Part shown: piece by piece, positions 1 to 64,000 of the stretch
Layout: each line of letters opens with the position of its first letter
How positions within the stretch are numbered: the first letter of the stretch is position 1
Assembly (NCBI RefSeq): GCF_026162425.1
Contig: NZ_JAOBQJ010000002.1
Span: 620,001-684,000, forward strand
DNA: 64,000 nt
Source: Flexivirga meconopsidis
GTDB lineage: Bacteria > Actinomycetota > Actinomycetes > Actinomycetales > Dermatophilaceae
Reading direction: 5' to 3'
Translations under genes and position numbers: made by a program
The notes under the pieces: generated by a model
Databases searched by the model: none
What the model was told of the DNA's origin: nothing
What the model saw: the letters and a program-made list of their open reading frames with translations, nothing else

Positions 1-1
1 C

Positions 2-139
2 TACGAGGGGTGGGAGTTCACCGGTCGCGTCGAGACCGTGCTCAGCCGGGGTGAGGTGATCCTCGCGGACGGCGAGTTCAGCGGTTCGCCGGGCCGAGGC
101 CACTTCCAGCAGCGCTCCCTGTCGCAGTACCTCGTCTGA
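2..139 (+). CDS. Dihydropyrimidinase / D-hydantoinase, C-terminal end only
   Basis: Only the last 45 codons are in the window; the frame is open at the left edge. The tail contains GRVETVLSRGEVILADGEF and ends SLSQYLV, which is how cyclic amidohydrolases of the hydantoinase/dihydropyrimidinase family close (the small beta domain after the metal-binding barrel). These enzymes open the ring of dihydrouracil or dihydrothymine. The stop TGA shares its last base with the ATG of the next gene, so the two are translationally coupled. The neighbours downstream (aminotransferase, semialdehyde dehydrogenase) support a role in reductive pyrimidine breakdown. The exact substrate cannot be judged from this fragment. 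Confidence 0.75.
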   Translation, partial: YEGWEFTGRVETVLSRGEVILADGEFSGSPGRGHFQQRSLSQYLV

Positions 140-1185
140 TGGCGCGGCGCTCCCGGCTCGACTTCGGGGTCGTGCTGCAGACGACTCCTCCATCGGCGCG
201 CGTCGTCGATCTGGCCGTGCAGGCAGACCGGTGCGGGTTCGACTACGTGTGGACCTTCGACAGCCACGTGCTGTGGCAGGAGCCCTACCCGATCTACGGG
301 CAGATCCTGGACCGCACCCGCAACGTCACCGTCGGACCGATGGTCACCAACCCGGCCACCCGGGACTCCACGGTCACCGCGTCCCTCTTCGCCACCCTCA
401 ACGAGATGTACGGCAACCGCACGGTGTGCGGCATCGGCCGCGGTGACTCGGCGGTCCGGGTCAACGGCGGCCGGCCGGCGACACTCGGCGCACTGCGCGA
501 ATCCGTAGGCGTGATCAGGGAATTGGCCAACGGTCGCGCGGTCGAGCACGAGGGCGCAACCCTGCGGCTGCCCTGGGCCGAGCGGTCCCGTCTCGGTGTG
601 TGGGTCGCGGCATACGGGCCGAAGGCGCTGCAACTGACCGGCGAGGTCGCCGACGGCTACATCCTGCAGCTGGCCGATCCGCAGATCACCGCATGGATGA
701 TCAAGGCGGTGCGGGACGCGGCCGAAGGGGCCGGTCGCGATCCGGACGAGCTGACGATCTGTGTGGCCGCCCCGGCATACGTCACCGACGGGAGCGACGC
801 GGGGCTGAAACACGCTCGCGAACAGTGCCGCTGGTTCGGCGGCATGGTCGGCAACCACGTGGCCGACATCGTCACCCGCTACGGCGAATCCTCTGGTGTG
901 CCCAAGGCGCTCACCGACTACATCGCCGGCCGCGAGGGGTACGACTACAACCAGCACGGCCGCGCGGGAAACACCCACGCCGCGTTTGTGCCGGACGAGA
1001 TCGTCGACCGCTTCTGCATCATCGGCCCGGTCGAGGAGCAGGTGCGCCGCATCGAGGAACTGCGCGAGCTGGGCGTGGACCAGTTCGCGGTCTACCTGCA
1101 GCACGACGCCAAGGAGCACACGCTGGCCGGGTATGCCGAGCACGTGCTGCCGCAGGTCAACCGGGCCGGGGCGGCGACCACCTGA
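139..1185 (+). CDS. LLM-class flavin/F420-dependent oxidoreductase (TIGR03842-like)
   Basis: A 348-residue luciferase-like monooxygenase-fold protein. The N-terminus (LDFGVVLQTTPPSARVVDLAVQADRCGFDYVWTFDSH) and the internal VCGIGRGDSAVR segment match the actinobacterial F420-dependent LLM subgroup found inside hydantoinase clusters. It would act in the cytoplasm. The reaction in this cluster is not established; a redox step on a pyrimidine or dihydropyrimidine is an inference from the neighbours. ATG 139 overlaps the stop of the hydantoinase gene by one base, which fixes the start. It is the last plus-strand gene before the oppositely oriented MocR regulator. Confidence 0.85.
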   Translation: MARRSRLDFGVVLQTTPPSARVVDLAVQADRCGFDYVWTFDSHVLWQEPYPIYGQILDRTRNVTVGPMVTNPATRDSTVTASLFATLNEMYGNRTVCGIGRGDSAVRVNGGRPATLGALRESVGVIRELANGRAVEHEGATLRLPWAERSRLGVWVAAYGPKALQLTGEVADGYILQLADPQITAWMIKAVRDAAEGAGRDPDELTICVAAPAYVTDGSDAGLKHAREQCRWFGGMVGNHVADIVTRYGESSGVPKALTDYIAGREGYDYNQHGRAGNTHAAFVPDEIVDRFCIIGPVEEQVRRIEELRELGVDQFAVYLQHDAKEHTLAGYAEHVLPQVNRAGAATT

Positions 1186-1204
1186 CCTGGGGCCAGCAGG
1201 TCCA

Positions 1205-2563
1205 CTATCGCGGGCCGGACCAGCCCGGTGCCCGTGCCGCGGCCGCGAGCTGGACGGCAAGGTGTTCGTGGTCGGTCGCGACCAGCCCGCAGGTGACGCG
1301 CAGGTGCGGCTCGGGGCTTGCCGCCGCGCTGAACGGGCGGCCCGCGGCAGCACCGATGCCCCGGCTGGCCAGCAGCACGAGCGCCGCCGCCTCGTCGACG
1401 ACGGGCAGCCAGAGGTTCAAGCCTTCACCGTCTGGAAGGTCGATGCCTTCGGCGGCCAGTCCGTCGGCCAACAGCCTTCTGCGCTGGGCGTATTCGACCC
1501 GGGCGTCGGCCACGGCCCGCACCCCTGCCGGATCCCGGAGCAGCTCAAGCAGCACCTGCTGCAGCAGCCGAGAGGTCCACCCCTGACCCAGCAGACGTCG
1601 CTCCACGAGCGGGTCGATCAGGCTGGCTGGACCGCCGACCGCAGCGATGCGCAGGTCCGGACCGTGCGACTTGGAGAAGCTGCGGATGTGCACCGTGCGC
1701 GCCGGCAGTCGTCGCGCCAGACTGACCGGGCCATGGTCGGACAGGTCGCCGGCCGAGTCGTCCTCGATCACCAGACAGTCGTGGTCGGCGAGCGCGCGAC
1801 AGAGCTCCCCTACCCGGGCAGGGGTGAGCGTCGCACCGGTCGGGTTGTGCCCGCGCGGTTGGAGTACGACGAGCCGCACCCGGCCGCTCAACGCCTCCGC
1901 GAGCGCGTCCGATCGCATGCCGTGCCGGTCGACGGCGACCGGCACCGCGACCGCTCCGGCGGCCTCCAGCCGGTCCAGGATCTGGGGGAAGGTCGGGTCC
2001 TCGACCACCACCCGATCACCCGGCCGCACGAACTGCCCGATCACCTGGTCCAAGGCGTCCATCGCGCCGTCCACCACGGTGATGCGCTCGGGCTCACCCG
2101 GCCAGGTCGCGCGCAGTTGCGCTTCCAGCTCGGGCAGCACCGGAGCCTCGAGGTAGCTGCTCGGCCCGGACCCGGTGCGGATTTTGCGCACTGCCGGTCC
2201 CAGGTCGGGCAGCAGCAGCGGGTCCGGCACCCCCGTGGCGAGGTCGAGGGCGAAGGCCGGCCGCGTCTCCAGCGCCTGCCGGTAGCGCGCCGGGCCGCGT
2301 TGCTCCAGTGACGCGATCCGGGTCCCCCGACGGCCGTCGGTGCGTATTGCCCCGGCCCGGGACAGCAGCGACCAGGCGGCGCTGACGGTGGTCGGTGAGA
2401 CCTGCAACCGGTGCGCGACCTGCCGCACCGGGGGCAGCAGATCTCCTGCGGACAGTTCTCCGGATCGGAGTGCGGCGGTCACCGCGTCAGCAATCCCCCG
2501 CGAGCTCGGCTCGGCCAGATGTGCCCGCATCGCGTCGATGGTGGATTCCCGTGCGGTCGCCAT
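1205..2563 (-). CDS. MocR-family regulator (GntR wHTH fused to class I aminotransferase domain)
   Basis: 452 residues. Residues about 20-85 form a GntR-type winged helix ([29 protein letters not shown], then [17 protein letters not shown]). Residues about 100-445 are a fold-type I PLP domain with the Schiff-base lysine at K298 ([11 protein letters not shown]) and PLP contacts at EDPTFP and HNPTG. Such fusions bind PLP or an amino-acid/PLP adduct and act as transcription regulators. It is transcribed divergently from the semialdehyde dehydrogenase gene, so control of the beta-alanine/pyrimidine genes is the natural inference. A TAATGT box lies exactly 7 nt before the ATG, so the transcript is probably leaderless. 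Confidence 0.9.
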
Positions 2564-2623
2564 GTTTGTAACATTACATTGTTTCTATTGTCACGCTACC
2601 CGACCACACGTAGCGTGTCCGGT
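2564..2623. promoter_or_regulatory. Divergent overlapping promoters, MocR gene / semialdehyde dehydrogenase
   Basis: This 60-bp spacer is AT-rich compared with its surroundings. For the plus-strand gene there is TTGTCA (2588-2593), 17 bp, TAGCGT (2611-2616), then 7 nt to ATG 2624, a complete leaderless promoter. For the minus-strand gene, TAATGT (complement of 2571-2576) lies 7 nt from its ATG. The direct repeat ATTGT-N4-ATTGT and the small palindrome GTAACATTAC overlap both promoters. They are candidate MocR binding sites, since MocR proteins often use repeated half-sites. Confidence 0.65.
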
Positions 2624-4114
2624 ATGACGACGGGCATTCACCACTGGATCAACGGGGCCGAGCGCGCCGGCACCTCGGGCAACACCGGACCAGTCTTCAA
2701 TCCGGCAACCGGGCAGCAGACCGGCGAGGTCGACCTGGCCGACGTCGGCGAGGTGGACGCCGCGGTGCAGGCCGCCAAGGAAGCGGCCAAGACCTGGTCG
2801 CGCAGTTCGCTGTCGCAGCGCGCGGGGATCCTCTTCGCCTTCCGGCAGCTGGTCCACGACCACGCCGACGAGCTGGCCGCGATCCTCACTGCCGAGCACG
2901 GCAAGGTGCTCAGCGATGCGAAGGGCGAGCTGGCCCGAGGGTTGGAGAACGTCGAATTCGCCACCGGCATACCGCAATTGCTCAAGGGGGGTTATTCGTC
3001 GCAGGCGTCCACCGGTGTCGACGTCTACTCGATCCGGCAGCCGCTCGGGGTGGTAGCGGGCATCACGCCGTTCAACTTCCCGGCAATGGTGCCGCTGTGG
3101 ATGTGCGCCAACGCAATCGCATGCGGCAACACCTTCGTGTTGAAGCCCAGCGAGAAGGACCCGTCCGCCTCGCTGCTGCTGGCACGCCTGTGGAAGCAAG
3201 CCGGCCTGCCCGACGGCGTCTTCAACGTCGTGCACGGCGACAAGACGGCAGTGGACGCGCTGTTGGACCACCCCGATGTGGCTGCGGTCAGCTTCGTCGG
3301 ATCCACCCCGATCGCGCGTTACATCTACGAGAAGGGCACGCACGCCGGCAAACGAGTGCAGGCACTCGGCGGCGCCAAGAACCACATGGTGGTGCTGCCC
3401 GATGCCGACCTCGACCTTGCCGCGGACGCGGCGGTGTCCGCGGCATACGGTGCCGCCGGCGAGCGCTGTATGGCGATCTCGGTCTGCGTCACCGTCGGCG
3501 ACGTCGCCGACGACCTGGTCCCGGCCATCGCAAAACGACTGCCCTCGTTGCGGATCGGCAATGGTGCCGAGGCGGGCGTCGAGATGGGACCGCTGATCAC
3601 CGCCGAGCACCGCGACAAAGTCGCCGGTTACATCGCCGCGGGCGAGGAGGCCGGCGCGACGTTGGTCACCGACGGCCGCTCCGCCGACGTCCCGGACGAC
3701 GGGTTCTTCCTCGGCACCACGCTGCTGGACAACGTCACCCCGCAGATGAGCGTCTACACCGACGAGATCTTCGGCCCGGTGCTGTCGGTGGTTCGCTGCG
3801 AGACCTTCGAGGAAGCGCTGGAGCTGATCAACGCAAACGAATTTGCAAACGGCACAGCTATTTTCACCCGTGACGGCGGCGCGGCGCGGGAGTTCCAGAA
3901 CGACGTCGAGGTCGGCATGGTCGGCATCAACGTGCCGATCCCGGTGCCGGTCGCCTACTACTCGTTCGGCGGCTGGAAGGCGTCGCTCTTCGGCGACTCC
4001 CACATGTACGGACCCGAGGGCATCAACTTCTACACCCGCGGCAAGGTCGTCACCAGCCGGTGGCCGGACCCGGCGACCTCGCAGGTCGACCTCGGCTTCC
4101 CGACGACCCGCTGA
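2624..4114 (+). CDS. mmsA: CoA-acylating methylmalonate/malonate-semialdehyde dehydrogenase
   Basis: 496 residues of the aldehyde dehydrogenase superfamily. It has the catalytic cysteine C282 ([11 protein letters not shown]), the oxyanion asparagine in TPFNFP and the FVGST cofactor loop. The segment LGGAKNH replaces the LELGG glutamate of hydrolytic ALDHs, which is typical of the CoA-dependent methylmalonate-semialdehyde type. The expected reaction is semialdehyde + CoA + NAD to acetyl- or propionyl-CoA + CO2 + NADH. A longer upstream frame exists, but ATG 2624 has a perfect leaderless promoter and the family's usual length. It is followed 28 nt later by an aminotransferase that would supply its substrate. 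Confidence 0.93.
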
Positions 4115-4142
4115 GTCACCCCGCAACGAGAAGGAATCTCCA

Positions 4143-5501
4143 GTGAGCACAAACGATTTCGGCCTCTCCGGTGACCAGGTGAAGGCGTTGGACAAGCAGC
4201 ACGTCTTCCACTCCTGGTCGGCGCAGGCAGCCCTCGACCCAATGGCGATCGAGCGGGGTGAGGGTTCCTACGTCTGGGATTACGACGGCAATCGCTACCT
4301 CGACTTCGGGTCGCAACTGGTCAACGTCAACATCGGCCATCAGCACCCGAAACTCGTTGCCGCCATACAAGATCAGGCGGCACGGATGTGCACGATCGCG
4401 CCCTCGGTGGCCAACGACGTGCGCAGCGAAGCGGCCCGGCGGATCACCGAGGTGGCCCCGGAGAAGCTGACCAAGGTGTTTTTCACCAATGGCGGCGCGG
4501 AAGCCAACGAGTACGCGATCCGGCTGGCCAAGGGGCACACCGGCCGGCCCAAGATCCTGACCACCTATCGCAGCTACCACGGCGCGACGACCGGTGCGAT
4601 CGGACTGACCGGCGACCCGCGCCGGTGGGCCAACGAGCCGGTCACCCACGGCACCGTGCACTTCTGGGGGCCGTATCCCTACCGCAGCCAGTTCCACTCC
4701 GACTCACCGGAGCAGGAGACCGAGCGCGCGCTGCAGCACCTGCGCGACGTGGTGATGGTCGAGGGGCCGCAGACGATCGCGGCGATCATGCTGGAGACCG
4801 TGGTCGGCACCAACGGCATCCTCGTGCCGCCGCCGGGCTACCTCGCCGGGGTCCGCGAGATCTGCGACGAGCACGGCATCGTGATGATCGCCGACGAGGT
4901 GATGAGCGGATTCGGCCGGTGCGGGCAGTGGTTCGCGATCGACGCGTGGGACGTCGCGCCCGACCTGATCAGCTTCGCCAAGGGCGTCAACTCCGGATAC
5001 GTGCCGCTCGGCGGGGTCGTCATCCACGAGGACATCGCTGCGTCATACGACGAGAAGCCGTTCCCGGGCGGCCTGACCTACTCCGGGCACCCTCTCGCCT
5101 GCGCGTCGGCGGTCGCCTCGATGCGGATCTTCGAGGAGGAGGACATCCTCGGCCACGTCCGCCGTATGGCGCAGGACGTCTACGAACCGCGGCTGCGCGA
5201 GCTGGCCGACCGGCACCCGTCGGTCGGGGACGTCCGCGGGATCGGCGCGTTCTGGGCGCTGGAACTGGTGCGCGACCGGGAGACCCGCGAGCCGCTGGTG
5301 CCGTTCAACGCGACCGCCGCCGACGCCGCTCCGATGGCGCAGTTCGCCGCCGCCTGCAAGCAGCGGGGGCTGCTGCCGTTCACCCACTTCAACCGCACGC
5401 ACGTCGTGCCGCCCTGCACGACCACCAAGGAGGAGGCGCTCGAGGGCATCGCGATCCTCGACGAGGCGCTCAAGGTCGCCGACGAGCACTACACCGGCTA
5501 G
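4143..5501 (+). CDS. Class III (omega) aminotransferase, probably beta-alanine:pyruvate type
   Basis: 452 residues. PLP-binding motifs of subgroup III are present: FFTNGGAEANEYAIRLA, SYHGAT, ADEVMSGFGR (D251) and the Schiff-base lysine K280 in SFAKGVNSGYVPLGG. GTG 4143 is preceded by AAGGAA at a good distance. It follows mmsA by 28 nt, so the two are probably co-transcribed. Transamination of beta-alanine (or 3-aminoisobutyrate) gives malonate (or methylmalonate) semialdehyde, which MmsA then oxidises; this pathway assignment rests on context. Taurine or GABA as substrate cannot be excluded. Confidence 0.87.
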   Translation: MSTNDFGLSGDQVKALDKQHVFHSWSAQAALDPMAIERGEGSYVWDYDGNRYLDFGSQLVNVNIGHQHPKLVAAIQDQAARMCTIAPSVANDVRSEAARRITEVAPEKLTKVFFTNGGAEANEYAIRLAKGHTGRPKILTTYRSYHGATTGAIGLTGDPRRWANEPVTHGTVHFWGPYPYRSQFHSDSPEQETERALQHLRDVVMVEGPQTIAAIMLETVVGTNGILVPPPGYLAGVREICDEHGIVMIADEVMSGFGRCGQWFAIDAWDVAPDLISFAKGVNSGYVPLGGVVIHEDIAASYDEKPFPGGLTYSGHPLACASAVASMRIFEEEDILGHVRRMAQDVYEPRLRELADRHPSVGDVRGIGAFWALELVRDRETREPLVPFNATAADAAPMAQFAAACKQRGLLPFTHFNRTHVVPPCTTTKEEALEGIAILDEALKVADEHYTG

Positions 5502-5511
5502 TCCCTTCGCC

Positions 5512-5599
5512 GACAGGCTCACTTATCTCCCACAGGCACACTTATTCGGCGCCCCGTTCGCCCGGATAAGTAGGCCTGTCGACGGTAAGTGAGCCTCTC
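5512..5599. repeat. Four-unit ACAGGCNNACTTAT repeat with inverted arrangement
   Basis: Four copies of a 14-15 bp unit lie between two converging genes: GACAGGCTCACTTAT (5512-5526), CACAGGCACACTTAT (5531-5545), then two inverted copies at 5566-5580 and 5586-5599. The outer pair can form a stem of about 17 bp with one mismatch (5510-5526 against 5586-5602). It may serve as a bidirectional terminator or a REP-like element. Confidence 0.7.
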
Positions 5600-5636
5600 G
5601 GCGGGAGGGCAGCGCCGTCGCCGACGACCCGCCGGC

Positions 5637-6008
5637 TCACACCTGCGGGATGTCCGCGCTGCCCTCGCGGTAGATCTTGGCGGCCGCGATGCGGCCGTCG
5701 CGGAGGGTGTAGAACCCGGCGATCGGCGCCTGCACGACCGTGCCCTCGACCGTCATCGTCTCGACCAGCTCGGCCGCGACCACTGACGCAGCGTCGCCGC
5801 CGACGACCCGCAGCACCCGCAACTGCGGCGCGATCGCCGCGAAGGTTCCGCTGAACAACTCGCGCAGCTCGGCCTGCCCGGAGCAGGTGTAACGCCCGGT
5901 CACCCAGACCGCGTCTTCGGTGAATCCGGCGAGCAGCCCGGGCAGGTCGCGGGCGTTGAAGGCGGTGACGTGGGCGTCGAGCGCGGCGCTCGCCATACGG
6001 TCGGTCAT
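5637..6008 (-). CDS. SnoaL/NTF2-like (DUF4440-type) protein
   Basis: 123 residues with the NTF2-like alpha+beta pattern: an N-terminal helix (ALDAHVTAFNARDLPGLLAGFTEDAVWVTGRY), then strands ending in GFYTLRDGRIAAAKIYRE. The fold is used by small enzymes and binding proteins acting on hydrophobic ligands; no catalytic residues are diagnostic here, so the function is unknown. I start at MTDRMASAAL; a longer frame upstream runs into the valS promoter region and lacks family sequence. It is divergent from valS with a 64-bp gap. Confidence 0.75.
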   Translation of the reverse strand: MTDRMASAALDAHVTAFNARDLPGLLAGFTEDAVWVTGRYTCSGQAELRELFSGTFAAIAPQLRVLRVVGGDAASVVAAELVETMTVEGTVVQAPIAGFYTLRDGRIAAAKIYREGSADIPQV

Positions 6009-6072
6009 GCGGCCCAGCCTGCCGCACCAACCGATTCGATCCGGGGCGCCCCCGGATGGGATCATGTGTCGC

Positions 6073-8712
6073 ATGACTGACTCCGCCCACCCGCGCACCG
6101 CCCAGGTCCCCGACAAGCCCACCGTCGACGGCTTGGAGGACAAGTGGGCTGCCGTATGGCGGGAGCAGGGCACCTACAGCTTCGACCGGGACCGTGCGCT
6201 CGAGCTGCCGCGCGACCAGGTCTTCTCGATCGACACTCCCCCGCCGACCGCGAGCGGCAGCCTGCACGTGGGGCACGTCTTCGCCTACACCCACACCGAC
6301 TGCATGGGCCGCTACCAGCGGATGCGCGGCAAGGAGGTGTTCTTCCCGATCGGCTGGGACGACAACGGCCTGCCGACCGAGCGCCGCGTGCAGAACTACT
6401 ACGGCGTGCGCGGCGACCACGGTGCGGCATACGACCCCGACTTCACCCCGCCGCTGCAGGGTGCGGAGGGCAAGTCGGTGAAGGCGGCCGACCAGGTGCC
6501 GGTCAGCCGCGCCAATTTCATCGCGCTGTGCGAGGAGCTCACCGAGAAGGACGAAGTGACCTTCGAGTCGCTCTTCGAGCGGCTCGGCGTCTCCTGCGAC
6601 TGGGCGCGGACCTACCGCACCATCGACGACCGCTCGCGCGCGGTCGCGCAGGAGGCGTTCCTGCACAACGTCGAGCGCGGCGAGGCCTACCAGGCGCAGG
6701 CGCCGGGGCTGTGGGACGTGACCTTCCAATCCGCAGTGGCCCAAGCCGAATTGGAGGCTCGCGACTACCCGGGCGCCTTCCACCGGGTGGCGTTCCACCA
6801 CGGTGACGAGCCGATCTACATCGAGACCACCCGTCCTGAGCTCATCCCGGCCTGCGTGGCGCTGATCGCCCACCCGGACGACGAGCGCTACCAGCCGCTC
6901 TTCGGATCCACCGTCACCTCACCGCTTTTCGGCGTCGAGGTGCCCGTGCTGGCACACCCCGCGGCCGAGCCCGACAAGGGCGCCGGCATCGCGATGTGCT
7001 GCACCTTCGGTGACCTCACCGACGTGATGTGGTGGCGCGAGTTGCAACTGCCGACCCGCTCGATCATCACCCGCGTCGGCCGCCTGCAGGCCGAGACCCC
7101 GGACTGGATCGCCGGCGGTCCCGGCGCCGGCCTGTATGCCGAGAGCCTCGCGGGCAAGACCGTGCACTCGGCCCGCACCGCCGTCGTGGACGCACTGCGG
7201 GAGTCGGGTGACCTCGACGGCGAGCCCAAGCCGACCCAGCGCAAGGCGAACTTCTTCGAGAAGGGCGACAAGCCGCTGGAGATCGTCACCAGCCGCCAGT
7301 GGTACCTCACCAACGGCGGCCGCAACGCCGACCTGCGCAAGGAGCTCGTCGCGCGCGGCGAGCAGGTCCACTTCCACCCGGCGTTCATGCGCAGCCGCTA
7401 CACCAACTGGGTCGACGGCCTCAACGGCGACTGGCTGATCAGCCGCCAGCGCTTCTTCGGGGTGCCGTTCCCGGTCTGGTATCCGCTCGACGCCGACGGC
7501 GAGGCCGACCACGAGCACCCGATCCTCGCCGACCCCGAGTCACTTCCGGTCGATCCGGCGACCGACGTGCCGTCCGGCTACACCGCCGAACAGCGTGACG
7601 TGCCAGGCGGATTCACCGCTGACCCGGACATCATGGACACCTGGGCGACGTCGTCGCTGAGCCCGCAGATCGCCACCGGCTGGCCGGTCGCGAGCAACGC
7701 CGGCGGCCGCAACGACGCCGAGCTCTTCGCCAAGCTCTTCCCGATGGACGTGCGCAGCCAGGGCCACGACATCATCCGCACCTGGCTCTTCTCGACGGTC
7801 GTGCGGGCCCACTTCGAGAACGACACCGTGCCGTGGCAGAACGCCTCGATCAACGGCTGGATCCTCGACCCGGACCGCAAGAAGATGTCCAAGTCGAAGG
7901 GCAACGCGGTCACCCCGGAGGACGTGCTGAAGAAGCACAGCGCCGACGCGGTCCGCTACTGGGCGGCGTCCGGCCGGCTGGGCGCCGATGCGGCATACGA
8001 CGAGAGCCAGATGAAGGTCGGCCGGCGCCTCGCGATGAAGCTGCTCAATGCCAGCAAGTTCGCGCTCGGCATGGGCGAAGTTGAGGGCGACCTGGACGCG
8101 GCCGTCACCGAGCCGCTCGACCTGGCGATGCTGGCCGGCCTGCGCACGGTGGTCGAGCAGGCGACCAAGCACTTCGAGGCGTGGGACTACACCCGCAGCC
8201 TGGAGCTGACCGAGGCGTTCTTCTGGACCTTCTGCGACGACTACATCGAGCTGGTCAAGGATCGCGCGTATGGCGGGCAGGGTGAGGCCGCCGCGGCCAG
8301 CGCCCGCGCGGCGTTGCGCATCGCGCTGAACGTCCAATTGCGTTTGTTCGCACCGTTCCTGCCCTACTCGACCGAGGAAGTGTGGTCGTGGTGGCAGGAG
8401 GGTTCGGTGCACCGCAGCAGCTGGCCGACGGCCGATGAGACCGGCCCCGGCAGCGGCGAGCCGGCCGCGCTGCACGCGGTGGGCGAGGCGCTCGCCGGCC
8501 TGCGCAAGGCCAAGTCGGACGCCAAGCTCGGCATGCGCGCCGAGGTCACCGCCGCCACCCTCGCGGCGCCGGCCGACCTGCAGGAGCTGGTGCGCCGGTC
8601 CGAGCGCGACCTGCGCGCCGCCGGCAAGGTCACCGGCGATCTCGGGTATGACGACGCCGAGCGCCTCGAGGTGCGCGACGTCGAGCTGGTGCCGCCGCCG
8701 CCGAAGCACTAG
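6073..8712 (+). CDS. valS: Valyl-tRNA synthetase
   Basis: 879-residue class Ia aminoacyl-tRNA synthetase that charges tRNA-Val. The HIGH-type signature is HVGH (residues 65-68, in PPPTASGSLHVGHVF) and the second signature is KMSKS (604-608). The segment GWDDNGLPTERRVQNYYGV is characteristic of ValRS. The editing domain lies between them and the anticodon-binding domain follows KMSKS. The start is ATG 6073 because the protein then begins at the usual place (MTDSAHPRT...). No strong Shine-Dalgarno is visible. A short stem (ACCCGGC 8745-8751 with GCCGGGT 8761-8767) lies downstream. Confidence 0.96.
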   Translation: MTDSAHPRTAQVPDKPTVDGLEDKWAAVWREQGTYSFDRDRALELPRDQVFSIDTPPPTASGSLHVGHVFAYTHTDCMGRYQRMRGKEVFFPIGWDDNGLPTERRVQNYYGVRGDHGAAYDPDFTPPLQGAEGKSVKAADQVPVSRANFIALCEELTEKDEVTFESLFERLGVSCDWARTYRTIDDRSRAVAQEAFLHNVERGEAYQAQAPGLWDVTFQSAVAQAELEARDYPGAFHRVAFHHGDEPIYIETTRPELIPACVALIAHPDDERYQPLFGSTVTSPLFGVEVPVLAHPAAEPDKGAGIAMCCTFGDLTDVMWWRELQLPTRSIITRVGRLQAETPDWIAGGPGAGLYAESLAGKTVHSARTAVVDALRESGDLDGEPKPTQRKANFFEKGDKPLEIVTSRQWYLTNGGRNADLRKELVARGEQVHFHPAFMRSRYTNWVDGLNGDWLISRQRFFGVPFPVWYPLDADGEADHEHPILADPESLPVDPATDVPSGYTAEQRDVPGGFTADPDIMDTWATSSLSPQIATGWPVASNAGGRNDAELFAKLFPMDVRSQGHDIIRTWLFSTVVRAHFENDTVPWQNASINGWILDPDRKKMSKSKGNAVTPEDVLKKHSADAVRYWAASGRLGADAAYDESQMKVGRRLAMKLLNASKFALGMGEVEGDLDAAVTEPLDLAMLAGLRTVVEQATKHFEAWDYTRSLELTEAFFWTFCDDYIELVKDRAYGGQGEAAAASARAALRIALNVQLRLFAPFLPYSTEEVWSWWQEGSVHRSSWPTADETGPGSGEPAALHAVGEALAGLRKAKSDAKLGMRAEVTAATLAAPADLQELVRRSERDLRAAGKVTGDLGYDDAERLEVRDVELVPPPPKH

Positions 8713-8783
8713 GTCGCCCCCACAAGGCGGCAAAGAAATGGACAACCCGGCACGCCAGCCGCCGGGTCTGGTTACCTTTGCGT

Positions 8784-9380
8784 ATGTTCGCTGACGTCGC
8801 CGACCGTATCGCCGAGTACCCCCGTGGCCGGCTGCTCGCAGTTGTCGCCGTGATCGCAGCTGCGCTGCTGCTGGTGATCGTCCTGGTCCTCGCCCTCATC
8901 GGGTTCAACTGGCTCAAGGCCGACGACGGCGTCAAGTCGGACATGATTGTCGACCCGCAGCTGCCGACCACCTCCAACCCGACCCAGATGGCGGCCCGGC
9001 TCAACCAGGCGGACGCGAAATGGAACGTGCGAGCAACCTCCCCGTCGCAGGTTCCGGACACCGTGGCTGGGCAGATCAGCCTGCCGCTCAAGGACGACAA
9101 GGCGCTCATCAGCAACCTGGCCGACCCCGATTCGGTCCGCCGCAATGGCGCCCTGCTCATGGTCTGGACCGGTTACTCACCCGCCGCGGAGAAGCTGATC
9201 ACCGACGACCCGCCGGTCTTCGACGACGGCAACCGGGACGGCGCCAAGAAGCGCTACCAACTGGGCACCTGGGTTGCCTACTACTCCCCCGCCGGCGCCG
9301 TCACCAATCGCACCGATGAGGTCCGCGATTACCTCACGGTCGTCGCCAAGTGCCCCTACGACACAAAGCCGTGTGACTGA
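8784..9380 (+). CDS. Membrane-anchored protein of unknown function
   Basis: 198 residues. A short cytoplasmic N-terminus is followed by one strongly hydrophobic helix (about residues 17-43, LLAVVAVIAAALLLVIVLVLALIGF); the remaining ~155 residues would be extracellular. I do not recognise the domain. There is a C-terminal pair of cysteines (AKCPYDTKPCD) seven residues apart that could form a disulfide. TTG 8778 is an alternative start two codons upstream. It converges on the signal peptidase gene, with a weak hairpin (CGCCGA/TCGGCG, 9386-9402) at the junction. Confidence 0.7.
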   Translation: MFADVADRIAEYPRGRLLAVVAVIAAALLLVIVLVLALIGFNWLKADDGVKSDMIVDPQLPTTSNPTQMAARLNQADAKWNVRATSPSQVPDTVAGQISLPLKDDKALISNLADPDSVRRNGALLMVWTGYSPAAEKLITDDPPVFDDGNRDGAKKRYQLGTWVAYYSPAGAVTNRTDEVRDYLTVVAKCPYDTKPCD

Positions 9381-9392
9381 CCCTGCGCCGAC

Positions 9393-10046
9393 TCACTCGG
9401 CGGCAAATCGGACGTTGCGCTCCACCGGCCCGAAATCACCGAGCGGGAAAATCCGCCAGTTGAGCGTGGCGCCGATGTCGTCCCGCCGGACGAAGCCGAA
9501 GATCCGCGAGTCCTGCGATGCGTCCAGGTTGTCGCCGAGCACCCACACGGCGTCGGCCGGCACCGTCGCCGCGGTCGGTCGGGACACACCCATGCGGCCC
9601 TGCTTGTCGCAGCAGGTGACCGGGCGACCCCCGGGGCGCCACGCCGGATTGTCGACCGCCTCCCAGGCTTGCCCAGGTCGCTTGACCTCGACCAGCGGTT
9701 TGCCGGCGACGGTCGACATGCGCACCTGGTCGCCGGGCAAGCCGATGAGGCGCTTGACGGCCCGCTCACGCTGCGGACCGAGCGGCAGCTCGACCAGGTC
9801 GAAGCGGGAGGCACCAGACCCGTGGTTCAGCACGTTCACGACCATCCGGTCACCACTTCGCAACGTGGGCTGCATGCTCTGACCGGACACCGTCGTCGAG
9901 AACGCAAGCGCGATCAAGGCCAGCACGCAGAGCACGACGAGTACGGCGATCGACGCCGAAACGAGCATGATGCGCACCGCCCGCCGGCGGCCGTGGCGAC
10001 GACGTGCATCGACAGTTCCCGGGCTGGCCACTCGTGCTTTCCTCAC
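9393..10046 (-). CDS. lepB: Signal peptidase I
   Basis: 217 residues. There is one N-terminal membrane helix (about 26-50), then the catalytic serine S57 in SGQSMQPTL and the catalytic lysine K98 in ERAVKRLIGLPGDQV; VLGDNLDASQDSR is the conserved C-terminal box. It cleaves signal peptides on the outer face of the membrane. The GTG at 10046 gives the longest plausible N-terminus; there is no clear Shine-Dalgarno. It is divergent from the DUF6230 operon of exported proteins, which is suggestive but does not prove that it is dedicated to them. Confidence 0.9.
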   Translation of the reverse strand: MRKARVASPGTVDARRRHGRRRAVRIMLVSASIAVLVVLCVLALIALAFSTTVSGQSMQPTLRSGDRMVVNVLNHGSGASRFDLVELPLGPQRERAVKRLIGLPGDQVRMSTVAGKPLVEVKRPGQAWEAVDNPAWRPGGRPVTCCDKQGRMGVSRPTAATVPADAVWVLGDNLDASQDSRIFGFVRRDDIGATLNWRIFPLGDFGPVERNVRFAAE

Positions 10047-10228
10047 GCTCGAAGGGCACCGGCGTTACCGGCAGTACGGGTACTTTACAAAATGTGAGAC
10101 GGTGTCCACTTTTTGACGAGACCTGTGTCACACTTGCAGCGCTTTCGGGCCGGCCCGACTCGTCGCGCAGGCCACCCCGCACACCCACGCAGCGCCTGCG
10201 CCGGGTGCCCACATTTCAGGGAGAACGT

Positions 10229-10846
10229 ATGGTCAACAAGGGTATGGGTCGCGTCCGCGTCCCGCGGTTCCTCGCCGTCGCCGCGCCGGCGACGGTGGTC
10301 AGCCTCGGACTCGGCGTCGCGATCGCGCAGGGCATGGTCACCGCTGCTCTCTCCGCGGCTGATCCGTTCGAGCTCGGCAGCAGCAACGTCAAGGCCGATC
10401 AGCTCGGCCTCTCACTGGCCGGCACCCAGGCCGCACAGTCGGTGGGCAACGACACCGCGACGACCAAGAAGGCGGCTCTTGCCCGGCTGGCCGGCGGAAA
10501 CCTGCAGGACATGTGCATCTCCGCCAAGCAGTCCTTCCCGATCCTCGGCGACATTAGCCTCAAGATCTCCTCGACCTCACCGGTCGCGGTCGGCAACATC
10601 GACCTCAGCGCCGACGCCCTCAACGCCCAGAACGCCCAACTGCCGGCCACCGACATCGGCACCAGCGCCGGCGACTCGGCGATCGGCGGCACCGCGGGCG
10701 CGTTCGGTCTGCGCACCGACAAGACCGACCAGGGCATCTCGCTGGACAACCTCGATGCCAAGGCCTACGGCATCCGCCTCAACAGCGGCATCAACCTCAA
10801 GACCCTCTCGATCGTGCCCAAGCTCGGCGTCCAGCACTGCAGCTGA
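10229..10846 (+). CDS. DUF6230 family exported protein, copy 1
   Basis: 205 residues. A hydrophobic segment at about 12-40 (FLAVAAPATVVSLGLGVAIAQGMVTAALSA) acts as signal peptide or anchor; the rest is predicted to be outside. The body has the family pattern: a short strand-rich region, DMCISAKQS, and a final cysteine (GVQHCS). The same two cysteines recur in the two paralogues downstream and probably pair. The function of DUF6230 is unknown. ATG 10229 has AGGGAG upstream. It is the first gene of the operon that runs to 14009. Confidence 0.82.
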   Translation: MVNKGMGRVRVPRFLAVAAPATVVSLGLGVAIAQGMVTAALSAADPFELGSSNVKADQLGLSLAGTQAAQSVGNDTATTKKAALARLAGGNLQDMCISAKQSFPILGDISLKISSTSPVAVGNIDLSADALNAQNAQLPATDIGTSAGDSAIGGTAGAFGLRTDKTDQGISLDNLDAKAYGIRLNSGINLKTLSIVPKLGVQHCS

Positions 10847-10856
10847 CGCCCGACCG

Positions 10857-10887
10857 CCGCCGGCGCGCCTCCCCCGCGCGCCGGCGG
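10857..10887 (+). terminator. Intra-operon GC hairpin
   Basis: A perfect 12-bp stem (CCGCCGGCGCGC 10857-10868 with its complement 10876-10887) and a 7-nt loop lie between the first DUF6230 gene and the first DUF6114 gene. There is no T-run. It could be a partial terminator or an RNA-stabilising element that makes the first gene more abundant than the rest. Confidence 0.6.
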
Positions 10888-10908
10888 TGCGGACCGGAAG
10901 TAGTAACC

Positions 10909-11505
10909 GTGACAAAGCAGGAATCCATCGTGACCGACGAGCAACCAGCGCCCGCGCAGGACGAGGACCGCACTCTCGTCGACGAGCATGTCACTGCGAC
11001 CCGCGGAGCACGCCGTGCCGAGCGCCCGACCGATCAGGACGGGACGCTGCGCCGATGGGCCTCGGCATTCGCACGGTGGCGGCGGACCCGGCCGTTCTGG
11101 GGCGGGATCGTGCTCGCACTGGGCGGCTGGTTCGTGATCACCCCGGTGCTCGCGTCCTACGAGGCCGTCGTCGCGATGGGCGGCGGCGGAATGATCGCCT
11201 ACGTCCTCGGTGGCGGAATGATCGCTGCCGCCGTCGTCGCGGTGATCTCCCCCGCACAACGGCATTTCCCCGCGATCATGGGCGTGATCTTCGCGGTGGC
11301 CTCGCTCGCGATGGCCAACCTCGGCGGTTGGCTGGTCGGCATGCTGCTGGGCATCGTCGGCGGGTCGATGGTGTTCGCCTGGACGCCGTACAACGACGAA
11401 CAGCTCGACCGGATCAACGCCCGCAAACTTCGCCGCCGTCAGGCCGAGCGCACCGACGACGGCCTCGTCGACGACGGTCTCGCCGACGAAGGCACCGATC
11501 GTTGA
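10909..11505 (+). CDS. DUF6114 family membrane protein, copy 1
   Basis: 198 residues. A hydrophilic N-terminal stretch of about 60 residues is followed by RRTRPFWGG and four hydrophobic helices (VLALGGWFVITPVLASYEAVV, GGMIAYVLGGGMIAAAVVAVI, FPAIMGVIFAVASLAMANLGG, MLLGIVGGSMVFAW). The RTRPFWG entry and GIVGGSMVFAW exit motifs are the DUF6114 hallmarks and are shared with the second copy. The function is unknown. GTG 10909 has GGAAG upstream; an in-frame GTG at 10930 with AGGAA is also possible. The charged C-terminal tail (DDGLVDDGLADEGTD) overlaps the next gene. Confidence 0.82.
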   Translation: MTKQESIVTDEQPAPAQDEDRTLVDEHVTATRGARRAERPTDQDGTLRRWASAFARWRRTRPFWGGIVLALGGWFVITPVLASYEAVVAMGGGGMIAYVLGGGMIAAAVVAVISPAQRHFPAIMGVIFAVASLAMANLGGWLVGMLLGIVGGSMVFAWTPYNDEQLDRINARKLRRRQAERTDDGLVDDGLADEGTDR

Positions 11506-12173
11506 AGTCACCGATCACCCGACGGGCTGACCGCCCGACGACCGCGCAGTTCGGCACCCGGCGCCGGGTGCTGATCCCGCTCACCCTCGGCTTTGCCGTG
11601 CTGGCCTCGATGCTGGTGATGACATCCCGCGGTGTGCTCGCACTGACCTTCGCGACCAGTTCCCAGAACTTCCGGGTCTACAGCGACAGCCTCAGCGGCA
11701 GCTCACTGGCTGCGTATGCCGGGCCGCAACAGACCTCCGCGGGAGTGAAAGGCACCGAGCAACTCGTCGTACAGGACGTGCAGTTGCACGGCCTGTGCAT
11801 CATCTCGACAGCGGACCTGCCCGTGCTGGGCAAGGCGTCGATGATCGTGACCGCCGGCGAGCCGGTGGACGGCACCACCGACCCGGCCTTCGCCCCGATT
11901 CGCACCGCGAGCGCGCTGGTGTCCGCGACCTCGATCAACGGGGACGGCCGCGGAGTTTCCAGCCTCGCGGTCGGTCAGAGCGCCGAGACACTGACGACCG
12001 GTTCCGGGCCGTGGCGCGGCACACCCGGGGCTCTCGGCATACAACTCGACACCGCGACCATCGACCGCACCGATCTGGACGCGGCGGGCCTGCAGATCGA
12101 CGGGCAACTGCCGCTGAACCGGCTCGGGATCAAGACCGCGCTCGGCGCGGCAGAGAAGGGATCCTGTTCATGA
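11502..12173 (+). CDS. DUF6230 family exported protein, copy 2
   Basis: 223 residues. An N-terminal basic stretch and a membrane helix (LIPLTLGFAVLASMLVMTSRGVLALTF) precede an exported domain carrying HGLCIISTADLPVLG and the terminal EKGSCS, matching the cysteine pattern of copy 1. The best start is TTG 11502, which overlaps the stop of the DUF6114 gene as TTGA and has GAAGG upstream; no ATG or GTG lies suitably close. A rare start codon here would keep translation coupled to the preceding gene. Function unknown. Confidence 0.78.
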   Translation: MKSPITRRADRPTTAQFGTRRRVLIPLTLGFAVLASMLVMTSRGVLALTFATSSQNFRVYSDSLSGSSLAAYAGPQQTSAGVKGTEQLVVQDVQLHGLCIISTADLPVLGKASMIVTAGEPVDGTTDPAFAPIRTASALVSATSINGDGRGVSSLAVGQSAETLTTGSGPWRGTPGALGIQLDTATIDRTDLDAAGLQIDGQLPLNRLGIKTALGAAEKGSCS

Positions 12174-12598
12174 ACCGCCGTGTCGGCCGCCTGCTCGACG
12201 GCTTCGCCGCCTTCCGCAGGACTCGCCCGTTCTGGGGCGCACTCCTGCTGGTGGCGGCCGGCGCCGACGTCATCTACTTCGCCGGTTACCCGATCTTCTT
12301 CGCGGTGAGCGGTGGCTGGAACTCCTCTGCGGCGTACATCCTCGGCGGCGGGCTCATCCTCTTCGGACTGGTCGCGGCGATGGCACCGATCCATTCCCCG
12401 CTGCTCGGGGTGCTCGGCGTGCTGGTCGCGCTCGCCGCGTTCGTCGCGGCCAACCTGGGCGGCATGCTGCTCGGCACGCTGCTCGGCATCGTCGGCGGGT
12501 CGATGGTCTTCGCCTGGGGTGAGAAGAAGCCGGGCAAACGCCAATCGACCCCGGACGCGTCCACCCCTGCACCAGCCGCGGAGGTCGTCGGTCGGTGA
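12170..12598 (+). CDS. DUF6114 family membrane protein, copy 2
   Basis: 142 residues, four hydrophobic helices. It shares FRRTRPFWGALLL at the start and LLGTLLGIVGGSMVFAWGE at the end of the membrane part with copy 1 but lacks copy 1's long N-terminal extension. The tail after the last helix is short and Ala/Pro-rich. ATG 12170 overlaps the stop of the preceding gene (ATGA) and has GAGAAGGGA upstream. The pairing DUF6230-DUF6114 repeated twice suggests that each membrane protein partners an exported one; this is inference. Confidence 0.82.
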   Translation: MNRRVGRLLDGFAAFRRTRPFWGALLLVAAGADVIYFAGYPIFFAVSGGWNSSAAYILGGGLILFGLVAAMAPIHSPLLGVLGVLVALAAFVAANLGGMLLGTLLGIVGGSMVFAWGEKKPGKRQSTPDASTPAPAAEVVGR

Positions 12599-13305
12599 GC
12601 ACCTACCAGCCTTCCCGACGCATGCAGTCGTTGACGGTGATCGTCGCCGTGCTGCTGTTCGTGGTGACTTGGCTCGCGCTGGCGACCCAGACGTCCGCGA
12701 GCGCCGCGAGCGCGCCATGCGGACCGGGTGACGCCAACCGGGCGGCCCTGAAGACCGTGCACGGCGAACGCGCGTTGCGGCCCTGCCTTTCCAAGGTCAA
12801 CCTCAAGCTGTCGATCCCGCAGGACGGGTTGCGAAGTCGGTTCAACGTCAAAGAGATTCGCCGGGCCGGCCAGGAGACGGTGAAGTTCGCCGACGGCAGC
12901 ACCGAGAAGCTGTGGCATCTGTCGTTCGCGTCGTTCAAGGTCCTCGACGGAGCCACGATCCGCACCACGGACAACAACGACGCGCAGGTGTCGATCACCC
13001 CCGACAAGGAGGCGTCGTTCGGTGGCGCCGCCGACTCCGGCAAGCCGATCTACACCGATGTGTGGGTCTCCGCGGCGACCTTCCGGATCAACCTGTTGCT
13101 CATCGGCTGCCTGGTGCCGATCGATGTGAGCAACCCGCTGCTCGCCCTGGTGACGGTCGCCAACAGCGCCATACCCAACGCGATCACCCTGGGCGGCTGC
13201 GCCATCGACATGGACATCCGCTACCTGGTCAGTTACAGCGACGACCCCAGCTCGGCCGGCAACTACCCGGTGCGCTTGCCCAACACGACGTTGTCGCTGT
13301 CATGA
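12595..13305 (+). CDS. Exported protein of unknown family in the DUF6230 operon
   Basis: 236 residues. A cleavable-looking signal peptide spans about residues 10-38 (SLTVIVAVLLFVVTWLALATQTSASAASA). The mature part has four cysteines (SAPCGPG, LRPCLSK, LIGCLVP, LGGCAID) and alternating hydrophobic strands. I do not recognise the family, and it lacks the DUF6230 cysteine motif. GTG 12595 overlaps the previous stop (GTGA) and its own stop overlaps the next ATG, so it is translated as part of the operon. Confidence 0.75.
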   Translation: MSTYQPSRRMQSLTVIVAVLLFVVTWLALATQTSASAASAPCGPGDANRAALKTVHGERALRPCLSKVNLKLSIPQDGLRSRFNVKEIRRAGQETVKFADGSTEKLWHLSFASFKVLDGATIRTTDNNDAQVSITPDKEASFGGAADSGKPIYTDVWVSAATFRINLLLIGCLVPIDVSNPLLALVTVANSAIPNAITLGGCAIDMDIRYLVSYSDDPSSAGNYPVRLPNTTLSLS

Positions 13306-14009
13306 GCACCGACAGCGCCACGCGCGCCACCGTCCGCACCGGGACCCGATGGGGCCGTGCCGGTGCGCTCGCCGCCGCGGGGGTCGCCGCGACGATCGGC
13401 CTCGGCACCTTGATGAGTCAGAACGTGCTGGCCACCCAGGTGACTTTCCAGGGCAACCCGTCGCAGGTCTCGGTGGGCGGCCTCACCGGCAACAAGGTGG
13501 GCATCACCGTCGTGCGCAGCACGCGCAGCGTCGACGGCAAGCTCACCACCGGTCCGGCGCTGCGGGTCGGCGCGGCCGGCCTGCAGCTCGACGGGCTGTG
13601 CCTGTCGCAGAAGCAGAGCATCGCGGGCATCGACTACACCGTGCGGGTCAGCGCGGGCGACGGCAACTCATCAACCCACGAGATCCAGGCGCAGGACGCG
13701 ACCTTCGACGTGACGTCGATCAAGGGCGACGGCAATCCTGGGCTGAACCTCGACGGCGTCGTCGAGATCGGCGTGAGCGGCGACTCGCTGGTCACCACGG
13801 ATACCGGTGGCGAGCCGGACCCGAACCCGCTCGGTGCACCGTCCGGCACCGGGTGGTTCGGCATCAACAGCGGCGTCGGGCAGTTCAGCAACATCCGGGG
13901 CCGGATGTACGGCTTCAAGGTCAGTGAGGTCGCCAAGATGCCCGGCGTGCGGATCTCGGTGACCCCGGGCACCTCCGACAGTTGCGACAGCAAGCCCATT
14001 CAGCACTGA
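13302..14009 (+). CDS. DUF6230 family exported protein, copy 3
   Basis: 235 residues. The N-terminus (RAGALAAAGVAATIGLGTLMSQNVLATQVTF) looks like a signal anchor. The domain repeats the family motif as LDGLCLSQKQSIAG and ends with a cysteine in TSDSCDSKPIQH. It is longer than copy 1 because of an insertion (GDSLVTTDTGGEPDPNP). ATG 13302 overlaps the preceding stop by four bases. It is the last gene of the operon; the next gene has its own promoter. Function unknown. Confidence 0.8.
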   Translation: MSTDSATRATVRTGTRWGRAGALAAAGVAATIGLGTLMSQNVLATQVTFQGNPSQVSVGGLTGNKVGITVVRSTRSVDGKLTTGPALRVGAAGLQLDGLCLSQKQSIAGIDYTVRVSAGDGNSSTHEIQAQDATFDVTSIKGDGNPGLNLDGVVEIGVSGDSLVTTDTGGEPDPNPLGAPSGTGWFGINSGVGQFSNIRGRMYGFKVSEVAKMPGVRISVTPGTSDSCDSKPIQH

Positions 14010-14073
14010 GCGCACCGGCATACGTTCGGTAACGAAGTAGCTCGCCCTGCGACCACGCGGTTGCCGGACGATC

Positions 14074-14086
14074 TAATGTCACGGGG
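14074..14086 (+). promoter_or_regulatory. -10 box of leaderless promoter for the MoxR operon
   Basis: TAATGT (14074-14079) stands exactly 7 nt before the GTG of the DUF4129 gene, and there is no Shine-Dalgarno between them. The region upstream (14010-14073) shows no clear -35 box. Confidence 0.5.
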
Positions 14087-14797
14087 GTGACCGGGGCTCG
14101 TCGGCAGGGGTGGCTGATCGCTGCCGCGACGGTCGCCGGCCTGCTCGTGCTCACCGTGGTCACCACCGCACGCCGGGATCCGGTGCTGCACGCGCCGGAC
14201 CGGGACCGCTTCGGCCGCGGCTCGGGTCCGCCGCCGTCCAATCTGCTGCCGAGTGCCAACCAGCCGTCCGGGCAATCGGCGACACCGCGCGGCGCGCCCC
14301 AGGCCGGTGACTCGCTCGTCGGCGACATCCTCGCCTGGGTGGTGGGCATCGCGGTGTTGCTGCTGTTGCTGTGGGTGCTGTTCGGGGTCGTCCAGGCGGT
14401 ACGCCGGCAGCTTGCGCAGCGCCGCGCCGCGCGTGAGGACAGCGTGCTGCCGCAGGTCTCGGACGCGGTCGCCGATGCAGTCGAGCAGGTGGCGCGGCGG
14501 CAACACGCGCGACTGGCCGAAGGCACCCCGCGCAACGCGGTCGTCGCCTGCTGGGTCGACCTCGAACAAACCGTGGCGACGGCCGGCCTGGAGCGCCGGC
14601 CGAGCGAGACGTCCGCCGAACTGGCCCTTCGGGTGCTCGACGAGACCGACGCCGACCGCGACGCGTTGCGCACCCTCAGCCGGCTCTACCGCGCCGCCCG
14701 TTACTCCGAGCACCCGATCACCGAGGGCGACCGGGCTGCCGCGGGCGCGGCGCTTGAGGCGCTGCATCGGTCGCTGCGAGTCAAGGCCACGCTGTGA
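14087..14797 (+). CDS. DUF4129 domain membrane protein
   Basis: 236 residues. There is an N-terminal helix (about 9-26), a Pro/Ser-rich external linker, a second helix (LAWVVGIAVLLLLLWVLFGVV) and a cytoplasmic DUF4129 domain with RNAVVACWVDLEQTVATAG, ETSAELALRVL and LYRAARYSEHPIT. DUF4129 proteins usually sit with MoxR ATPases and DUF58 proteins, exactly as here; the molecular role of the set is not established. GTG 14087 follows a TANNNT box at 7 nt, so a leaderless start is likely. Confidence 0.87.
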   Translation: MTGARRQGWLIAAATVAGLLVLTVVTTARRDPVLHAPDRDRFGRGSGPPPSNLLPSANQPSGQSATPRGAPQAGDSLVGDILAWVVGIAVLLLLLWVLFGVVQAVRRQLAQRRAAREDSVLPQVSDAVADAVEQVARRQHARLAEGTPRNAVVACWVDLEQTVATAGLERRPSETSAELALRVLDETDADRDALRTLSRLYRAARYSEHPITEGDRAAAGAALEALHRSLRVKATL

Positions 14798-15315
14798 ACC
14801 CCGCGCCGCGTGGCGACCGCCGCCTCTGGGCCCGCCGGGCCGTGACCGTGCTGGTCGCCTGGGCAGTGACGTGGCTGTTCACCAGCTGGTGGTATTTGCG
14901 GCCCGACCCGGTCGGACTGCTGGCGCTCGTGCTCGTGGCGGCGACGGCCTGGTGGCTGATCTCGGACCACCGCACCGGTTGGGAGCCGAGCGAATGGTCG
15001 GCCGACCTGGTCGGCCGGCGGCTGCGGACGGTGAGCGATTCGCGGCTGGGCTACCTGCGCCGCATCGCCAACGACTCAGGCGGCGGCACCTCGCGGGGCG
15101 CACCTGCCGCGGCCGCGCTGCAGGGCGTACTGCGCGACCTCGCCACTGCGCGGGTGCGCGATCGCACGGTCTCCGGTGCCGCCCCGAACACCGACCCTGC
15201 CTCCATGATCGAGGCCGGTGCTCCGACGCTCGCTCGCTATCTCTTCGCGCAGCCACCACCGCGGCTGGACCCGAACCAGCTGTCCCGCATCATCGACCGG
15301 ATCGAGGAACTGTGA
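14794..15315 (+). CDS. Membrane protein of the MoxR/DUF58 operon
   Basis: 173 residues. Two adjacent helices near the N-terminus (about 16-32 and 36-53) form a hairpin; the remaining ~120 residues are cytoplasmic and Arg-rich, ending in PPRLDPNQLSRIIDRIEEL. This small protein is often seen between DUF4129 and MoxR genes in actinobacteria; I cannot name its function. GTG 14794 overlaps the preceding stop (GTGA) and its stop overlaps the moxR start in the same way. Confidence 0.75.
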   Translation: MNPAPRGDRRLWARRAVTVLVAWAVTWLFTSWWYLRPDPVGLLALVLVAATAWWLISDHRTGWEPSEWSADLVGRRLRTVSDSRLGYLRRIANDSGGGTSRGAPAAAALQGVLRDLATARVRDRTVSGAAPNTDPASMIEAGAPTLARYLFAQPPPRLDPNQLSRIIDRIEEL

Positions 15316-16295
15316 GTCAGCAAGAAACCCCCGGCATACCGTCGGCGCAGCAGACGACCGAGTTGGCCGCGCGCATCCTCGATGTCGTCGAGCAGGCAGT
15401 CGTCGGTAAGCGCCATACGCTCGAACTGGTGCTGGCCACCGTGCTGGCGGGCGGACACGTGCTGTTGGAGGACAATCCGGGACTCGGCAAGACGCTCGCG
15501 GCGCGGTCACTGGCCCAGACCCTCGGCCTGGACTTCTCCCGCGCCCAGTTCACCCCCGATCTACTGCCCGCGGACCTGACCGGTTCCTTCATCTACGACC
15601 AGGGCGAGGGTCACTTCGAGTTCCGCCCGGGCCCGTTGTTCACCGGTCTGCTGCTGGCCGACGAGATCAATCGGACCCCACCCAAGACGCAGGCCGCGTT
15701 GCTCGAGGCGATGCAGGAACGCCAGGTCACGATCGAGGGCCAGACCTTCCCGCTGCCGAAGCCGTTCCATGTCATTGCAACCGCGAATCCCGTTGAATAC
15801 GAAGGCACTTACCCGCTTCCTGAAGCGCAACTCGACCGCTTCCTGGCCCGGGTCAGCTTCGGCTATCCGACCGAGGACGAGGAAGCCGACGTCCTCACCC
15901 GCCGTATGACGAGACGGCGCGAAGAGCTGAGCCTCGCCCCGGTGACCGACGCCGCCGGGCTGCTGCGCATGCAGGCCGCGGTCGAGCAGGTGGTGGTCGA
16001 CCCGTCGGTGGTGCAGTACTGCGTGCGCCTGGCCGCGGCGACCCGCGAGCACCCGCAGACCCTGATCGGCGCCTCACCGCGCGGGTCGCTCGGGCTCATG
16101 CTGGTCGGACGCGGCCTGGCGGTGGTGCGCGGCCGTGACTTCGTCACCCCTGAGGACGTCAAGGCCGTCAGCGGACCGGTGCTCGCCCACCGGATCACTC
16201 TCAAACCCGAGTTGTGGATGAGCGGCGCGACCACCAGCGGGGTCGTGCGCAGCGTGCTGGACAGCGTGCCCACACCGGCGACCGCCGGAGCCTGA
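15312..16295 (+). CDS. moxR: MoxR family AAA+ ATPase
   Basis: 327 residues. Walker A is EDNPGLGKT (53-61) and Walker B is LLLADEIN (113-120), followed by RTPPKTQAALLEAMQERQVT and ATANPVEYEGTYPLPEAQLDRF, all MoxR hallmarks. The C-terminal lid has SPRGSLGLM. MoxR ATPases are thought to act as chaperones that mature protein complexes, usually with DUF58/VWA partners encoded next to them. GTG 15312 overlaps the previous stop. Confidence 0.93.
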   Translation: MSQQETPGIPSAQQTTELAARILDVVEQAVVGKRHTLELVLATVLAGGHVLLEDNPGLGKTLAARSLAQTLGLDFSRAQFTPDLLPADLTGSFIYDQGEGHFEFRPGPLFTGLLLADEINRTPPKTQAALLEAMQERQVTIEGQTFPLPKPFHVIATANPVEYEGTYPLPEAQLDRFLARVSFGYPTEDEEADVLTRRMTRRREELSLAPVTDAAGLLRMQAAVEQVVVDPSVVQYCVRLAAATREHPQTLIGASPRGSLGLMLVGRGLAVVRGRDFVTPEDVKAVSGPVLAHRITLKPELWMSGATTSGVVRSVLDSVPTPATAGA

Positions 16296-16298
16296 CCA

Positions 16299-17597
16299 GT
16301 GACCCGCACGATCCGTCCCACCGAAGCGGCCCGCTGGCAACCGACGGCGGCGCTGCTCACGGCCGCGGTCGGCGGTCTGTTACTTGCCGCCGCGGCGGTC
16401 GCGTTGCGACGCATCGACCTGCTGGTCCTCGGCACCCCGCTGCTCACGATCACCGCGTGGTGCGTCGCGACCCGGCCGACCGGCGATCCCGACTTCACCG
16501 GGACCGTCTCGACCACCACCCCTGCGGAAGGTGAGACGGCGGCCTGGACCATCCGGGCGGCCGCACCCGGCGGGGCCGAGAGTCTCGTCGTCGCCGCCAC
16601 CGACGACCGGCACGTGCGCATCGCGCCCGACCGTGGTGTCGCGGTGACACCGGTCGCCCGCGGTCAGACCGCCACCTGCACCGTGCGCTGGCAGCCGCGC
16701 CGGTGGGGCACCCATGAGGAGCTGCAGACTCGGGTCGCCCTGCTCTCCCCGTGGGCCGGTTACCGCTGCGGGCCGGTGACGATCCCGCCGGTCACGATCA
16801 CCGCCTACCCGCAGACGGCGCCGTTCGACAGCCGCGCCGGCATGCCGCATCCGCGCGGTCTGATCGGAGTCAACCGCAGTGCAGGTCAGGGCGACGGCAC
16901 CGAGTTCGCCGACATCCGCCCGTTCCAGCCCGGCGATCGGTTGCGCCGGATCCACTGGCCGGTGTCGGCGCGGACCGGTGCACTGCACGTGCACACGTCA
17001 TACGCCGAGCAGGACACCGAGGTGTTGCTCCTGCTCGACGCCTCGACCGACTACGAGTCCGACGAGGACTCTCCCACCTCGCTCGACCTCGGTGTCCGTG
17101 CGTCCGCGGCGCTCGCCACCCACTTCCTTGCGCGGGGAGACCGGGTGGGCCTGGAGGTCGTCGGCGGTATGACGCCAGCACGGGTGCCGGCCGCGATGGG
17201 CCGGCTGCAGACCCGGCGGATGCTGGACACCCTGGCCCGGGTGGAACGGGGCACCGGGGGCGGTTTCCGCCGCAGCGCCGTCCGATCGCGATTGCGCGCG
17301 GGCTCGCTGGTGATGCTGATCAGCCCGCTGCTCGGTCAGGTGCCGCTCACCGTGGCCGCCGAGCTCGCGCAGCGCGGACTCACCGTGCTGATCGTCGACT
17401 GCCTACCACCGCTCACCGCACAGACCGACCGGCTCGACGAACTCGCCCTGCGGATCCGGCTGCTCGAGCGCGAGCAGGAGATCCGCGCGATCGGACGGCT
17501 GGGTGTCCCGGTCACGCCGTGGCAGGGACCGGGCAGCCTCGATCAGGTGCTGGTGCACCTGGGTCGGCGACCGGTGCCGCGGGTGGTGCAGCGATGA
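16299..17597 (+). CDS. DUF58 domain membrane protein
   Basis: 432 residues. Two N-terminal helices (about 17-36 and 41-57) are followed by a beta-rich region and the DUF58 signature [25 protein letters not shown] (203-227). A VWA-like fold follows, with VLLLLDAST as the metal-site strand. The usual MoxR partner. It starts 3 nt after moxR and its stop overlaps the next ATG (ATGA). Confidence 0.9.
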
Positions 17598-18121
17598 TCG
17601 GGCGTCCGCGGCTGGCCCGCGTCGTGGAGTTGCACCACGACCGGCAGGTTCTGCTGGTCATCGCGCTGGCCGCGGCCTGGGGATTCGTGGTGCTCGCCGA
17701 CCTGGTCGGCTCGATGTCCTACCTCGGGCTGCTCCTGGTGTTGCTCGCAAGCCTGCTGATCATCGGCGACAGCGACGGCATCGCGGGTGCGCTATTGCTG
17801 GGTGCCCTTGTCTGGCAATGGATTTCGAGCCGGCCGCCGGCCGACACATGGTGGTCGCTGCCGGCCGCGTGGTTGTTGTTGCTCGCGTTTGCGGCGGTGG
17901 CGCTGCTCGCCGCCGGCCCCGACGGCGCGGCCGTCCCCCGCGAACAACTCGTCAGCTGGCTGCGTCGGGTCGGCGCGGTCGCCGCCGTCACCGCACTCGT
18001 CGCCGTCGTCGGGCTGACCGCGACACCGCTAGCCGGCCCACTCCTGTCGTATGCCGCGGTGCTCGCGCTCGTCGCGCTCGCGGTGGCCGGCGTGCTGGCG
18101 CTGCGCCGGCGCGATCCGTAG
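17594..18121 (+). CDS. Membrane protein closing the MoxR/DUF58 operon
   Basis: 175 residues, nearly all hydrophobic, with about five or six predicted helices ([93 protein letters not shown]). I do not recognise a family. The overlapping start with the DUF58 gene makes it the fifth member of the operon. It converges on clpX with an 11-bp gap, so its terminator must lie inside clpX or be absent. Confidence 0.75.
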
Positions 18122-18131
18122 ACCGGCTCGG

Positions 18132-19421
18132 TCAGGCGGATTCCTTACGCGGGGCGCGCTTGCGGGTCGGCTGCGTCTCACGCCGCACGATCGTCGGGTT
18201 GACGTTGTCGAGCACGACCTCGCGGGTGACCACGACCCGAGCGATGTCGTCGTCGCTCGGGACGTCGAACATCACCGGCAGCAGCACTTCCTCGAGGATG
18301 GCACGCAGACCGCGGGCACCGGTGCCGCGCAGCATCGCCTGCTCGGCGACCGCCTCGACCGCGTCCGTGGTGAACTCCAGCTCGACGTTGTCGATGTCAA
18401 ACATCCGCTCGTACTGCTTGACCAGCGCGTTGCGCGGCTCGGTCAGGATCGACACCAGACCCTCGCGGTCCAGCGGCTCGACCGTCGTGATGACCGGCAG
18501 GCGGCCGATGAACTCCGGGATCAACCCGAACTTCATCAGGTCCTCCGGCAGCACGTCGGAGAAGCTGGTCATCGGGTCCTTGGCCGTGCGCAGCTCCGAG
18601 CCGAAGCCCAGCCCCTGCCGGCCGGTGCGGCCCTCGATGATCTTCTCCAGCCCGGCGAACGCGCCGCCCACGATGAACAGCACGTTGGTGGTGTCGATCT
18701 GGATGAACTCCTGGTGCGGGTGCTTGCGGCCACCCTGCGGCGGCACGCTCGCGGTGGTGCCCTCCAGGATCTTCAGCAGCGCCTGCTGCACGCCCTCACC
18801 GGACACGTCACGGGTGATCGACGGGTTCTCGCTCTTACGGGCGACCTTGTCGATCTCGTCGATGTAGATGATGCCGGTCTCGGCCTTCTTGACGTCGAAG
18901 TCAGCGGCCTGGATCAGCTTCAGCAGGATGTTCTCCACGTCCTCGCCGACGTAACCGGCCTCGGTGAGCGCGGTGGCGTCGGCGATCGCGAACGGCACGT
19001 TGAGCATCCGCGCCAGCGTCTGCGCCAGGTAGGTCTTGCCGCAACCGGTCGGGCCGATCAGCAGGATGTTGGACTTGGCGATCTCGACGGCCGCGGCGTC
19101 CTTCTTGCCCGGGGCCGGTTGCTCGGCGGCCTGGATGCGCTTGTAGTGGTTGTAGACCGCCACTGACAGCGCGCGCTTGGCAGTCTCCTGGCCGATGACG
19201 TACTGCTCGAGGAAGTCGAAGATCTCGCGGGGCTTGGGCAGCTGCTCCAGCCCCAGCTCGGAGGTCTCGGCGAGCTCCTCCTCGATGATCTCGTTGCACA
19301 GATCGATGCACTCGTCGCAGATATAGACACCGGGACCCGCGATGAGCTTCTTGACCTGCTTCTGGCTCTTCCCGCAGAAGGAGCACTTCAGCAGGTCTCC
19401 GCCTTCTCCGATGCGTGCCAC
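18132..19421 (-). CDS. clpX: ATP-dependent Clp protease, ATPase subunit ClpX
   Basis: 429 residues, the normal ClpX length. There is an N-terminal zinc-binding domain with cysteines at 13, 16, 35 and 38 (CSFC, CDEC), Walker A GPTGCGKT (123-130) and Walker [10 protein letters not shown]. The ClpP-docking loop and sensor 2 region are intact. ClpX unfolds tagged substrates and feeds them to ClpP1P2. The start is GTG 19421 ([11 protein letters not shown]), which has GGAGGG just upstream; a longer frame upstream has no family sequence. It lies downstream of clpP2 and is separated from it by a strong hairpin, so it may have its own promoter. Confidence 0.96.
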
Positions 19422-19586
19422 GTGCCCTCCATGTCCTGCGACTGTTTCTACCGGCTCTGCTGCGTTCGCCCCGTCGACGCTACCTTGCCGGCGTCGAACG
19501 CGACCCCATTGAATCGCGGTGTCGGCCGCCAAGTCACGCCTGTCCGCTGACAGCGCAACCCGGCGTTTGCATTGTGAGCAAAAGCA

Positions 19587-19632
19587 ATCCGGGCCGGTAT
19601 GGCGGGAGATTCCCCGTCATACCGGCCCGGAT
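19587..19632 (-). terminator. Hairpin downstream of clpP2
   Basis: A perfect 15-bp stem (ATCCGGGCCGGTATG 19587-19601 with its complement 19618-19632) and a 16-nt loop. There is no T-run on the minus strand, so termination may be incomplete. The stem ends carry one forward and one inverted copy of the window-wide octamer GTATG(A/G)CG. Confidence 0.7.
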
Positions 19633-19646
19633 GGCGATCACGCTCC

Positions 19647-20294
19647 TCAGGCCTGAGCCGACGCCTTACGGCTGGTCAGCACCTGGTCGATCAGGCCGTA
19701 CTCCTTGGCCTCCTCGGCAGTGAGGATCTTGTCGCGCTCGATGTCGCGCTTGACGTCCTCGGCGCTGCGGCCGGTGTGCTTGGCCATCGTCTGCTCCAGC
19801 CACTCCCGCATCCGGAAGATCTCGTTGGCGGTGATCTCCAGGTCGGAGGCCGTGCCGCCGGTGCCCTCCATCGCAGGCTGGTGGATCAGGATCCGCGCGT
19901 TGGGCAGCGCGAATCGCTTACCCGGCGCACCCGCGCCGAGCAGCACCGCTGCCGCCGATGCGGCCTGGCCGACCACGAAGGTCTGCACGTCCGGCTGGAT
20001 GTACTGCATGGTGTCGTAGATCGCGGTCAGCGCGGTGAACGAGCCGCCGGGAGAGTTGATGTACATCAGGATGTCCCGGTCGGGGTCCTGGCTCTCCAGC
20101 ACGATCAGCTGGGCGATGACGTCGTCGGCGGATGCGTCGTCGACCTGCACGCCGAGGAAGATGATGCGGTCCTCGAAGAGCTTGTTGTAGGGGTCGGACC
20201 GCTTCATGCCGTAGGAGGTGCGCTCCTCGAACTGCGGCAGGATGTAGCGGCTGCTCGGCTGCGGGGCGCGCAGCCCGGCATACGGCGAATTCAT
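19647..20294 (-). CDS. clpP2: ATP-dependent Clp protease proteolytic subunit 2
   Basis: 215 residues. The catalytic triad positions are S113 (GQAASAAAVL), H138 (ILIHQPAM) and an Asp near 189. The N-terminus MNSPYAGLRAPQPSSRYILPQFEERTSYG resembles mycobacterial ClpP2. I start at ATG 20294, which has GGAG five bases upstream; an in-frame ATG at 20318 overlapping the clpP1 stop is the alternative. In actinobacteria ClpP1 and ClpP2 form a mixed 14-mer. Confidence 0.94.
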   Translation of the reverse strand: MNSPYAGLRAPQPSSRYILPQFEERTSYGMKRSDPYNKLFEDRIIFLGVQVDDASADDVIAQLIVLESQDPDRDILMYINSPGGSFTALTAIYDTMQYIQPDVQTFVVGQAASAAAVLLGAGAPGKRFALPNARILIHQPAMEGTGGTASDLEITANEIFRMREWLEQTMAKHTGRSAEDVKRDIERDKILTAEEAKEYGLIDQVLTSRKASAQA

Positions 20295-20317
20295 CTGTGC
20301 TCCAAAGTTATCGGTCA

Positions 20318-20902
20318 TCAGTTGGTCCCACCGGGTGCGTCGGTCGACCGCTCGAAGACGTGGTCGACGAAGCCGTACTCCTTGGCCTCCTGCGCGGAGA
20401 ACCAGCGGTCACGGTCGGAGTCCTTCTCGATCTGCTCGACGCTCTGGCCGGTGTGCTCGGCGATCAGCTCGGCCATCTGCTTCTTGATGAAGACCAACTG
20501 CTCGGCCTGGATCTTGATGTCCGAAGCGGTGCCGCCAATGCCACCCGACGGCTGGTGCATCATCACCCGCGCGTGCGGCGTCGCGTAGCGCTTGCCGGGG
20601 GTGCCGGCCGACAGCAGGAACTGGCCCATGCTGGCCGCCATACCCATCGCGACCGTGGCGACGTCGTTGGGGATCCAGTTCATCGTGTCGAAGATCGCCA
20701 TACCGGCCGAGATCGAACCACCGGGGCTGTTGATGTAGAGCCAGATGTCCTTCTCAGGGTCCTCGGCGGCGAGCAGCAGCAGCTGCGCGCAGATCGCGTT
20801 GGCGTTGTCGTCGCGCACGTCGGAGCCCAGGAAGATGATTCGTTCCTTGAGCAGGCGGTTGTAGATCTGGTCGTCCAGGCCGGTCTGCGGTTCGGTGGCC
20901 AT
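20318..20902 (-). CDS. clpP1: ATP-dependent Clp protease proteolytic subunit 1
   Basis: 194 residues. The catalytic serine S91 (GMAASMGQF), histidine H116 (RVMMHQPSG) and the Asp of the DRDRW segment are present. The start ATG 20902 has GGAGGTG upstream; longer frames upstream lack family sequence. It lies 23 nt before clpP2 and is co-transcribed with it. The 140 bp upstream separates it from tig and should hold the promoter; I see TAGGGT as a possible -10 but no certain activator site. Confidence 0.95.
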
Positions 20903-21042
20903 GGACACCTCCGATGTGTTGCTCACACGCGTCTCCATCGTTGTCGGTCGTGCTGGCAGCTCGTGCTGCGTGGCTTCACTGGACCCTAACGCCACGAACT
21001 GACGTCTTCGTCCCCGGCTTCGGCGATGTTCGCCACGGGCGG

Positions 21043-21080
21043 AAAAGGCCCGGACGACCATGTGGTCGTCCGGGCCTTTT
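21043..21080. terminator. Strong bidirectional terminator after tig
   Basis: An 18-bp perfect stem (AAAAGGCCCGGACGACCA and its complement) with a 2-nt loop, with A-run and T-run built into the ends. It is a classical factor-independent terminator for tig. Confidence 0.9.
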
Positions 21081-21117
21081 CGCCTCCCGTATGCCGCCTC
21101 GGCAGGCGCCGCCGGGC

Positions 21118-22485
21118 TCAGGCCTTCGCGTCGGCCTTGTCGCCCTCGGCGTCGGCGGTCTCGCCGGTCGACTCCGCGGAGTCGGCCTCGGCGGTGGTGT
21201 CGTCCGACTCGTCGGCCTCGTCCTCGTCCAGCTCGCTGAGGTCGACGTCGTTGCCGTCGGTGTCGACCACCTTGATCTCGTCCAGGATCGAGGCGAGCGC
21301 CTTGCGGCGGGCGACCTCACCCATGATCGCCGGCACCTGGCCCTGCTGGTCCAGCGCCTGCGCGAACTGGTTGGGGTCCATGCCGTACTGCTGCGCCGAC
21401 ATGATGAGGTACTCGATCAGCTCCTCCTGGGAGACCTGCACCTCGTCCCGCTCGACCAGCTTGTCGAGGATGAGCTGGGTCTTCAGCGCCTTGCGCGTGG
21501 ACTCGTCGACCTCGGCACGGTGCTCGTCATCCTCGAGCCGGTCCTCCTGCTCCAGGTGCTGATTGACCTCGGTCTCGATGACCTTGTCCGGCAGCGGAAT
21601 GTCGAGGGTCTCCAGCAGCTGGTCCAGCGCCTTGTCGCGCGCCTGCACACCCTGCTCGAACCGCTTGCCGCGCTCGGCCTGCTGAGCGACCTCGGCCTTC
21701 AACTCCTCGAACGTGTCGTGCGCGGAGGCCATCTGGGCGAACTCGTCGTCCAGCTCCGGCAGCTGCCGCTCCTTGACCGACTGCACCGTCACGGTCACGT
21801 CGGCGTCCTCACCCTCGTGCTCGCCGCCGGCCAGCGGCGCCTTGAAGGTCTTGGTGTCACCGGCCGACATACCGGTGATCGCCTCGTCCATGCCCTCGAG
21901 CATGTTGCCGGCGCCCACGACATACGAAATGCCGGTGACGTCGTCGATGTCCTCGTCGCCGATAGTCGCCTTGAGGTCGATGGTGACCGAGTCGCCGTCG
22001 GCGGCGGGGCGCTCGACGCCGGCCAGCGTGCCGAAGCGCTCACGCAGCGCCTCGAGCTCCTTGTCGGTGTCCTCGTCGGTGACCTGCAGCGGGTCGACCT
22101 CGACGGTGATGCCCTTGAAGTCGGGCAGGTCGAACTGCGGCACCGTGTCGACCTCGACGTCGAACTTCAGCGGCTGCGACTCGTCGGCCGGCACATCGGT
22201 GACCTCGAGCTCGGGCTGACCCATCGGCCGCACGTCGTTCTCGGCGAGCGCCTGACCGTAGAAGGTCGGCAGCGCGTCGTTGACCGCCTCCTGCAGCACC
22301 GCACCGCGGCCCACGCGCTGGTCGATGATGCGCGCCGGCACCTTGCCCTTGCGAAAACCGGGCACCTGGATCTGCGCGCCGATCGTCTTGTACGCCTCGT
22401 CGACGCTCGGCTTCAGCTCCTCGTAGGGGACCTCGACGGTCAGCTTGACCCGGGTCGGACCCAACTTCTCGACGGCACTCTTCAC
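21118..22485 (-). CDS. tig: Trigger factor (ribosome-associated chaperone / PPIase)
   Basis: 455 residues. The N-terminal ribosome-binding domain has the signature [14 protein letters not shown]; then an FKBP-type domain ([14 protein letters not shown] ... [17 protein letters not shown]) and a helical C-terminal chaperone domain follow. The last ~40 residues are very acidic ([25 protein letters not shown]), a common actinobacterial extension. It lies upstream of clpP1P2-clpX, the usual order. The start is ATG 22485. Confidence 0.95.
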
Positions 22486-22596
22486 TGCAAGGACTCCAAA
22501 TTGGTGGTGGTGTGATCCGCTGATCCGCGGATCGAGTGGTTCGATGCAGGTGCATGACGAGAGGTCATTGCCCGCACTTCCCAGTCATGCTAGCTG

Positions 22597-22670
22597 TCGG
22601 GGTAGCCGGATTCGAACCGGCGGCCTTCCGCTCCCAAAGCGGACGCGCTACCAAACTGCGCCATACCCCG
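22597..22670 (-). tRNA. tRNA-Pro (TGG anticodon)
   Basis: A 74-nt cloverleaf on the minus strand. The acceptor arm CGGGGTA pairs with TACCCCG, the anticodon loop is CTTTGGGAG and the T-loop is GGTTCGAATCC. The 3' CCA is not encoded. The D-arm region contains GTATGGCG. Confidence 0.95.
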
Positions 22671-22773
22671 CCCGACACGTGCCACACACCCGCCCGGTTT
22701 GGCGCGAGGTATGGCGGGCAGTAGGCTAACGCCCCGGTTCGCCACACCGCACATCGCGGTCGCGGCAGACCCC

Positions 22774-22844
22774 GCGGGCGTAGCTCAATGGTAGAGCCTC
22801 AGTCTTCCAAACTGATTACGCGAGTTCGATTCTCGTCGCCCGCT
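22774..22844 (+). tRNA. tRNA-Gly (TCC anticodon)
   Basis: A 71-nt cloverleaf. GCGGGCG pairs with CGCCCGC, with discriminator T. The anticodon loop is TCTTCCAAA. CCA is not encoded. The gene is followed without a gap by a 20-bp hairpin. Confidence 0.95.
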
Positions 22845-22887
22845 CAAACGAATTCCGCCCGCGCTTCGCGCGGGCGGAATTCGTTTG
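22845..22887 (+). terminator. Hairpin abutting tRNA-Gly
   Basis: The stem starts at the first base after the tRNA: CAAACGAATTCCGCCCGCGC (22845-22864) pairs with 22868-22887 over a 3-nt loop, 20 bp without mismatch. The arms end in AAAC/GTTT, so it can terminate transcripts from both sides and may direct 3' processing. Confidence 0.8.
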
Positions 22888-23010
22888 AGCTCCTTGTTTA
22901 TTGGGCTGCGCTCCTCCTCCGCCCGAGCTCGCTGGCGCTCGCCCGGGCGGCATCGTCGCTCCGCCGGTTTCACGTTCTCCTTCCCGGGCAACTCGTCACG
23001 CAAAGCGTGC

Positions 23011-23081
23011 ACTTGTCACGTGCTCCTGCACGCGACAAGTCGGTGGAGGACGTGACAAGTCGCGGCCAACGTGACAAGTCG
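23011..23081. repeat. Phased CGTGACAAGT sites
   Basis: Four copies spaced at about 20 bp: inverted at 23011-23020 (ACTTGTCACG), then direct at 23031 (CGCGACAAGT, one mismatch), 23051 and 23070 (both CGTGACAAGTCG). Two-turn spacing puts them on one face of the helix, as in cooperative operators or iterons. Confidence 0.75.
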
Positions 23082-23100
23082 ACCGATCACCGCGGCCGCC

Positions 23101-23149
23101 GACCGGAGACCGCAGACCGGAGACCGCAGACCGCAGACCGGAGACCGAG
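23101..23149. repeat. 7-bp tandem repeat (GACCGGA/GACCGCA) x7
   Basis: Seven consecutive heptamers: GACCGGA, GACCGCA, GACCGGA, GACCGCA, GACCGCA, GACCGGA, GACCGAG. It is a perfect-register minisatellite in the non-coding spacer and likely to vary in copy number between strains. Confidence 0.9.
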
Positions 23150-23322
23150 TCCGCTTCGACCCTCGGTCCCGCAATTCGCCCAGGGCGCACCCAGCCCACT
23201 CCCACGCGACCTACGGACAGGTAACACACAGACGCGCGGGTATCGACCTATTCGGCGATCTGTGCTTGCATGACGGAAGCCCCGCCGGCGACGGGCCGGC
23301 GGCAACCGAAGGAGATTCCGCA

Positions 23323-23535
23323 ATGGGTCTGTTCGACAGCGCCAAGGACAAGGCTTCCGAGTTCGCCGGGAACAACCCCGACAAGGTGGGTGACGGCATC
23401 GACAAGGCCGGCGACTTCGTCGACGACAAGACCGGCGGCAAGTACGCCGACAAGGTCGACCAGGGTCAGGACTTCGCGAAGGACAAGTTCGGTGGCGGCG
23501 CCGAGGGCAACGCCGACGACCAGCAGCAGCAGTGA
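23323..23535 (+). CDS. MT0933-like antitoxin family small protein
   Basis: 70 residues, hydrophilic, built of repeated Lys/Asp/Gly units (DSAKDKASEFAGNNPDKVGDGIDKAGDFVDDKTGGKYADKVDQGQDFAKDKFGGG) and ending in a Gln run. This is the pattern of the MT0933/Rv0909 antitoxin-like family. ATG 23323 has GAAGGAG nine bases upstream, so it is a real gene. No toxin gene is next to it: the neighbours are a terminator and ribokinase. The family name may be historical; a CsbD-like general stress role is an alternative. Confidence 0.8.
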   Translation: MGLFDSAKDKASEFAGNNPDKVGDGIDKAGDFVDDKTGGKYADKVDQGQDFAKDKFGGGAEGNADDQQQQ

Positions 23536-23559
23536 CGACTCACCACTCGTTGCGTTGAG

Positions 23560-23584
23560 GGGCCCGGGCGATTCGCCCGGGCCC
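23560..23584 (+). terminator. Terminator of the antitoxin-like gene
   Basis: An 11-bp stem GGGCCCGGGCG / CGCCCGGGCCC with a 3-nt loop, followed by TTCTTC. It also lies at the 3' end of rbsK on the other strand. Confidence 0.8.
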
Positions 23585-23588
23585 TTCT

Positions 23589-24524
23589 TCATGCCCGGGT
23601 CGCGCCGGCCAGCACCTGATCCACCTGCGCCGCCGTCGGCAGGCTCGGACTGGCGCCTTCGACGGTGACGGCATACGCACCCGCCGCACTCCCCCGCAGC
23701 ACCGCGTCGGCCCAGGAGTCACCGCTCGCGAGCGCGGCACCCAAGGCTCCCGCGAACGCGTCACCGGCGGCCGTGGTGTCGACCGCTTCGGCAGGTATGG
23801 CGGGCAGCGTGCGCAGCTGGTGATCCCACACGCCGACCAGGCCGCGCTCGGCGAGCGTCACGATCGGGTGGTCGACGCCGCGGTCGGCAAACCACCGCAC
23901 TGCCCGCTTCGCGGCGTCCGGCTGACCGGCGGGGATCCCGGTCAACAGCGCGGCCTCGGACTCGTTCGGCGTCACCGCGGTCAGCGCCGGCCACAACTCG
24001 TCGGGCAGTTCCGTGGCCGGAGCCGGATCCAGCACCACGATCATGCCCAGCCCCGCGGCGACCCGTGCGGCGTGCACCGACGTGGTGACCGGCACCTCCA
24101 ACTGCAGCAGCAGCACGTCACCAGAGCCGGCGCCCATCGCGCGCAACTGCCGCTCGGCGTCCTGCCCGCTGAGTGCGCCGTTGGCACCGGCGACGATCAC
24201 GATGTCGTTCTGACCGGTGTGGCGGTCCACCCGGATGTGAGCCACGCCGGTCGGTCCGGGCACGGTCCGGACGCCGTCGACGATCACATCTGCCGCGCGC
24301 AGCCCGTCGAGCACCAGGTCGCGGAAGAGGTCGTCCCCGACGCAGCCGATCAAGGCCGTGGCTGCACCGGCGCGCGCGGCCGCGATCGCCTGATTGGCAC
24401 CCTTGCCGCCGAGCACGAGACTGAGCCGGTCCCCATGGATCGTCTCGCCGGGCGCGGGCAACCGCTGGGAAAATGTGGTGACATCCGCCGACATGCTGCC
24501 GACGACGAAGACCCGACCGCTCAC
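23589..24524 (-). CDS. rbsK: Ribokinase (PfkB family)
   Basis: 311 residues. It has the PfkB signature 1 region GGKGANQAIAAARAGA and signature 2 DTTAAGDAFAGALGAAL with the catalytic Asp; the anion-hole GAGD is intact. It phosphorylates ribose to ribose 5-phosphate. GTG 24524 overlaps the stop of the PP2C gene as GTGA, which sets the start. rpiB lies two genes upstream on the same strand, so ribose use is a coherent theme. Confidence 0.9.
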   Translation of the reverse strand: MSGRVFVVGSMSADVTTFSQRLPAPGETIHGDRLSLVLGGKGANQAIAAARAGAATALIGCVGDDLFRDLVLDGLRAADVIVDGVRTVPGPTGVAHIRVDRHTGQNDIVIVAGANGALSGQDAERQLRAMGAGSGDVLLLQLEVPVTTSVHAARVAAGLGMIVVLDPAPATELPDELWPALTAVTPNESEAALLTGIPAGQPDAAKRAVRWFADRGVDHPIVTLAERGLVGVWDHQLRTLPAIPAEAVDTTAAGDAFAGALGAALASGDSWADAVLRGSAAGAYAVTVEGASPSLPTAAQVDQVLAGATRA

Positions 24525-25612
24525 TCGCGCCAGATTACGACCACCGCGCGGTCGTCGCCGCAACCGCCACTGCCGAGGTTGCAGATGCGGGTGGCAGCGC
24601 CTCGCGCCCCGGTCGCGAGCGCCCGATCGGCATGCCCGAGCATCCGGTCAACACCCTGCATCAGGTCCACACCCGGTTGCTCGATGACCCCGTCGGTGAC
24701 AAACAGCAGCGCGTCGCCGCGGGCCAGGCGCCCGTGTGCGCGCACGAAGTCGTCCGGCCCTTGCCGTTCGAGCACCCCGAGCAGCACGCCGGAGGCGCCG
24801 GCGACCGGAACGAACCGGCCGGAGCCGGCGTGGAAGTGCATGGCGGGCGGGTGGCCGGCCGAGCCGACCGTGTATTCCCCGGTGGACAGGTCGACCGACG
24901 CGTGCACCGCGGTGGCGAAGCCTTCCGACCAGCCCTGCCGCACCAGGTAGTCGTTGGCGGCGGGCAGGAAGCGGCGCGGCTCCATCGCGCCGAGCAGTCC
25001 GGCGAAGGCCCCACCGAGCAGCAGCGAACGGCTGCCCGCGGTGCAGCCCTTGCCCGAGACGTCGACCAGGGCGAGTTCGAAACGATCCGCCGTGGGGCAG
25101 TTGCCGACCACGAAGTCGCCGGAGAAGGAGTCACCGTTGGCCGGCTGCACGCTGGCCTCGACGTTCCAGCCGGTCGGCAACACCGGCAGGCGCCCCTGCG
25201 CCCGCAGCCGCTCGCGCAGGTCGACGAGCATGTCACTGCCGACCGCCGGTGTGACTCCCGCGCGGGTATGACGGCGGTCCACCACGGTGACGAGGGCCAT
25301 CGTCGCGAGCAGCACCAGGCCGATCGGCGCCGCTCCGCTCAGCCGGGTCTGGTCCATGCTGACCAGGTAGGCCACCGCCAGACAGCCGAAGACGAAGCCA
25401 GTTTGTCGCCGGGGCAGCAGCATCCCTGCCGCAACGGCGAGCGGGATGAACAGCGCGTATGACGCAGCGCTCGGCCAGGCCAGGGTCAGCGCCAGCGCGG
25501 CGGCGACCAACGACAGCAACGCCGGTGCGCACGGCCCGATCCGGGTCGGCTCGGCGACCGGTGGGTGCGTGCGGGCGAGCCGTCGCGGTGCGAGCGACAG
25601 ATCGATGGCCAT
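24521..25612 (-). CDS. Membrane-anchored PP2C/SpoIIE-type serine phosphatase
   Basis: 363 residues. About residues 28-112 contain three to four hydrophobic helices; residues 150-363 form an RsbU/SpoIIE-type PPM domain with GDFVVG, LALVDVSGKG (metal Asp), FATAVHASVDL, GHPPAM, FVTDGVIEQ and a terminal DDRAVVVI. Such phosphatases act on anti-anti-sigma or similar regulators. No anti-sigma factor gene is nearby. Its coupling to ribokinase is unusual. Two TTACCGAG direct repeats lie upstream. Confidence 0.88.
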   Translation of the reverse strand: MAIDLSLAPRRLARTHPPVAEPTRIGPCAPALLSLVAAALALTLAWPSAASYALFIPLAVAAGMLLPRRQTGFVFGCLAVAYLVSMDQTRLSGAAPIGLVLLATMALVTVVDRRHTRAGVTPAVGSDMLVDLRERLRAQGRLPVLPTGWNVEASVQPANGDSFSGDFVVGNCPTADRFELALVDVSGKGCTAGSRSLLLGGAFAGLLGAMEPRRFLPAANDYLVRQGWSEGFATAVHASVDLSTGEYTVGSAGHPPAMHFHAGSGRFVPVAGASGVLLGVLERQGPDDFVRAHGRLARGDALLFVTDGVIEQPGVDLMQGVDRMLGHADRALATGARGAATRICNLGSGGCGDDRAVVVIWRE

Positions 25613-25654
25613 GGGGATGATCCTGTCGTCCAGGACAACCGAAATGAGCCTTCT

Positions 25655-25673
25655 TTACCGAGTTCTTACCGAG
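25655..25673. promoter_or_regulatory. 11-bp-spaced direct repeat upstream of the phosphatase gene
   Basis: TTACCGAG occurs at 25655-25662 and 25666-25673, 11 bp apart, 43 bp before the phosphatase start. One-turn direct repeats are typical of OmpR/PhoB-type response regulators; no such gene is in the window. Confidence 0.45.
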
Positions 25674-25680
25674 CACAGGA

Positions 25681-25712
25681 CAAGCCTTGACCCCGCCGGG
25701 GTCGTAGGCTTG
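25681..25712 (-). terminator. Hairpin after rpiB
   Basis: CAAGCCT-N-GACCCC pairs with GGGGTC-N2-AGGCTTG, a 13-bp stem with a small asymmetric bulge. It would separate rpiB from the phosphatase-ribokinase pair. Confidence 0.6.
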
Positions 25713-25718
25713 GGAAAC

Positions 25719-26186
25719 TCACCCCTCTGGGGGAAGAGTGCCGTCCTTCTCGTAGTCGGCGACCATGTCGAGCCGACGCTGGTGGCGTGCCTCGCCCGAG
25801 AAGGGCGTGTCCAGGAAGACCTGCACCATCGCCTTCGCCTCGTCGATCGTGTTGAAGCGGCCGCCGATGGAGATGATCTGGGCGTCGTTGTGCTGGCGCG
25901 CCAGCTGAGCGAGCTCGGTGTTGTAACAGAGCGCCGCGCGGATGCCCTCCACCTTGTTGGCCGCCATCTGCTCCCCGTTGCCGGACCCGCCCAGCACGAT
26001 CCCGAGCGAACCGGGGTCCGAGGCCACGCCCTGCGCCGCGCGCAGCACGAACACCGGGTAGTCGTCGACCGCGTCGTACTCGGTGGCGCCGTGGTCGACC
26101 ACCTCGTGGCCTTGGGTCGGCAACCACTCCACCAGGGCACGGGACATTTCGAACGCGGCGTGGTCGCCGCCGATGTGCACTCGCAT
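25719..26186 (-). CDS. rpiB: Ribose-5-phosphate isomerase B
   Basis: 155 residues, LacA/RpiB fold. It starts MRVHIGGDHAAFEMSRAL and carries GSGNGEQMAANKVEGIRAALCYN; the glutamate of NGEQ corresponds to the catalytic Glu of the mycobacterial enzyme. It interconverts ribose 5-phosphate and ribulose 5-phosphate. ATG 26186 has GAGGAGA seven bases upstream. It lies 12 bp after the nitroreductase-like gene and is probably co-transcribed. Confidence 0.93.
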   Translation of the reverse strand: MRVHIGGDHAAFEMSRALVEWLPTQGHEVVDHGATEYDAVDDYPVFVLRAAQGVASDPGSLGIVLGGSGNGEQMAANKVEGIRAALCYNTELAQLARQHNDAQIISIGGRFNTIDEAKAMVQVFLDTPFSGEARHQRRLDMVADYEKDGTLPPEG

Positions 26187-26198
26187 CGCGAGGTCTCC

Positions 26199-26846
26199 TC
26201 AGCTGAAGTCGGGGTCTTTGTCGCGGGTGCGCTTGAGCTCGTAGAAGCCCGGCGTGCTCGCGACCAGCACCGAACCGTCCCAGAGCCTGCCGGCGTCCTG
26301 GCCCTTGGGGGCCGGGGTCACCACCGGGCCGAAGAACGCGGTGTCCTCCAGGGCGATGATCGGCGTGCCGACGTCCTGGCCGACCAGGCTGATGCCGCGT
26401 TCGTGCGACGCGCGCAACGCCTTGTCGATCTCGTCGCCGGGCACGTTGTCGGCGGCCTCGATCAACTCGGCCGGCAGTCCGGCCTCCTCCAGCGCCTCGG
26501 CCAGCACGGTGCGCATGTCGGCCTCGTCCTTGCCGCGGCCGCCGGGGTGCAGGCGGGTGCCGATCGCGTCATACAGCTTCTTCTTGACCTCGTCGCCGTG
26601 CTCGCGTGCCGCGGCGATGACCACGCGCACCGGAGCCCAGCCGCGGCTGAGCAGCTCGCGGTACTGCTCGGGCAGGTCGTCGCGGCCCTCGTTGAGGACC
26701 GACAGGCTCATCACCGACCAGGTGACGTCGATGGGTCGCACCTTCTCGACCTCCATCAGCCACCGCGACGTCATCCACGCCCAGGGGCAGAGGGGGTCGA
26801 AGAACATCTCGACCGGGGTTCGCTGCTGATTCGTCGGAGTGCTCAC
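26199..26846 (-). CDS. DsbA-fold protein, mycothiol-dependent nitroreductase Rv2466c type
   Basis: 215 residues, with close overall similarity to Rv2466c: FFDPLCPWAWMTSRWLMEVEKV, LNEGRDDLPEQYRELL, VGQDVGTPIIALEDTAFFGPV, LWDGSVLVASTPGFYELKRTR. Rv2466c has a CPWC active site; here it is C20-P-W-A23, so the second cysteine is replaced by alanine. A monothiol mechanism with mycothiol is therefore likely if the protein is active. GTG 26846 with AGGATGA upstream is the chosen start. It is divergent from pepN. Confidence 0.88.
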   Translation of the reverse strand: MSTPTNQQRTPVEMFFDPLCPWAWMTSRWLMEVEKVRPIDVTWSVMSLSVLNEGRDDLPEQYRELLSRGWAPVRVVIAAAREHGDEVKKKLYDAIGTRLHPGGRGKDEADMRTVLAEALEEAGLPAELIEAADNVPGDEIDKALRASHERGISLVGQDVGTPIIALEDTAFFGPVVTPAPKGQDAGRLWDGSVLVASTPGFYELKRTRDKDPDFS

Positions 26847-26944
26847 GTCGTCATCCTGCCACCAGCACCGCGGGCCGGCACAGCCGCCGTGCGAGGATGA
26901 CCGACGCCACAATTCTCCCCCGCACAACCCGATGGAGCCGCTCC

Positions 26945-29557
26945 GTGCCCGATTTCAACCTCACCCGCGAGGAGGCGCAGCGCCGCGCCGCCACCCTCAC
27001 CGTCGAGTCGTATGACGTGAGCCTCGATCTGTGCACCTCACCGGAGACCTTCGCGTCCACCGCGACAGTGCGCTTCAGCGCCTCCGCGGACGCGGGTGAG
27101 ACCTTCATCGACTTCATCGGACCCTCAGTCGAGTCGATCGTTCTCAACGGCGAATCTCTTGACCCTGCAACCGTTTTCGACGGTGCACGCATCACCCTGC
27201 CGAAGCTGGCAGCGCAGAACGAGCTCACCGTGCGGGCCACCGGCGCCTACATGAACACCGGAGAAGGTCTGCACCGCTTCGTCGACCCGGCCGACGGCGA
27301 GGTCTACCTCTACTCGCAGTTCGAGGTCGCCGACTGCCGTCGCGTCTTCGCGGTCTTCGACCAGCCGGACCTGAAGGCGACCTTCGCGTTCACGGTGACC
27401 GCGCCCGAGCGCTGGCAGGTGGTCTCGACCCAACCGACGCCCGAGCCGGAGGGGGCGAGCGTCACCTACACCGCGCCGGACGGCACCATCGAACCGGCGG
27501 CCACCTGGCGGTTCGCGCCGACACCCCGGCTCGCCTGCTACGTCACCGCGATCGTCGCCGGCCCTTACGCCGTCGTCCGCGACGAGGTCGAGGCCGCGCG
27601 CGGCGTCGTACCGCTTGGCGTGCTCTGTCGTCAGTCGCTTGCCGACCACCTCGACGCGGACAACATCTTCGACACCACGAAACGCGGATTGCACTTCTAC
27701 GAAACGCAATTCGGCGAGCCCTACCCGTTCGAGAAGTACGACCAGATCTTCGTCCCGGAGTTCAACGCCGGCGCGATGGAGAACGCCGGCTGCGTGACCA
27801 TCACCGAGACCTACGTCTTCCGCACCCAGGTGTCCGACGCCCTCGTCGAGCGACGGGCGCTGACCGTGCTGCACGAGCTGGCGCACATGTGGTTCGGCGA
27901 CCTGGTCACCATGCAGTGGTGGGACGACCTGTGGCTCAACGAGTCGTTCGCCGAATGGGCTTCCACCTACTGCCAGTCCGAGGCAACGCAGTGGACCAGT
28001 GCCTGGACGACGTTCAGCACCGTGGAGAAGGCGTGGGCCTACCGCCAGGACTCGCTGTCCTCGACCCACCCCGTCTACGCGAACATGCGGCATCTGGACG
28101 ACGTCGAAGCCAACTTCGACGGGATCACCTACGCCAAGGGTGCGTCGGTGCTGCGCCAGCTCGTGGCGTATGTCGGCGTCGAACCCTTCGTCGCCGGATT
28201 GCGTTCGTACTTCGAGAAGTTCAAGTGGGGCAACACCACCTTCGACGATCTGCTCGGCGAGCTGGAAGCAACCTCCGGACGTGACCTGTCCAGCTGGCGC
28301 GACCTGTGGCTGCAAACCGCCGGCAGCAACGTGCTGCGTCCGGTCGTCACGGTCAGCGACGACGGCACGATCACCGCCCTGCGGATCGAGCAGACCGCGC
28401 CGACCGACCACCCAACCCTGCGTCCGCACCGCCTCGCGGTGGGTTTGTATGAAATGCAAGGTGATTCGCTGGTCGCGCTCGACAGCGTCGAGGTCGACGT
28501 CGACGGCGAGTCGACCGAGGTCCCGGCCCTGGTCGGCCGCCAGGTGCCCGACCTGCTGCTGGTCAACGACCAGGATCTGTCCTTCGCCAAGGTGCGCCTC
28601 GACGACCGGTCGCTCGGCACGGTGCTGGCACACCCGTCCGCGATCACCGACTCACTGACCCGTGCGGTGGTCCAGGGTGCGCTTTGGGAGATGGCCCGCG
28701 CCGGCGAACTGCCGCCGCGCGCCTTCATCCGCTATTGCCTGGATGCCGCTGCGACAGAGACCGATTCGGCGCTCTTGCAGGCTCTGCTCATGCGGACCAT
28801 CGGCGCGACTACGGCCTACCTGACCAACTCGGCGGTGGGCAACATCACCTCGTTCCTGCGGCCTGAGCACCGCGACGAGGAAGCCGCCCAGGTGGCGACA
28901 GCGCTGCGGGCGCTGATGACCGGCGCGGCGCCGGGCAGCGACGCCCAGCTGCAGTTCACCCAGGCCTTCGCAAGTATGGCGGGGCGCCCGGACGACCTCA
29001 CCTTCATCCGCGGACTGCTGGATGGCCGGGCCGTGCTCGCCGGTCTGCAGCTCGACTCGGACATGCGCTGGACCCTACTGACCGCGCTCGTCGCAGCCGG
29101 CGCCGCGGGCGAGGAGGAGATCGCCGAGCAACTGCGCGCGGACAACACCGCCGACGGCGCCACCCGTGCCGCAGGCGCGCGCGCGACCATGCCGACGCCG
29201 GACGCGAAGGCAGCAGCCTGGAGCGCACTGGTCGAGTCGGATTCGTTGCCCAACGAGACGGCCCGGGCGGTCGCTCTCGGCTTCGGTCGGGCCGACGACA
29301 GCGCGCTGCTCACGCCATACATCGACCGCTATCACGAGGTGTTGCTCGACGTGTGGGCCTCGCGCACCTACGCGATGGCGGCCGCGGTGGTGAAGCTCGC
29401 CTACCCGATCGCGCTGGCGAGCAAGGAGCTGCTCGATGCGTCGCAGACCTGGCTCGACGCTCACCCGGACGCGCCCGCAGGCTTGGTGCGGCTGGTGGCC
29501 GAGAATCGCGACATCGTGCAGGTCGCGCTCACTGCGCAGGCCGCGGACGTCGAGTAG
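26945..29557 (+). CDS. pepN: Aminopeptidase N (M1 family)
   Basis: 870 residues. The substrate motif GAMEN and the zinc site HELAH (310-314) with E333 in NESFAEW are intact, followed by the ERAP1-like helical C-terminal domain. It is a cytoplasmic metallopeptidase that removes N-terminal residues from peptides. GTG 26945 has GGAG seven bases upstream (MPDFNLTREEAQ is the usual actinobacterial N-terminus). The coding end overlaps a short GTCGAG/CTCGAC stem, but no strong terminator is seen. Confidence 0.95.
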   Translation: MPDFNLTREEAQRRAATLTVESYDVSLDLCTSPETFASTATVRFSASADAGETFIDFIGPSVESIVLNGESLDPATVFDGARITLPKLAAQNELTVRATGAYMNTGEGLHRFVDPADGEVYLYSQFEVADCRRVFAVFDQPDLKATFAFTVTAPERWQVVSTQPTPEPEGASVTYTAPDGTIEPAATWRFAPTPRLACYVTAIVAGPYAVVRDEVEAARGVVPLGVLCRQSLADHLDADNIFDTTKRGLHFYETQFGEPYPFEKYDQIFVPEFNAGAMENAGCVTITETYVFRTQVSDALVERRALTVLHELAHMWFGDLVTMQWWDDLWLNESFAEWASTYCQSEATQWTSAWTTFSTVEKAWAYRQDSLSSTHPVYANMRHLDDVEANFDGITYAKGASVLRQLVAYVGVEPFVAGLRSYFEKFKWGNTTFDDLLGELEATSGRDLSSWRDLWLQTAGSNVLRPVVTVSDDGTITALRIEQTAPTDHPTLRPHRLAVGLYEMQGDSLVALDSVEVDVDGESTEVPALVGRQVPDLLLVNDQDLSFAKVRLDDRSLGTVLAHPSAITDSLTRAVVQGALWEMARAGELPPRAFIRYCLDAAATETDSALLQALLMRTIGATTAYLTNSAVGNITSFLRPEHRDEEAAQVATALRALMTGAAPGSDAQLQFTQAFASMAGRPDDLTFIRGLLDGRAVLAGLQLDSDMRWTLLTALVAAGAAGEEEIAEQLRADNTADGATRAAGARATMPTPDAKAAAWSALVESDSLPNETARAVALGFGRADDSALLTPYIDRYHEVLLDVWASRTYAMAAAVVKLAYPIALASKELLDASQTWLDAHPDAPAGLVRLVAENRDIVQVALTAQAADVE

Positions 29558-29673
29558 CCGCCTCGACCCGCCGGCCGATCGCCCGGTCCCCTGTGTCGCA
29601 GCTCACTCCGGACGGCTAGCGTGGGACTTGTTCGATTTGGAAACTTCTCGCGAGCCACGAAAGAGGGACAGTG

Positions 29674-31020
29674 ATGTCCGACGCAGCTTCGGTGATCTAT
29701 GCCGTCGTCGACCCCGCCACGGGTGAGCAGATCAAGACCTACCCCACGGCGACCGACGAGGAGGTGACTGCGGCGCTGGAGGCGGCCGAGTCGGCGTATC
29801 TGAGCTGGGGTCGCACGTCCGCGCTCGAGGACCGGGTCGCGGTCATCAAGCGGGTTGCGCAGTTGCACCGCGACCGCCGCGACGAGCTGGCCAAGATCAT
29901 CGTCCGCGAGATGGGCAAGCCCGAGGAGGAGGCCCTCGGCGAGGTCGACTTCGCCGCGGAGATCTACGACTACTACGCCGACCACGCCGCGGAGTTCCTC
30001 GCCGACGAGAAGATCGACGTCGAGGAGGGCAGCGCAGTCATCGTGCGGCAGCCGTTCGGGGTGCTGGTCGGGATCATGCCGTGGAACTTTCCCTACTACC
30101 AGGTGGCCCGGTTCGCCGGTCCGAACATCCTGATCGGCAACACGATCCTGCTCAAGCACGCGCCGCAGTGCCCGGAGTCGGCGGCGGCGATCCAGGCGAT
30201 GTTCGACGAGGCGCAGGCACCCAAGGGCGTCTACAACAACATCTACGCCACCAACGAGCAGATCGCCGACCTGATCGCCGACTCGCGGGTGCAGGGCGTG
30301 TCGCTGACCGGTTCGGAGCGCGCCGGCGCCCAGGTGGCGGCGCAGGCCGGCAAGTACCTCAAGAAGTGCGTGCTCGAGCTCGGCGGCTCCGACCCGTTCA
30401 TCCTGCTCAGCACCGACGACCTCAAGGCGACCGTGGGTGCGGCGGTGCAGGCCCGGCTGGAGAACGGCGGCCAGGTGTGCAACGGCGGCAAGCGCTTCAT
30501 CGTCGCCGAGGACCTGTACGACGACTTCCTCACCGAGTTCACCGCACAGCTGAAGGCTGCCCCGCCGGCGGTGCTGTCGTCCGAGGCGGCGGCCGAGCGT
30601 CTGCAGAAGCAGGTCGACGAGGCGACCGCGGCGGGCGCGAAGTTGGAGACCTCCGGTCAGCGTGACGGTGCGCACTTCCCGCCCGGTGTGCTCACCGGGA
30701 TGGACCCGGACGGTGACTCCTTCCACCAGGAGTTCTTCGGACCGGTCGCGATGGTCGTCAAGGCCAAGGACGAGGCGGACGCCGTGCGCCTGGCCAACGA
30801 CACACCCTTCGGGCTCGGTTCCTACCTCTACACCACCGACTCCGAGCAGGCCCAGCGCGTCGCCGCCCAGATCGAGGCCGGCATGGTCTTCGTCAACGTG
30901 GTCGGCGCGGACGCCGCCGACCTGCCGTTCGGTGGCGTGAAGCGCTCCGGCTTCGGCCGCGAGCTGGGCCGCTTCGGCATGGAGGAGTTCGTCAACAAGA
31001 AGCTCATCCGGATCGCCTGA
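29674..31020 (+). CDS. NAD-dependent succinate-semialdehyde-type aldehyde dehydrogenase
   Basis: 448 residues. It has the ALDH catalytic cysteine C269 (NGGQVCNGGKRF) and general base E235 (LELGGSDPF), the GIMPWNFPYYQ asparagine and a C-terminal FGGVKRSGFGRELG. The shortened length and sequence resemble the NAD-linked succinate-semialdehyde dehydrogenases of actinobacteria; other aldehydes are possible. ATG 29674 has GAGGGA upstream (a GTG one codon earlier is the alternative). TAGCGT near 29617 is a possible -10 box. It is followed directly by the 113-bp repeat array. Confidence 0.88.
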   Translation: MSDAASVIYAVVDPATGEQIKTYPTATDEEVTAALEAAESAYLSWGRTSALEDRVAVIKRVAQLHRDRRDELAKIIVREMGKPEEEALGEVDFAAEIYDYYADHAAEFLADEKIDVEEGSAVIVRQPFGVLVGIMPWNFPYYQVARFAGPNILIGNTILLKHAPQCPESAAAIQAMFDEAQAPKGVYNNIYATNEQIADLIADSRVQGVSLTGSERAGAQVAAQAGKYLKKCVLELGGSDPFILLSTDDLKATVGAAVQARLENGGQVCNGGKRFIVAEDLYDDFLTEFTAQLKAAPPAVLSSEAAAERLQKQVDEATAAGAKLETSGQRDGAHFPPGVLTGMDPDGDSFHQEFFGPVAMVVKAKDEADAVRLANDTPFGLGSYLYTTDSEQAQRVAAQIEAGMVFVNVVGADAADLPFGGVKRSGFGRELGRFGMEEFVNKKLIRIA

Positions 31021-31461
31021 CGCCATACCCCCGCGAAACTCACCGATAAGGTCCGCAACACGCCGAAATCCGAGCAACACACGGCGCGGCGGCCACCTAA
31101 TCGGTGAGTTATGCGCCCCGGGGGCTGCGCGGGCGCCATACCCCCGCAAAACTCACCGATAAGGTCCGCGACACGCCGGAATCCGAGCAACACACGGCGC
31201 GGCGGCCACCTTATCGGTGAGTTGTGCGCGCCGGAGGCTGCGCGGGCGCCATACCCCCGCAAAACTCACCGATAAGGTCCGCGACACGCCGAAATCCGAG
31301 CAACACACGGCGCGGCGGCCACCTAATCGGTGAGTTATGCGCCCCGGGGGCTGCGCGGGCGCCATACCCCCGCAAAACTCACCGATAAGGTCCGCAACAC
31401 GCCGAAATCCGAGCAACACACGGCGCGGCGAGCACCTTATCGGTGAGTTGTGCGCCCCGAC
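31021..31461. repeat. Tandem array of four 113-bp units with internal stem
   Basis: Units start at 31021, 31134, 31247 and 31360 (exact 113-bp period); the fourth is incomplete. Each begins CGCCATACCCCCGC and contains AACTCACCGATAAGG near its start and the inverted CC(T/A)(A/T)ATCGGTGAGTT about 45 bp later, able to form a 15-16 bp stem. Units 1 and 3 share one variant of the second arm, units 2 and 4 the other, so the array looks like a duplicated dimer. The minus-strand frames across it encode only the repeat and are not taken as genes. The rest of the gap to 31513 is plain GC-rich sequence in which I see nothing. Confidence 0.92.
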
Positions 31462-31513
31462 CCGCCCCGCCCGCGCCGCGCCCCGCGCGCGCCCCGCCCG
31501 AAGGCCGCGCGGC

Positions 31514-32968
31514 TCAGTCGACCCGGAAGCTCGCGGTCGCGAGGTCCGCCTTCGGCAGGCGGGTGATCAGCTTGTGCCCCCACCAGATCGCGAGGAACAA
31601 CGGCAGTCCGAGGTATGACGAGAGCAGCGCCTTGACGTCGATGGTGTCCGAGGTGAAGGCCTGGTAGTTCTGGCCGACGATGACGATCGCGCACATCACC
31701 ATCGCGATGATCGGGCCGGCCGGGAAGAACGCTGCGCGGTAAGGCAATTCGTCGAGGCTGTGTCCCTGCCGCAGGAACGCCCGGCGGAAGTTGTAGTGAC
31801 TCCACGCGATGCCGAGCCAGGTGATGAAACCGGCCAGGCCGGAGGCGTTGATCAGCCAGGTGTAGGCGACGCCGTCGCCGAGCAGGCTGGTCAGGAAGCA
31901 CAGCGCACCGATCGCGGTGGTCGCCAGCAGGGCGGGCCACGGGATGCCGCGGGCGTCGATGCGGGAGAACACTTTCGGGGCCTTCCCGCGCTTGGCCAGC
32001 GCCCACAGCATCCGGGTGGACGCGAACAATCCGCAGTTGCCGGCCGACAGGATCGCGGTGAGGATCACCGCGTTCATCACCGACGCCGCGCCGAGGACGC
32101 CGATCTTGTCGAAGACCAGGGTGAACGGCGCGATGCTGACGTCGGAGTCGTCGCTGGCCTTGAGCAGCCGGTTGTCGGTGTAGGGCAGCAGGAAGCCGAT
32201 CACCGCGATGGCGCCGATGTAGAACAGCATGATCCGCACGAAGACGGTGCGAATCGCCTTGGGAATGGTGCGTTTCGGGTCGTCGGCCTCGCCTGCGGCG
32301 ACACCGACCATCTCAGTGCCCTGGAAGGAGAAACCGGCCACCATGAAGATGCCGAGCAGCCCCGACCACCCGCCGACGAACGGCGCCTCGCCGCGGGTCC
32401 AGTTGGAGGTGCCCGGTGACGGTCCGGCGAGGATGCCGAAGATCATCGCGACACCGGCGATCAGGAAGATCACGACCGCCGCGACCTTGATGGACGCGAA
32501 CCAGAACTCCGCCTCACCGAATGTCCCGACGCTGAATGCGTTGAGGCCGAAGAGGATTGCCAGGAAGATCGCCGACCAGATCCACGACGGCACGTCCGGC
32601 AGCCAGTAGCCCATCACCAGCGCGGCGGCCACCAACTCCGCCGCCACCGTGATGGCCCAGTTGTACCAATAGTTCCAACCGGCAGCGAAGCCGAACGACG
32701 GGCTGACGAACCGGCTGCCATACGCCTCGAACGAGTCGGCCATCGGCAGGTAGGTCGCCATCTCGCCAAGGCTCTGCATGAGCAGGAAGACCATCAGCCC
32801 GATCGCGGCGTATGCCGCCAGCGCCCCGCCCGGCCCGGCGTCGTGGATCGACTTGCCGGACGCCACGAACAGGCCGGTGCCGATGGCACCGCCCATGGCG
32901 ATCATGTTGATGTGCCGCGCCTTGAGCTTGCGTTGCAGCTCCGGCGGCGCTTCGACCTCGGCGGTCAC
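31514..32968 (-). CDS. Amino acid permease (APC superfamily)
   Basis: 484 residues, about 12 membrane helices. The start of helix 1 has the AAT-family signature LKARHINMIAMGGAIGTGLFVASG, and FSFQGTEMVGVAAGEADDPKRTIPKAI is the conserved loop 5-6 segment. It is a proton-coupled importer; the sequence is closest in style to Lys/aromatic/GABA permeases, but the substrate is not assignable. The start is uncertain: GTG 32968 has GGGGAGG 12 bases upstream, while GTG 32980 has none with spacing. It lies just downstream of malQ. Confidence 0.88.
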   Translation of the reverse strand: MTAEVEAPPELQRKLKARHINMIAMGGAIGTGLFVASGKSIHDAGPGGALAAYAAIGLMVFLLMQSLGEMATYLPMADSFEAYGSRFVSPSFGFAAGWNYWYNWAITVAAELVAAALVMGYWLPDVPSWIWSAIFLAILFGLNAFSVGTFGEAEFWFASIKVAAVVIFLIAGVAMIFGILAGPSPGTSNWTRGEAPFVGGWSGLLGIFMVAGFSFQGTEMVGVAAGEADDPKRTIPKAIRTVFVRIMLFYIGAIAVIGFLLPYTDNRLLKASDDSDVSIAPFTLVFDKIGVLGAASVMNAVILTAILSAGNCGLFASTRMLWALAKRGKAPKVFSRIDARGIPWPALLATTAIGALCFLTSLLGDGVAYTWLINASGLAGFITWLGIAWSHYNFRRAFLRQGHSLDELPYRAAFFPAGPIIAMVMCAIVIVGQNYQAFTSDTIDVKALLSSYLGLPLFLAIWWGHKLITRLPKADLATASFRVD

Positions 32969-32972
32969 GAAG

Positions 32973-35120
32973 CTACGCACCCTCCCCGCGTCGGGTGACC
33001 GCCCGGATCAGCCGCTTGGCCCGCCGCGACACCATCAGCTGGTCGAGGGTGACCGCCTCGCGGTCGGCGCCCGCGAGCGGCAGCCGCCAGTTGGGGTACT
33101 CCTCGAAGGTGCCCGGCTGGTTGATCGTGCGCACGTCACCGGCCAGGTCGTTGACCGAGACGCCGAGCAGTTTGCTCGGCGACCAGGTGAGGAAGCGGTG
33201 CAGCGCGTCGACCTGGTCGTCGACCGAAGCCCCGTCGCGCAGCAGGCCGCGCTCGCGCAGTGCGGCCAGCACCTTCTCCCGCTGCGCGGTGTCCTGCTCG
33301 AGCTCCTCCTCCAGGGAGTGCTCGAGCAGCCCGAGCTCGTGCCGGACGGTCACATGCTCACCCTGCAGATAACCGGCCGTCGGTGGCAGGTCGTGGGTGG
33401 TGACACTCGCCAGCGCGAGGCTGCGGTAGGTCTCCGGCTGCCGTGGCGAGCCGTCGTCGGTGCGTTCGAACCACAGGATCGAAGTGCCGAAAAGCCCTCT
33501 CTCGGCAAGGTAGTCGCGCACCCAGTCCTCGACCGTGCCGAGGTCCTCGCCGATGATGACGGCGCCGGCGCGCTGCGCCTCGAGCGCGAGAATGCCGACC
33601 ATCGCCTCGTGGTCGTAGCGCACGTAGGTGCCCTCCGCGGGGCCCTGACCGTCGGGCACCCACCAGAGCCGGAACAGTCCGAGGATGTGGTCGACGCGCA
33701 GGCCCCCCGCCATACGAAGGCAGGTGCGCAGCAGGTCGCGGTAGGGGGCGTAGTCGAGCTCGGCGAGTCGGTCCGGTCGCCACGGCGGCTGGCTCCAGCT
33801 CTGACCCTGCTGGTTGTAGTCGTCCGGCGGGGCGCCGACCGACACTCCCCCGGCGAGCACGTCGCCGAGCGCCCACGCGTCGGCGCCGCCGGGATGCACC
33901 CCCACGGCAAGATCCTGTATGACGCCGAGCGACATTCCCGCAGCACGCAATTCGTGCTGGGCGTCGGTGAACTGCGACTGCACGATCCACTGCAGCCAGC
34001 AGTGGAACTCCACCTCCTCGGCGAGCCGGTCGCGCTCCGCGGCGACCGCATCGCTACGGGGGTCCTGCAGCTCGGCCGGCCAGTCGCTCCACGGCAACCC
34101 ACGGTCGACCGCGATCGCCGACCAGGTCGCAAAGTCCAACAGCCCCTGGCCCTCCCGCTCGCAGAAGCTCTCGAAGTCGCGACGCCGGCGGTGGGTGCGC
34201 TCGGTGCGGAAGATCATCCGCAGCGCGGCCTGCTTGGACTGCCAGCTGCCGTCCCGGTCCAGGTGATCCAGCTTGTTGAGCCGGCGTGCGTCGTCGCTGT
34301 GCCACTCGACCAGCTGGTGCTGCGCGGCCGACAGGTAGCCGAGTTCGGACACCTCCTCCACCCGGATGTACATCGGGTTGACGAAGCGGCGCGACGTCGG
34401 CAGGTATGGCGAGGCCTCCATCGGCGCGACCGGCTCCGCGGCGTGCACCGGGTTGATCAGCACGAAATCGGCCCCCTGGCGCGCGCCCCAGGTGCCGAGC
34501 TCGGCGAGGTCCGCGGCGTCGCCGATCCCCCACGACCGTTCGGAGCGCACCGAGTAGAGCTGAGTGGTCAGCCCCCAGGCGCGGTCCTGCTGCAGCGCGT
34601 CCGGCAGCTCCAGCGTCACGGGGGTGACGATCACGGTGGTCTCGGCGGTCTGCACGTCACCCTCGCCATACGACACCTGCAGGCGGTGGTAGCCGAGCGG
34701 CAGGTCGCTCGGCAGCTCGAAGGTGACCTCGCCGGTCCGCTTCCCATCGACCTCGCGGGGTTCGACCTGATGGTCGACCTGCGGGATGTCGCGGGTTTCG
34801 CCGTCCTCCAAGGTGATTCGCGCGTCGACGGGAGCGTCGGCCGGCACATGCACTGGCACCCACGGGGTCCAGCCCTCGCGCATGACGACCACCGGCGGGA
34901 GCACTCGGCGCCAGGATTCGAGCGCCTTGTCGGCGAGCGCCTCGCGGGCGGCGTCGTCGTCTCCCGCGTCGACGCCGAGGGCGTCGAGCACGGCGACGAC
35001 GGTCGCTCGCGAGACCGTCACGTGGTTGCCCTTCCAGTCCCAGTAGTCGGTGGCGACGCCGTGGGCGCGGGCGAGTTGGGCGAGGGTTTCGGAGGGCGCG
35101 GCGGGTGGTGCGTCGGGCAT
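32973..35120 (-). CDS. malQ: 4-alpha-glucanotransferase (amylomaltase, GH77)
   Basis: 715 residues. The first ~160 are an N-terminal beta domain seen in actinobacterial MalQ. The catalytic barrel has QLYSVRSERSWGIGD, the nucleophile Asp in GGLRVDHILGLFRLWWVP and the acid/base Glu in VIIGEDLGTVEDWV. It disproportionates maltodextrins in the cytoplasm, which fits the sugar transporter and alpha-glucosidase a few genes away. ATG 35120. The amino-acid permease starts at its 3' end. Confidence 0.94.
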   Translation of the reverse strand: MPDAPPAAPSETLAQLARAHGVATDYWDWKGNHVTVSRATVVAVLDALGVDAGDDDAAREALADKALESWRRVLPPVVVMREGWTPWVPVHVPADAPVDARITLEDGETRDIPQVDHQVEPREVDGKRTGEVTFELPSDLPLGYHRLQVSYGEGDVQTAETTVIVTPVTLELPDALQQDRAWGLTTQLYSVRSERSWGIGDAADLAELGTWGARQGADFVLINPVHAAEPVAPMEASPYLPTSRRFVNPMYIRVEEVSELGYLSAAQHQLVEWHSDDARRLNKLDHLDRDGSWQSKQAALRMIFRTERTHRRRRDFESFCEREGQGLLDFATWSAIAVDRGLPWSDWPAELQDPRSDAVAAERDRLAEEVEFHCWLQWIVQSQFTDAQHELRAAGMSLGVIQDLAVGVHPGGADAWALGDVLAGGVSVGAPPDDYNQQGQSWSQPPWRPDRLAELDYAPYRDLLRTCLRMAGGLRVDHILGLFRLWWVPDGQGPAEGTYVRYDHEAMVGILALEAQRAGAVIIGEDLGTVEDWVRDYLAERGLFGTSILWFERTDDGSPRQPETYRSLALASVTTHDLPPTAGYLQGEHVTVRHELGLLEHSLEEELEQDTAQREKVLAALRERGLLRDGASVDDQVDALHRFLTWSPSKLLGVSVNDLAGDVRTINQPGTFEEYPNWRLPLAGADREAVTLDQLMVSRRAKRLIRAVTRRGEGA

Positions 35121-35183
35121 GTGCGCCAGTGTGTCAGAGGCGCCACACCGCGGCAGGTGGCACTGTCCGGGGTGCCAGCGCCC

Positions 35184-36113
35184 ATGATGGACCCCATGCC
35201 TTCTCTTGCTCAGGCGGATCAGCGTTCAACCCTGGACTGGGCCGTCGGCACGCCGCTGATGATCGTCTGCATCCTGATCGGGGCAGTGCTCTTGCGATGG
35301 TTGGTGATCCGGGCCATCCGGCGGGCGGTGCGGGTGATGGAGCACCGCGGCGCTCAGCGCGAGGGCCGCGCCGGGCGGGTGCTGCGACAAGCGACCGGCC
35401 TGGACTCCGAGCGGCGCAAGCAGCGCGCGGCGACGATGGGCTCGATCCTGCGGTCGGTGACCACGATCGTGATCTTCGGCATCGCCGGGCTGACGATCAT
35501 GTCCACGCTCGGCGTCCCGCTCGCGCCCCTGCTCGCCTCCGCCGGTGTGGGCGGTGTCGCGCTCGGTTTCGGCGCGCAGAGCCTGGTGAAGGACTTCCTG
35601 TCCGGGATCTTCATGATCATGGAGGACCAGTACGGCGTCGGCGACGTCATCGACACCGGTCAGGCGATCGGCACGGTCGAGGAGGTCACGCTGCGGGTCA
35701 CCCGGCTGCGCGATGCTTCTGGCGTGGTCTGGTATGTCCGCAACGGCGAGATCCTGCGCGTCGGCAACAAGTCGCAAGGCTGGGCTACCGCACTGATCGA
35801 CGTGCCGATCGGCTACGACCAGTCGGTGGAGAAGGCGCTGCAGGTGCTGCGTCAGGTGGTTGCCGCCGTGGACGACGAATCCCCATGGAAGGAAAGGCTG
35901 TTGGAGGAGCCGCAGGTCGCGGGCGTGGAGTCGGTGAGCAGTGGTGTGGTCACCTTGCGGATCATCGCGACCTGTGTGCCGAACGAGCAGTACAGCGTGG
36001 CCCGGGAGATTCGCGAGCGGGCCAAGGTCGCGCTCGACGCGGCGGGCGTGCGCGGTCCGCAGCTCCCGTCATACCCCGGCCAGGGCGCGGCGCCCGGTCC
36101 GACCACGAACTGA
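35184..36113 (+). CDS. MscS-family mechanosensitive channel
   Basis: 309 residues. There is a first helix (about 14-34), a second helix (TTIVIFGIAGLTIMSTLGV) and the pore helix TM3 region APLLASAGVGGVALGFGAQSLVKDFLSGIFMIMEDQYGVGD, which is the MscS signature; then the beta domain and cytoplasmic vestibule follow. It opens under membrane tension to release solutes. ATG 35184, 35187 and 35196 are all possible starts; no clear ribosome site is seen. glbO follows after 12 bases. Confidence 0.9.
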   Translation: MMDPMPSLAQADQRSTLDWAVGTPLMIVCILIGAVLLRWLVIRAIRRAVRVMEHRGAQREGRAGRVLRQATGLDSERRKQRAATMGSILRSVTTIVIFGIAGLTIMSTLGVPLAPLLASAGVGGVALGFGAQSLVKDFLSGIFMIMEDQYGVGDVIDTGQAIGTVEEVTLRVTRLRDASGVVWYVRNGEILRVGNKSQGWATALIDVPIGYDQSVEKALQVLRQVVAAVDDESPWKERLLEEPQVAGVESVSSGVVTLRIIATCVPNEQYSVAREIRERAKVALDAAGVRGPQLPSYPGQGAAPGPTTN

Positions 36114-36125
36114 TTGGATGGCGTG

Positions 36126-36503
36126 GTGAGCACGTTCTACGACGAGGTCGGCGGACACCCGACGTTCGCCAAGCTGGTGCACGAGTTCTACGTCGGCGTC
36201 GCGAGCGACCCCGAACTCCGGGCGCTCTACCCCGAGGAGGATCTCGGCCCGGCCGAGGAGCGTCTGCTGCTCTTCCTCGAGCAGTACTGGGGCGGCCCGA
36301 CGACCTACAGCCAGGAGCGGGGTCACCCGCGGCTGCGGATGCGGCACCTGCCGTTCAAGGTGACGCCGGCGCAGCGCGACCGCTGGCTCACGCACATGCT
36401 GGCCGCGGTCGACTCCCTCGACCTCGACGCCCAGCACGACGCCCTGCTGCGCGAATACCTCACGCGCGCGGCGTTTTCGATGGTCAACGCCTGGGAGGAC
36501 TGA
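36126..36503 (+). CDS. glbO: Group II truncated haemoglobin
   Basis: 125 residues. It has the trHbO pattern: STFYDEVGGHPTFAKLVHEFYVGVASDPELRALYP (helices A-B), EERLLLFLEQYWGGPTTYSQERGHPRLRMRHLPF with the proximal histidine in MRHLPF, and DRWLTHMLAAVDS. It binds haem and oxygen. Two adjacent GTG codons (36123, 36126) can start it. It is co-directional with and close to the MscS gene. A small hairpin (36503-36522) overlaps the stop codon and would serve both this gene and the converging permease gene. Confidence 0.9.
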   Translation: MSTFYDEVGGHPTFAKLVHEFYVGVASDPELRALYPEEDLGPAEERLLLFLEQYWGGPTTYSQERGHPRLRMRHLPFKVTPAQRDRWLTHMLAAVDSLDLDAQHDALLREYLTRAAFSMVNAWED

Positions 36504-36522
36504 CCCCCGAACTTCGTGGGGT
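36503..36522. terminator. Compact hairpin at convergent gene ends
   Basis: ACCCCCGA pairs with TCG-T-GGGGT (one bulged base, 3-nt loop) in the 18-bp gap between glbO and the MalG-like gene. It is weak as a terminator. Confidence 0.4.
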
Positions 36523-37391
36523 TACTTGATCGCGCCCTGGGTGACGCCACTCAGCACCCAGCGCTGGGCGAGGAAGTAGACCACCAGGGTCGGCAGCATC
36601 GCCATCAGGTATGACGCGAAGGCCACGTTGTAGTTGGTCGTCAGTGAGACCGCGAAGATGTTCTGTACCACCGGCAGCGACTGGTACTGCGCGTCGGCGG
36701 TGATGATCGCCGGCATCATGTAGTCGTTCCAGGAGGCGAGGAACGCGAAGATGCCGACGGTCGCGTTCATCGGCCCGAGCAGCGGCACGATCAGCTGCCG
36801 GAACGTCTGCCAGGTGCTCGCGCCGTCCAGCCGGGCGCTTTCCTCCAGCTCGAACGGGATCGACCGCAGGAACGCGGTGTAGAGCAGGATGTTGAAGCCC
36901 ATCGAGAGCAGCACGTGCAGCAGCCCGACACCGATCGGGTTGGCGAGGCCGAGTAGTGCGGTCAGCTTCACCTGCGGCAGCGCGATCACCGGGAACGGGA
37001 TGAACATCGCGGCCAGCAGGTAGAAGTAGGAGTAGCGGAACGCCTTGCGGTGCCAGTTGCGCACGATCGCGTAGGACGCCATCGACGAGACGGCGAGCGA
37101 ACCGACGACCGCCACGACCGCGATGACCACCGACACCGCCGCAGCCCGCGGGAAGTGCACCAGGTCCCACGCCGTGGAGAAGTTGCTCCAGTGCAGCGAG
37201 GTGGGCAGTGCGAAGCCGCTGCCGCTGGACGCCTCGGCGTTGGTCTTGAGCGCCATCGTGACCGCGAGGTAGAGCGGGATGAACACTGCCAGGCTGGCGA
37301 TGGCCAGCACGGTGGTCAGCTTCCAGCTGCGGCGCTCGCCGGTGGCAGCACTGCTGCGCGCGCGAGGTGCAGGAGTCGGAATCGTTGCCAT
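36522..37391 (-). CDS. Carbohydrate ABC transporter permease (MalG type)
   Basis: 289 residues, six helices, with the EAA loop EESARLDGASTWQTFRQLIVPLL that contacts the ATPase and the typical C-terminal FLAQRWVLSGVTQGAIK. It forms the inner-membrane channel with the MalF-type protein encoded just upstream. ATG 37391 is two bases after the stop of that gene. No ATPase gene is present in the cluster. Confidence 0.92.
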   Translation of the reverse strand: MATIPTPAPRARSSAATGERRSWKLTTVLAIASLAVFIPLYLAVTMALKTNAEASSGSGFALPTSLHWSNFSTAWDLVHFPRAAAVSVVIAVVAVVGSLAVSSMASYAIVRNWHRKAFRYSYFYLLAAMFIPFPVIALPQVKLTALLGLANPIGVGLLHVLLSMGFNILLYTAFLRSIPFELEESARLDGASTWQTFRQLIVPLLGPMNATVGIFAFLASWNDYMMPAIITADAQYQSLPVVQNIFAVSLTTNYNVAFASYLMAMLPTLVVYFLAQRWVLSGVTQGAIK

Positions 37392-37393
37392 GT

Positions 37394-38272
37394 CTAGAGA
37401 TTCACCTCTCGACCGCGGAGCAGCCGCAGTTGCAGCAGGGAGATCACGACGGTGATCACGAAGAAGACGACCGCATTGGCCATCGAGTAGGCGTAGTCGC
37501 CGTTGTTGAAGCCGTTGAAGATGCCCATCGCCACGCTCGTGGTGGAGGTGCCGGGACCGCCGCCGGTCAGACCGACGATCACGTCATACGCATTGAGGAA
37601 GTTCTTGAAGCTGAGGATCGAGTTGACCACGACGTAGCCGGCCACCAGCGGCAGCGTGATGCTGCGGAAGCGCCGCCACGCGCTCGCGCCGTCCAGCGAC
37701 GCGGCCTCGTAGACCTCACCAGGTATGGCGAGCAGCCCCGCCAGGTAGATGATCATCGCGCTCGGGATCGCCTGCCACGCGGTCACGATCACCACGCCGA
37801 GCCAGGCCCAGTCCTGGTTGGCGAGCAGGCTCTGCTCACCGCCGGTCCAGCCGAGGCTGCTCGCGACGGACGGGACCGAGAACGAGAAGAAATACTGAAA
37901 GACGTAGGCGACGACGATGCCGGACAGCACCATCGGCACGAAGAAGACGCTGCGCAGGCCGCGCTTGAAATGGATCTTCGAGCTCAGCCCGATCGCCAGC
38001 GCCAGGGCGAGCGCATTGACCACGATTGTGGTCACGACCGCGAAAAGCAGTGTGAACCGGTAGGACCCGAGGATCGTGCTGTCGTGCCAGAGCGATCGAT
38101 AGTTTTCGAAGCCGACCCACTTCCACGAGCCGAAGCCGGCGTAGTTGGTGAAGCTGAAGAACACCCCGACGAGCGCCGGGAGGGTCACGAAGACGGTGAA
38201 GAGTGCGAGCGCCGGGAAGAGCATCCAGACGTATGCCGTGTCGGATCGACGGCGGCGGGTTGTTGCGGTCAT
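37394..38272 (-). CDS. Carbohydrate ABC transporter permease (MalF type)
   Basis: 292 residues, six helices and the EAA loop YEAASLDGASAWRRFRSITLPL. The N-terminus (RRRRSDTAYVWMLFPALALFTVFVTLPALVGVFFSFTNY) is typical of family 1 sugar uptake permeases. It lies 13 bases after the binding-protein gene and 2 before the partner permease, one transcript under the ROK operator. Confidence 0.92.
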   Translation of the reverse strand: MTATTRRRRSDTAYVWMLFPALALFTVFVTLPALVGVFFSFTNYAGFGSWKWVGFENYRSLWHDSTILGSYRFTLLFAVVTTIVVNALALALAIGLSSKIHFKRGLRSVFFVPMVLSGIVVAYVFQYFFSFSVPSVASSLGWTGGEQSLLANQDWAWLGVVIVTAWQAIPSAMIIYLAGLLAIPGEVYEAASLDGASAWRRFRSITLPLVAGYVVVNSILSFKNFLNAYDVIVGLTGGGPGTSTTSVAMGIFNGFNNGDYAYSMANAVVFFVITVVISLLQLRLLRGREVNL

Positions 38273-38285
38273 CGGATCGGTCCTC

Positions 38286-39566
38286 TCAGGCCGCCGCCGA
38301 CCGAGCGGCGCGGTTTGCCCAGTCGGTGTCGAGCCGGTTCAGCAGACCGGGCACGTCACCGCTGGTGAGCATGGTCTGGATGTAGTTGCCGAGCGGGATC
38401 GTCATCGAGATGTAGGTGCTCGCGCCCTGGTAGAACCTCGCCTGCTGCACGTATGACGAGAGTCCCGCAACGCGCGGATCAGCCAGTGGCGGCGCGTTCA
38501 CCGTCGGCGAGGTGGCCAGCGCCTGCTTGTTGTAGGCGTTCATCACCTCGGGCCTCATCAGCCACTGCAGCATGGTGCGCGCCTGCTCCTTGCGGCTGGA
38601 GTCGTTCGGGATCCACAGCGCCAGGTCGAGGTTGACCCGCACCTTGGTGTCGGCGCGGTCGTCGGTGCAGGGCAGCGCGAACGAGCCGAGTTGCAGCTTC
38701 GGGTTGGCGGCGGCCAGCGGGGTCAGCGCCCACGGCCCCTGCAGATACATCGCCGCCTTGCCCTTGGCGAACTCGGTGTTGCCGGCGTTGTAGTTGAGGC
38801 TCGGCGCGTTGGCGTTGCGGTAGCGGTAGAGCTGCACCATCTTGTGGCAGGCGTCGCCGAAGTTGCGGCTGAACGACGCTGGCGAGTTCTTGTCGACCTT
38901 GCCCTCTTCGTCCTTGAGCCGCTTGAAGAATGCGGCCACGTCCAGGGTGCCGCCGCTGACGTAGTCCCAGATGCCCTGCAACAGCGTCCAGCCGTCGAGG
39001 AAGGTGAAGTAGATCGGCGTCACCCCGGCCGCCTGGAACTTCTTGCAGGCGGAGATGAGTTCGCTCCACGTGGTCGGCACCGCGACGTCGTGCTTGGCGA
39101 AGAGCTCCTTGTTGTAGATCACTCCGGCCGACGCGACGGAGTAGGGAAGCACGCTGGTCTGGCCCTTGTAGCTGGCGAACTGCCCGACGAGCGCCTGCAC
39201 GCTCGGCGCGATCGTCTTGGCCTCGGGCAGGTCCGACAGGTCGCTGAGCGCACCGCGAGCAAGGAAGCTGGCCGCTTCCAATTGGTAGTTGTAACAAGCC
39301 AAGTCGGGCGGTGTGCCGCGCACGAACTGCGGCGTGAGCGGCGTCGTGGTCGGATCGTGTGAGGCGCGCACGCCGCGCTGCGAGCTGTTGAACTGTGCGG
39401 TCAGCTTGTCGAAGTAGGGGATCACCTCGGGCTTGTTCTGCAGGAAGCGGATGTCGTCGCTCGAGCCGAGTCCGCACCCGGCCAGGGCGCCCGAGGTCGC
39501 GGCACCGGCCGCGCCGAGCAGGCCCCAGCGGAGCACCTGGCGCCGCGTGGGTGGGAGCTGTGACAT
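38286..39566 (-). CDS. Sugar ABC transporter substrate-binding lipoprotein
   Basis: 426 residues. The signal sequence TRRQVLRWGLLGAAGAATSGALAGC contains a twin-arginine-like motif and a lipobox (LAGC), so it is an exported lipoprotein. The mature part is a family 1 solute-binding protein (VIYNKELFAKHDVAVPTTWSELISACKKFQAAGVTPIYF, AMYLQGPW). ATG 39566 has GGAGG five bases upstream; a longer frame is spurious. The alpha-glucosidase nearby suggests an alpha-linked disaccharide or maltodextrin as ligand. Confidence 0.92.
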   Translation of the reverse strand: MSQLPPTRRQVLRWGLLGAAGAATSGALAGCGLGSSDDIRFLQNKPEVIPYFDKLTAQFNSSQRGVRASHDPTTTPLTPQFVRGTPPDLACYNYQLEAASFLARGALSDLSDLPEAKTIAPSVQALVGQFASYKGQTSVLPYSVASAGVIYNKELFAKHDVAVPTTWSELISACKKFQAAGVTPIYFTFLDGWTLLQGIWDYVSGGTLDVAAFFKRLKDEEGKVDKNSPASFSRNFGDACHKMVQLYRYRNANAPSLNYNAGNTEFAKGKAAMYLQGPWALTPLAAANPKLQLGSFALPCTDDRADTKVRVNLDLALWIPNDSSRKEQARTMLQWLMRPEVMNAYNKQALATSPTVNAPPLADPRVAGLSSYVQQARFYQGASTYISMTIPLGNYIQTMLTSGDVPGLLNRLDTDWANRAARSAAA

Positions 39567-39580
39567 GCTGCCTCCGACGA

Positions 39581-39603
39581 TTAAATAAGGTGACTTTAAT
39601 AAA
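39581..39603. promoter_or_regulatory. Palindromic operator for the ROK repressor
   Basis: A 23-bp imperfect palindrome centred at 39592 with half-site TTWAWTAARGT, in the AT-rich spacer between the binding-protein gene and the divergent ROK gene. AT-rich palindromes of this type are usual for ROK/NagC-type repressors. Confidence 0.65.
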
Positions 39604-39673
39604 CCGAGTTGATATTGTCGTGTGACGCAGGCCACTGTCAAGCACTTCGCGACAATCGGGAGGGAGCGCGCCC

Positions 39674-40822
39674 ATGACGACGACGTCGAGCCTTGACCTG
39701 CCCGCACTGGCCCTCGGGGTGCCCGATGCCCGCGCCGACAGCGCCGTCCGGGTGCTGACCGTGCTGCGGACCGGCTCCCCCGCCGCCGCGGGCGATGTGG
39801 TCGCGGCGACCGGCCTGTCGCGGCCGACGGTGTTGACCGCCTGCGACGACCTCGTCGCGGCGGGCTGGGTGCGCGAGGTGCCCGGCGTCACGTCGGGACG
39901 GGGCCGCCCGGCCCGCACGTTCGAGATCGACCCGGACGCCGGTTTCGTCGCCGGAGTCGACCTCGGTCTCGGGCGGGTGCGCGTCGCGATCGCCGACCTG
40001 GCCGGCCGGATCCGGCACTCCAGCAGCGTGGCGATCTCGCCGACGGCGGGCGGGCGAGCCCGCATCGGCGCGATCAACAAGCAGTTGTCCGCCCTGCGCG
40101 CCAAGCTGCCCGAGCACCGGCTGCTCGCGGTGGCGATCGGGCTTCCGGCGCCGGTGCACGGGGCCGAGATCATCGCCGACGAGGATTTCCTCGGCGACCT
40201 GCCGCGGGCGGGGCTGTCCGACAAGGTCGCCCGCGCACAGGGGGCACCGGTCGTCCTGCACAACGACGCCAACCTCGCCGCCCTCGCAGAGCGAGCGGGC
40301 GGCGTCGCTCAGGGCAGCGACAACCTGGTGGCACTGCTCGCCGGGGAACGGCTCGGCGCCGGCGTCGTCTGCGACGGGCGTCTGCTGCACGGCTCGCGCG
40401 GGGGCGCCGGCGAGATCGGCGGCGCCGGCCTCCTCCGCGGTGTCGAGGGCACTCTCGGTGTCGGCTACCTGGTCCGCCAGGCTGCCGCGCCTCGCGGAAT
40501 GACCGATCCGGCAACGGTGTTCGACCTCGCGACCAAGGATGTCGCGACCCGGCGCCTGGTCGAGCGGGCGGTCCGGCCGGTCGCTCGGGTCATCGCCTCG
40601 CTGCACCTGCTGCTCGACCCGGAGGTGATCGTCATCAGCGGGGCGGTCGCCGGAGCCCCGGGGTTGATCGCGGCACTGGAGGCTGGGCTGCCGCAGATGG
40701 AGGAGCTCCAGCGGCGGCCGGTCACCCTGCGGGCATCGACGCTGGGCGGCACCGCGGTCGTCCACGGGGGCGTGGCTGCAGCTTCGTCATACGCCTGGGA
40801 GCGGCTGCTGGCCCGGCCGTGA
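39674..40822 (+). CDS. ROK-family transcriptional regulator
   Basis: 382 residues. An N-terminal winged helix (about 20-75: RADSAVRVLTVLRTGSPAAAGDVVAATGLSRPTVLTACDDLVAAGWV) is fused to a sugar-kinase-like domain (VAGVDLGLGRVRVAIADLAG, HNDANLAALAE, GGAGEIG). The ROK zinc motif (CxCGxxGC after GEIGH) is absent: the sequence reads GEIGGAGLLRGVEGTLGVGYL. It therefore acts as a sensor, not a kinase, and probably represses the flanking transporter and glucosidase genes. ATG 39674 has GGGAGG upstream. Confidence 0.88.
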   Translation: MTTTSSLDLPALALGVPDARADSAVRVLTVLRTGSPAAAGDVVAATGLSRPTVLTACDDLVAAGWVREVPGVTSGRGRPARTFEIDPDAGFVAGVDLGLGRVRVAIADLAGRIRHSSSVAISPTAGGRARIGAINKQLSALRAKLPEHRLLAVAIGLPAPVHGAEIIADEDFLGDLPRAGLSDKVARAQGAPVVLHNDANLAALAERAGGVAQGSDNLVALLAGERLGAGVVCDGRLLHGSRGGAGEIGGAGLLRGVEGTLGVGYLVRQAAAPRGMTDPATVFDLATKDVATRRLVERAVRPVARVIASLHLLLDPEVIVISGAVAGAPGLIAALEAGLPQMEELQRRPVTLRASTLGGTAVVHGGVAAASSYAWERLLARP

Positions 40823-40835
40823 GCACCTCCCGAAG

Positions 40836-40864
40836 CCATGAACTTCTAAAAACCCATGAACTTC
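40836..40864 (+). repeat. Direct repeat CCATGAACTTC x2 before the glucosidase gene
   Basis: Two identical 11-mers at 40836-40846 and 40854-40864 (18-bp period) precede the ribosome site of the glucosidase gene. They could be a regulator site or a small duplication of the leader. Confidence 0.6.
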
Positions 40865-40885
40865 GCACCACGAGAAAGGATTTCG

Positions 40886-42589
40886 ATGCAAGACACCAAC
40901 ACCTCGGCCACGACCGAGGCGACCACCGAAGTGCAGCTGCACGGCGCCCACCCGGGCGGTGAGTGGTGGCGCAGCGCGGTCATCTACCAGATCTACCCGC
41001 GCTCCTGGGCCGACGCCGACGGCAACGGCGTTGGCGACCTGCCGGGCATCACGTCACGACTTCCCTACCTCAAGGCACTGGGCGTGGACGCGGTCTGGCT
41101 GTCGCCCTTCTACCCCTCCCCCCAGGCGGACGCCGGGTATGACGTCTCCGACTACCGCGGAGTCGAACCGCTCTTCGGCAGGCTTGCGGACGCCGACGCG
41201 CTCATCGAGAAGTCCCACGAGCTCGGTCTGCGGGTGCTGGTCGATCTGGTCCCCAACCACACCTCCGACGAGCACGCGTGGTTCCAGTCGGCACTGCGGG
41301 CCGCCCCGGGCTCGGCGGAGCGGGAGCGTTACATCTTCCGCGACGGTTCCGGCGCGCACGGCGAGCTCCCGCCGAACAACTGGGAGAGCGTCTTCGGCGG
41401 CGCCGCGTGGACCCGCGTCACCGAGCCCGACGGCACTCCCGGCCAGTGGTATCTCCACCTTTTCGACAGCAAGCAGCCGGACCTGAATTGGCAGAACCCC
41501 CAGGTGCGTTCGGAGTTCGAGGACATTCTGCGCTTCTGGCTCGACCGTGGCGTGGACGGCTTCCGGGTCGACGTCGCGCACGGCCTGATCAAGGCCGACG
41601 GCCTGCCCGACTGGAGCGGTCCGCTCAACATGCTGGAGCTCAGCGGCGACCAGACCCGGCCGCCGATGTGGGACCAGGACGGCGTGCACGAGGTCTACCG
41701 CGCCTGGCACAAGGTGCTCGCGTCCTACCCCGGCGAGCGTGCGATGGTCGCCGAAGCCTGGGTGCAGCCGGCCGACCGGGCCGCCCTCTACGTGCGCGAC
41801 GACGAGTTCCAGCAGGCCTTCAACTTCGAGTTCCTGCAGGCGCCCTGGCGGGCGCGCGACCTCGCGGACGCGATCGGCCGGTCCTACCTGGCCAACGACG
41901 CGGTGGGCGCCCCAACCACCTGGGTGCTGTCCAACCACGACGTCGTGCGGCACGCCTCGCGGCTGGGGCTGCCGGTCGGCCAGCCGCGGCCGAACGGGAT
42001 CGGCGCGGACGACCCGCAGCCGGACGCCGAGCTCGGCCTGCGCCGGGCACGTGCCGCGACGACGCTGATGCTGGCCCTGCCGGGTGGCGCCTACCTCTAC
42101 CAGGGTGAGGAGCTCGGGCTGCCCGAGGCGACCACCCTGCCGGACGAGGTGCGTCAGGACCCGACCTTCCACCGCACCGCGGGCCGGGAGAAGGGACGCG
42201 ACGGGTGCCGCGTCCCGATGCCGTGGGAAAAGGACGCTGCGTCATACGGATTCGGCAACGGGGACCGGCCCTGGCTCCCCCAGCCCGAGGCGTATGGCGA
42301 GCTCGCCGTCGACCAGCAGGACGGCGCCCCGGGCTCCACGCTCGAGCTCTACCGCCGGCTGCTGCGGGTGCGACGCGAGCTCGACCTCGGCGAGGGGTCG
42401 CTCGCCGCGGTCGACCTCGGCGAGGACGTCCTCGCGTATGACGTGACGAGCGGTGCGTCCACAGTCCGGGTCATCGTCAACTTCGGCGCAACCCCGGTGC
42501 CGCTGCCGGCGGACCGTGCGGTGCTGGTTACCAGTGAACCGGGCATCACCGCCGAACTGCCGACCGACACGGCCGTCTGGCTGGGTTAG
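40886..42589 (+). CDS. GH13 alpha-glucosidase / oligo-1,6-glucosidase type
   Basis: 567 residues, cytoplasmic. The (beta/alpha)8 barrel has nucleophile D229 (GFRVDVAHG), acid/base E290 (VAEAW) and D352 (SNHDVVRH); a C-terminal beta domain follows. It hydrolyses alpha-glucosidic bonds of small saccharides, most likely those brought in by the adjacent ABC transporter. ATG 40886 is preceded by GAAAGGA; an ATG ten codons upstream lacks a site. Its stop overlaps the stop of the converging gene (TTAG). Confidence 0.92.
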   Translation: MQDTNTSATTEATTEVQLHGAHPGGEWWRSAVIYQIYPRSWADADGNGVGDLPGITSRLPYLKALGVDAVWLSPFYPSPQADAGYDVSDYRGVEPLFGRLADADALIEKSHELGLRVLVDLVPNHTSDEHAWFQSALRAAPGSAERERYIFRDGSGAHGELPPNNWESVFGGAAWTRVTEPDGTPGQWYLHLFDSKQPDLNWQNPQVRSEFEDILRFWLDRGVDGFRVDVAHGLIKADGLPDWSGPLNMLELSGDQTRPPMWDQDGVHEVYRAWHKVLASYPGERAMVAEAWVQPADRAALYVRDDEFQQAFNFEFLQAPWRARDLADAIGRSYLANDAVGAPTTWVLSNHDVVRHASRLGLPVGQPRPNGIGADDPQPDAELGLRRARAATTLMLALPGGAYLYQGEELGLPEATTLPDEVRQDPTFHRTAGREKGRDGCRVPMPWEKDAASYGFGNGDRPWLPQPEAYGELAVDQQDGAPGSTLELYRRLLRVRRELDLGEGSLAAVDLGEDVLAYDVTSGASTVRVIVNFGATPVPLPADRAVLVTSEPGITAELPTDTAVWLG

Positions 42590-43218
42590 CGCACGAGGAC
42601 GTGCCCGACGGGGGTGCTGAGCCGGTGCCAGCGGCCTGCGGCATACACCTGGGCATGGTCGCCGACCACGAAACCCAACGTGTATGCCGCAAACGCCGCA
42701 CCGGCCGGCAACCCGTCGGCACCGCCCGGAGCCGAGAAGCCCCGGCCCCAGACACGTTGCCGTAGCGACTCGACGGCTGCCGCCCCGGAACCTTCCGGAG
42801 CACCTGCCGCGATCTGCGAAATGCCTTGTTCGGCAACGTCTTTGAGTGCGCTCGTCGGCACCTCGCCGATCGGCTCCCAACCCGACCGGGGTGGCGACAC
42901 CGCAGCCCAGCTGACCATGACGCGGGTCGGCGGCACGTCGAGGTCGGTCCCGGACCCGGCACGAGCAAGCCGGTCGCCCAGCGCGGCGACCGGCACCACC
43001 GCATCGTCGTCGGCGTCCTCCGCGAGCGCCATCACCCGCAGCCCGAGCGCGGTGCCCTCGGCGGACAACCCGCGACCGGACAGGACCCCGGCCCAGGCAG
43101 CGAGAGTGCGACCGGTCGCCTGCAGACGCATCGCACCGCTCTCGTCGAGGCGCCGCACCCGCCCGACATACGTCGCGAGGTCCGCGCGCGTCTCGGCGTC
43201 CGCCAGGCGCAGCGTCAC
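42586..43218 (-). CDS. Conserved actinobacterial protein of unknown function
   Basis: 210 residues, soluble, Ala/Arg/Val-rich. Recognisable blocks are ATYVGRVRRLDESGAMRLQATG near the N-terminus and AAFAAYTLGFVVGDHAQVYAAGRWHRLSTPVGHVLVR at the end. I recognise no catalytic motif. GTG 43218 overlaps the stop of the thioesterase gene (GTGA), so the two are coupled, which is the only functional hint. It converges on the glucosidase gene with a four-base stop overlap. Confidence 0.75.
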   Translation of the reverse strand: MTLRLADAETRADLATYVGRVRRLDESGAMRLQATGRTLAAWAGVLSGRGLSAEGTALGLRVMALAEDADDDAVVPVAALGDRLARAGSGTDLDVPPTRVMVSWAAVSPPRSGWEPIGEVPTSALKDVAEQGISQIAAGAPEGSGAAAVESLRQRVWGRGFSAPGGADGLPAGAAFAAYTLGFVVGDHAQVYAAGRWHRLSTPVGHVLVR

Positions 43219-43676
43219 AGGTGGCCCTTCGGCCGCCGTTTCATGTGCGGCGGCTTACCGGCATATCGCCCGAGCACCTCGCGATCGGCCTCGCTCAGGC
43301 GCATCGGCCGCTGGGTCTCCATGTCGAAGGCGACCTGGGTGGTCTCGGCCACGGCATACACCTCCGCGTCGGGCTGACGCGAGGAGAGCACCTCGTAGGC
43401 CAGGTCGAAGGAGGCTCCGGAGATGTTCGGCACCCACATGGCGATGACGATCGGTTCCTCGCGGTAGTGCAGCTGCCGGACGTAGTCGATCTCGGCGCGC
43501 GCGATGAGCAGCGGCGGCCGGTGCCGATCGGCGGCGGTGCTCTCGAACCACTCGCGCAATCCGTGCACCCGCGCCTCCTCCAGCAGGCGGAGGAACTGCA
43601 CGTTGTTGATGTGACGCAGCGCGTCCATGTCCGACCAGCGAAGCGGGACATCGACGTAATAGGGACGAGTCGGCAT
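43215..43676 (-). CDS. Acyl-CoA thioesterase, 4HBT hotdog fold
   Basis: 153 residues. RWSDMDALRHINNVQFLRLLEEARVHGL is the 4-hydroxybenzoyl-CoA thioesterase-type active-site helix, with Asp in SDMD; a second half of hotdog strands follows (IDYVRQLHYREEPIVIAMWV). It hydrolyses acyl-CoA thioesters, chain length unknown. ATG 43676. It is divergent from a second thioesterase gene (tesB), so two acyl-CoA hydrolases of different folds lie back to back. Confidence 0.88.
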   Translation of the reverse strand: MPTRPYYVDVPLRWSDMDALRHINNVQFLRLLEEARVHGLREWFESTAADRHRPPLLIARAEIDYVRQLHYREEPIVIAMWVPNISGASFDLAYEVLSSRQPDAEVYAVAETTQVAFDMETQRPMRLSEADREVLGRYAGKPPHMKRRPKGHL

Positions 43677-43725
43677 GTCCCCATGCTCCCAGCACCGGCC
43701 GAACGGCGCCGATTAGGCTCACGCC

Positions 43726-44676
43726 GTGAGCTCCGACGACGAAACCCCCGATCCCGTGGCCGACCTGCTCGACGTGCTCGACCTGCGGTCGGTCGGCGAG
43801 GCGCAGACCAGCTCGGTGGTGACCGCACCGGCCGACGCTCCCGAGATCGACATCAGCGAGCGCACCCTGCAGCTGTTCACCGGTCGCAGCCAGCGCACCC
43901 CGCACGGCAGAGCGTTCGGTGGCCAGGTGCTCGCCCAGACGGTCATCGCGGCCGGCCGCTCGGTTGCGTCGGCCGGGCTGGAGAGCCGGCTGGTGCATTC
44001 GCTGCACGGCTACTTCATCCGCCCCGGCGACTCGGGCCACCCCATCGAGTTCGGGGTGGAAAACCTGCGCGACGGCAACTCGTTCTCGGTGCGCCGGGTC
44101 TACGCGATGCAGTACGGCCACACGATCCTGTCTGCGACGCTTTCCTTCCAGGAGCCGGCCGAAGGCCTGGACCACCAGGCCGCGATGAGTTCGGTGCCCG
44201 ACCCGGATCGGGTGCGCACCACCGCCGAAGAACTCGCCGGCATCGACCACCCGGCGGCCGAGCACTGGAAGCGCCGGGCGATGGACGTGCGCACGGTCGA
44301 GGGCGCCATCTTCCTCGTGCCCGGTCGGCAGCACGCGGCCCAGCAGCACGTCTGGATGAAGGCGCTCGACACCTTGCCCGACGATCCGTTGCTGCACGCC
44401 GCAGTGCTCGCCTACGCCTCCGACTACTCACTGCTGGAGTCGGTGCTGCGCGGGCACGGTCTGGCCTGGGCCAACCGGCGGCTGCGTGCGGCCAGTCTGG
44501 ACCACGCGATGTGGTTTCACCGGCCGGGCCGCATCGACGAGTGGGTGCTCTACGAGCAGGAATCCCCCTCCGCGTCCGGTGGCCGAGGTCTCGGACTGGG
44601 CAAGATCTTCGCACTGGACGGAACACTCATCGCATCCGTCGCGCAGGAGGGCATGGTCCGGCTCAAACCGGAGTGA
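43726..44676 (+). CDS. tesB: Acyl-CoA thioesterase II
   Basis: 316 residues, double-hotdog. It has HGRAFGGQVLAQTVIAAGRSV and HSLHGYFIRPGDSGHPIEFGVENLRDGNSFSVRRV in the first half, and SLDHAMWFHRPGRIDEWVLYEQESPSASGGRGLGLGKIF in the second, the TesB hallmarks. GTG 43726 follows TAGGCT at 6 nt and lacks a Shine-Dalgarno, so it is probably leaderless. Confidence 0.93.
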   Translation: MSSDDETPDPVADLLDVLDLRSVGEAQTSSVVTAPADAPEIDISERTLQLFTGRSQRTPHGRAFGGQVLAQTVIAAGRSVASAGLESRLVHSLHGYFIRPGDSGHPIEFGVENLRDGNSFSVRRVYAMQYGHTILSATLSFQEPAEGLDHQAAMSSVPDPDRVRTTAEELAGIDHPAAEHWKRRAMDVRTVEGAIFLVPGRQHAAQQHVWMKALDTLPDDPLLHAAVLAYASDYSLLESVLRGHGLAWANRRLRAASLDHAMWFHRPGRIDEWVLYEQESPSASGGRGLGLGKIFALDGTLIASVAQEGMVRLKPE

Positions 44677-44748
44677 CCCCGCGGCGGCGGCTCGCCGATG
44701 CGGCTTCTATCACATTGAACTGGGCGTTTCTCCCGTACGCTCACTGCC

Positions 44749-46038
44749 ATGGCGGGGGCCCGGTGGAAACAAGACGACATCTATGTCCGACGGCGGCGTC
44801 TGGTGCTGGCGTTGGTGGTGCTGCTGCTTGTCGTGGCGGTCGGCTCGACCGTCGCGGTATGGCGCTCGTTCAGCCCCTCGAAGGCTGCCGACGCGGCAAC
44901 CGACGGCACCAGCAGCACTTCGAGGTCGGCCCCGTCGGAGTCCTCGCAGTCGCCGGCACCGAAGTCGCCGGCACAGGACGGCCCGTCCTCGGGCACCGCG
45001 CTGCAACGGATCGACCGCTTCACCGGCGGCATCACGCCGAAGTCGGTGGACGCGAGCCAGCACGGCCTGGTGATCGCCAACAACATGATGTACAGCCACA
45101 CCGTTGCGCTCTACGACTCCCGTTCCCGGAAGCTGCTGAAGAAGCTGCCCGACTCGGTGGACCTGGCGAAGTTCGGGATCTCGGGGCACCCCGGGATCTC
45201 CAAGGGTTCGCCGGTGGAAGCCGCGTGGACCAAGGACGGCAAGTACGCCTACGTGTCGCAGTACACGATGTACGGCACCGGCTTCGGCAAGGAGGGTTTC
45301 GACGACTGCACGTCCGACTCCGGCGTCGGGTCGAGCTACCTCTACCGCTTCAACGCCGAGAAGATGGACTGGGACCAGGTGATTCCCGTCGGCGCAGTGC
45401 CGAAATACGTTGCCATCACACCGGATCAGAGCAAGGTGCTGGTCAGCAACTGGTGTGACTTCACGATCAGTGTCGTCGACCGGGCGAGCGCCAAGCAGAC
45501 CAAGGTGATCAAGATCGGGCAACAGCCACGAGGCATCGTGGTGATGCCCGACAACCGCACCGCCTACGTCGCGGCGATGTATGGCAACAAGGTCGTCAAG
45601 GTCGACCTGCAGACAGGCACCACCAAGGTGATCAAGGAGGTCAACCGACCCCGCCACCTGGTGCTCTCCCCCGACAGCAAGTACCTCTACCTCGCCGCGA
45701 GCGGCACCAACAGCGTCTACAAGATCGACACGTCCAACGACCAGACCGTCTCCCAGGTGGTCTCCGGGCCCGAGCCGCGCAGCATGACGATCTCGCAGGA
45801 CGGCACCGCGCTCTACACGGTCAACTACCTGGGCGCCTCGATGAGCAAGATCAGCACCGCAGACATGAAGGTCACTCAGCGGGTCGAGACCGATCAGAGC
45901 CCGATCGGCATCACGTATGACGACACGACGCGACAGGTCTGGGTCGCCTGTTACGGCGGCAGCATGATCGTCTTCGACGACAGCAAGAAGGCCTCCGCAG
46001 CAACCGGCAGCGCGAGCGCCACGGCAACGTCGGGTTAG
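44749..46038 (+). CDS. Membrane-anchored beta-propeller (YncE-like) protein
   Basis: 429 residues. There is a basic N-terminus, one membrane helix (about 18-38), a Ser/Ala/Pro-rich linker (residues 45-85), then an extracellular seven-bladed-propeller pattern of YVTN-like repeats (KYVAITPDQSKVLVSNW, RGIVVMPDNRTAYVAAMYGNKVVKVD, RHLVLSPDSKYLYLAASGTN, PIGITYDDTTRQVWVACYGG). Probably a surface scaffold or binding protein. The promoter TTGAAC-N15-TACGCT-N7-ATG suggests a leaderless start. Ligand unknown. Confidence 0.83.
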   Translation: MAGARWKQDDIYVRRRRLVLALVVLLLVVAVGSTVAVWRSFSPSKAADAATDGTSSTSRSAPSESSQSPAPKSPAQDGPSSGTALQRIDRFTGGITPKSVDASQHGLVIANNMMYSHTVALYDSRSRKLLKKLPDSVDLAKFGISGHPGISKGSPVEAAWTKDGKYAYVSQYTMYGTGFGKEGFDDCTSDSGVGSSYLYRFNAEKMDWDQVIPVGAVPKYVAITPDQSKVLVSNWCDFTISVVDRASAKQTKVIKIGQQPRGIVVMPDNRTAYVAAMYGNKVVKVDLQTGTTKVIKEVNRPRHLVLSPDSKYLYLAASGTNSVYKIDTSNDQTVSQVVSGPEPRSMTISQDGTALYTVNYLGASMSKISTADMKVTQRVETDQSPIGITYDDTTRQVWVACYGGSMIVFDDSKKASAATGSASATATSG

Positions 46039-46976
46039 CCCCGGTCAGTCGGCACGATCACCAATTTGCCCCGGGTGTGACCGGCCCGGCTGAGGTCAAA
46101 GGCAGCACCGACTCCGTCGAGGCCGAACGTCTGCGCCACCTCGACGGTCACCTTTCCTGCGTCGATGAGTTCGGCGAGAAAGACCAGGCCGTCATGACTC
46201 GGCCGCACCCAGAGGTATTCGCCGCCGTGCTCGGTCACCTCGGCGTCTGCGATCGAGGCGTGCTGCCCGTCACCGGCAAGCACTGCCAGGGTGTCCTGCT
46301 CGACGCCGCCCACGAAGTCCACGACCGCGTCGACGCCGTCAGGGGCGAGGGCGCGCACCCGATCGGGCAGGCCTGCGCCATACGTCACCGGCTCGGCGCC
46401 GAGCGACCTCAGGTAGTCGTGGTTGCCTTCGGACGCCGTCGCGATCACCCGAGCACCGGCGGCCCTGGCGATCTGCACGGCGAACCCACCGACACCGCCG
46501 GCGCCGCCGTGGATCAGCACTGTCTTGCCGCTGCCGTCGGGACTGATTCCGGTGCTCTGCAATGCTTTCAAGGCGGTCAGGCCGGCGAGCGGCACGGCGC
46601 CCGCTTGCACAAGGTCCAGACTGCTCGGCTTGCGGGCGACCGACTCGGCGGGCACTGCCACCAGCTCGGCGAAGGTCCCGCCGTGCACGACCTCCTTGCG
46701 CGCGTAGGCGTACACCTCGTCACCGACCGCGAACTCCGGGGTGTCCGGTCCGACCGCCTTCACCACTCCGGCGACGTCCCAGCCGGGGATCACCGGGAAC
46801 ACCGCGTCCATCAGGCCGTCCAGATAGCCGGCCATCACCTTCCAGTCGACCGGGTTGACTCCCGCTCCCCCGACCTCGATCAGCACCGTGCCCGGCGCAA
46901 CCTTCGGGTCGGGTTGTTCGGTGACCCCGAGGGTCGAATTGTCCTGGGAATAGGCCGAATAGGTAGCTGCACGCAC
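46035..46976 (-). CDS. NADP-dependent quinone-oxidoreductase-like MDR protein
   Basis: 313 residues of the medium-chain dehydrogenase/reductase family without zinc ligands: GAGVNPVDWKVMAGYLDG, PGWDVAGVVKAVG, GDEVYAY and the nucleotide loop HGGAGGVGGFAVQIA. It probably reduces quinones or enones with NADPH. GTG 46976 has GGAAGGAG upstream. The stop overlaps that of the converging propeller gene (TTAG). Confidence 0.87.
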   Translation of the reverse strand: MRAATYSAYSQDNSTLGVTEQPDPKVAPGTVLIEVGGAGVNPVDWKVMAGYLDGLMDAVFPVIPGWDVAGVVKAVGPDTPEFAVGDEVYAYARKEVVHGGTFAELVAVPAESVARKPSSLDLVQAGAVPLAGLTALKALQSTGISPDGSGKTVLIHGGAGGVGGFAVQIARAAGARVIATASEGNHDYLRSLGAEPVTYGAGLPDRVRALAPDGVDAVVDFVGGVEQDTLAVLAGDGQHASIADAEVTEHGGEYLWVRPSHDGLVFLAELIDAGKVTVEVAQTFGLDGVGAAFDLSRAGHTRGKLVIVPTDRG

Positions 46977-47003
46977 AGCCGGCTCCTTCCGAGCGAGGGG
47001 CCT

Positions 47004-48398
47004 TCAGTCTAGGGCTCGCGCGATGTCACGCACTGCCCCGGTCGCCGCCGTCTCCGGCAGCTGCGCGTAGCCCAGGAGCAGACCGTTCGGCCGATGTTCC
47101 ACGCCGTATGACGAGAGCGCCGCCGTCGCCAGCCCACGCTTGCGCAACCGGTCGACCACCTCGACGTCCTCCCGGCCACCGAGCCAGCGTGCAGTCAGGT
47201 GCATGCCGCTGTCTGCGCCGGTCAGCCGGAGCTCGGGCAACTGCTCGGACAGTGCCGCCACCAGCCGCTGTCTACGCGCGGCATAGGTGCGCTGGGTCCG
47301 CGCCAAATGCTTTGCCATTGCACCTGATTCGATGAAGCTCGCCAGTGCGCCGGAGGTGATCAGACAGACATCGGCGCGCCGCCGGGACGCAGCCAGTCGC
47401 ACCGCTTCGGTGAGGCCGGGTGGAGTCACCGCCCACGCCAGGCGAAGGTGCGGAGTGAGCGTCTTGGAGGCCGTCCCGACATACACGACCTGATCCGCGG
47501 CGCCCGCCATCGCACGCAACGGCCCCAATGGTGGCGCGTCGTGGCGGAACTCACCGTCGAAGTCGTCCTCGATCACCACGCAACGATGCTCCCGCGCCCA
47601 GCGCAGCAGCTCGTGCCGACGTTGCACCGGCATCCGGCCGCCCAGCGGGTACTGGTGCGCCGGCGTGACATAGACGAGCTGGTGTGCGGGGTGCAGCTGG
47701 TCTACCGGCAGACCTTCGTCGTCCACCGCGAGCAAATCCACTCGGGCAACGTTGTCCTGCAACGGTGTTCGTGCCCAACGGTAGCCAGGGTCTTCCATCG
47801 CGGCACGTCGGGGAGCGACTGCATCGATCACAGCGGTGATCGCGGCGGTCACCCCCGGGAAGATGACGATGTCCGCCGCGTCGGCGACAACTCCGCGCAC
47901 CCGACGAAGATGGTCGCGCAGCGCACGCGAGAGCCGGTCGTGGTCGTTCGGCCGATACCAGTCCAGCTCCGGCACTTGGCGGCTCGACTCCCGCCACGCC
48001 TGCCTCCACGCACGCTCGTCGACCAGCGACGTGTCCGGCGCTCCCGGCATCAGATTGAGCCGCGGACGACTGATCGGCCGCTTCGGGGACCGACCCCGCG
48101 CACTCGGCCCGGGCAGCGCTGTGACACTGCTCGCCGCCGCACGGCCGGCCGCGACCAGCACACCCGACCCGGCCTTGGCCGTCACATAGCCACCGGCGCC
48201 GAGCAACTCGTAGGCACGCACCACACGCGACCTGGGGATCCCGGCATCCAGTGCCAACGCGCGCGTCGACGGCAGCTGGTCACCGACGGCGAGCGTGCCG
48301 GCTGCGATCAGCCGGACGACGTGCTCCGCGACGGCATCCGCCGAGCGCGCGTCCTGCGGCGGCAGGTGGAAGGTGTCGGGTCGACGGGTGCGTGGCAC
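47004..48398 (-). CDS. MocR/PdxR-type regulator
   Basis: 464 residues. The GntR winged helix spans about 20-90 (DAVAEHVVRLIAAGTLAVGDQLPSTRALALDAGIPRSRVVRAYELL) and the aminotransferase-like domain about 120-460, with FPGVTAAI, TPAHQYPLGGRM, VIEDDFDGEF and the PLP lysine in GTASKTLTPHLRL. PdxR proteins often control vitamin B6 synthesis, but no pdx gene is next to it; the divergent gene is an acetyltransferase. TATGGT lies 6 nt before the GTG, so it is probably leaderless. Confidence 0.9.
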   Translation of the reverse strand: MPRTRRPDTFHLPPQDARSADAVAEHVVRLIAAGTLAVGDQLPSTRALALDAGIPRSRVVRAYELLGAGGYVTAKAGSGVLVAAGRAAASSVTALPGPSARGRSPKRPISRPRLNLMPGAPDTSLVDERAWRQAWRESSRQVPELDWYRPNDHDRLSRALRDHLRRVRGVVADAADIVIFPGVTAAITAVIDAVAPRRAAMEDPGYRWARTPLQDNVARVDLLAVDDEGLPVDQLHPAHQLVYVTPAHQYPLGGRMPVQRRHELLRWAREHRCVVIEDDFDGEFRHDAPPLGPLRAMAGAADQVVYVGTASKTLTPHLRLAWAVTPPGLTEAVRLAASRRRADVCLITSGALASFIESGAMAKHLARTQRTYAARRQRLVAALSEQLPELRLTGADSGMHLTARWLGGREDVEVVDRLRKRGLATAALSSYGVEHRPNGLLLGYAQLPETAATGAVRDIARALD

Positions 48399-48407
48399 AC
48401 CGACACC

Positions 48408-48458
48408 ATACTGGTCTTTCAGTTTTGCTCTTTCTGGTCTGATTTGGATGACCAGTAT
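48408..48458. promoter_or_regulatory. Three ATACTGGTC-type boxes in the MocR/acetyltransferase spacer
   Basis: ATACTGGTC (48408-48416), TTTCTGGTC (48431-48439, seven of nine matching) and the inverted GACCAGTAT (48450-48458, exact). The first overlaps the regulator's -10 box and the last lies 16 bp before the acetyltransferase start. Mixed direct and inverted boxes are typical of MocR/PdxR operators. Confidence 0.65.
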
Positions 48459-48474
48459 TTGATCGAATCCTCGT

Positions 48475-49089
48475 ATGACGCCGACTTCATCGATGCCAAC
48501 TCCCCTGCAGCCGGTCACCCTGACCGGCAAACTTGTCCGCCTCGAGCCGCTTTCCCCCGACCATCACGACGGACTGGTCGAGGCCATCCGCGACGGAGAC
48601 GTGTGGGACCGGTGGTACACCTCGGTGCCGCGCCCGGAGGACATGGGCGCCGAGATCGAGCGTCGTCTCGCTCTGCAGGCGAAGGGCGAGATGGTGCCGT
48701 TCACCGCGATCCGGCAGTCCGACGATCGAGTCATCGGGATGACCACCTATTACGACATCGACCCGGAGGTGCCTCGGCTGGAGGTCGGCTACACCTGGAA
48801 CGCCGCCTCCGCGCACGGCACCGGCACCAACCCTGAGTCGAAACTGCTGCTCCTGGAGCATGCCTTCGACGAACTCGGCGTCGAATGCGTCGGATTGCGC
48901 ACCCAATGGGTCAACACTCAGTCACGCGAGGCGATCGCCCGGCTCGGCGCCAAGCAGGACGGCGTGCTGCGCAGCAACAAGCGGCACCGCAACGGCGCCC
49001 TGCTCGACGCCGTACTCTTCTCGATCCTGCGGCACGAGTGGCCAACCGTCCGCGCCAACCTGGAGCATCGCCTGCGGCACCGCATCTGA
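48475..49089 (+). CDS. GNAT-family N-acetyltransferase (RimJ/RimL type)
   Basis: 204 residues. It starts PVTLTGKLVRLEPLSPDHHDGLVEAIRDGDVWDRW and contains LEVGYTWNAASAHGTGTNPESKLLLLEHAFDELGVECVGLRTQWVNTQSREAIARLGAKQDGVLRSN, the RimJ/RimL-like acetyl-CoA site. ATG 48475 (within GTATGACG) is the chosen start; an in-frame ATG lies six codons further in. Acceptor unknown. Its control by the divergent MocR protein is inferred from the boxes between them. Confidence 0.87.
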   Translation: MTPTSSMPTPLQPVTLTGKLVRLEPLSPDHHDGLVEAIRDGDVWDRWYTSVPRPEDMGAEIERRLALQAKGEMVPFTAIRQSDDRVIGMTTYYDIDPEVPRLEVGYTWNAASAHGTGTNPESKLLLLEHAFDELGVECVGLRTQWVNTQSREAIARLGAKQDGVLRSNKRHRNGALLDAVLFSILRHEWPTVRANLEHRLRHRI

Positions 49090-49112
49090 GGCCGGCCCGC
49101 CACGACCGATGT

Positions 49113-49354
49113 GCACTTTTGCGACGACGGTCGCCCCCAATGCGCACCCCGCCGACCCACCACCGCACTTTTGCGACGACGGTCGCCCCCACCGCGCACC
49201 CCACCGACCCACCACCGCACTTTTGCGACGACGGTCGCCCCCACCGCGCACCCCACCGACCGACCACCGCACTTTTGCGACGACGGTCGCCCCCACCGCG
49301 CACCCCACCGACCGACCACCGCACTTTTGCGACGACGGTCGCCCACAACGCGCG
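49113..49354. repeat. Tandem array of five 52-bp units
   Basis: Units start at 49113, 49165, 49217, 49269 and 49321 (exact 52-bp period; the fifth is partial). Each begins GCACTTTTGCGACGACGG and contains GCGAC-GACG-GTCGC, a 5-bp stem with a 4-nt loop. The outer units carry point changes, and units 2-4 are almost identical. It fills the gap between the acetyltransferase stop and the VOC gene; frames through it give only repeat peptides. No cas genes and no unique spacers. Confidence 0.92.
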
Positions 49355-49404
49355 TCCGGTTGAGGTCATTGCGGCTGTCGGTGGTGGGCAGCACGATGTG
49401 GCGC

Positions 49405-49809
49405 ATGACCTCACGCGCTGCCAACTTCTGCATCGACGCCGCCGACCCCTACGCTCAGACGCTCTGGTGGGCCAAGGTGCTGGGTGATTACCAGCTCGAG
49501 AGCGACGACCCACCGCAGCCCGGCGACAAGGAGGCCGGCCTGGCCGGCCCGGATAACACATATCTGATTTTCCTCAAGGTGCCGGAGCGCAAGACGGTCA
49601 AGAACCGCATGCACATCTGCCTGCGCTCGACCGATCTGACTCGCGACGAGGAGGTCGATCGCATCCTCGCGCTCGGTGCGACGATGTATGACGACCGCCG
49701 CAAACCGGATAGCGGTTGGGCAGTGCTTGCCGATCCGGAGGGCAACGAGTTCTGCGTCCTGATGTCGGACGGCGAGGTTGCCGCTCGACGAGCCGCCGCG
49801 ACACAGTAG
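49405..49809 (+). CDS. VOC-superfamily (glyoxalase-like) protein
   Basis: 134 residues, two beta-alpha-beta-beta-beta modules: ANFCIDAADPYAQTLWWAKVLGDYQL, FLKVPERKTVKNRMHICLRST, SGWAVLADPEGNEFCVL. The histidine of MHICL and the glutamate of GNEFCVL are the usual metal-ligand positions. Members include lyases and resistance proteins; the substrate is unknown. ATG 49405 is preferred because the longer frame only reads the 52-bp repeats. Confidence 0.85.
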   Translation: MTSRAANFCIDAADPYAQTLWWAKVLGDYQLESDDPPQPGDKEAGLAGPDNTYLIFLKVPERKTVKNRMHICLRSTDLTRDEEVDRILALGATMYDDRRKPDSGWAVLADPEGNEFCVLMSDGEVAARRAAATQ

Positions 49810-49834
49810 CCGGCGCTCGGCTCGAAGCGACCAG

Positions 49835-49880
49835 AAACGCTTTGCGGGGACCACAGATCCGTGGTCCCCGCAAAGCGTTT
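49835..49880. terminator. 20-bp bidirectional terminator
   Basis: AAACGCTTTGCGGGGACCAC (49835-49854) pairs perfectly with 49861-49880 over a 6-nt loop. AAA and TTT at the ends suit both the VOC gene and the converging ettA gene. Confidence 0.9.
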
Positions 49881-49902
49881 GCCGTGCCTGTCGCGCTTGG
49901 GG

Positions 49903-51585
<1,683 letters not shown>

Positions 51586-51660
51586 GGCCGTCAGGCTATC
51601 GGGGCAAGGCGGTGCGTTCGAAATCGCGCCCGCGCACAGCGGCGGCCTGCGGGCTACACC

Positions 51661-52305
51661 TCAGCTCGCCTGTTGCCCGACGGGCAACTCCTGGTGGGAC
51701 GCGGACGCATCCTGCTCGACGAAATCGCCTGCCCCGTCGACGGATTCCTGCAGCGCCGTCGCCTCAGCCGAGGCGAAGTCCGGCGCCTGATCGGAGGACA
51801 CCAACGGGCCGGACTGCCAGCCCGGTGCCGCCGCCCGGACGGCCGGGGACGCCTCCTGCGTGGATGCTTGCTGCGACCATGCGTCGACCTGCGGACCCTG
51901 CGGCTTCTCCGTGCGTTGCTCGCCCCAGCCGGTCGACTCCTCCCGGACTCGCACCCGCTGGAAGGTGGCGATGCCCCACCGCAGGTCGGGCCCGACGTTG
52001 TGCGCGTCGATCTCGATGGTCTCGCGGGACTCCCCCGAGGCGGTCTGCCAGCGATTGACGCGCTGGAAGCCGGTGACGATCACGGCCGCGCCCGAGTGCA
52101 ACGACTTGTGCACGTGCTCACCAAGGGTCCGGAACGCCCGGACGTTGTAGAAGGAGCTGGCGCCGTCGACATACGACTGGGTCTTCCTGTCATACCAGCG
52201 CTCGTTGACGGCGACGCGGAAGGTGGTGAACTCACCGGTGCGTCCGGTGCGCCGCTCAGGGTCGGCGACCAGGTTGCCGTGGATGGTGACGGTGGTTTCG
52301 TTCAT
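51661..52305 (-). CDS. ssb: Single-stranded DNA-binding protein, paralogue without acidic tip
   Basis: 214 residues. The OB-fold spans about 1-112 (MNETTVTIHGNLVADPERRTGRTGEFTTFRVAVNERWYDR, SSFYNVRAFRTLGEHVHKSLHSGAAVIVTGF). The tail of ~100 residues is Gln/Ser/Ala-rich and ends HQELPVGQQAS, without the acidic DDxPF tip that recruits repair and replication partners. It is therefore more like the second SSB of actinobacteria than the replicative one. ATG 52305 has AAAGGACG upstream. Two DnaA-box-like sequences lie in its promoter region. Confidence 0.88.
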   Translation of the reverse strand: MNETTVTIHGNLVADPERRTGRTGEFTTFRVAVNERWYDRKTQSYVDGASSFYNVRAFRTLGEHVHKSLHSGAAVIVTGFQRVNRWQTASGESRETIEIDAHNVGPDLRWGIATFQRVRVREESTGWGEQRTEKPQGPQVDAWSQQASTQEASPAVRAAAPGWQSGPLVSSDQAPDFASAEATALQESVDGAGDFVEQDASASHQELPVGQQAS

Positions 52306-52398
52306 GACTCGTCCTTTGCGTGGATGCGGCGACCAGGCGGTCACCTGCGCCCAGAGTCGGACGATCCGACCGTCCCGGGAACCCGCGATGCAGCCGGC

Positions 52399-52437
52399 TG
52401 TGAACAAAGCGTCGTGCGCGCGCGGGGATGTGGACAA
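52399..52437. promoter_or_regulatory. Two DnaA-box-like sequences upstream of ssb
   Basis: On the minus strand TTGTCCACA (52429-52437) matches the actinobacterial DnaA box and TTGTTCACA (52399-52407) differs by one base; they are 30 bp apart in the 137-bp gap between the GTPase gene and ssb. Confidence 0.5.
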
Positions 52438-52442
52438 GCGGC

Positions 52443-54095
52443 TCAGGCCGCGGCCGTCTCCAACGCTTCCCGGGTATGACGGTGCTCGCGCAAGATCCGG
52501 GCCACCGGTTCGTGGATCTGCTCGGCCGCGACGCCGGACACCGCCTTGCGCAGCCTGCGGTCGGCGTGCTCGGCCCGCCGCCGCGCCCCGCGCGCGGCGA
52601 ACCACCGCGACAGCAGCGCGAGCAAGAGTCCGGCGAGAACACCGACCACCAGCAACCACAACGGGATCGGTATGCCGAGCCAGGTCGGCGCGGAGACGTG
52701 GATCTGGCCGAAGCCGAGCGCCGCGAGCAGCACCAACCACAGCAGGCCCACGATCACCGCGGCCGCGAAGATCCACTGCAGGACGGACGCGACCGTCCAC
52801 CAGATCGGCGATCGCTCGCGCAGCGTGGTGCCGAGCACGGCCTGGTCGAGAGCGTCGTGCAGATGCTGGTCGCTCGGGGTGGCCGCGTCGTGCACGGCAT
52901 CGGCCCACGGCGCCGGCAGACCCTCGGCTGCGGTCTGGCCGACCTTGCGGGTCGCCAGATCGACCGCGGCCCGCGCGGCCGGCGTCGGCGGCGGCACCGA
53001 GGAACGGCCGAGCGCGCGCTTGGCCTCGCTGCGCGTCATACCCCCGACCTTGTCCAGCCCGAGCCGCCGCAGCGGCGCCGGACGCAACTGGTGCACCCAG
53101 CGGGTGAACGGCCAGCCGCCGTGCCGCACCGACTGCATGCGGTAGTCCCGCTCGACCGCGCTCACCACGGCCGGCACGCCGGCGGCCCGGGCGAGCGCGT
53201 CGTTCAGTTGGGAGTCGTCGGACCGGTGCAGGGTCGCCTCGCCCGGCGCGACGCTCGTCAACAGGGTGCGCGCCTGGCCGCGCAGGTCGGCGAGGAGCCG
53301 CTGCTCGGCCGCGTTGCGTTCCTGCACGATCGCGGCGATCGTGCCCGCGACGTCGTCGAGGCCGATGCCGCGCGCCGCCGAGGTCGGGATGATCGTGACG
53401 TCCTTCAGTCCATCGGCCGTGAGCAGTCCGTGCAGGTCATCCACGCACGCGGCCACCTGGGGCCGGGTGAGCCGGTCGATCTGGTTGAGCACCACGAGCG
53501 TGACCGTGTTGTGTCCCGCCAGCCGCTTCACGTAGTCGTCGTGCAGCACGGCGTCGGCATACTTCTGCGGGTCGGTGACCCAGATGAAGACGTCGGCGAG
53601 CCCGATCACCCGGTCGGCCTCGGCGCGGTGCGCGGCGACCCGCGAGTCGAAGTCCGGCAGGTCGAGCAGCACCAGGCCGTCGAGCGTCTCGGCGCGACGT
53701 GCGGTCGGCGGGACCTGGTGACGCGCACCGACCTTGAGCCAGTCGAGCAACTCGCCGCTCGGCTCGTCTCCCCAGACTGCGGCGCTCGGCACCGAGGTCG
53801 TAGGACGGCGCGCGCCGATGCGCGAAACAGGTTCTCCGACAAGGGCATTGAACAAGCTTGACTTGCCGCTGCCGGTGGCACCGGCGAGCACGACGACCGT
53901 GCGTGAGCCGGCGATCGAGGTGCGGGAGTCGACCTTGCGCAACAGCTCCTGGGTCTGGGTGACCTGCTCCGCAGGCAGGCGTCCCGCGCCCATGCGCAGT
54001 GCCTCGGCCAACGCCTCACTGCGGGAGGTCAGGTCGGCGCGGGAGACCGCGCTGTCGGCGGTGGCCGTGGTGTCACGGCGGAAGAGGTTGCTCAT
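52443..54095 (-). CDS. Dynamin-like GTPase, second of pair
   Basis: 550 residues. G1 is GATGSGKSS (72-80), G3 DLPDFDS and G4 NQID, the dynamin/YeeP-like GTPase pattern; a helical region follows, then two membrane helices (WTVASVLQWIFAAAVIVGLLWLVLLAALGF and PIPLWLLVVGVLAGLLLALLSRW at about 435-500) and a basic C-terminus. It overlaps the stop/start of the preceding GTPase gene (ATGA). Likely a membrane-remodelling or membrane-stress protein acting with its partner. Confidence 0.82.
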   Translation of the reverse strand: MSNLFRRDTTATADSAVSRADLTSRSEALAEALRMGAGRLPAEQVTQTQELLRKVDSRTSIAGSRTVVVLAGATGSGKSSLFNALVGEPVSRIGARRPTTSVPSAAVWGDEPSGELLDWLKVGARHQVPPTARRAETLDGLVLLDLPDFDSRVAAHRAEADRVIGLADVFIWVTDPQKYADAVLHDDYVKRLAGHNTVTLVVLNQIDRLTRPQVAACVDDLHGLLTADGLKDVTIIPTSAARGIGLDDVAGTIAAIVQERNAAEQRLLADLRGQARTLLTSVAPGEATLHRSDDSQLNDALARAAGVPAVVSAVERDYRMQSVRHGGWPFTRWVHQLRPAPLRRLGLDKVGGMTRSEAKRALGRSSVPPPTPAARAAVDLATRKVGQTAAEGLPAPWADAVHDAATPSDQHLHDALDQAVLGTTLRERSPIWWTVASVLQWIFAAAVIVGLLWLVLLAALGFGQIHVSAPTWLGIPIPLWLLVVGVLAGLLLALLSRWFAARGARRRAEHADRRLRKAVSGVAAEQIHEPVARILREHRHTREALETAAA

Positions 54096-55813
54096 CGAGC
54101 CGCCTGTACGTCGGAGATTGCGCTCGCGAGCGCGGCCGGTTCGGTGACCGGCGCGGCCTGGTCGAGCACGTCCTCGAACCGGGCGCGTTCGGCGCCATAC
54201 AGCTCGTCGGCGAGTTCGAGCAGGCGCGTGCGAGCTCGGGCGGCCAGCGAACGCACCGCCTGGTCGCCGAAGACTGCTTCGAGCAGTCGCTGGGCCAGGA
54301 TCGCCGAACCGCCGGCGATGCCGATCTCGGCGCCGGTGAGGCCGGCGGTGGCGGAGAAGACCACCAGCATCAGCAGCACCGAGATGCCGTTGACCCCGAA
54401 CGCGAGGAAGCGGGCAGTGGTGCGTTTATTGCCGGCTTCCTCGCGCACCATCGCCATCACGTCGTCCTGCCACATGCGCACGAGCTTCTCGGAGCGAGCG
54501 TGGAAATCGGTTGACACGTCTGCGAGTTCGGGATGCGCTTCGATGATCGGTGCGCCACCGGGCAGGCTGCGCCAGGCACGGCTCACGGTGATCGCCGCGG
54601 TTTCGCCGTGCGCCTGGAGCAGCGCGGCGACACCGCTCTGCAGCGCCTCGCCGAGCTCGTTCGCGGGCTGCTGGCGGCCGCGGCCGCGAAGCACGGCGAC
54701 GACACGGTCGCGCATCCGTCCGACGCCCGCTTCGAGCTGCCGGAAGAGTTCTCCGGTGCCGACGAATTCCTGCCAGCGCGCAAGCACTTCGCCACGCAAC
54801 AAGGATCCGTCCCGCATGCCTTCCTCGACGCCGGACCGTGCCGTCGCGTAACCGTCGAGCGCCGCCGTGTGCAGCGCCCCACGGGCGTCGGTCTGCTCCT
54901 GAGCGGCGTTGCCGAGCGCGCGGGCTCGGCCGTCGAGCGAGTCAAGAGCTCCCTGCAGGGTTCGTCGTATGACGATGCTGCGCGCGTGCGCGTCGGCCGC
55001 GAGCGAGCGCAGCCAGCCGTTGATCCGCTCGACTTCACTGGGCGGGAGCAGCCCGTCCTCGGTCAGCGTCGCCTCGGCAATCGCGAAAACCGGCGACTGA
55101 CCGAGCCCCTGCTCCATCAGCATCCCGGCCAGGTCGGCCCGCACTTCCTCCATCGCGTCGAGCGGCACCCGGTCGAGGACGACCGCGACGGAGGTGCCGC
55201 GGCGGATCGCCTGCTGCAGCAGGTCCCAGGGGACCGCATCGGCATACCGCACGGCCGTGGTGACGAACAGCCACAGATCCGCCGCGGACAGCAGCTGTCG
55301 GGCGAGGTCCCGGTTGGCGGACACCACCGAGTCGATGTCGGGTGCGTCGAGCAGTGCCAGGCCCTGGGGTACGCCGGTGCTCGCGACGAGCCGGAGCGTG
55401 TTGGGGTCGCCGGTCTCGGGCGAGGCACCGGTCAGTCGCGCGAGGCCGGGCAGCACCCGCGTGCCGGTGAACCACCGCTCGTCGGCCGGGTTGTGGATCA
55501 GCGTCGACGCGCGGGTGGTCGGGCGCAGCACGCCGCTGCGGGTGACCACCGTGCCGACCAACGAGTTGACCAGGGTGGACTTGCCGGCACCGGTCGAGCC
55601 GCCGACGACGCTCAGCAGCGGCGCGTCGAGGGCGGTGACCCGCGGAATGATGTAGTCGTCGAGCTGGGCGAGGAGTTCGGCGCGCTCACGCCGAGCCTGG
55701 TCGACCGCCGGCAGGTCCAGCGGGAGCGCCGTCGCGTCCACGCCACGACGCAGCGATTGCAGCGCGGTGAGTAGGCGTTCGCCCTCGACGTCGTCGGACA
55801 CAGGGCACAGCAT
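54092..55813 (-). CDS. Dynamin-like GTPase, first of pair
   Basis: 573 residues. G1 is GGSTGAGKS (71-79), G3 LLDAPDID and G4-like VLDR; a long helical stalk-like region follows (about 230-450), then a hydrophobic pair near 460-510 (FLAFGVNGISVLLMLVVFSATAGL) and a helical C-terminus. The start is ATG 55813; GTG 55801 is possible. Similar in layout to the paired bacterial dynamins, but the two members are clearly different proteins. Confidence 0.8.
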   Translation of the reverse strand: MLCPVSDDVEGERLLTALQSLRRGVDATALPLDLPAVDQARRERAELLAQLDDYIIPRVTALDAPLLSVVGGSTGAGKSTLVNSLVGTVVTRSGVLRPTTRASTLIHNPADERWFTGTRVLPGLARLTGASPETGDPNTLRLVASTGVPQGLALLDAPDIDSVVSANRDLARQLLSAADLWLFVTTAVRYADAVPWDLLQQAIRRGTSVAVVLDRVPLDAMEEVRADLAGMLMEQGLGQSPVFAIAEATLTEDGLLPPSEVERINGWLRSLAADAHARSIVIRRTLQGALDSLDGRARALGNAAQEQTDARGALHTAALDGYATARSGVEEGMRDGSLLRGEVLARWQEFVGTGELFRQLEAGVGRMRDRVVAVLRGRGRQQPANELGEALQSGVAALLQAHGETAAITVSRAWRSLPGGAPIIEAHPELADVSTDFHARSEKLVRMWQDDVMAMVREEAGNKRTTARFLAFGVNGISVLLMLVVFSATAGLTGAEIGIAGGSAILAQRLLEAVFGDQAVRSLAARARTRLLELADELYGAERARFEDVLDQAAPVTEPAALASAISDVQAAR

Positions 55814-55879
55814 TTCGTGTCAGCGCCCCCGACTCAACTTCCGGGGCATCCCCGCGCGCCTTTTACACTTGCTAGGCCC

Positions 55880-55956
<77 letters not shown>

Positions 55957-55965
55957 TGTGATGCT

Positions 55966-57141
55966 TCATACCGGCTGCTCCCCGCCTCGGGTGATCCCGC
56001 TGTCGTCGTAGTAGCGGTAGAGCGCGGTGCCGAGGAACTGCGCACGTCGGCGGCCGACCAGTTGCAGCAGCTCGTGCTCGGCCTGCACGGTCTTGGGGTC
56101 GGTCTGGCCGCGGTCGAGCCGGGCGCGGATCATCGCCAGCTCGCTGCCGGCATCCTGGAACTCCCGCATTTCACGCTGCGCGCGCTTGCCGCCGTGTCGT
56201 TCGGCCCAGGCGACCGCGTAGCGGCGTTCCTTGACCGAGGCGAGCATCGTGACCTCCTGCGCGGACAGCAGGCCGGGGCCGACATACCGACCGAGCTCGA
56301 CCGCGATCGTGCGGCCCTCGTGCCGTCGCGCGAGCACGACGAGCGCCACGAATCCGACGAAGAGCGGCACCTGGAGGGCGATGTAGAAGATCAGCCAGCC
56401 GTCCTGGGAGAGCACGGCACCGAGGTTCCACACACAGTGCAGCGCCACCGCGCCACACCAGCCGACGACCGGCGCGACCACCCGCAGCCAGCGGTGCGGG
56501 GTGGTTGCCGCGATGCCGATGCCGATGCCGGTGCACACGGTGAACATCGGGTGCGCGAACGGGCTCATCAGCACGCGCACGATGAAGGTGGCGACCAGAC
56601 CTTTGTCCCCCGAATCGGCATACCCCGCAGCGAGATACACGATGTCCTCGACCGCCGCGAAGCCTGCGGCGGTCAGCCCGGCGTAGACCATGCCGTCGAC
56701 GACACCGTCGATCTCGCGCCGTCGCACCAACAGCAGGATCAGCGGGCCAAGCCCCTTCATCGACTCCTCCACCACCGGCGCCACCCACACCGCGACGCTC
56801 GGCTGCTGATCGCGCAACGGGTCGATCAGGTAGGAGCCGACGTCGTTCAGGATGGCCGCACCCAGGGTCGCGATGCAGGCGCCCCACAGGAACGCAAAGA
56901 TCAGCATCCACGGTGGCTCACGCTCAAAGCGATCGAGCCACAGGAAGACCGGCACCACGACGCCGACGACGATCAGCGACAGCACAAATCCCAAAACTGT
57001 TGCGGTGACGCCCGATTGGCTGCCGATCAGGACGAGCATGACCACGCCGCCGAAGCCGAACACGAGGGCGCCGAGGGCGGCATACAGCCATTTGCGCAGC
57101 AGGGGCCGCCGGTCGGCGCGGGCCTGCATCGTCGGCATCAC
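55966..57141 (-). CDS. PrsW-family intramembrane metalloprotease
   Basis: 391 residues, about eight helices. The family's motifs are seen: VVEESMKGLG (EExxK), GFAAVEDIVY, SPFAHPMFT and LHCVWNLGA, giving the Glu/His zinc-site residues. PrsW proteases cut anti-sigma factors within the membrane. The cytoplasmic C-terminus (about 115 residues) is charged. GTG 57141 follows TAGAGT at 6 nt, so it is probably leaderless and divergent from the leaderless orn. Confidence 0.9.
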   Translation of the reverse strand: MMPTMQARADRRPLLRKWLYAALGALVFGFGGVVMLVLIGSQSGVTATVLGFVLSLIVVGVVVPVFLWLDRFEREPPWMLIFAFLWGACIATLGAAILNDVGSYLIDPLRDQQPSVAVWVAPVVEESMKGLGPLILLLVRRREIDGVVDGMVYAGLTAAGFAAVEDIVYLAAGYADSGDKGLVATFIVRVLMSPFAHPMFTVCTGIGIGIAATTPHRWLRVVAPVVGWCGAVALHCVWNLGAVLSQDGWLIFYIALQVPLFVGFVALVVLARRHEGRTIAVELGRYVGPGLLSAQEVTMLASVKERRYAVAWAERHGGKRAQREMREFQDAGSELAMIRARLDRGQTDPKTVQAEHELLQLVGRRRAQFLGTALYRYYDDSGITRGGEQPV

Positions 57142-57215
57142 CCCGGCACTCTAATGACGGGAGCCCCGCACCCGCACGGTGCGCCGGATGGCGAACATGC
57201 CCCTACAGTGTGCGG

Positions 57216-57830
57216 GTGAGTGAGGACAAGGCACGCAGCGACCGCATCGTTTGGATCGACTGTGAGATGACCGGGTTGAGCCTGACCGACGATGCGCTGA
57301 TCGAGGTCGCCGCGCTGGTCACCGACTTCGAGCTGAACCAGCTCGGCGACGGTGTCGACGTGATCATCAAACCGTCCGACGACGCGCTGGAGCAGATGAA
57401 CGACTTCGTGCGCGACATGCACACCAAAAGCGGTCTGCTGGAAGAGCTTTCGGGCGGCGTCACGATGGAGGAAGCCCAGCGGCAGGTGCTCGACTACGTC
57501 CGTGAGTTCGCTCCGGACGAGGGCCGCTGGCCGCTCGGCGGCAACACCGTCGCGACTGACCGCGGTTTCTTGGCGCGCGACATGCCGGAGCTCGAGTCGC
57601 ACCTGCACTACCGGATCATCGATGTCTCGTCGATCAAGGAGCTGTCCCGGCGCTGGTATCCGCGTGCCTACTTCAACGCCCCCGAGAAGAACGGGGGCCA
57701 CCGCGCGCTGGCCGACATCCGGGAGTCGATCGAGGAGTTGCGCTACTACCGGGAGGCGGTCTTCGTCGCCCCGCCCGGTCCCGACTCGAAGCAGGCCAAG
57801 AAGATCGCCGAGAAGTACAGCGGCGAATAA
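57216..57830 (+). CDS. orn: Oligoribonuclease
   Basis: 204 residues of the DEDDh exonuclease family: IVWIDCEMTGL (D15, E17), the middle Asp in GNTVATDRGFLARDMP, and KNGGHRALADIRESIEELRYYRE with the His/Asp pair. It degrades di- to pentanucleotides, including pGpG. TACAGT stands 6 nt before GTG 57216, favouring this start over GTG 57210. Confidence 0.95.
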   Translation: MSEDKARSDRIVWIDCEMTGLSLTDDALIEVAALVTDFELNQLGDGVDVIIKPSDDALEQMNDFVRDMHTKSGLLEELSGGVTMEEAQRQVLDYVREFAPDEGRWPLGGNTVATDRGFLARDMPELESHLHYRIIDVSSIKELSRRWYPRAYFNAPEKNGGHRALADIRESIEELRYYREAVFVAPPGPDSKQAKKIAEKYSGE

Positions 57831-57855
57831 CGCCTACTGTCCAGCCGCCCTGGTG

Positions 57856-57916
57856 GTGGTCACGACCACTGCTCCGGAGCAGGTACGATAGTCGGCGTTG
57901 CCTCCCGCCGGAGGCA
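57856..57916 (+). terminator. Three successive hairpins between orn and tRNA-His
   Basis: GTGGT/ACCAC (57856-57869), the 14-bp palindrome CTGCTCCGGAGCAG (57869-57882) and TGCCTCC/GGAGGCA (57899-57916). TACGAT (57884-57889) between the second and third is a candidate -10 box for the tRNA, so the last hairpin would lie in its leader. Confidence 0.5.
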
Positions 57917-57921
57917 GCCAT

Positions 57922-57995
57922 GGTGGGTGTAGCTCAGCTGGTAGAGCGTCGCGTTGTGGTCGCGGATGTCGCGGGTTCAAGCCCCGTCACTCACC
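57922..57995 (+). tRNA. tRNA-His (GTG anticodon)
   Basis: GTGGGTG (57923-57929) pairs with CACTCAC (57988-57994), with an extra G at 57922 opposite C 57995 as required for His tRNA. The anticodon loop is TTGTGGT. CCA is not encoded. Confidence 0.93.
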
Positions 57996-58003
57996 CCGGG
58001 AAG

Positions 58004-58034
58004 AGGCCCGGTCGTCGCACAGACGACCGGGCCT
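58004..58034. terminator. Terminator after tRNA-His
   Basis: AGGCCCGGTCGTC / GACGACCGGGCCT, a 13-bp perfect stem with a 5-nt loop followed by TT. It serves the tRNA and the converging ferredoxin-like gene. Confidence 0.85.
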
Positions 58035-58045
58035 TTGCACGTCGG

Positions 58046-58942
58046 TCAGTCCGCCCGCAGCTCCACCAGCGCGAACCCGACCGCCTGCGTCGGCAGCGGC
58101 GCGCGACAGGTGAGCCTGGCCTGCGGCAGCAGGTGCGCCCGCAGCTCGACCTCGATCCGCGCCGGCAGCGGAGGCGCGCAGCGCAAGCTGACCCGCCACT
58201 GCTCCCCGGACCGCACCGCTTCTTCCAGCCGTATGGCGTGCCGGCCCGCGGGACCGAAGCGACGTAGCACCTCGATCACCGCGACCTGGGCGGCCGGGGC
58301 CAGGTCGGCATAGCCGCGCAGGTGATCGGCGGACACCTGACCGCGCAACAGCTCCCGGATGACCTCGACCGCCTGGGCCGGCTCGACCTCGCCGAAGTAG
58401 ACACCGGACGGCAGCGCGAGCAGATTGGCGGCGAAGCGGTCGCCGCCGACATGGCTGCATTCCCAGGCGTTCTCGGGCCACACCTGGCTGAGCGCGCGAG
58501 CGACCGGACGTCCCCGGATCGCGCAGCAGGCGTCGTGCACGCCGTGCGTGCAGACGAGGAAGACCGGCGGCAGATCGCTGCGGCCGGGCGCCTCGGTCGC
58601 CGGCACAATACGCAGCAGGTCCTGGTCCGTGCTCCACGTACCCCATTGCTGCCGGTGGTTGCCGTCCGCGTCATACCGCAGCACTGCCCACCGCAACGGG
58701 CCTTCGGCAACACGGCGGCCATAGCGCCGAATCAGCAACACCCGAGCGCCGATTCGCTGCGCGGCGTGTCTGACCGGTTGGACGATCTCCGGGTCGATCG
58801 GGAGCTCGGCGAAGCCGCCGAACGGCCACGGCCCGTGGTGCTCGATCAGCACCCAGCCGCGCGCCGGAGCCGCCGTGCCGGCCTGGTCGTCACCTCGCCG
58901 GCGCGCCTGCACAGCACACCTGAAATCGCCGGTCTGCGTCAC
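58046..58942 (-). CDS. Sucrase/ferredoxin-like family protein
   Basis: 298 residues. It has the thioredoxin-like [2Fe-2S] family motif VCTHGVHDACCAIRGRPVARAL followed by WECSHVGGDRFAANLLALPSG, with Cys and His residues able to hold an Fe-S cluster. The N-terminal GWVLIEHHGPWP is also typical. The family name is historical and does not imply sucrase activity. GTG 58942 overlaps the stop of the JmjC-type gene (GTGA), so the two are translated together; electron supply to that oxygenase is a hypothesis. Confidence 0.83.
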   Translation of the reverse strand: MTQTGDFRCAVQARRRGDDQAGTAAPARGWVLIEHHGPWPFGGFAELPIDPEIVQPVRHAAQRIGARVLLIRRYGRRVAEGPLRWAVLRYDADGNHRQQWGTWSTDQDLLRIVPATEAPGRSDLPPVFLVCTHGVHDACCAIRGRPVARALSQVWPENAWECSHVGGDRFAANLLALPSGVYFGEVEPAQAVEVIRELLRGQVSADHLRGYADLAPAAQVAVIEVLRRFGPAGRHAIRLEEAVRSGEQWRVSLRCAPPLPARIEVELRAHLLPQARLTCRAPLPTQAVGFALVELRAD

Positions 58943-60144
58943 GGCGCAGCGGGTATGGCGATGCCGGCGCGCAGCAGGCGCCGCGCGAACTCCAGACCGA
59001 GCTCGTCGGCGCTGAAAGCCCCTCCCCCGAGCAGCAATTCGGCTGCCGGCAGGTCATCGGTCGGCAGGTCCAGCCACCCGACCCGCGTGTGCAACCGGGT
59101 GCCGTCCAGCCGGGGCGCAAGGTTGCCGCGCAGGCGCAAGGTCGTCCGTGGGCTCAACGCGTCGAGCGTGGCGAGCTGCTGCAACGGACCGAGCGCGGCG
59201 GGGCGTGCCTGGGTGCCGCGGGTGCGCCGGAAGGCCGGCTCCGGGTCGGCCTGCTCGAGCGCCGCCGCGAGCGCCCGGCGGACCTCGTCGACGACGTCTG
59301 CCGTGCCGTCCACGCCCAGCGGCAGGGAGGCCCGCTGCTCGGGGTCCTGCCGCATCCTGGCCAGCGCGTCCTGCATGAGTTGTTCGGCCACGGCGTATCG
59401 GGTCCAGTTGTGGATGCCGAGGGTGAGGTGGATCGACACCGCTCCCTGTGCCTGCGCGGCGTGCAGCCAGCCGCGCGGCAGGTAAAGGCAGTCGCCGGGC
59501 TGCAGCACGGTGTCGATGACGGGCGGTCGCGTCGCGGCTTCGGCGACGGCGTCTCGGCGGTCGGTCCACGGCTGGTCGCGCAGCGGGTCCGGGTGCACCG
59601 GCTCGTGGATGATCCAGCGCTTGCTGCCCTCGATCTGCAGCACGAAGACGTCGTGCACGTCGTAGTGGTCGTCGAAACCGCGGTTCTGTGGCGGAGTGAC
59701 GTAGGCGTTCGCCTGCACCGGGTGGCCGAGCTCGGTGCCGAGCCGGGCAGTGAAGTCGGTGATCGGCGACCAGGTGCGGTGCAATGCCTGCAGCACGATG
59801 GTCGCGCCGTCGGCGAACTGCCGCCATACGGCGGTGTCGTCGAGCTGGTCGGCGATCGTCGCGCCGACACCGGCGCCGGAGGTGAAGCTGCGCTCGGCCA
59901 GCGTCGACCCGTCCTTGGCCATCCGCAGGAACGGCGTGCGCAGCCCCCGTTCGGAGAGCAACTCGTCGACGGCCGCGGCCGAGAAGAGATCGCGGTAGTC
60001 GTCGGCGTCACGGGTGAGCAGCGCACGCGCTGCCCAATGCTCGTCGGCGAAGGTCGGCAGAGGTATGTCGAACAAGCGAGCCGACGCGACCCCGGCGCCT
60101 GCAGAGGCACCGGGGTCGCGAAGGTCAGAGCGAGAAATGCTCAA
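58939..60144 (-). CDS. JmjC-domain/cupin 2-oxoglutarate oxygenase (ribosomal-oxygenase-like)
   Basis: 401 residues. The iron site is H160-x-D162 (FDDHYDVHDVFVLQIEGSKRW) with the distal histidine in LPRGWLHAAQ, as in bacterial YcfD/ROXA-type hydroxylases; a helical dimerisation region and winged-helix-like C-terminus follow. Such enzymes hydroxylate residues in proteins such as ribosomal protein L16. The start codon is unusual: TTG 60144, overlapping the previous stop as TTGA; no ATG or GTG fits. The substrate is unknown. Confidence 0.83.
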   Translation of the reverse strand: MSISRSDLRDPGASAGAGVASARLFDIPLPTFADEHWAARALLTRDADDYRDLFSAAAVDELLSERGLRTPFLRMAKDGSTLAERSFTSGAGVGATIADQLDDTAVWRQFADGATIVLQALHRTWSPITDFTARLGTELGHPVQANAYVTPPQNRGFDDHYDVHDVFVLQIEGSKRWIIHEPVHPDPLRDQPWTDRRDAVAEAATRPPVIDTVLQPGDCLYLPRGWLHAAQAQGAVSIHLTLGIHNWTRYAVAEQLMQDALARMRQDPEQRASLPLGVDGTADVVDEVRRALAAALEQADPEPAFRRTRGTQARPAALGPLQQLATLDALSPRTTLRLRGNLAPRLDGTRLHTRVGWLDLPTDDLPAAELLLGGGAFSADELGLEFARRLLRAGIAIPAAP

Positions 60145-60572
60145 TTGTTGAAGTCCGAGCCGCCGCCGGCGCCACCGTCGGCACCGCCATCGGCGCCGCC
60201 GTCCTGGCCGGTCGAACCGGCAGCTCCACCGTCGGCCGGGCCCTCACCGGAGCCACCGCCCGCGCCACCGTCGGCGCCGCCGTCCTGGCCGGTCGAACCG
60301 GCAGCTCCGCCGTCGGCGGGTCCTTCGGCACCGCTGTCGGCGCCACCGTCGGCACCACCGTCTCCGCCGGCGCCACCAGCACCGCCGGCCGCGCCGCCAT
60401 CGGCACCGCCGTCCTGCACACCCTGCTGGCCCGAGGCTCCGCCGTCAGCGGGACCCTCCGAGCCACCGAAGCCACCGGAACCGCCGGTGTTGCTGTCCTG
60501 GCCGCCGGAGAGGTTGTCGTTACCCCCGGTCGAACCTTCCTGCCCGAACGAGTCCTGCGTGGAATCAGTCAT
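60141..60572 (-). CDS. Gly/Asp/Ala-rich low-complexity protein
   Basis: 143 residues, over half Gly, Asp and Ala, with no hydrophobic core, signal peptide or membrane segment. EGPADGGAAGSTGQDGG occurs twice, and shorter DGGADGGA blocks recur. It begins MTDSTQDSFGQEGSTGGNDN. AGGAGGA stands right before ATG 60572, so it is expressed. It is the first gene of a coupled trio with the JmjC-type oxygenase and the ferredoxin-like protein. Probably intrinsically disordered; function unknown. It could be the oxygenase's substrate or only a neighbour. Confidence 0.75.
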   Translation of the reverse strand: MTDSTQDSFGQEGSTGGNDNLSGGQDSNTGGSGGFGGSEGPADGGASGQQGVQDGGADGGAAGGAGGAGGDGGADGGADSGAEGPADGGAAGSTGQDGGADGGAGGGSGEGPADGGAAGSTGQDGGADGGADGGAGGGSDFNN

Positions 60573-60718
60573 GCGTCCTCCTGCGAATCTCGTGGTCCAT
60601 CAGGGACCTGTTGGGTGCACTGCGGGCTGTCCACCCGCGGGGGCGCGGCCGATGCCGACGCCACCAACGTGTCTACCCCATCCGCGCCACATCCAAAAGG
60701 GAGCGGGTCCACTCGATT

Positions 60719-62452
60719 TCAATCAGTGGACCGCGGTGGGTGCGCGGCGAACCATTCGTCGCGGCGCCGCTGCTGCTCCTGCTCGGTCTCGGTGCGCAGC
60801 GCGCTCGGCATCGGCGGCTTCTTCACCTTGGGCTTCTTCGGCTCGGGCGGCTTCGGCGGCTCGGCGGCCGCTTTCGCTTGCCGCTCAGCGAGATTCGCGT
60901 CATACGTCGCGCGACGGGCGGTGCGTTCGGCGGCGACCTGATCGCGCTCGGCCGTCTCGGTCGGTGCGTACTGTGCGCGGACCCGGTCAACCGAGGCCCA
61001 ACGCTCCTCACGGGTGATGTGTGACTCGGCGATCTTGCGTGCCTGCGCGGCCTTCTTCTCTCGCTCCTTCGCCGCGGCCTTGGCCTTGGCCTCCTGCCGG
61101 GCGAGCCGATCACGCGCCGCGCGCGACTTCTGTGACTTGATCAGGGCGGCGTCGCGGCGCAGCAGTCGCGCCTCCTCCACTGCCGGCCCCGACTGTGGGT
61201 TGTATGACGTCACGGTGTTTCCCGCCTTTCGGTCGTTGGAGGTGAGCAACGCGCTGCCGGTGCCGCGCGGTGCGCTCGCGTCACGCGGCCCGACGATGCC
61301 GGACTGCTTGTCCCGCACGGCGGTGCTGGCTTCGCCGCTGACCAGCGCGGCATGCCCGGCGGCCAGTGACGCGCGACCGTAACTGGTCGGGTCGCCGGAC
61401 GCCTCCTTCATCGAGGTGAGCCGCAGGTCGTGCGCCGTGTCGAGTGTGGTCGCCGCCTTCAGGTCCTGCCCGGCGAAGCCGGAGTCGTCCTTGGGCGGCA
61501 GCAGGATCATCTCCTCAGCGGGCAGACCGGACTTCAGCTGCCGGGTGCGGATCAGTTCGGCGTCCACCTCGGCCCCGAAGAGCATCGCGATGTTGGTGAT
61601 CCAGAGCCACAGCATGAACATGATCGCGCCCGCGAACGCGCCATACGTCTTCTGGTAGCTGGCGCCCTGGGTGAGTCCGAAGTAGGTGACCAGCGCACCG
61701 GAGGCGACCACCCAGACCACGAAACCGATGAGCGCGCCCCAGGTAAAGATGTCGCGCTTGGTCTTGCGTACGTTCGGGGTCGCCCAATAGAGCATCCCGA
61801 TGATGAAGACCACGATCAGCACGACGAACGGCCACTTGGCGATGTCCCAGATCGTGACCACGTTGCTCGGGATGCCGACCTCGCTCGCGATCGATCGGGC
61901 GACGCTGCCGGTCGTGGTGAGTGCGATCATCACCACGATGATCAGGATCACCTCGATGATCGTGACCAGGTAGAGCGCCGGCCGCAGCTTCCAGACCGGG
62001 CGGCCCTCGGGGACTTCGTAGATCTTGTTGAGCGCGCGGCTGAATCCGCCGACGTACCCCGATGCCGACCAGATCGACAGCAAAATACCGACGACCAGGG
62101 CGATCCCGCCGCCACCCTGGGTGCTGATGTTGCCGATGAAGTCGCGAATCGAGCTGAGCGACTTGTCGTTCGGGTCCTTCCCGGCGATCCCGGCAAGGAT
62201 CTTGACCAGGCTGTCGGTGGTCTCTTTGCCGTTGCCGAAAACGCTGATCAGCGACAGCACCGCGATCAGCCCGGGGAAGAGCGACTGCATCGAGTAATAG
62301 GTCAGCGCTGCCGCCTTGTCGGTGCACTGATCGGTGGAGAACTTGCTGACTGCCCGCTTGAGCGCGACCTTCCAGTCCGGCTTGGCGGGGGCGTCCGGAA
62401 TGTCTTCCTTCGGCCGGTCTACCTCTTCGTCATTGAGTAACAGCAACGACAT
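60719..62452 (-). CDS. YihY/BrkB-family membrane protein with long charged C-terminal tail
   Basis: 577 residues. Residues about 25-305 are a YihY domain: KAALTYYSMQSLFPGLIAVLSL, GGGGIALVVGILLSIWSASGYVGGFSRALNKIYEV, and several helices up to FAGAIMFMLWLWITNIAMLFGAEVDAE. The remaining ~270 residues are hydrophilic and absent from ordinary family members (about 300 residues): first a mixed linker, then an Ala/Lys/Arg/Glu-rich coiled-coil (about 455-545) and a Pro/Lys-rich end (PKPPEPKKPKVKKPP). ATG 62452 has GAGGACA upstream. Transport function is unproven for the family. Confidence 0.85.
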   Translation of the reverse strand: MSLLLLNDEEVDRPKEDIPDAPAKPDWKVALKRAVSKFSTDQCTDKAAALTYYSMQSLFPGLIAVLSLISVFGNGKETTDSLVKILAGIAGKDPNDKSLSSIRDFIGNISTQGGGGIALVVGILLSIWSASGYVGGFSRALNKIYEVPEGRPVWKLRPALYLVTIIEVILIIVVMIALTTTGSVARSIASEVGIPSNVVTIWDIAKWPFVVLIVVFIIGMLYWATPNVRKTKRDIFTWGALIGFVVWVVASGALVTYFGLTQGASYQKTYGAFAGAIMFMLWLWITNIAMLFGAEVDAELIRTRQLKSGLPAEEMILLPPKDDSGFAGQDLKAATTLDTAHDLRLTSMKEASGDPTSYGRASLAAGHAALVSGEASTAVRDKQSGIVGPRDASAPRGTGSALLTSNDRKAGNTVTSYNPQSGPAVEEARLLRRDAALIKSQKSRAARDRLARQEAKAKAAAKEREKKAAQARKIAESHITREERWASVDRVRAQYAPTETAERDQVAAERTARRATYDANLAERQAKAAAEPPKPPEPKKPKVKKPPMPSALRTETEQEQQRRRDEWFAAHPPRSTD

Positions 62453-62567
62453 TCGGATATGTCCTCTTGCAGATCGGGGCTGTAACTTCTGGCACTGACC
62501 CAGCAACTTAGCGCCCGGACTCGCCAAGATGCGAGATCGCGCGCCCACCGCAGTGCAGAATGACGCC

Positions 62568-63185
62568 ATGAGGTGGAGGGGTGGGCTGACGGCCACCGGC
62601 TTGATGGTGGGCGTTGGCTGCGCGCTCGCAGTGGCCGCGACTTCGGCGACGGCAGAGCCTGCCGAACCTTCCTCGAGTTCGTCGTCCAGCTCCGGCAGCT
62701 CGTCATCCAGCAGCAGCACCGGCCCGACCGAGCCGAGCACGCCTCCCCCAACGACGCGCCCACCGACCACCCGGCCGCCCACGACCCGGCCGACGTTGCC
62801 GCCGTGGCAGCCGACGAGCTCCACCCAGACGCCGTTCTCCCCCACCAGCTCGGCACCGACGTACTCCTCGGCGACGTCGTCGGCGCCGCCGCTGCCGACC
62901 TACAGCACGAACACCGCGAGCAGCACGAGCCCGGCAGTGCTTGCACCCACCGGCCAGGTCGCGACGACTACCCCGGACGCTCCATCGACCTCGTCGAGCA
63001 GTCGCGCGAGCAGTTCGTCATCCACGGGGACGCTGTCGTTCAGCCAGTCCACCACTGACCGCCCGTCCGCGTCGGGACGGCCGGTCAGCGGGTCGTCGGA
63101 CACCACGCGCACGGTGATCGTCGCCGGGTCGGTGGTCGTCGCACTGCTCGCCGCGGGTGTCGCCCTGCGCGAGATGCGTCGCTGA
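62568..63185 (+). CDS. Ser/Thr/Pro-rich exported protein with C-terminal membrane anchor
   Basis: 205 residues. Signal peptide about 5-27 (LTATGLMVGVGCALAVAATSATA), then ~140 residues made of Ser runs and Thr-Pro blocks (PPPTTRPPTTRPPTTRPTLPP), then a hydrophobic helix (TVIVAGSVVVALLAAGVAL) and a basic end (REMRR). The layout resembles a wall-spanning stalk anchored in the membrane; there is no LPxTG sortase motif. It is likely glycosylated if exported. The start is ATG 62568. Confidence 0.75.
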   Translation: MRWRGGLTATGLMVGVGCALAVAATSATAEPAEPSSSSSSSSGSSSSSSSTGPTEPSTPPPTTRPPTTRPPTTRPTLPPWQPTSSTQTPFSPTSSAPTYSSATSSAPPLPTYSTNTASSTSPAVLAPTGQVATTTPDAPSTSSSSRASSSSSTGTLSFSQSTTDRPSASGRPVSGSSDTTRTVIVAGSVVVALLAAGVALREMRR

Positions 63186-63236
63186 TCGGCTCGATTTCAG
63201 ATCTGCGACAACTGCCTGCTAAGGTTTTCCCTCGTT

Positions 63237-63312
<76 letters not shown>

Positions 63313-63323
63313 CCCTCGAAGAG

Positions 63324-63353
63324 CCCCGGGTCCCCTTGTGACCTGGGGTTTTT
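63324..63353 (+). terminator. Terminator after tRNA-Lys
   Basis: CCCCGGGTC pairs with GACCTGGGG (one G-U pair) and is followed by TTTTT, a classical factor-independent terminator. Confidence 0.85.
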
Positions 63354-63372
63354 CGCATGCGAGACTGGTTCG

Positions 63373-64000
63373 GTGCGTGCACTTGCAAAGACGAGTGCCG
63401 GTCCCGGTCTGGAGCTGATCGATGCTCCGGAGCCGACTGCCGGCGCGGGTGAAGTGAAGATCAAGGTATGGCGGGCCGGCCTCTGCGGCACCGACCTGCA
63501 TCTGGAGGGCTGGGACGACTGGGCAGCCTCGACCGTCAATCCGCCACTGATCATCGGGCACGAGTTCTTCGGCGAGGTCGTCGAGATCGGCCCGGGTGTG
63601 ACCAGCGTCAAGGTCGGCCAGCTCGCCTCCGGCGAGGGGCACGTGGTGTGCAACGAGTGCCGCAACTGCCGGGCGGGGCGTCGCCAGTTGTGCATCCGGA
63701 CCAGCTCTGTCGGGGTCAATCGCAACGGCGCGTTCGCGGACTACGTCGTCATACCTGCCTCCAATGTGTGGGTGCAGCCGGACGACCTGGACCCCGACGT
63801 GGGCGCGGTCTTCGACCCGTTCGGCAACGCTACCCACACCGCGTTGTCCTTCCCGATCGCCGGCGAGGACGTGCTGGTCACCGGTGCCGGACCGATCGGG
63901 GTGATGGGCGCCGCGATCGCCAAGCACGTCGGTGCCCGCTACGTCGTGGTGACCGACGTCAGCGACTACCGGCTCGACCTGGCCAAGGCCGCCGGCGCCG
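63373..64000 (+). CDS. tdh: L-threonine 3-dehydrogenase, N-terminal part (runs off window)
   Basis: The first 209 codons of a zinc-dependent medium-chain dehydrogenase. The catalytic zinc site has C38 (GLCGTDLH) and H63-E64 ([11 protein letters not shown]); the structural zinc cysteines are 93, 96, 99 and 107 ([15 protein letters not shown]). [42 protein letters not shown] is characteristic of Tdh, which oxidises threonine to 2-amino-3-ketobutyrate with NAD. GTG 63373 gives the family's usual N-terminus ([17 protein letters not shown]). The C-terminal third lies outside the window. Confidence 0.92.

Follow-up and report, generated by a model that had tools for sequence, protein, structure and literature searches.

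In the SipW-TasA-TapA system of the Bacillus biofilm fibre, a dedicated signal peptidase adjoins the exported beta-protein subunits. This system is discussed in PMC4292775. In Streptomyces, a DUF6230 gene, a DUF6114 gene and a gene for a third exported domain (T) are flanked by a thioredoxin-like gene on one side and pyruvate kinase on the other. The pyruvate kinase gene pyk2 is SCO5423, and SCO5420 has been named "cholesterol esterase" and was induced almost 37-fold on Tween40 (PMC7494193), a result from one RNA-seq study of a locus of simple design, not of the expanded design described below. Because SCO5420 is reached by counting genes from pyk2, it would be, by synteny, the Streptomyces DUF6230 orthologue. 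Its name probably goes back to Xiang et al. 2007, as cited in PMC4098958. Both domain families are already known as DUFs. They occur repeatedly in Streptomyces and in a wide range of further actinobacteria, at times with more than one copy, and the pair is without an established function. In the literature searched, outside which most subscription papers lie, DUF6230 was mentioned in one paper and DUF6114 in none, and the system as a whole, its additional peptidase, component E and the limits of the cassette were not found described.

Here, we examined a stretch of 64,000 nucleotides of Flexivirga meconopsidis (contig NZ_JAOBQJ010000002.1, positions 620,001 to 684,000), which is called the window. 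It contains an envelope cassette that is genuine, conserved and apparently transferable and that extends further, with clearer limits, than first described. Its DUF6230 genes are called A, C and F, its DUF6114 genes B and D, and the remaining exported protein E. Like the synteny-identified SCO5420-SCO5421-SCO5422 genes, the cassette has the DUF6230-DUF6114 core in the same order, an exported protein matching DUF6230 by profile and a hairpin after the DUF6230 gene; unlike it, the Streptomyces locus has one DUF6230, one DUF6114 and no signal peptidase, carries T in place of E and lies beside pyruvate kinase. The expanded clusters of Nocardioides (e.g., L091, L092, L095 and L168) share the divergent signal peptidase I and the A-B-C-D-E-F order, but are found at another chromosomal site, and some have an extra DUF6230 gene after F. 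In four Nocardioides clusters, homologues of the 200-amino-acid (aa) protein gene of the window also adjoin the signal peptidase, in support of its being part of the cassette. As in SipW-TasA-TapA, a signal peptidase is encoded with exported subunits, its functional dedication being a prediction in the case of the cassette. However, TasA showed no match to the cassette proteins by profile search or by fold (E ≤ 0.001), the cassette has the integral-membrane partner DUF6114, and its peptidase fits the typical signal peptidase I model and not SipW. The cassette thus resembles known surface systems with dedicated signal peptidases but, on the criteria applied, does not belong to them.

Gene content and boundaries of the cassette

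The cassette consisted of eight genes over 5,306 bp (Table 1). The first-pass annotation had described a six-gene operon with three DUF6230 and two DUF6114 genes, and this operon is real: A, C and F were above the Pfam gathering cut-off of PF19741 (27.5 bits), and B and D were above that of PF19609 (27.9 bits). E had no match in the Pfam search and hence lay below the PF19741 cut-off. All six frames were open with high GC3 (0.84 to 0.92) and the gene order recurred in many genera, thereby indicating that the operon is not a chance arrangement. The four-base overlaps said to join the genes were found at four junctions (TTGA at B/C, ATGA at C/D, GTGA at D/E and ATGA at E/F), but not between A and B, which are 62 bp apart. 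The exported proteins have signal peptides, and B and D each have four predicted transmembrane (TM) segments and charged N- and C-terminal tails, which agrees with the envelope location proposed earlier. The signal peptidase I reported next door, divergent from the operon, scored 100.6 bits against TIGR02227 (cut-off, 47) and contains the motifs GQSMQPTL, VKRLIGLPGD and GDN, so that both the family model and the catalytic motifs place it in S26. Since the remaining S26 matches of the genome were grouped elsewhere, at C3:260-262 kb, the cassette gene is an extra copy.

Table 1. Features of the cassette and its genes, in window coordinates
Feature	Position	Strand	Evidence
Inserted cassette	8711..14016	.	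Homology to congener G610 breaks at both ends; valS/DUF4129 arrangement in G611-G613
200-aa single-TM protein, family unknown	8778..9380	+	TTG start as listed; homologues adjoin signal peptidase in four Nocardioides clusters
Signal peptidase I, extra copy	9393..10046	-	PF10502 (Peptidase_S26) 94.4 bits; TIGR02227 over cut-off
A, exported DUF6230, first-position type	10229..10846	+	PF19741 55.7 bits; clusters with A-position proteins
A-B gap with 14-bp GC stem-loop	10847..10908	+	Fold -36.5 kcal/mol; long stems at same place in relatives
B, DUF6114, four-TM	10909..11505	+	PF19609 109.5 bits; four hydrophobic segments
C, exported DUF6230, second-position type, TTG start	11502..12173	+	PF19741 66.3 bits; AlphaFold2 pLDDT 93 (mature part)
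D, DUF6114, four-TM	12170..12598	+	PF19609 95.4 bits; four hydrophobic segments
E, exported, conserved E-slot family, probable distant DUF6230 relative	12595..13305	+	HMM built without window E, 8.6e-19; wide E family versus DUF6230, P 9e-10
F, exported DUF6230, last-position type	13302..14009	+	PF19741 61.0 bits; F proteins form one group, 100/99

The operon was first taken as a unit of six genes; the functional unit is larger and does not start at 10229. The congener G610 is 96% identical to the window up to the end of valS, after which homology breaks (after 8710) and returns at 14017, G610 having 63 bp in place of the whole insert. In G611 and G612, the DUF4129 gene directly follows valS, and in G613, one unrelated gene call lies between them. 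The cassette is therefore absent from all four congeners. DUF6230 was found in one of the five genomes of the genus and in none of the others sampled from its family. In the simplest reading of these comparisons, the cassette would have been gained as a unit in this lineage, and it was probably transferred; its loss from all four congeners is a conceivable alternative. A search of six related genomes did not recover the 200-aa gene, and no integrase or transposase gene was seen within the insert, the GC content of which (0.682) was slightly lower than that of its flanks (0.703 and 0.720). A scan of viral contigs with D and a plasmid search with C gave no result, and neither did a scan for sigma-70 promoters and terminators. 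A phage origin was rejected. A defence island was also rejected. The defence library gave no family match and one marginal hit, to the 200-aa gene (E 0.0046). With its natural bounds, the cassette defines exactly the set of eight genes for a transfer or deletion experiment.

Partnership of DUF6230 with DUF6114 and two locus designs

Among 198 genomes across the phylum, DUF6230 was present in 15 and DUF6114 in 17, and all 15 genomes with DUF6230 also had DUF6114. In the two genomes that apparently had DUF6114 only, the upstream protein scored 38.1 bits (above the cut-off) and 26.6 bits (just below it) for DUF6230. Each of the 26 DUF6114 genes in these genomes was preceded by a DUF6230 gene or by a relative scoring near the threshold. 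As judged from coordinates, the terminal F copies were the only DUF6230 genes without a DUF6114 gene after them. The two families are near-obligate partners. Two Rhodococcus plasmids carried a DUF6230-DUF6114 pair with no other annotated relative, and one protein of each family makes up the minimal unit. The first-pass annotation had read the gene order as alternating dedicated pairs. The partnership bears this out, and the two families were not found commonly apart in the 198 genomes, but the alternation is incomplete, as F has no DUF6114 protein of its own and the exported E lies between D and F.

A scan of named contigs was performed with a 7-sequence DUF6114 alignment, a 25-sequence one being too diverse, and the 78 loci obtained are consequently biased to expanded-type relatives. 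With earlier loci, about 100 loci in all were annotated by HMM and showed two designs. The simple design has DUF6230 and DUF6114, often followed by T, which is sometimes fused to DUF6114; the two fusions examined have an additional hydrophobic segment ahead of T. The expanded design has the order signal peptidase, DUF6230, DUF6114, DUF6230, DUF6114, E and DUF6230, as in the window. Its peptidase gene is divergent in the window, Nocardioides, Aeromicrobium, Actinokineospora and Haloechinothrix, and is the first, codirectional gene in Streptomyces. Signal peptidase I was encoded beside 44 of the 48 expanded loci and 1 of the 52 simple loci, counts that are not independent, since many Streptomyces loci are closely related, although the pattern was still seen across several families. 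Two of the four expanded loci without the peptidase (L098 and L121) start at a contig end, and in the sole simple locus with it (L094), the contig ends just after DUF6114. The link to signal peptidase I is thus specific to the expanded design, and the cassette makes it possible to test in actinobacteria whether a signal peptidase serves a single set of substrates.

Relationships and structure of the exported proteins

A maximum-likelihood tree was built from 64 DUF6230 domains, and in it the 17 F-position proteins all fell into one group (100/99). The window C protein grouped only with C-position proteins (100/98), and the group of the window A protein (100/99) contained seven further proteins from the A position and one protein from a truncated contig, the A-position proteins overall not being one group. 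The window proteins were approximately 33 to 46% identical to their nearest relatives. From this tree, the A, C and F copies are old and largely position specific, as expected of different subunits. A recent local triplication of DUF6230 was rejected on account of these old groups. In many relatives, long GC stems of unrelated sequence followed the first DUF6230 gene, with z scores of about -3 to -5.5 in ten loci; the A-B hairpin of the window was weaker (z -1.2 against mononucleotide shuffles). Such stems can protect the upstream message, and A may thus be made in excess.

E had been described as an unrelated exported protein, and the comparisons overturned this description. An exported protein of approximately 205 to 330 aa lay between the second DUF6114 gene and the last DUF6230 gene in every expanded cluster examined, and the HMM of this family, built without the window, recovered the window E (Table 1). 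Narrow and wide versions of the E family matched each other by profile (P 1e-14). The wide E family matched DUF6230 over most of its length, with control comparisons at P 0.002 or weaker; with the narrow family alone (P 0.02), the relationship was not shown. T also matched DUF6230 by profile (P 7.6e-6). As both the wide E family and T match DUF6230, A, C, E, F and the T-type exported proteins are probably one superfamily, in which E is a probable distant relative of DUF6230. With its slot filled in all expanded clusters and this profile similarity, E was rejected as an unrelated passenger.

Only two cysteines and one glycine were nearly invariant in 86 DUF6230 proteins. Among 176 DUF6230 proteins, both cysteines were present in 164 and neither in 6, and the 6 single cases were mostly apparent alignment cuts. 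This covariation, together with the cysteine pair in A, C and F, supports the single conserved disulfide suggested earlier. The AlphaFold2 model of the window C protein was all-beta, with strands of up to 23 residues and a pTM of 0.86, and the model of E was poorer (pLDDT 67). In a Foldseek search of the C model against the PDB and viral models, nothing was found at an E value of ≤0.001, and a PDB profile search with DUF6230, DUF6114 and E gave no solved relative, with nothing or chance-level matches.

Candidate functions of the cassette

The sole functional label in these families is that of cholesterol esterase, which qualifies the earlier remark that no function is known for either domain; the conserved residues do not back a classical esterase. 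The cassette and the actinomycete cholesterol esterase are connected through SCO5420, a DUF6230 gene by synteny, but the DUF6230 family lacks the conserved Ser-His pair of such enzymes: no Ser, His or Asp was nearly invariant among the 86 proteins, and no His was invariant among the 12 proteins of the SCO5420 clade. DUF6230 is therefore unlikely to be a classical serine esterase. In another reading, the DUF6230 proteins would be secreted esterases of an unusual type, anchored in the membrane by DUF6114 and belonging to the actinomycete cholesterol esterases. This reading would fit the annotation and Tween induction of SCO5420 and the purified Streptomyces cholesterol esterases of Xiang et al., putative DUF6230 proteins. 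We regard it as improbable, given these residues and a modelled fold that is not that of an alpha/beta hydrolase.

Lipid or detergent handling is the best functional lead. In addition to the Tween induction, several simple loci adjoin lipid genes, including 3-hydroxyacyl-CoA dehydrogenase with thiolase, P450, and squalene/prenyl synthase with MpaB/Lcp oxygenase, and the expanded cluster of genome G061 has a fatty acid desaturase downstream. Against this lead, many other neighbour genes are unrelated to lipids, the expanded cluster in Nocardioides adjoins genes resembling the dnaJ/hspR/grpE/dnaK set, and no lipid-binding fold was recognised by Foldseek against the PDB.

In the explanation that we favour, A, C, E and F, which are homologous or probably homologous all-beta proteins, would be exported through Sec and cleaved by the signal peptidase I that the cassette itself encodes, A probably being produced in excess and a single disulfide stabilising A, C and F. 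The four proteins may then assemble on the two four-TM DUF6114 proteins in fixed, noninterchangeable roles. At the cell surface, this putative complex would most likely bind or extract hydrophobic compounds, for example acyl or sterol lipids, or let them pass, in each case without catalysis. The explanation draws on the adjacency of the pair across the phylum, the joint insertion of all eight genes at a single site and the distribution of the peptidase between the two designs; on the old, position-specific A, C and F and the constant presence of an E related to DUF6230, with covariation of the two cysteines; and on an all-beta model without conserved catalytic residues, the Tween40 induction of SCO5420 and the lipid and TetR neighbours. 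We give the whole statement, lipid handling included, a probability of roughly 0.38, and consider an assembly with a dedicated peptidase rather likely when its job is left open. The broader proposal that this is a new actinobacterial envelope machine, with an exported all-beta family unseen in the PDB on DUF6114 and an expanded form that travels as an eight-gene cassette with its own peptidase, is put forward as a tentative possibility.

The four exported proteins could instead build a fibre or surface layer, some as major and others as minor subunits, with DUF6114 as its membrane base. A dedicated peptidase, as in SipW-TasA-TapA, four related exported subunits in fixed order, a hairpin after the first subunit gene and the absence of catalytic residues would all suit such a polymer. 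It is somewhat unlikely, since no TasA-like or pilin-like fold was matched in the PDB, the simple design encodes a single DUF6230 protein and lacks the peptidase, and the induction by Tween is left unexplained. We consider it improbable that the genes form an accessory cassette for envelope stress or tolerance, with a complex that senses, or protects against, detergents, antimicrobials or other hydrophobic toxic compounds: DUF6114 has no signalling domain, the cassette has no regulator, and no defence family was matched. The sporadic and transferable distribution of the genes is in line with such a module, as are the TetR regulators, which were the commonest neighbours of the simple loci (12 of 96 proteins).

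Stem-loop behind the first DUF6230 gene

A long GC stem-loop lies immediately 3' of the first DUF6230 gene. A long GC stem-loop was present at the same place, in the gap between this gene and the first DUF6114 gene, in eight loci from other genomes (L091, L092, L093, L095, L168, L096, L097, and L104). Across the window and these loci, the position of the stem-loop was kept, and its sequence was not.

Coordinates of the features described
Feature	Sequence	Position
GC stem-loop	window	10847-10892
MoxR-DUF58 block	window	about 14.1-17.6 kb
Altered stretch (DUF4129 gene to clpX)	L195	about 2537-3199

Cassette site in a congener

In L195, the corresponding locus of the cassette-free congener G610, the DUF4129 gene was reduced to only 44 residues and the MoxR-DUF58 block was absent before clpX, thereby indicating that the cassette site was altered twice within the genus.

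Gene content and neighbors of other loci

Some Nocardioides clusters (L091, L092, L093, and L095) carried an additional DUF6230-like gene 3' of the last DUF6230 gene (F), and L093 also showed one more DUF6114-like match. Nocardioides clusters, as read by eye in L075/L108, L091-L093, L099, L100, L131, and L168, were flanked by a conserved DUF445-resembling membrane protein gene and, on the other side, dnaJ/hspR/grpE/dnaK-like genes. Two tandem copies of the module were observed in L127 (Smaragdicoccus niigatensis) and L151, and no signal peptidase I gene was found beside them. In L030, the third DUF6230 locus of genome G124, a DUF6230-DUF6114 pair was flanked by MpaB/Lcp-type oxygenase and squalene/prenyl synthase genes.

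Follow-up and report, generated by a model that had tools for sequence, protein, structure and literature searches.

What does an actinobacterium do with an iron oxygenase whose gene is joined to that of a low-complexity, Asp-rich repeat protein? The question arises from a 64,000-nt stretch of Flexivirga meconopsidis DNA (assembly GCF_026162425.1, contig NZ_JAOBQJ010000002.1, positions 620,001-684,000 of the forward strand), hereafter the window, in which three minus-strand genes at 58046-60572 encode, in this order, a Gly/Asp/Ala repeat protein, a JmjC oxygenase and a ferredoxin-like protein (Table 1). The TTG start of the JmjC gene overlaps the stop of the repeat gene as TTGA, and the GTG start of the ferredoxin-protein gene overlaps the JmjC stop as GTGA. 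The initial annotation had described a coupled trio of a low-complexity protein with internal repeats, a JmjC enzyme and a thioredoxin-like Fe-S family protein, and this description held: we recovered the open reading frames and both overlaps, Pfam matches of the second protein to JmjC_2 (PF08007, E 1e-27) and of the third to Suc_Fer-like (PF06999, E 1.3e-19), and tandem repeats of an 81-nt unit (2 copies, 60166-60324) and a 42-nt unit (3.1 copies, 60190-60318) in the repeat gene. A promoter scan found nothing, and a purine-rich site resembling AGGAGGA was seen by eye upstream of most homologues of the repeat gene. Our reading, held with moderate confidence, is that the locus is a RiPP-like module whose oxygenase acts oxidatively on Asp residues of its repeat partner, most likely by beta-hydroxylation, with the ferredoxin-like protein helping.

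Table 1. Features of the repeat protein/JmjC/ferredoxin locus, in window coordinates
Feature	Coordinates	Strand	Basis
Precursor/substrate candidate, 143-aa Gly/Asp/Ala-rich repeat protein	60141..60572	-	ATG start; homologues directly upstream of JmjC
Shine-Dalgarno AGGAGGA of repeat-protein gene	60576..60582	-	Sequence reading (TCCTCCT on + strand)
Tandem-repeat core region	60159..60413	-	Tandem-repeat analysis
JmjC (NO66-like) 2-oxoglutarate oxygenase, 401 aa	58939..60144	-	PF08007, alignment, AF2 model, Foldseek
JmjC_2 domain (residues 142-248)	59401..59721	-	Pfam
C-terminal winged-helix region (residues 335-398), candidate RRE-like leader-binding domain	58951..59142	-	AF2 secondary structure
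Suc_Fer-like thioredoxin-fold ferredoxin protein, 298 aa	58046..58942	-	PF06999, alignment, AF2 model, Foldseek

Conservation of the three-gene order had been proposed beforehand as a check, and its absence as a refutation; the repeat and JmjC genes were indeed found together across the phylum, and the idea was not refuted. By a precursor criterion fixed after the first loci had been inspected, an Asp-rich repeat ORF lay just upstream of the JmjC gene at all 78 non-edge loci of named actinobacterial genomes (best 80 of 112 relatives, a set found by peptide patterns from the query, which favours close relatives), at 86 of 97 non-edge family loci and at 49 of 59 non-edge phylum loci, compared with 3 of 410 other gene starts taken as a control; the sets overlap (L022 and L109 have identical precursors, as do L004 and L032, and L001, L002 and L182 are the window itself). 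Among phylum loci with a JmjC alignment-profile score of at least 180 and at least 250 nt of upstream sequence, 47 of 49 meet the criterion, and L209, one of the two misses, has a clear precursor by eye. Eleven non-edge family loci fail it. The upstream ORF is acidic but non-repetitive at L123, L135, L142 and L148, carries the leader motif described below at L175, and is a partial repeat tail at L131, where only 262 nt lie upstream; L181 belongs to a remote paralogue (score 78), and no upstream precursor was seen at L155, L157, L164 and L176. At the level of whole genomes, the repeat gene was detectable in 49 of 98 JmjC-positive versus 1 of 51 JmjC-negative family genomes (Fisher p 1e-10). Moreover, core type tracks enzyme divergence, the precursor and the JmjC protein diverging in parallel. 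This co-occurrence and parallel divergence strongly support, from genomic context, a role of the repeat protein as the substrate of the oxygenase, a possibility that the initial annotation had raised.

The repeat protein of the window consists of EGPADGGA...DGGADGG-type units and is devoid of His, Arg, Lys and Cys; neither it nor its repeats matched a Pfam or NCBIfam family, and RTX and other known repeat families were rejected on this ground. Only D, G and A occur in all 194 unique precursors, whereas His is found in 141, Arg in 99, Lys in 32 and Cys in 1 (203 precursors with an acceptable start were retained, and those shorter than 40 aa or with unknown residues were dropped before the 194; start trimming was automatic and wrong in a few, such as L127). 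The universality of Asp is not fully independent evidence, because the class was recognised by its Asp-rich composition. Several Asp and Gly positions are preset in the unit pattern, and informative positions are the free ones only, such as position 15, where 77% of 244 units have H and 18% have Q. In multi-repeat precursors the spacing of the units is conserved. Distant precursors (type II) share the gene layout; their Asp-rich cores are of another kind ("DGDATD") and follow a leader-like L-[ST]-D-[ED]-D-I-x-T motif, recognised by regular expression in 28 of 34 unique sequences and by eye in the remaining six; the window precursor has no D-[ED]-D-I leader motif. The initial annotation is partly supported: its suggestion that the repeat protein could be a substrate is well backed, but it had noticed neither the likely Asp target nor the leader/core layout of distant members.

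Conserved spacing, and the leader/core layout of distant members, would also suit a multicore precursor from which, after modification, housekeeping proteases release small secreted peptides, such as an antibiotic, a signal or a metallophore, and JmjC enzymes are reported to modify RiPP precursors in biphenomycin-type antibiotic pathways (PMC12707348, PMC12257519). There, as here, a JmjC/cupin-like enzyme (BipG, PbsQ) is encoded with a ribosomal precursor; however, those systems target ornithine in a small macrocycle and include MNIO, B12-radical SAM and protease genes, whereas the window system has an Asp-rich repeat core and only a JmjC gene and, often, a ferredoxin gene. Clustering of the genes at 181 loci, called by a crude length/GC3 method, yielded no further recurrent partner and, among the clusters listed, no recurrent protease, transporter or regulator at a fixed place, which argues against secreted peptides and led us to reject a larger biosynthetic cluster as well. 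We regard the secreted-peptide explanation as possible but doubtful. One large opposite-strand cluster in the same analysis resembles a shadow frame of the JmjC gene. A mobile element or phage gene was rejected: there is no phage match and no viral-contig relative, and the plasmid matches are remote paralogues, with none of 108 records covering 80% of the query at a single site.

The oxygenase itself resembles the ribosomal oxygenases NO66 (RIOX1), MINA53 (RIOX2) and YcfD/RoxA in whole-length Foldseek fold, JmjC_2 domain, Fe/2OG residues and C-terminal winged helix. Its AF2 model (pLDDT 88) matches NO66 over the whole length (E 5.8e-25), with NO66 and MINA53 as the closest solved structures, and the metal triad H160, D162 and H228 as well as K175 are invariant in 29 of 29 aligned JmjC proteins. 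The enzyme thus has the NO66 fold, as predicted, and a full set of catalytic residues. It could accordingly be asked whether it is a ribosomal oxygenase, with the repeat protein as a co-transcribed accessory or regulator; the JmjC fold, the HxD...H triad and the 2OG lysine that mark such oxygenases are all present. However, the Ser that contacts the substrate His in NO66 (Ser421; PMC9994133) and MINA53 (Ser257), found in His hydroxylases only, is replaced by Gly243, invariant in 29 of 29 proteins, and unlike NO66, MINA53 and YcfD the window enzyme is encoded beside, and tightly linked to, an Asp-rich repeat protein that has no His or Arg. Its presence is also patchy (98 of 149 genomes in the family and 57 of 396 in the phylum under the limits applied), and two genomes of the same genus lack both the JmjC and the repeat gene at these limits. 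Activity on ribosomal proteins is therefore an improbable explanation of the locus. Hydroxylation of His, Arg or Lys in the window repeat protein was rejected, none of these residues being present; the absence of H, K, R and C from this precursor, together with the Ser421-to-Gly replacement, favours Asp rather than His as the target.

FIH acts on ankyrin repeat substrates, and the module might similarly be a sensor of oxygen, iron or 2-oxoglutarate that reports the metabolic state through the hydroxylation of its many Asp residues. The enzyme type, the repetitive substrate and the activity of FIH, also a JmjC enzyme, on Asp as well as Asn and His (PMC9994133) speak for such a sensor. Against it stand the lack of a regulator or any other conserved neighbour at the 181 loci and of a shared upstream operator, none being evident in a purely visual comparison of the sequences upstream of homologues, and we consider it very improbable.

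That the repeat ORF is a functionless by-product of GC-rich repeats, as its low complexity and the lack of a database family might suggest, is scarcely credible, given a pN/pS of 0.086 among within-gene repeat units, whose differences are mostly synonymous (pN<pS in 58 of 59 loci), and a place and coupling conserved across the phylum. Over the first 64 codons, 8 synonymous and 2 nonsynonymous changes separate the repeat gene of the window from its same-genus homologue L003. The ORF is more than chance GC-rich sequence, as follows from its conservation across genera and the purifying selection among its units.

The third gene adjoins the repeat/JmjC pair at 77 of 80 named-genome loci, with all three genes together at 76 (both for the best 80 of 112 relatives), at 45 of 100 family loci and at 44 of 61 phylum loci; 41 of 82 family loci with GPADGGA-type repeats are without an adjacent ferredoxin gene. 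From weak Foldseek matches of its AF2 model (Aquifex thioredoxin-like ferredoxin and FeSI at the top, E 0.007-0.05), the Suc_Fer-like protein is predicted to have a thioredoxin-like ferredoxin fold, which, with the C-X8-C and H-x-G-G elements, it shares with Apd1/Aim32 and thioredoxin-like [2Fe-2S] ferredoxins. Its motif, C131-X8-C140-X23-H164-x-G-G-D168, does not match the Apd1/Aim32-type C-X8-C-X24-75-H-X-G-G-H given in PMC11138216; HxGGD replaces HxGGH in 16 of 16 aligned proteins, and Cys139 and Cys162 are additional invariant residues. The protein may keep the oxygenase iron reduced; the lack of an adjacent gene at 41 of those 82 loci counts against this. The literature searched, in so far as its text was available, contained no ferredoxin partner of a 2-oxoglutarate oxygenase.

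In the RiPP-like module that we favour, the repeat protein would be the dedicated precursor of the JmjC oxygenase, which would move along the repeats and oxidise Asp, most likely to beta-hydroxyaspartate, yielding a heavily modified polyanionic polypeptide. Hydroxylation is the most likely chemistry, although sequence does not separate it from crosslinking, desaturation or cleavage. The thioredoxin-like [2Fe-2S] protein would most likely supply electrons, keeping the active-site iron as Fe(II), or returning it to that state, over many turnovers. In distant members, the N-terminal leader motif would probably be held by the C-terminal winged-helix domain of the enzyme. A Pfam scan of the 29 JmjC proteins gave no PqqD/RRE match; by its topology, and with fish and algal PF08007 proteins described as carrying fused RRE-like folds (PMC12710340), the winged helix is a candidate RRE-like domain. 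The closest bacterial homologues (~30% identity) are reported to occur in RiPP-like contexts (PMC12710340); the portion of that source available gives no account of an Asp-rich precursor, a ferredoxin or a substrate residue, and leaves identity with the window family unstated. A short gene-encoded precursor adjoins its presumed modifying enzyme, as in RiPPs, and a dedicated protease or exporter, common in RiPPs and not obligatory, was not a recurrent neighbour at the 181 loci; we therefore claim that the system works like a RiPP, not that it formally belongs to them. No protease or exporter gene accompanies the set, and its product may thus remain intracellular, possibly as a polymer that binds metal. 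No earlier description of a repeat protein/JmjC/ferredoxin system was found in the literature searched, motif strings included. Xia et al. (JACS, 2025) reportedly describe macrocyclisation in RiPPs by a 2-oxoglutarate dioxygenase, which could concern a related enzyme.

Many actinobacteria thus possess a compact gene set for a short Asp-rich repeat protein together with an iron oxygenase and, often, a ferredoxin-like protein, the latter two probably modifying the former chemically. As a tentative extension, there might be a phylum-wide class of poly-(beta-hydroxyaspartate) proteins, for which the JmjC/ferredoxin pair would convert most Asp residues of a disordered precursor into beta-hydroxyaspartate to give intracellular metal-chelating polymers, with the NO66-type ribosomal oxygenases of eukaryotes as relatives of such bacterial peptide-modifying enzymes. 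If true, a wide, chromosomal and easily tested protein-modification system would be added to the actinobacteria, in which a substrate gene with a repeated Asp-rich target adjoins each enzyme gene and the 2-oxoglutarate oxygenase has a ferredoxin partner. The system also offers a bacterial relative of human NO66, and genome context points to its substrate; this has a bearing on the origin of the ribosomal oxygenases.

The initial annotation had proposed that the genes for a Gly/Asp/Ala-rich repeat protein, a JmjC oxygenase and a ferredoxin-like protein are coupled in translation. The corresponding overlaps, TTGA between the repeat and JmjC genes and GTGA between the JmjC and Suc_Fer-like genes, are indeed present in the window sequence. 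The repeat protein had no match in the Pfam search. Among the best 80 of 112 relatives from named genomes, a sample favouring close relatives, Flexivirga endophytica was the closest to the source genome (4.28 Mb, 10 contigs), with 73% identity in the best JmjC segment. At another Flexivirga locus (L032), a tRNA-His gene likewise lies near the trio; any tRNA fell inside the examined stretch at only 3 of these 80 best-matching loci.

Features of the gene set and its surroundings, with positions in the window
Feature	Position	Strand	Basis or remark
Gly/Asp/Ala repeat protein, 143 aa	60141-60572	minus	ORF reading; first of three consecutive genes
JmjC protein, 401 aa	58939-60144	minus	ORF reading; Pfam JmjC_2, E 1e-27
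Suc_Fer-like protein, 298 aa	58046-58942	minus	ORF reading; Pfam Suc_Fer-like, E 1.3e-19
tRNA-His	57923-57997		beyond ferredoxin gene

The JmjC protein was found in 98 of the 149 genomes of the window's family (E<=1e-10) and the repeat gene in 50 (E<=0.001), 49 of which were also JmjC-positive (Fisher p 1e-10 for co-occurrence across the 149 genomes). The sole repeat-positive genome without JmjC (G001) gave a borderline match with two internal stops, and a few of the 49 matches, located elsewhere in the genome (e.g., in G060 and G100), are probably due to chance. Two genomes of the same genus yielded neither gene at these thresholds, and only a distant relative of the ferredoxin protein.

We scored as a precursor any ORF upstream of JmjC with four or more DGGA-like motifs or an Asp content of 18% or more in the last 75 residues, a definition fixed after the first loci had been viewed. 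Such ORFs were present at 78 of the 80 named-genome loci (best 80 of 112 relatives), with contig edges accounting for the other two. In the family, 86 of the 100 loci had one and three of the others lay at edges; in the phylum, 49 of the 61 loci had one, with two of the others at edges. Applied to 410 further gene starts within the named-genome loci, the same definition picked out 3. The most common spacing between the repeat and JmjC genes was a 4-nt overlap (74 of 212 precursor-bearing loci outside the window). The initial annotation had suggested checking whether the three-gene order is conserved: all three genes were present at 76 of the 80 named-genome loci (best 80 of 112 relatives). An adjoining ferredoxin gene was absent from 41 of 82 family loci with GPADGGA-type repeats. 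At several of the latter, the best ferredoxin match lay ~11-47 kb from the JmjC gene (e.g., G121, G146, G083). Four loci of one genus (L123, L135, L142, L148) retain JmjC without an adjoining ferredoxin gene; their upstream ORF is acidic and non-repetitive, with a common end like GRGPTIEPGA, and is read as a diverged or decayed precursor.

The repeat unit is ~23 aa long (EGPADGGAAGTPGVHDGGADGGA). Units within one gene (285 pairs, 59 loci) vary far more at synonymous (pS 0.364) than at nonsynonymous sites (pN 0.031; ratio 0.086), with pN<pS in 58 of the 59 loci, and thus the repeat protein is under selection. Pairs of units identical in amino acids differed in DNA in 89 of 95 cases. Over 244 units, position 15 was mostly H (77%), with Q (18%) and S (3%) less often; the window's own protein contains no His, and the recurrence of Asp at fixed unit positions is partly imposed by the search pattern. 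The 194 unique precursors have median values of 96.5 aa in length, 18 Asp and a net charge of -20. The only residues common to every one of them are D, G and A; 141 contain His, 99 Arg, 32 Lys and 1 Cys. Two Flexivirga precursors (L004, L032) look frameshifted, two frames each carrying part of the repeats, through a genuine mutation or an error in sequencing.

In the JmjC protein, H160, D162, H228 and K175, kept in every row of the 29-sequence alignment, align with the metal ligands and 2OG lysine of NO66, which we take to be residues 340/342/405/355, in agreement with the chain count. In a Foldseek comparison, NO66 was the first match to the AF2 model (mean pLDDT 88.3), along the entire length (E 5.8e-25, TM 0.62), followed by MINA53 and YcfD. 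In simulations, the most stable of the hydrogen bonds to the substrate residue came from NO66 Ser421 and MINA53 Ser257 (PMC9994133); the NO66 Ser421 position is Gly243 in the window's protein, invariant in 29 of 29 sequences. Because the catalytic residues are kept and this position is an invariant Gly, the enzyme is, judging from its sequence, equipped for catalysis, yet unlike the His hydroxylases at the Ser421 position. Its C-terminal part (335-398) is modelled as strands followed by helices, winged helix-like. One report describes RRE (RiPP recognition element)-like folds in PF08007 proteins and bacterial homologues in RiPP-like contexts (PMC12710340); the Pfam scan gave no RRE/PqqD match to the JmjC proteins.

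In the ferredoxin protein, C131, H133, C139, C140, C162, H164 and D168 are invariant among sixteen aligned sequences, and the best, albeit weak, structural matches to its model were thioredoxin-like [2Fe-2S] ferredoxins of Aquifex and Azotobacter (E 0.007-0.05). Its motif closely resembles the Apd1/Aim32 motif, C-X8-C-X24-75-HXGGH (PMC11138216), but with HxGGD instead of HXGGH, so that the protein would likely bind a cluster.

The JmjC profile matched 57 of 396 Actinomycetota genomes (E<=1e-30). Distant upstream ORFs belonged to the GPADGG type or to a second type, e.g., MDDSPGTLSDEEIETVWKRTGSALAAADPQDADGTDGDATDSSDGDARDADGQDA (L205). In the second type, Asp-rich repeats follow a leader-like motif close to the N-terminus, ~L-[STD]-D-[ED]-[DE]-[IVM]-x-T, which a regex recognised in 28 of the 34 unique sequences and inspection by eye in the remaining six. 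The GPADGG-type precursors of L187-L194 start with D-D-D-[IM]-x-T as well, and core type tracks enzyme divergence. Behind D-rich leader-like starts, three ORFs beside JmjC carry unusual cores, with repeats of SADGTDQGV..GTYGPRDA (L211), GDAAGDGAGDA-like repeats (L223) and PTEDDENLDAPGEHSQDTGDE repeats (L232). Nine phylum loci scored <180 against the 29-sequence profile; of these, L235 carries a precursor, and the remaining eight, with neither precursor nor ferredoxin gene by our tests, are best seen as paralogues.

Directly upstream of a remote JmjC/cupin paralogue on the Streptomyces clavuligerus plasmid pF1D18A (L246:3670-5065; 34% identity), a 48-aa ORF, MDDKKTSLEPDEIEVIPPVSTPDFVIADNDPSDPPIAIADPDPFDPVI, has a similar leader-like LEPDEIEVI and an Asp-containing tail, possibly representing a second RiPP-like family. 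ORFs immediately upstream of two low-scoring paralogues (L233, L239) end in ...GRSDGND and may be another Asp-containing precursor type. Small mobilizable plasmids such as the 7.9-kb E. coli pHUSEC41-3 (L244; 23% identity to the query) carry consecutive hypothetical, ABC transporter and cupin/JmjC genes, a row that looks like a small peptide-production locus, and Pseudanabaena plasmid pPg_03 (L245) has a LanM lanthipeptide synthetase gene near its cupin/JmjC gene (29% identity).

The window's JmjC is ~65-73% identical to many proteins from Flexivirga, Arthrobacter, Kocuria and Streptomyces (best 80 of 112 relatives) but 54-57% identical to many in its own family, which makes transfer of the set between lineages probable. 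Phage and viral-contig searches found no relatives, and plasmid matches were remote. JmjC enzymes of RiPP pathways are already known (BipG, PbsQ; PMC12707348, PMC12257519), and one report mentions RiPP-like PF08007 contexts (PMC12710340). Neither the repeat precursor nor the ferredoxin pairing turned up in the literature searched, which lacked most subscription papers; the set may already be published elsewhere.

We propose that the repeat protein would be produced in step with the JmjC enzyme, which would oxidise it at many Asp residues using electrons from the ferredoxin protein. The repeat protein is very probably the substrate; for the modified residue we lean slightly towards Asp, and the chances of a redox role for the ferredoxin protein appear evenly balanced. 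Because no protease, exporter or regulator recurred with the set in gene clustering of 181 loci, we favour an intracellular product over a secreted peptide. Since beta-hydroxyaspartate is a good metal ligand, metal binding would be the first function to consider.
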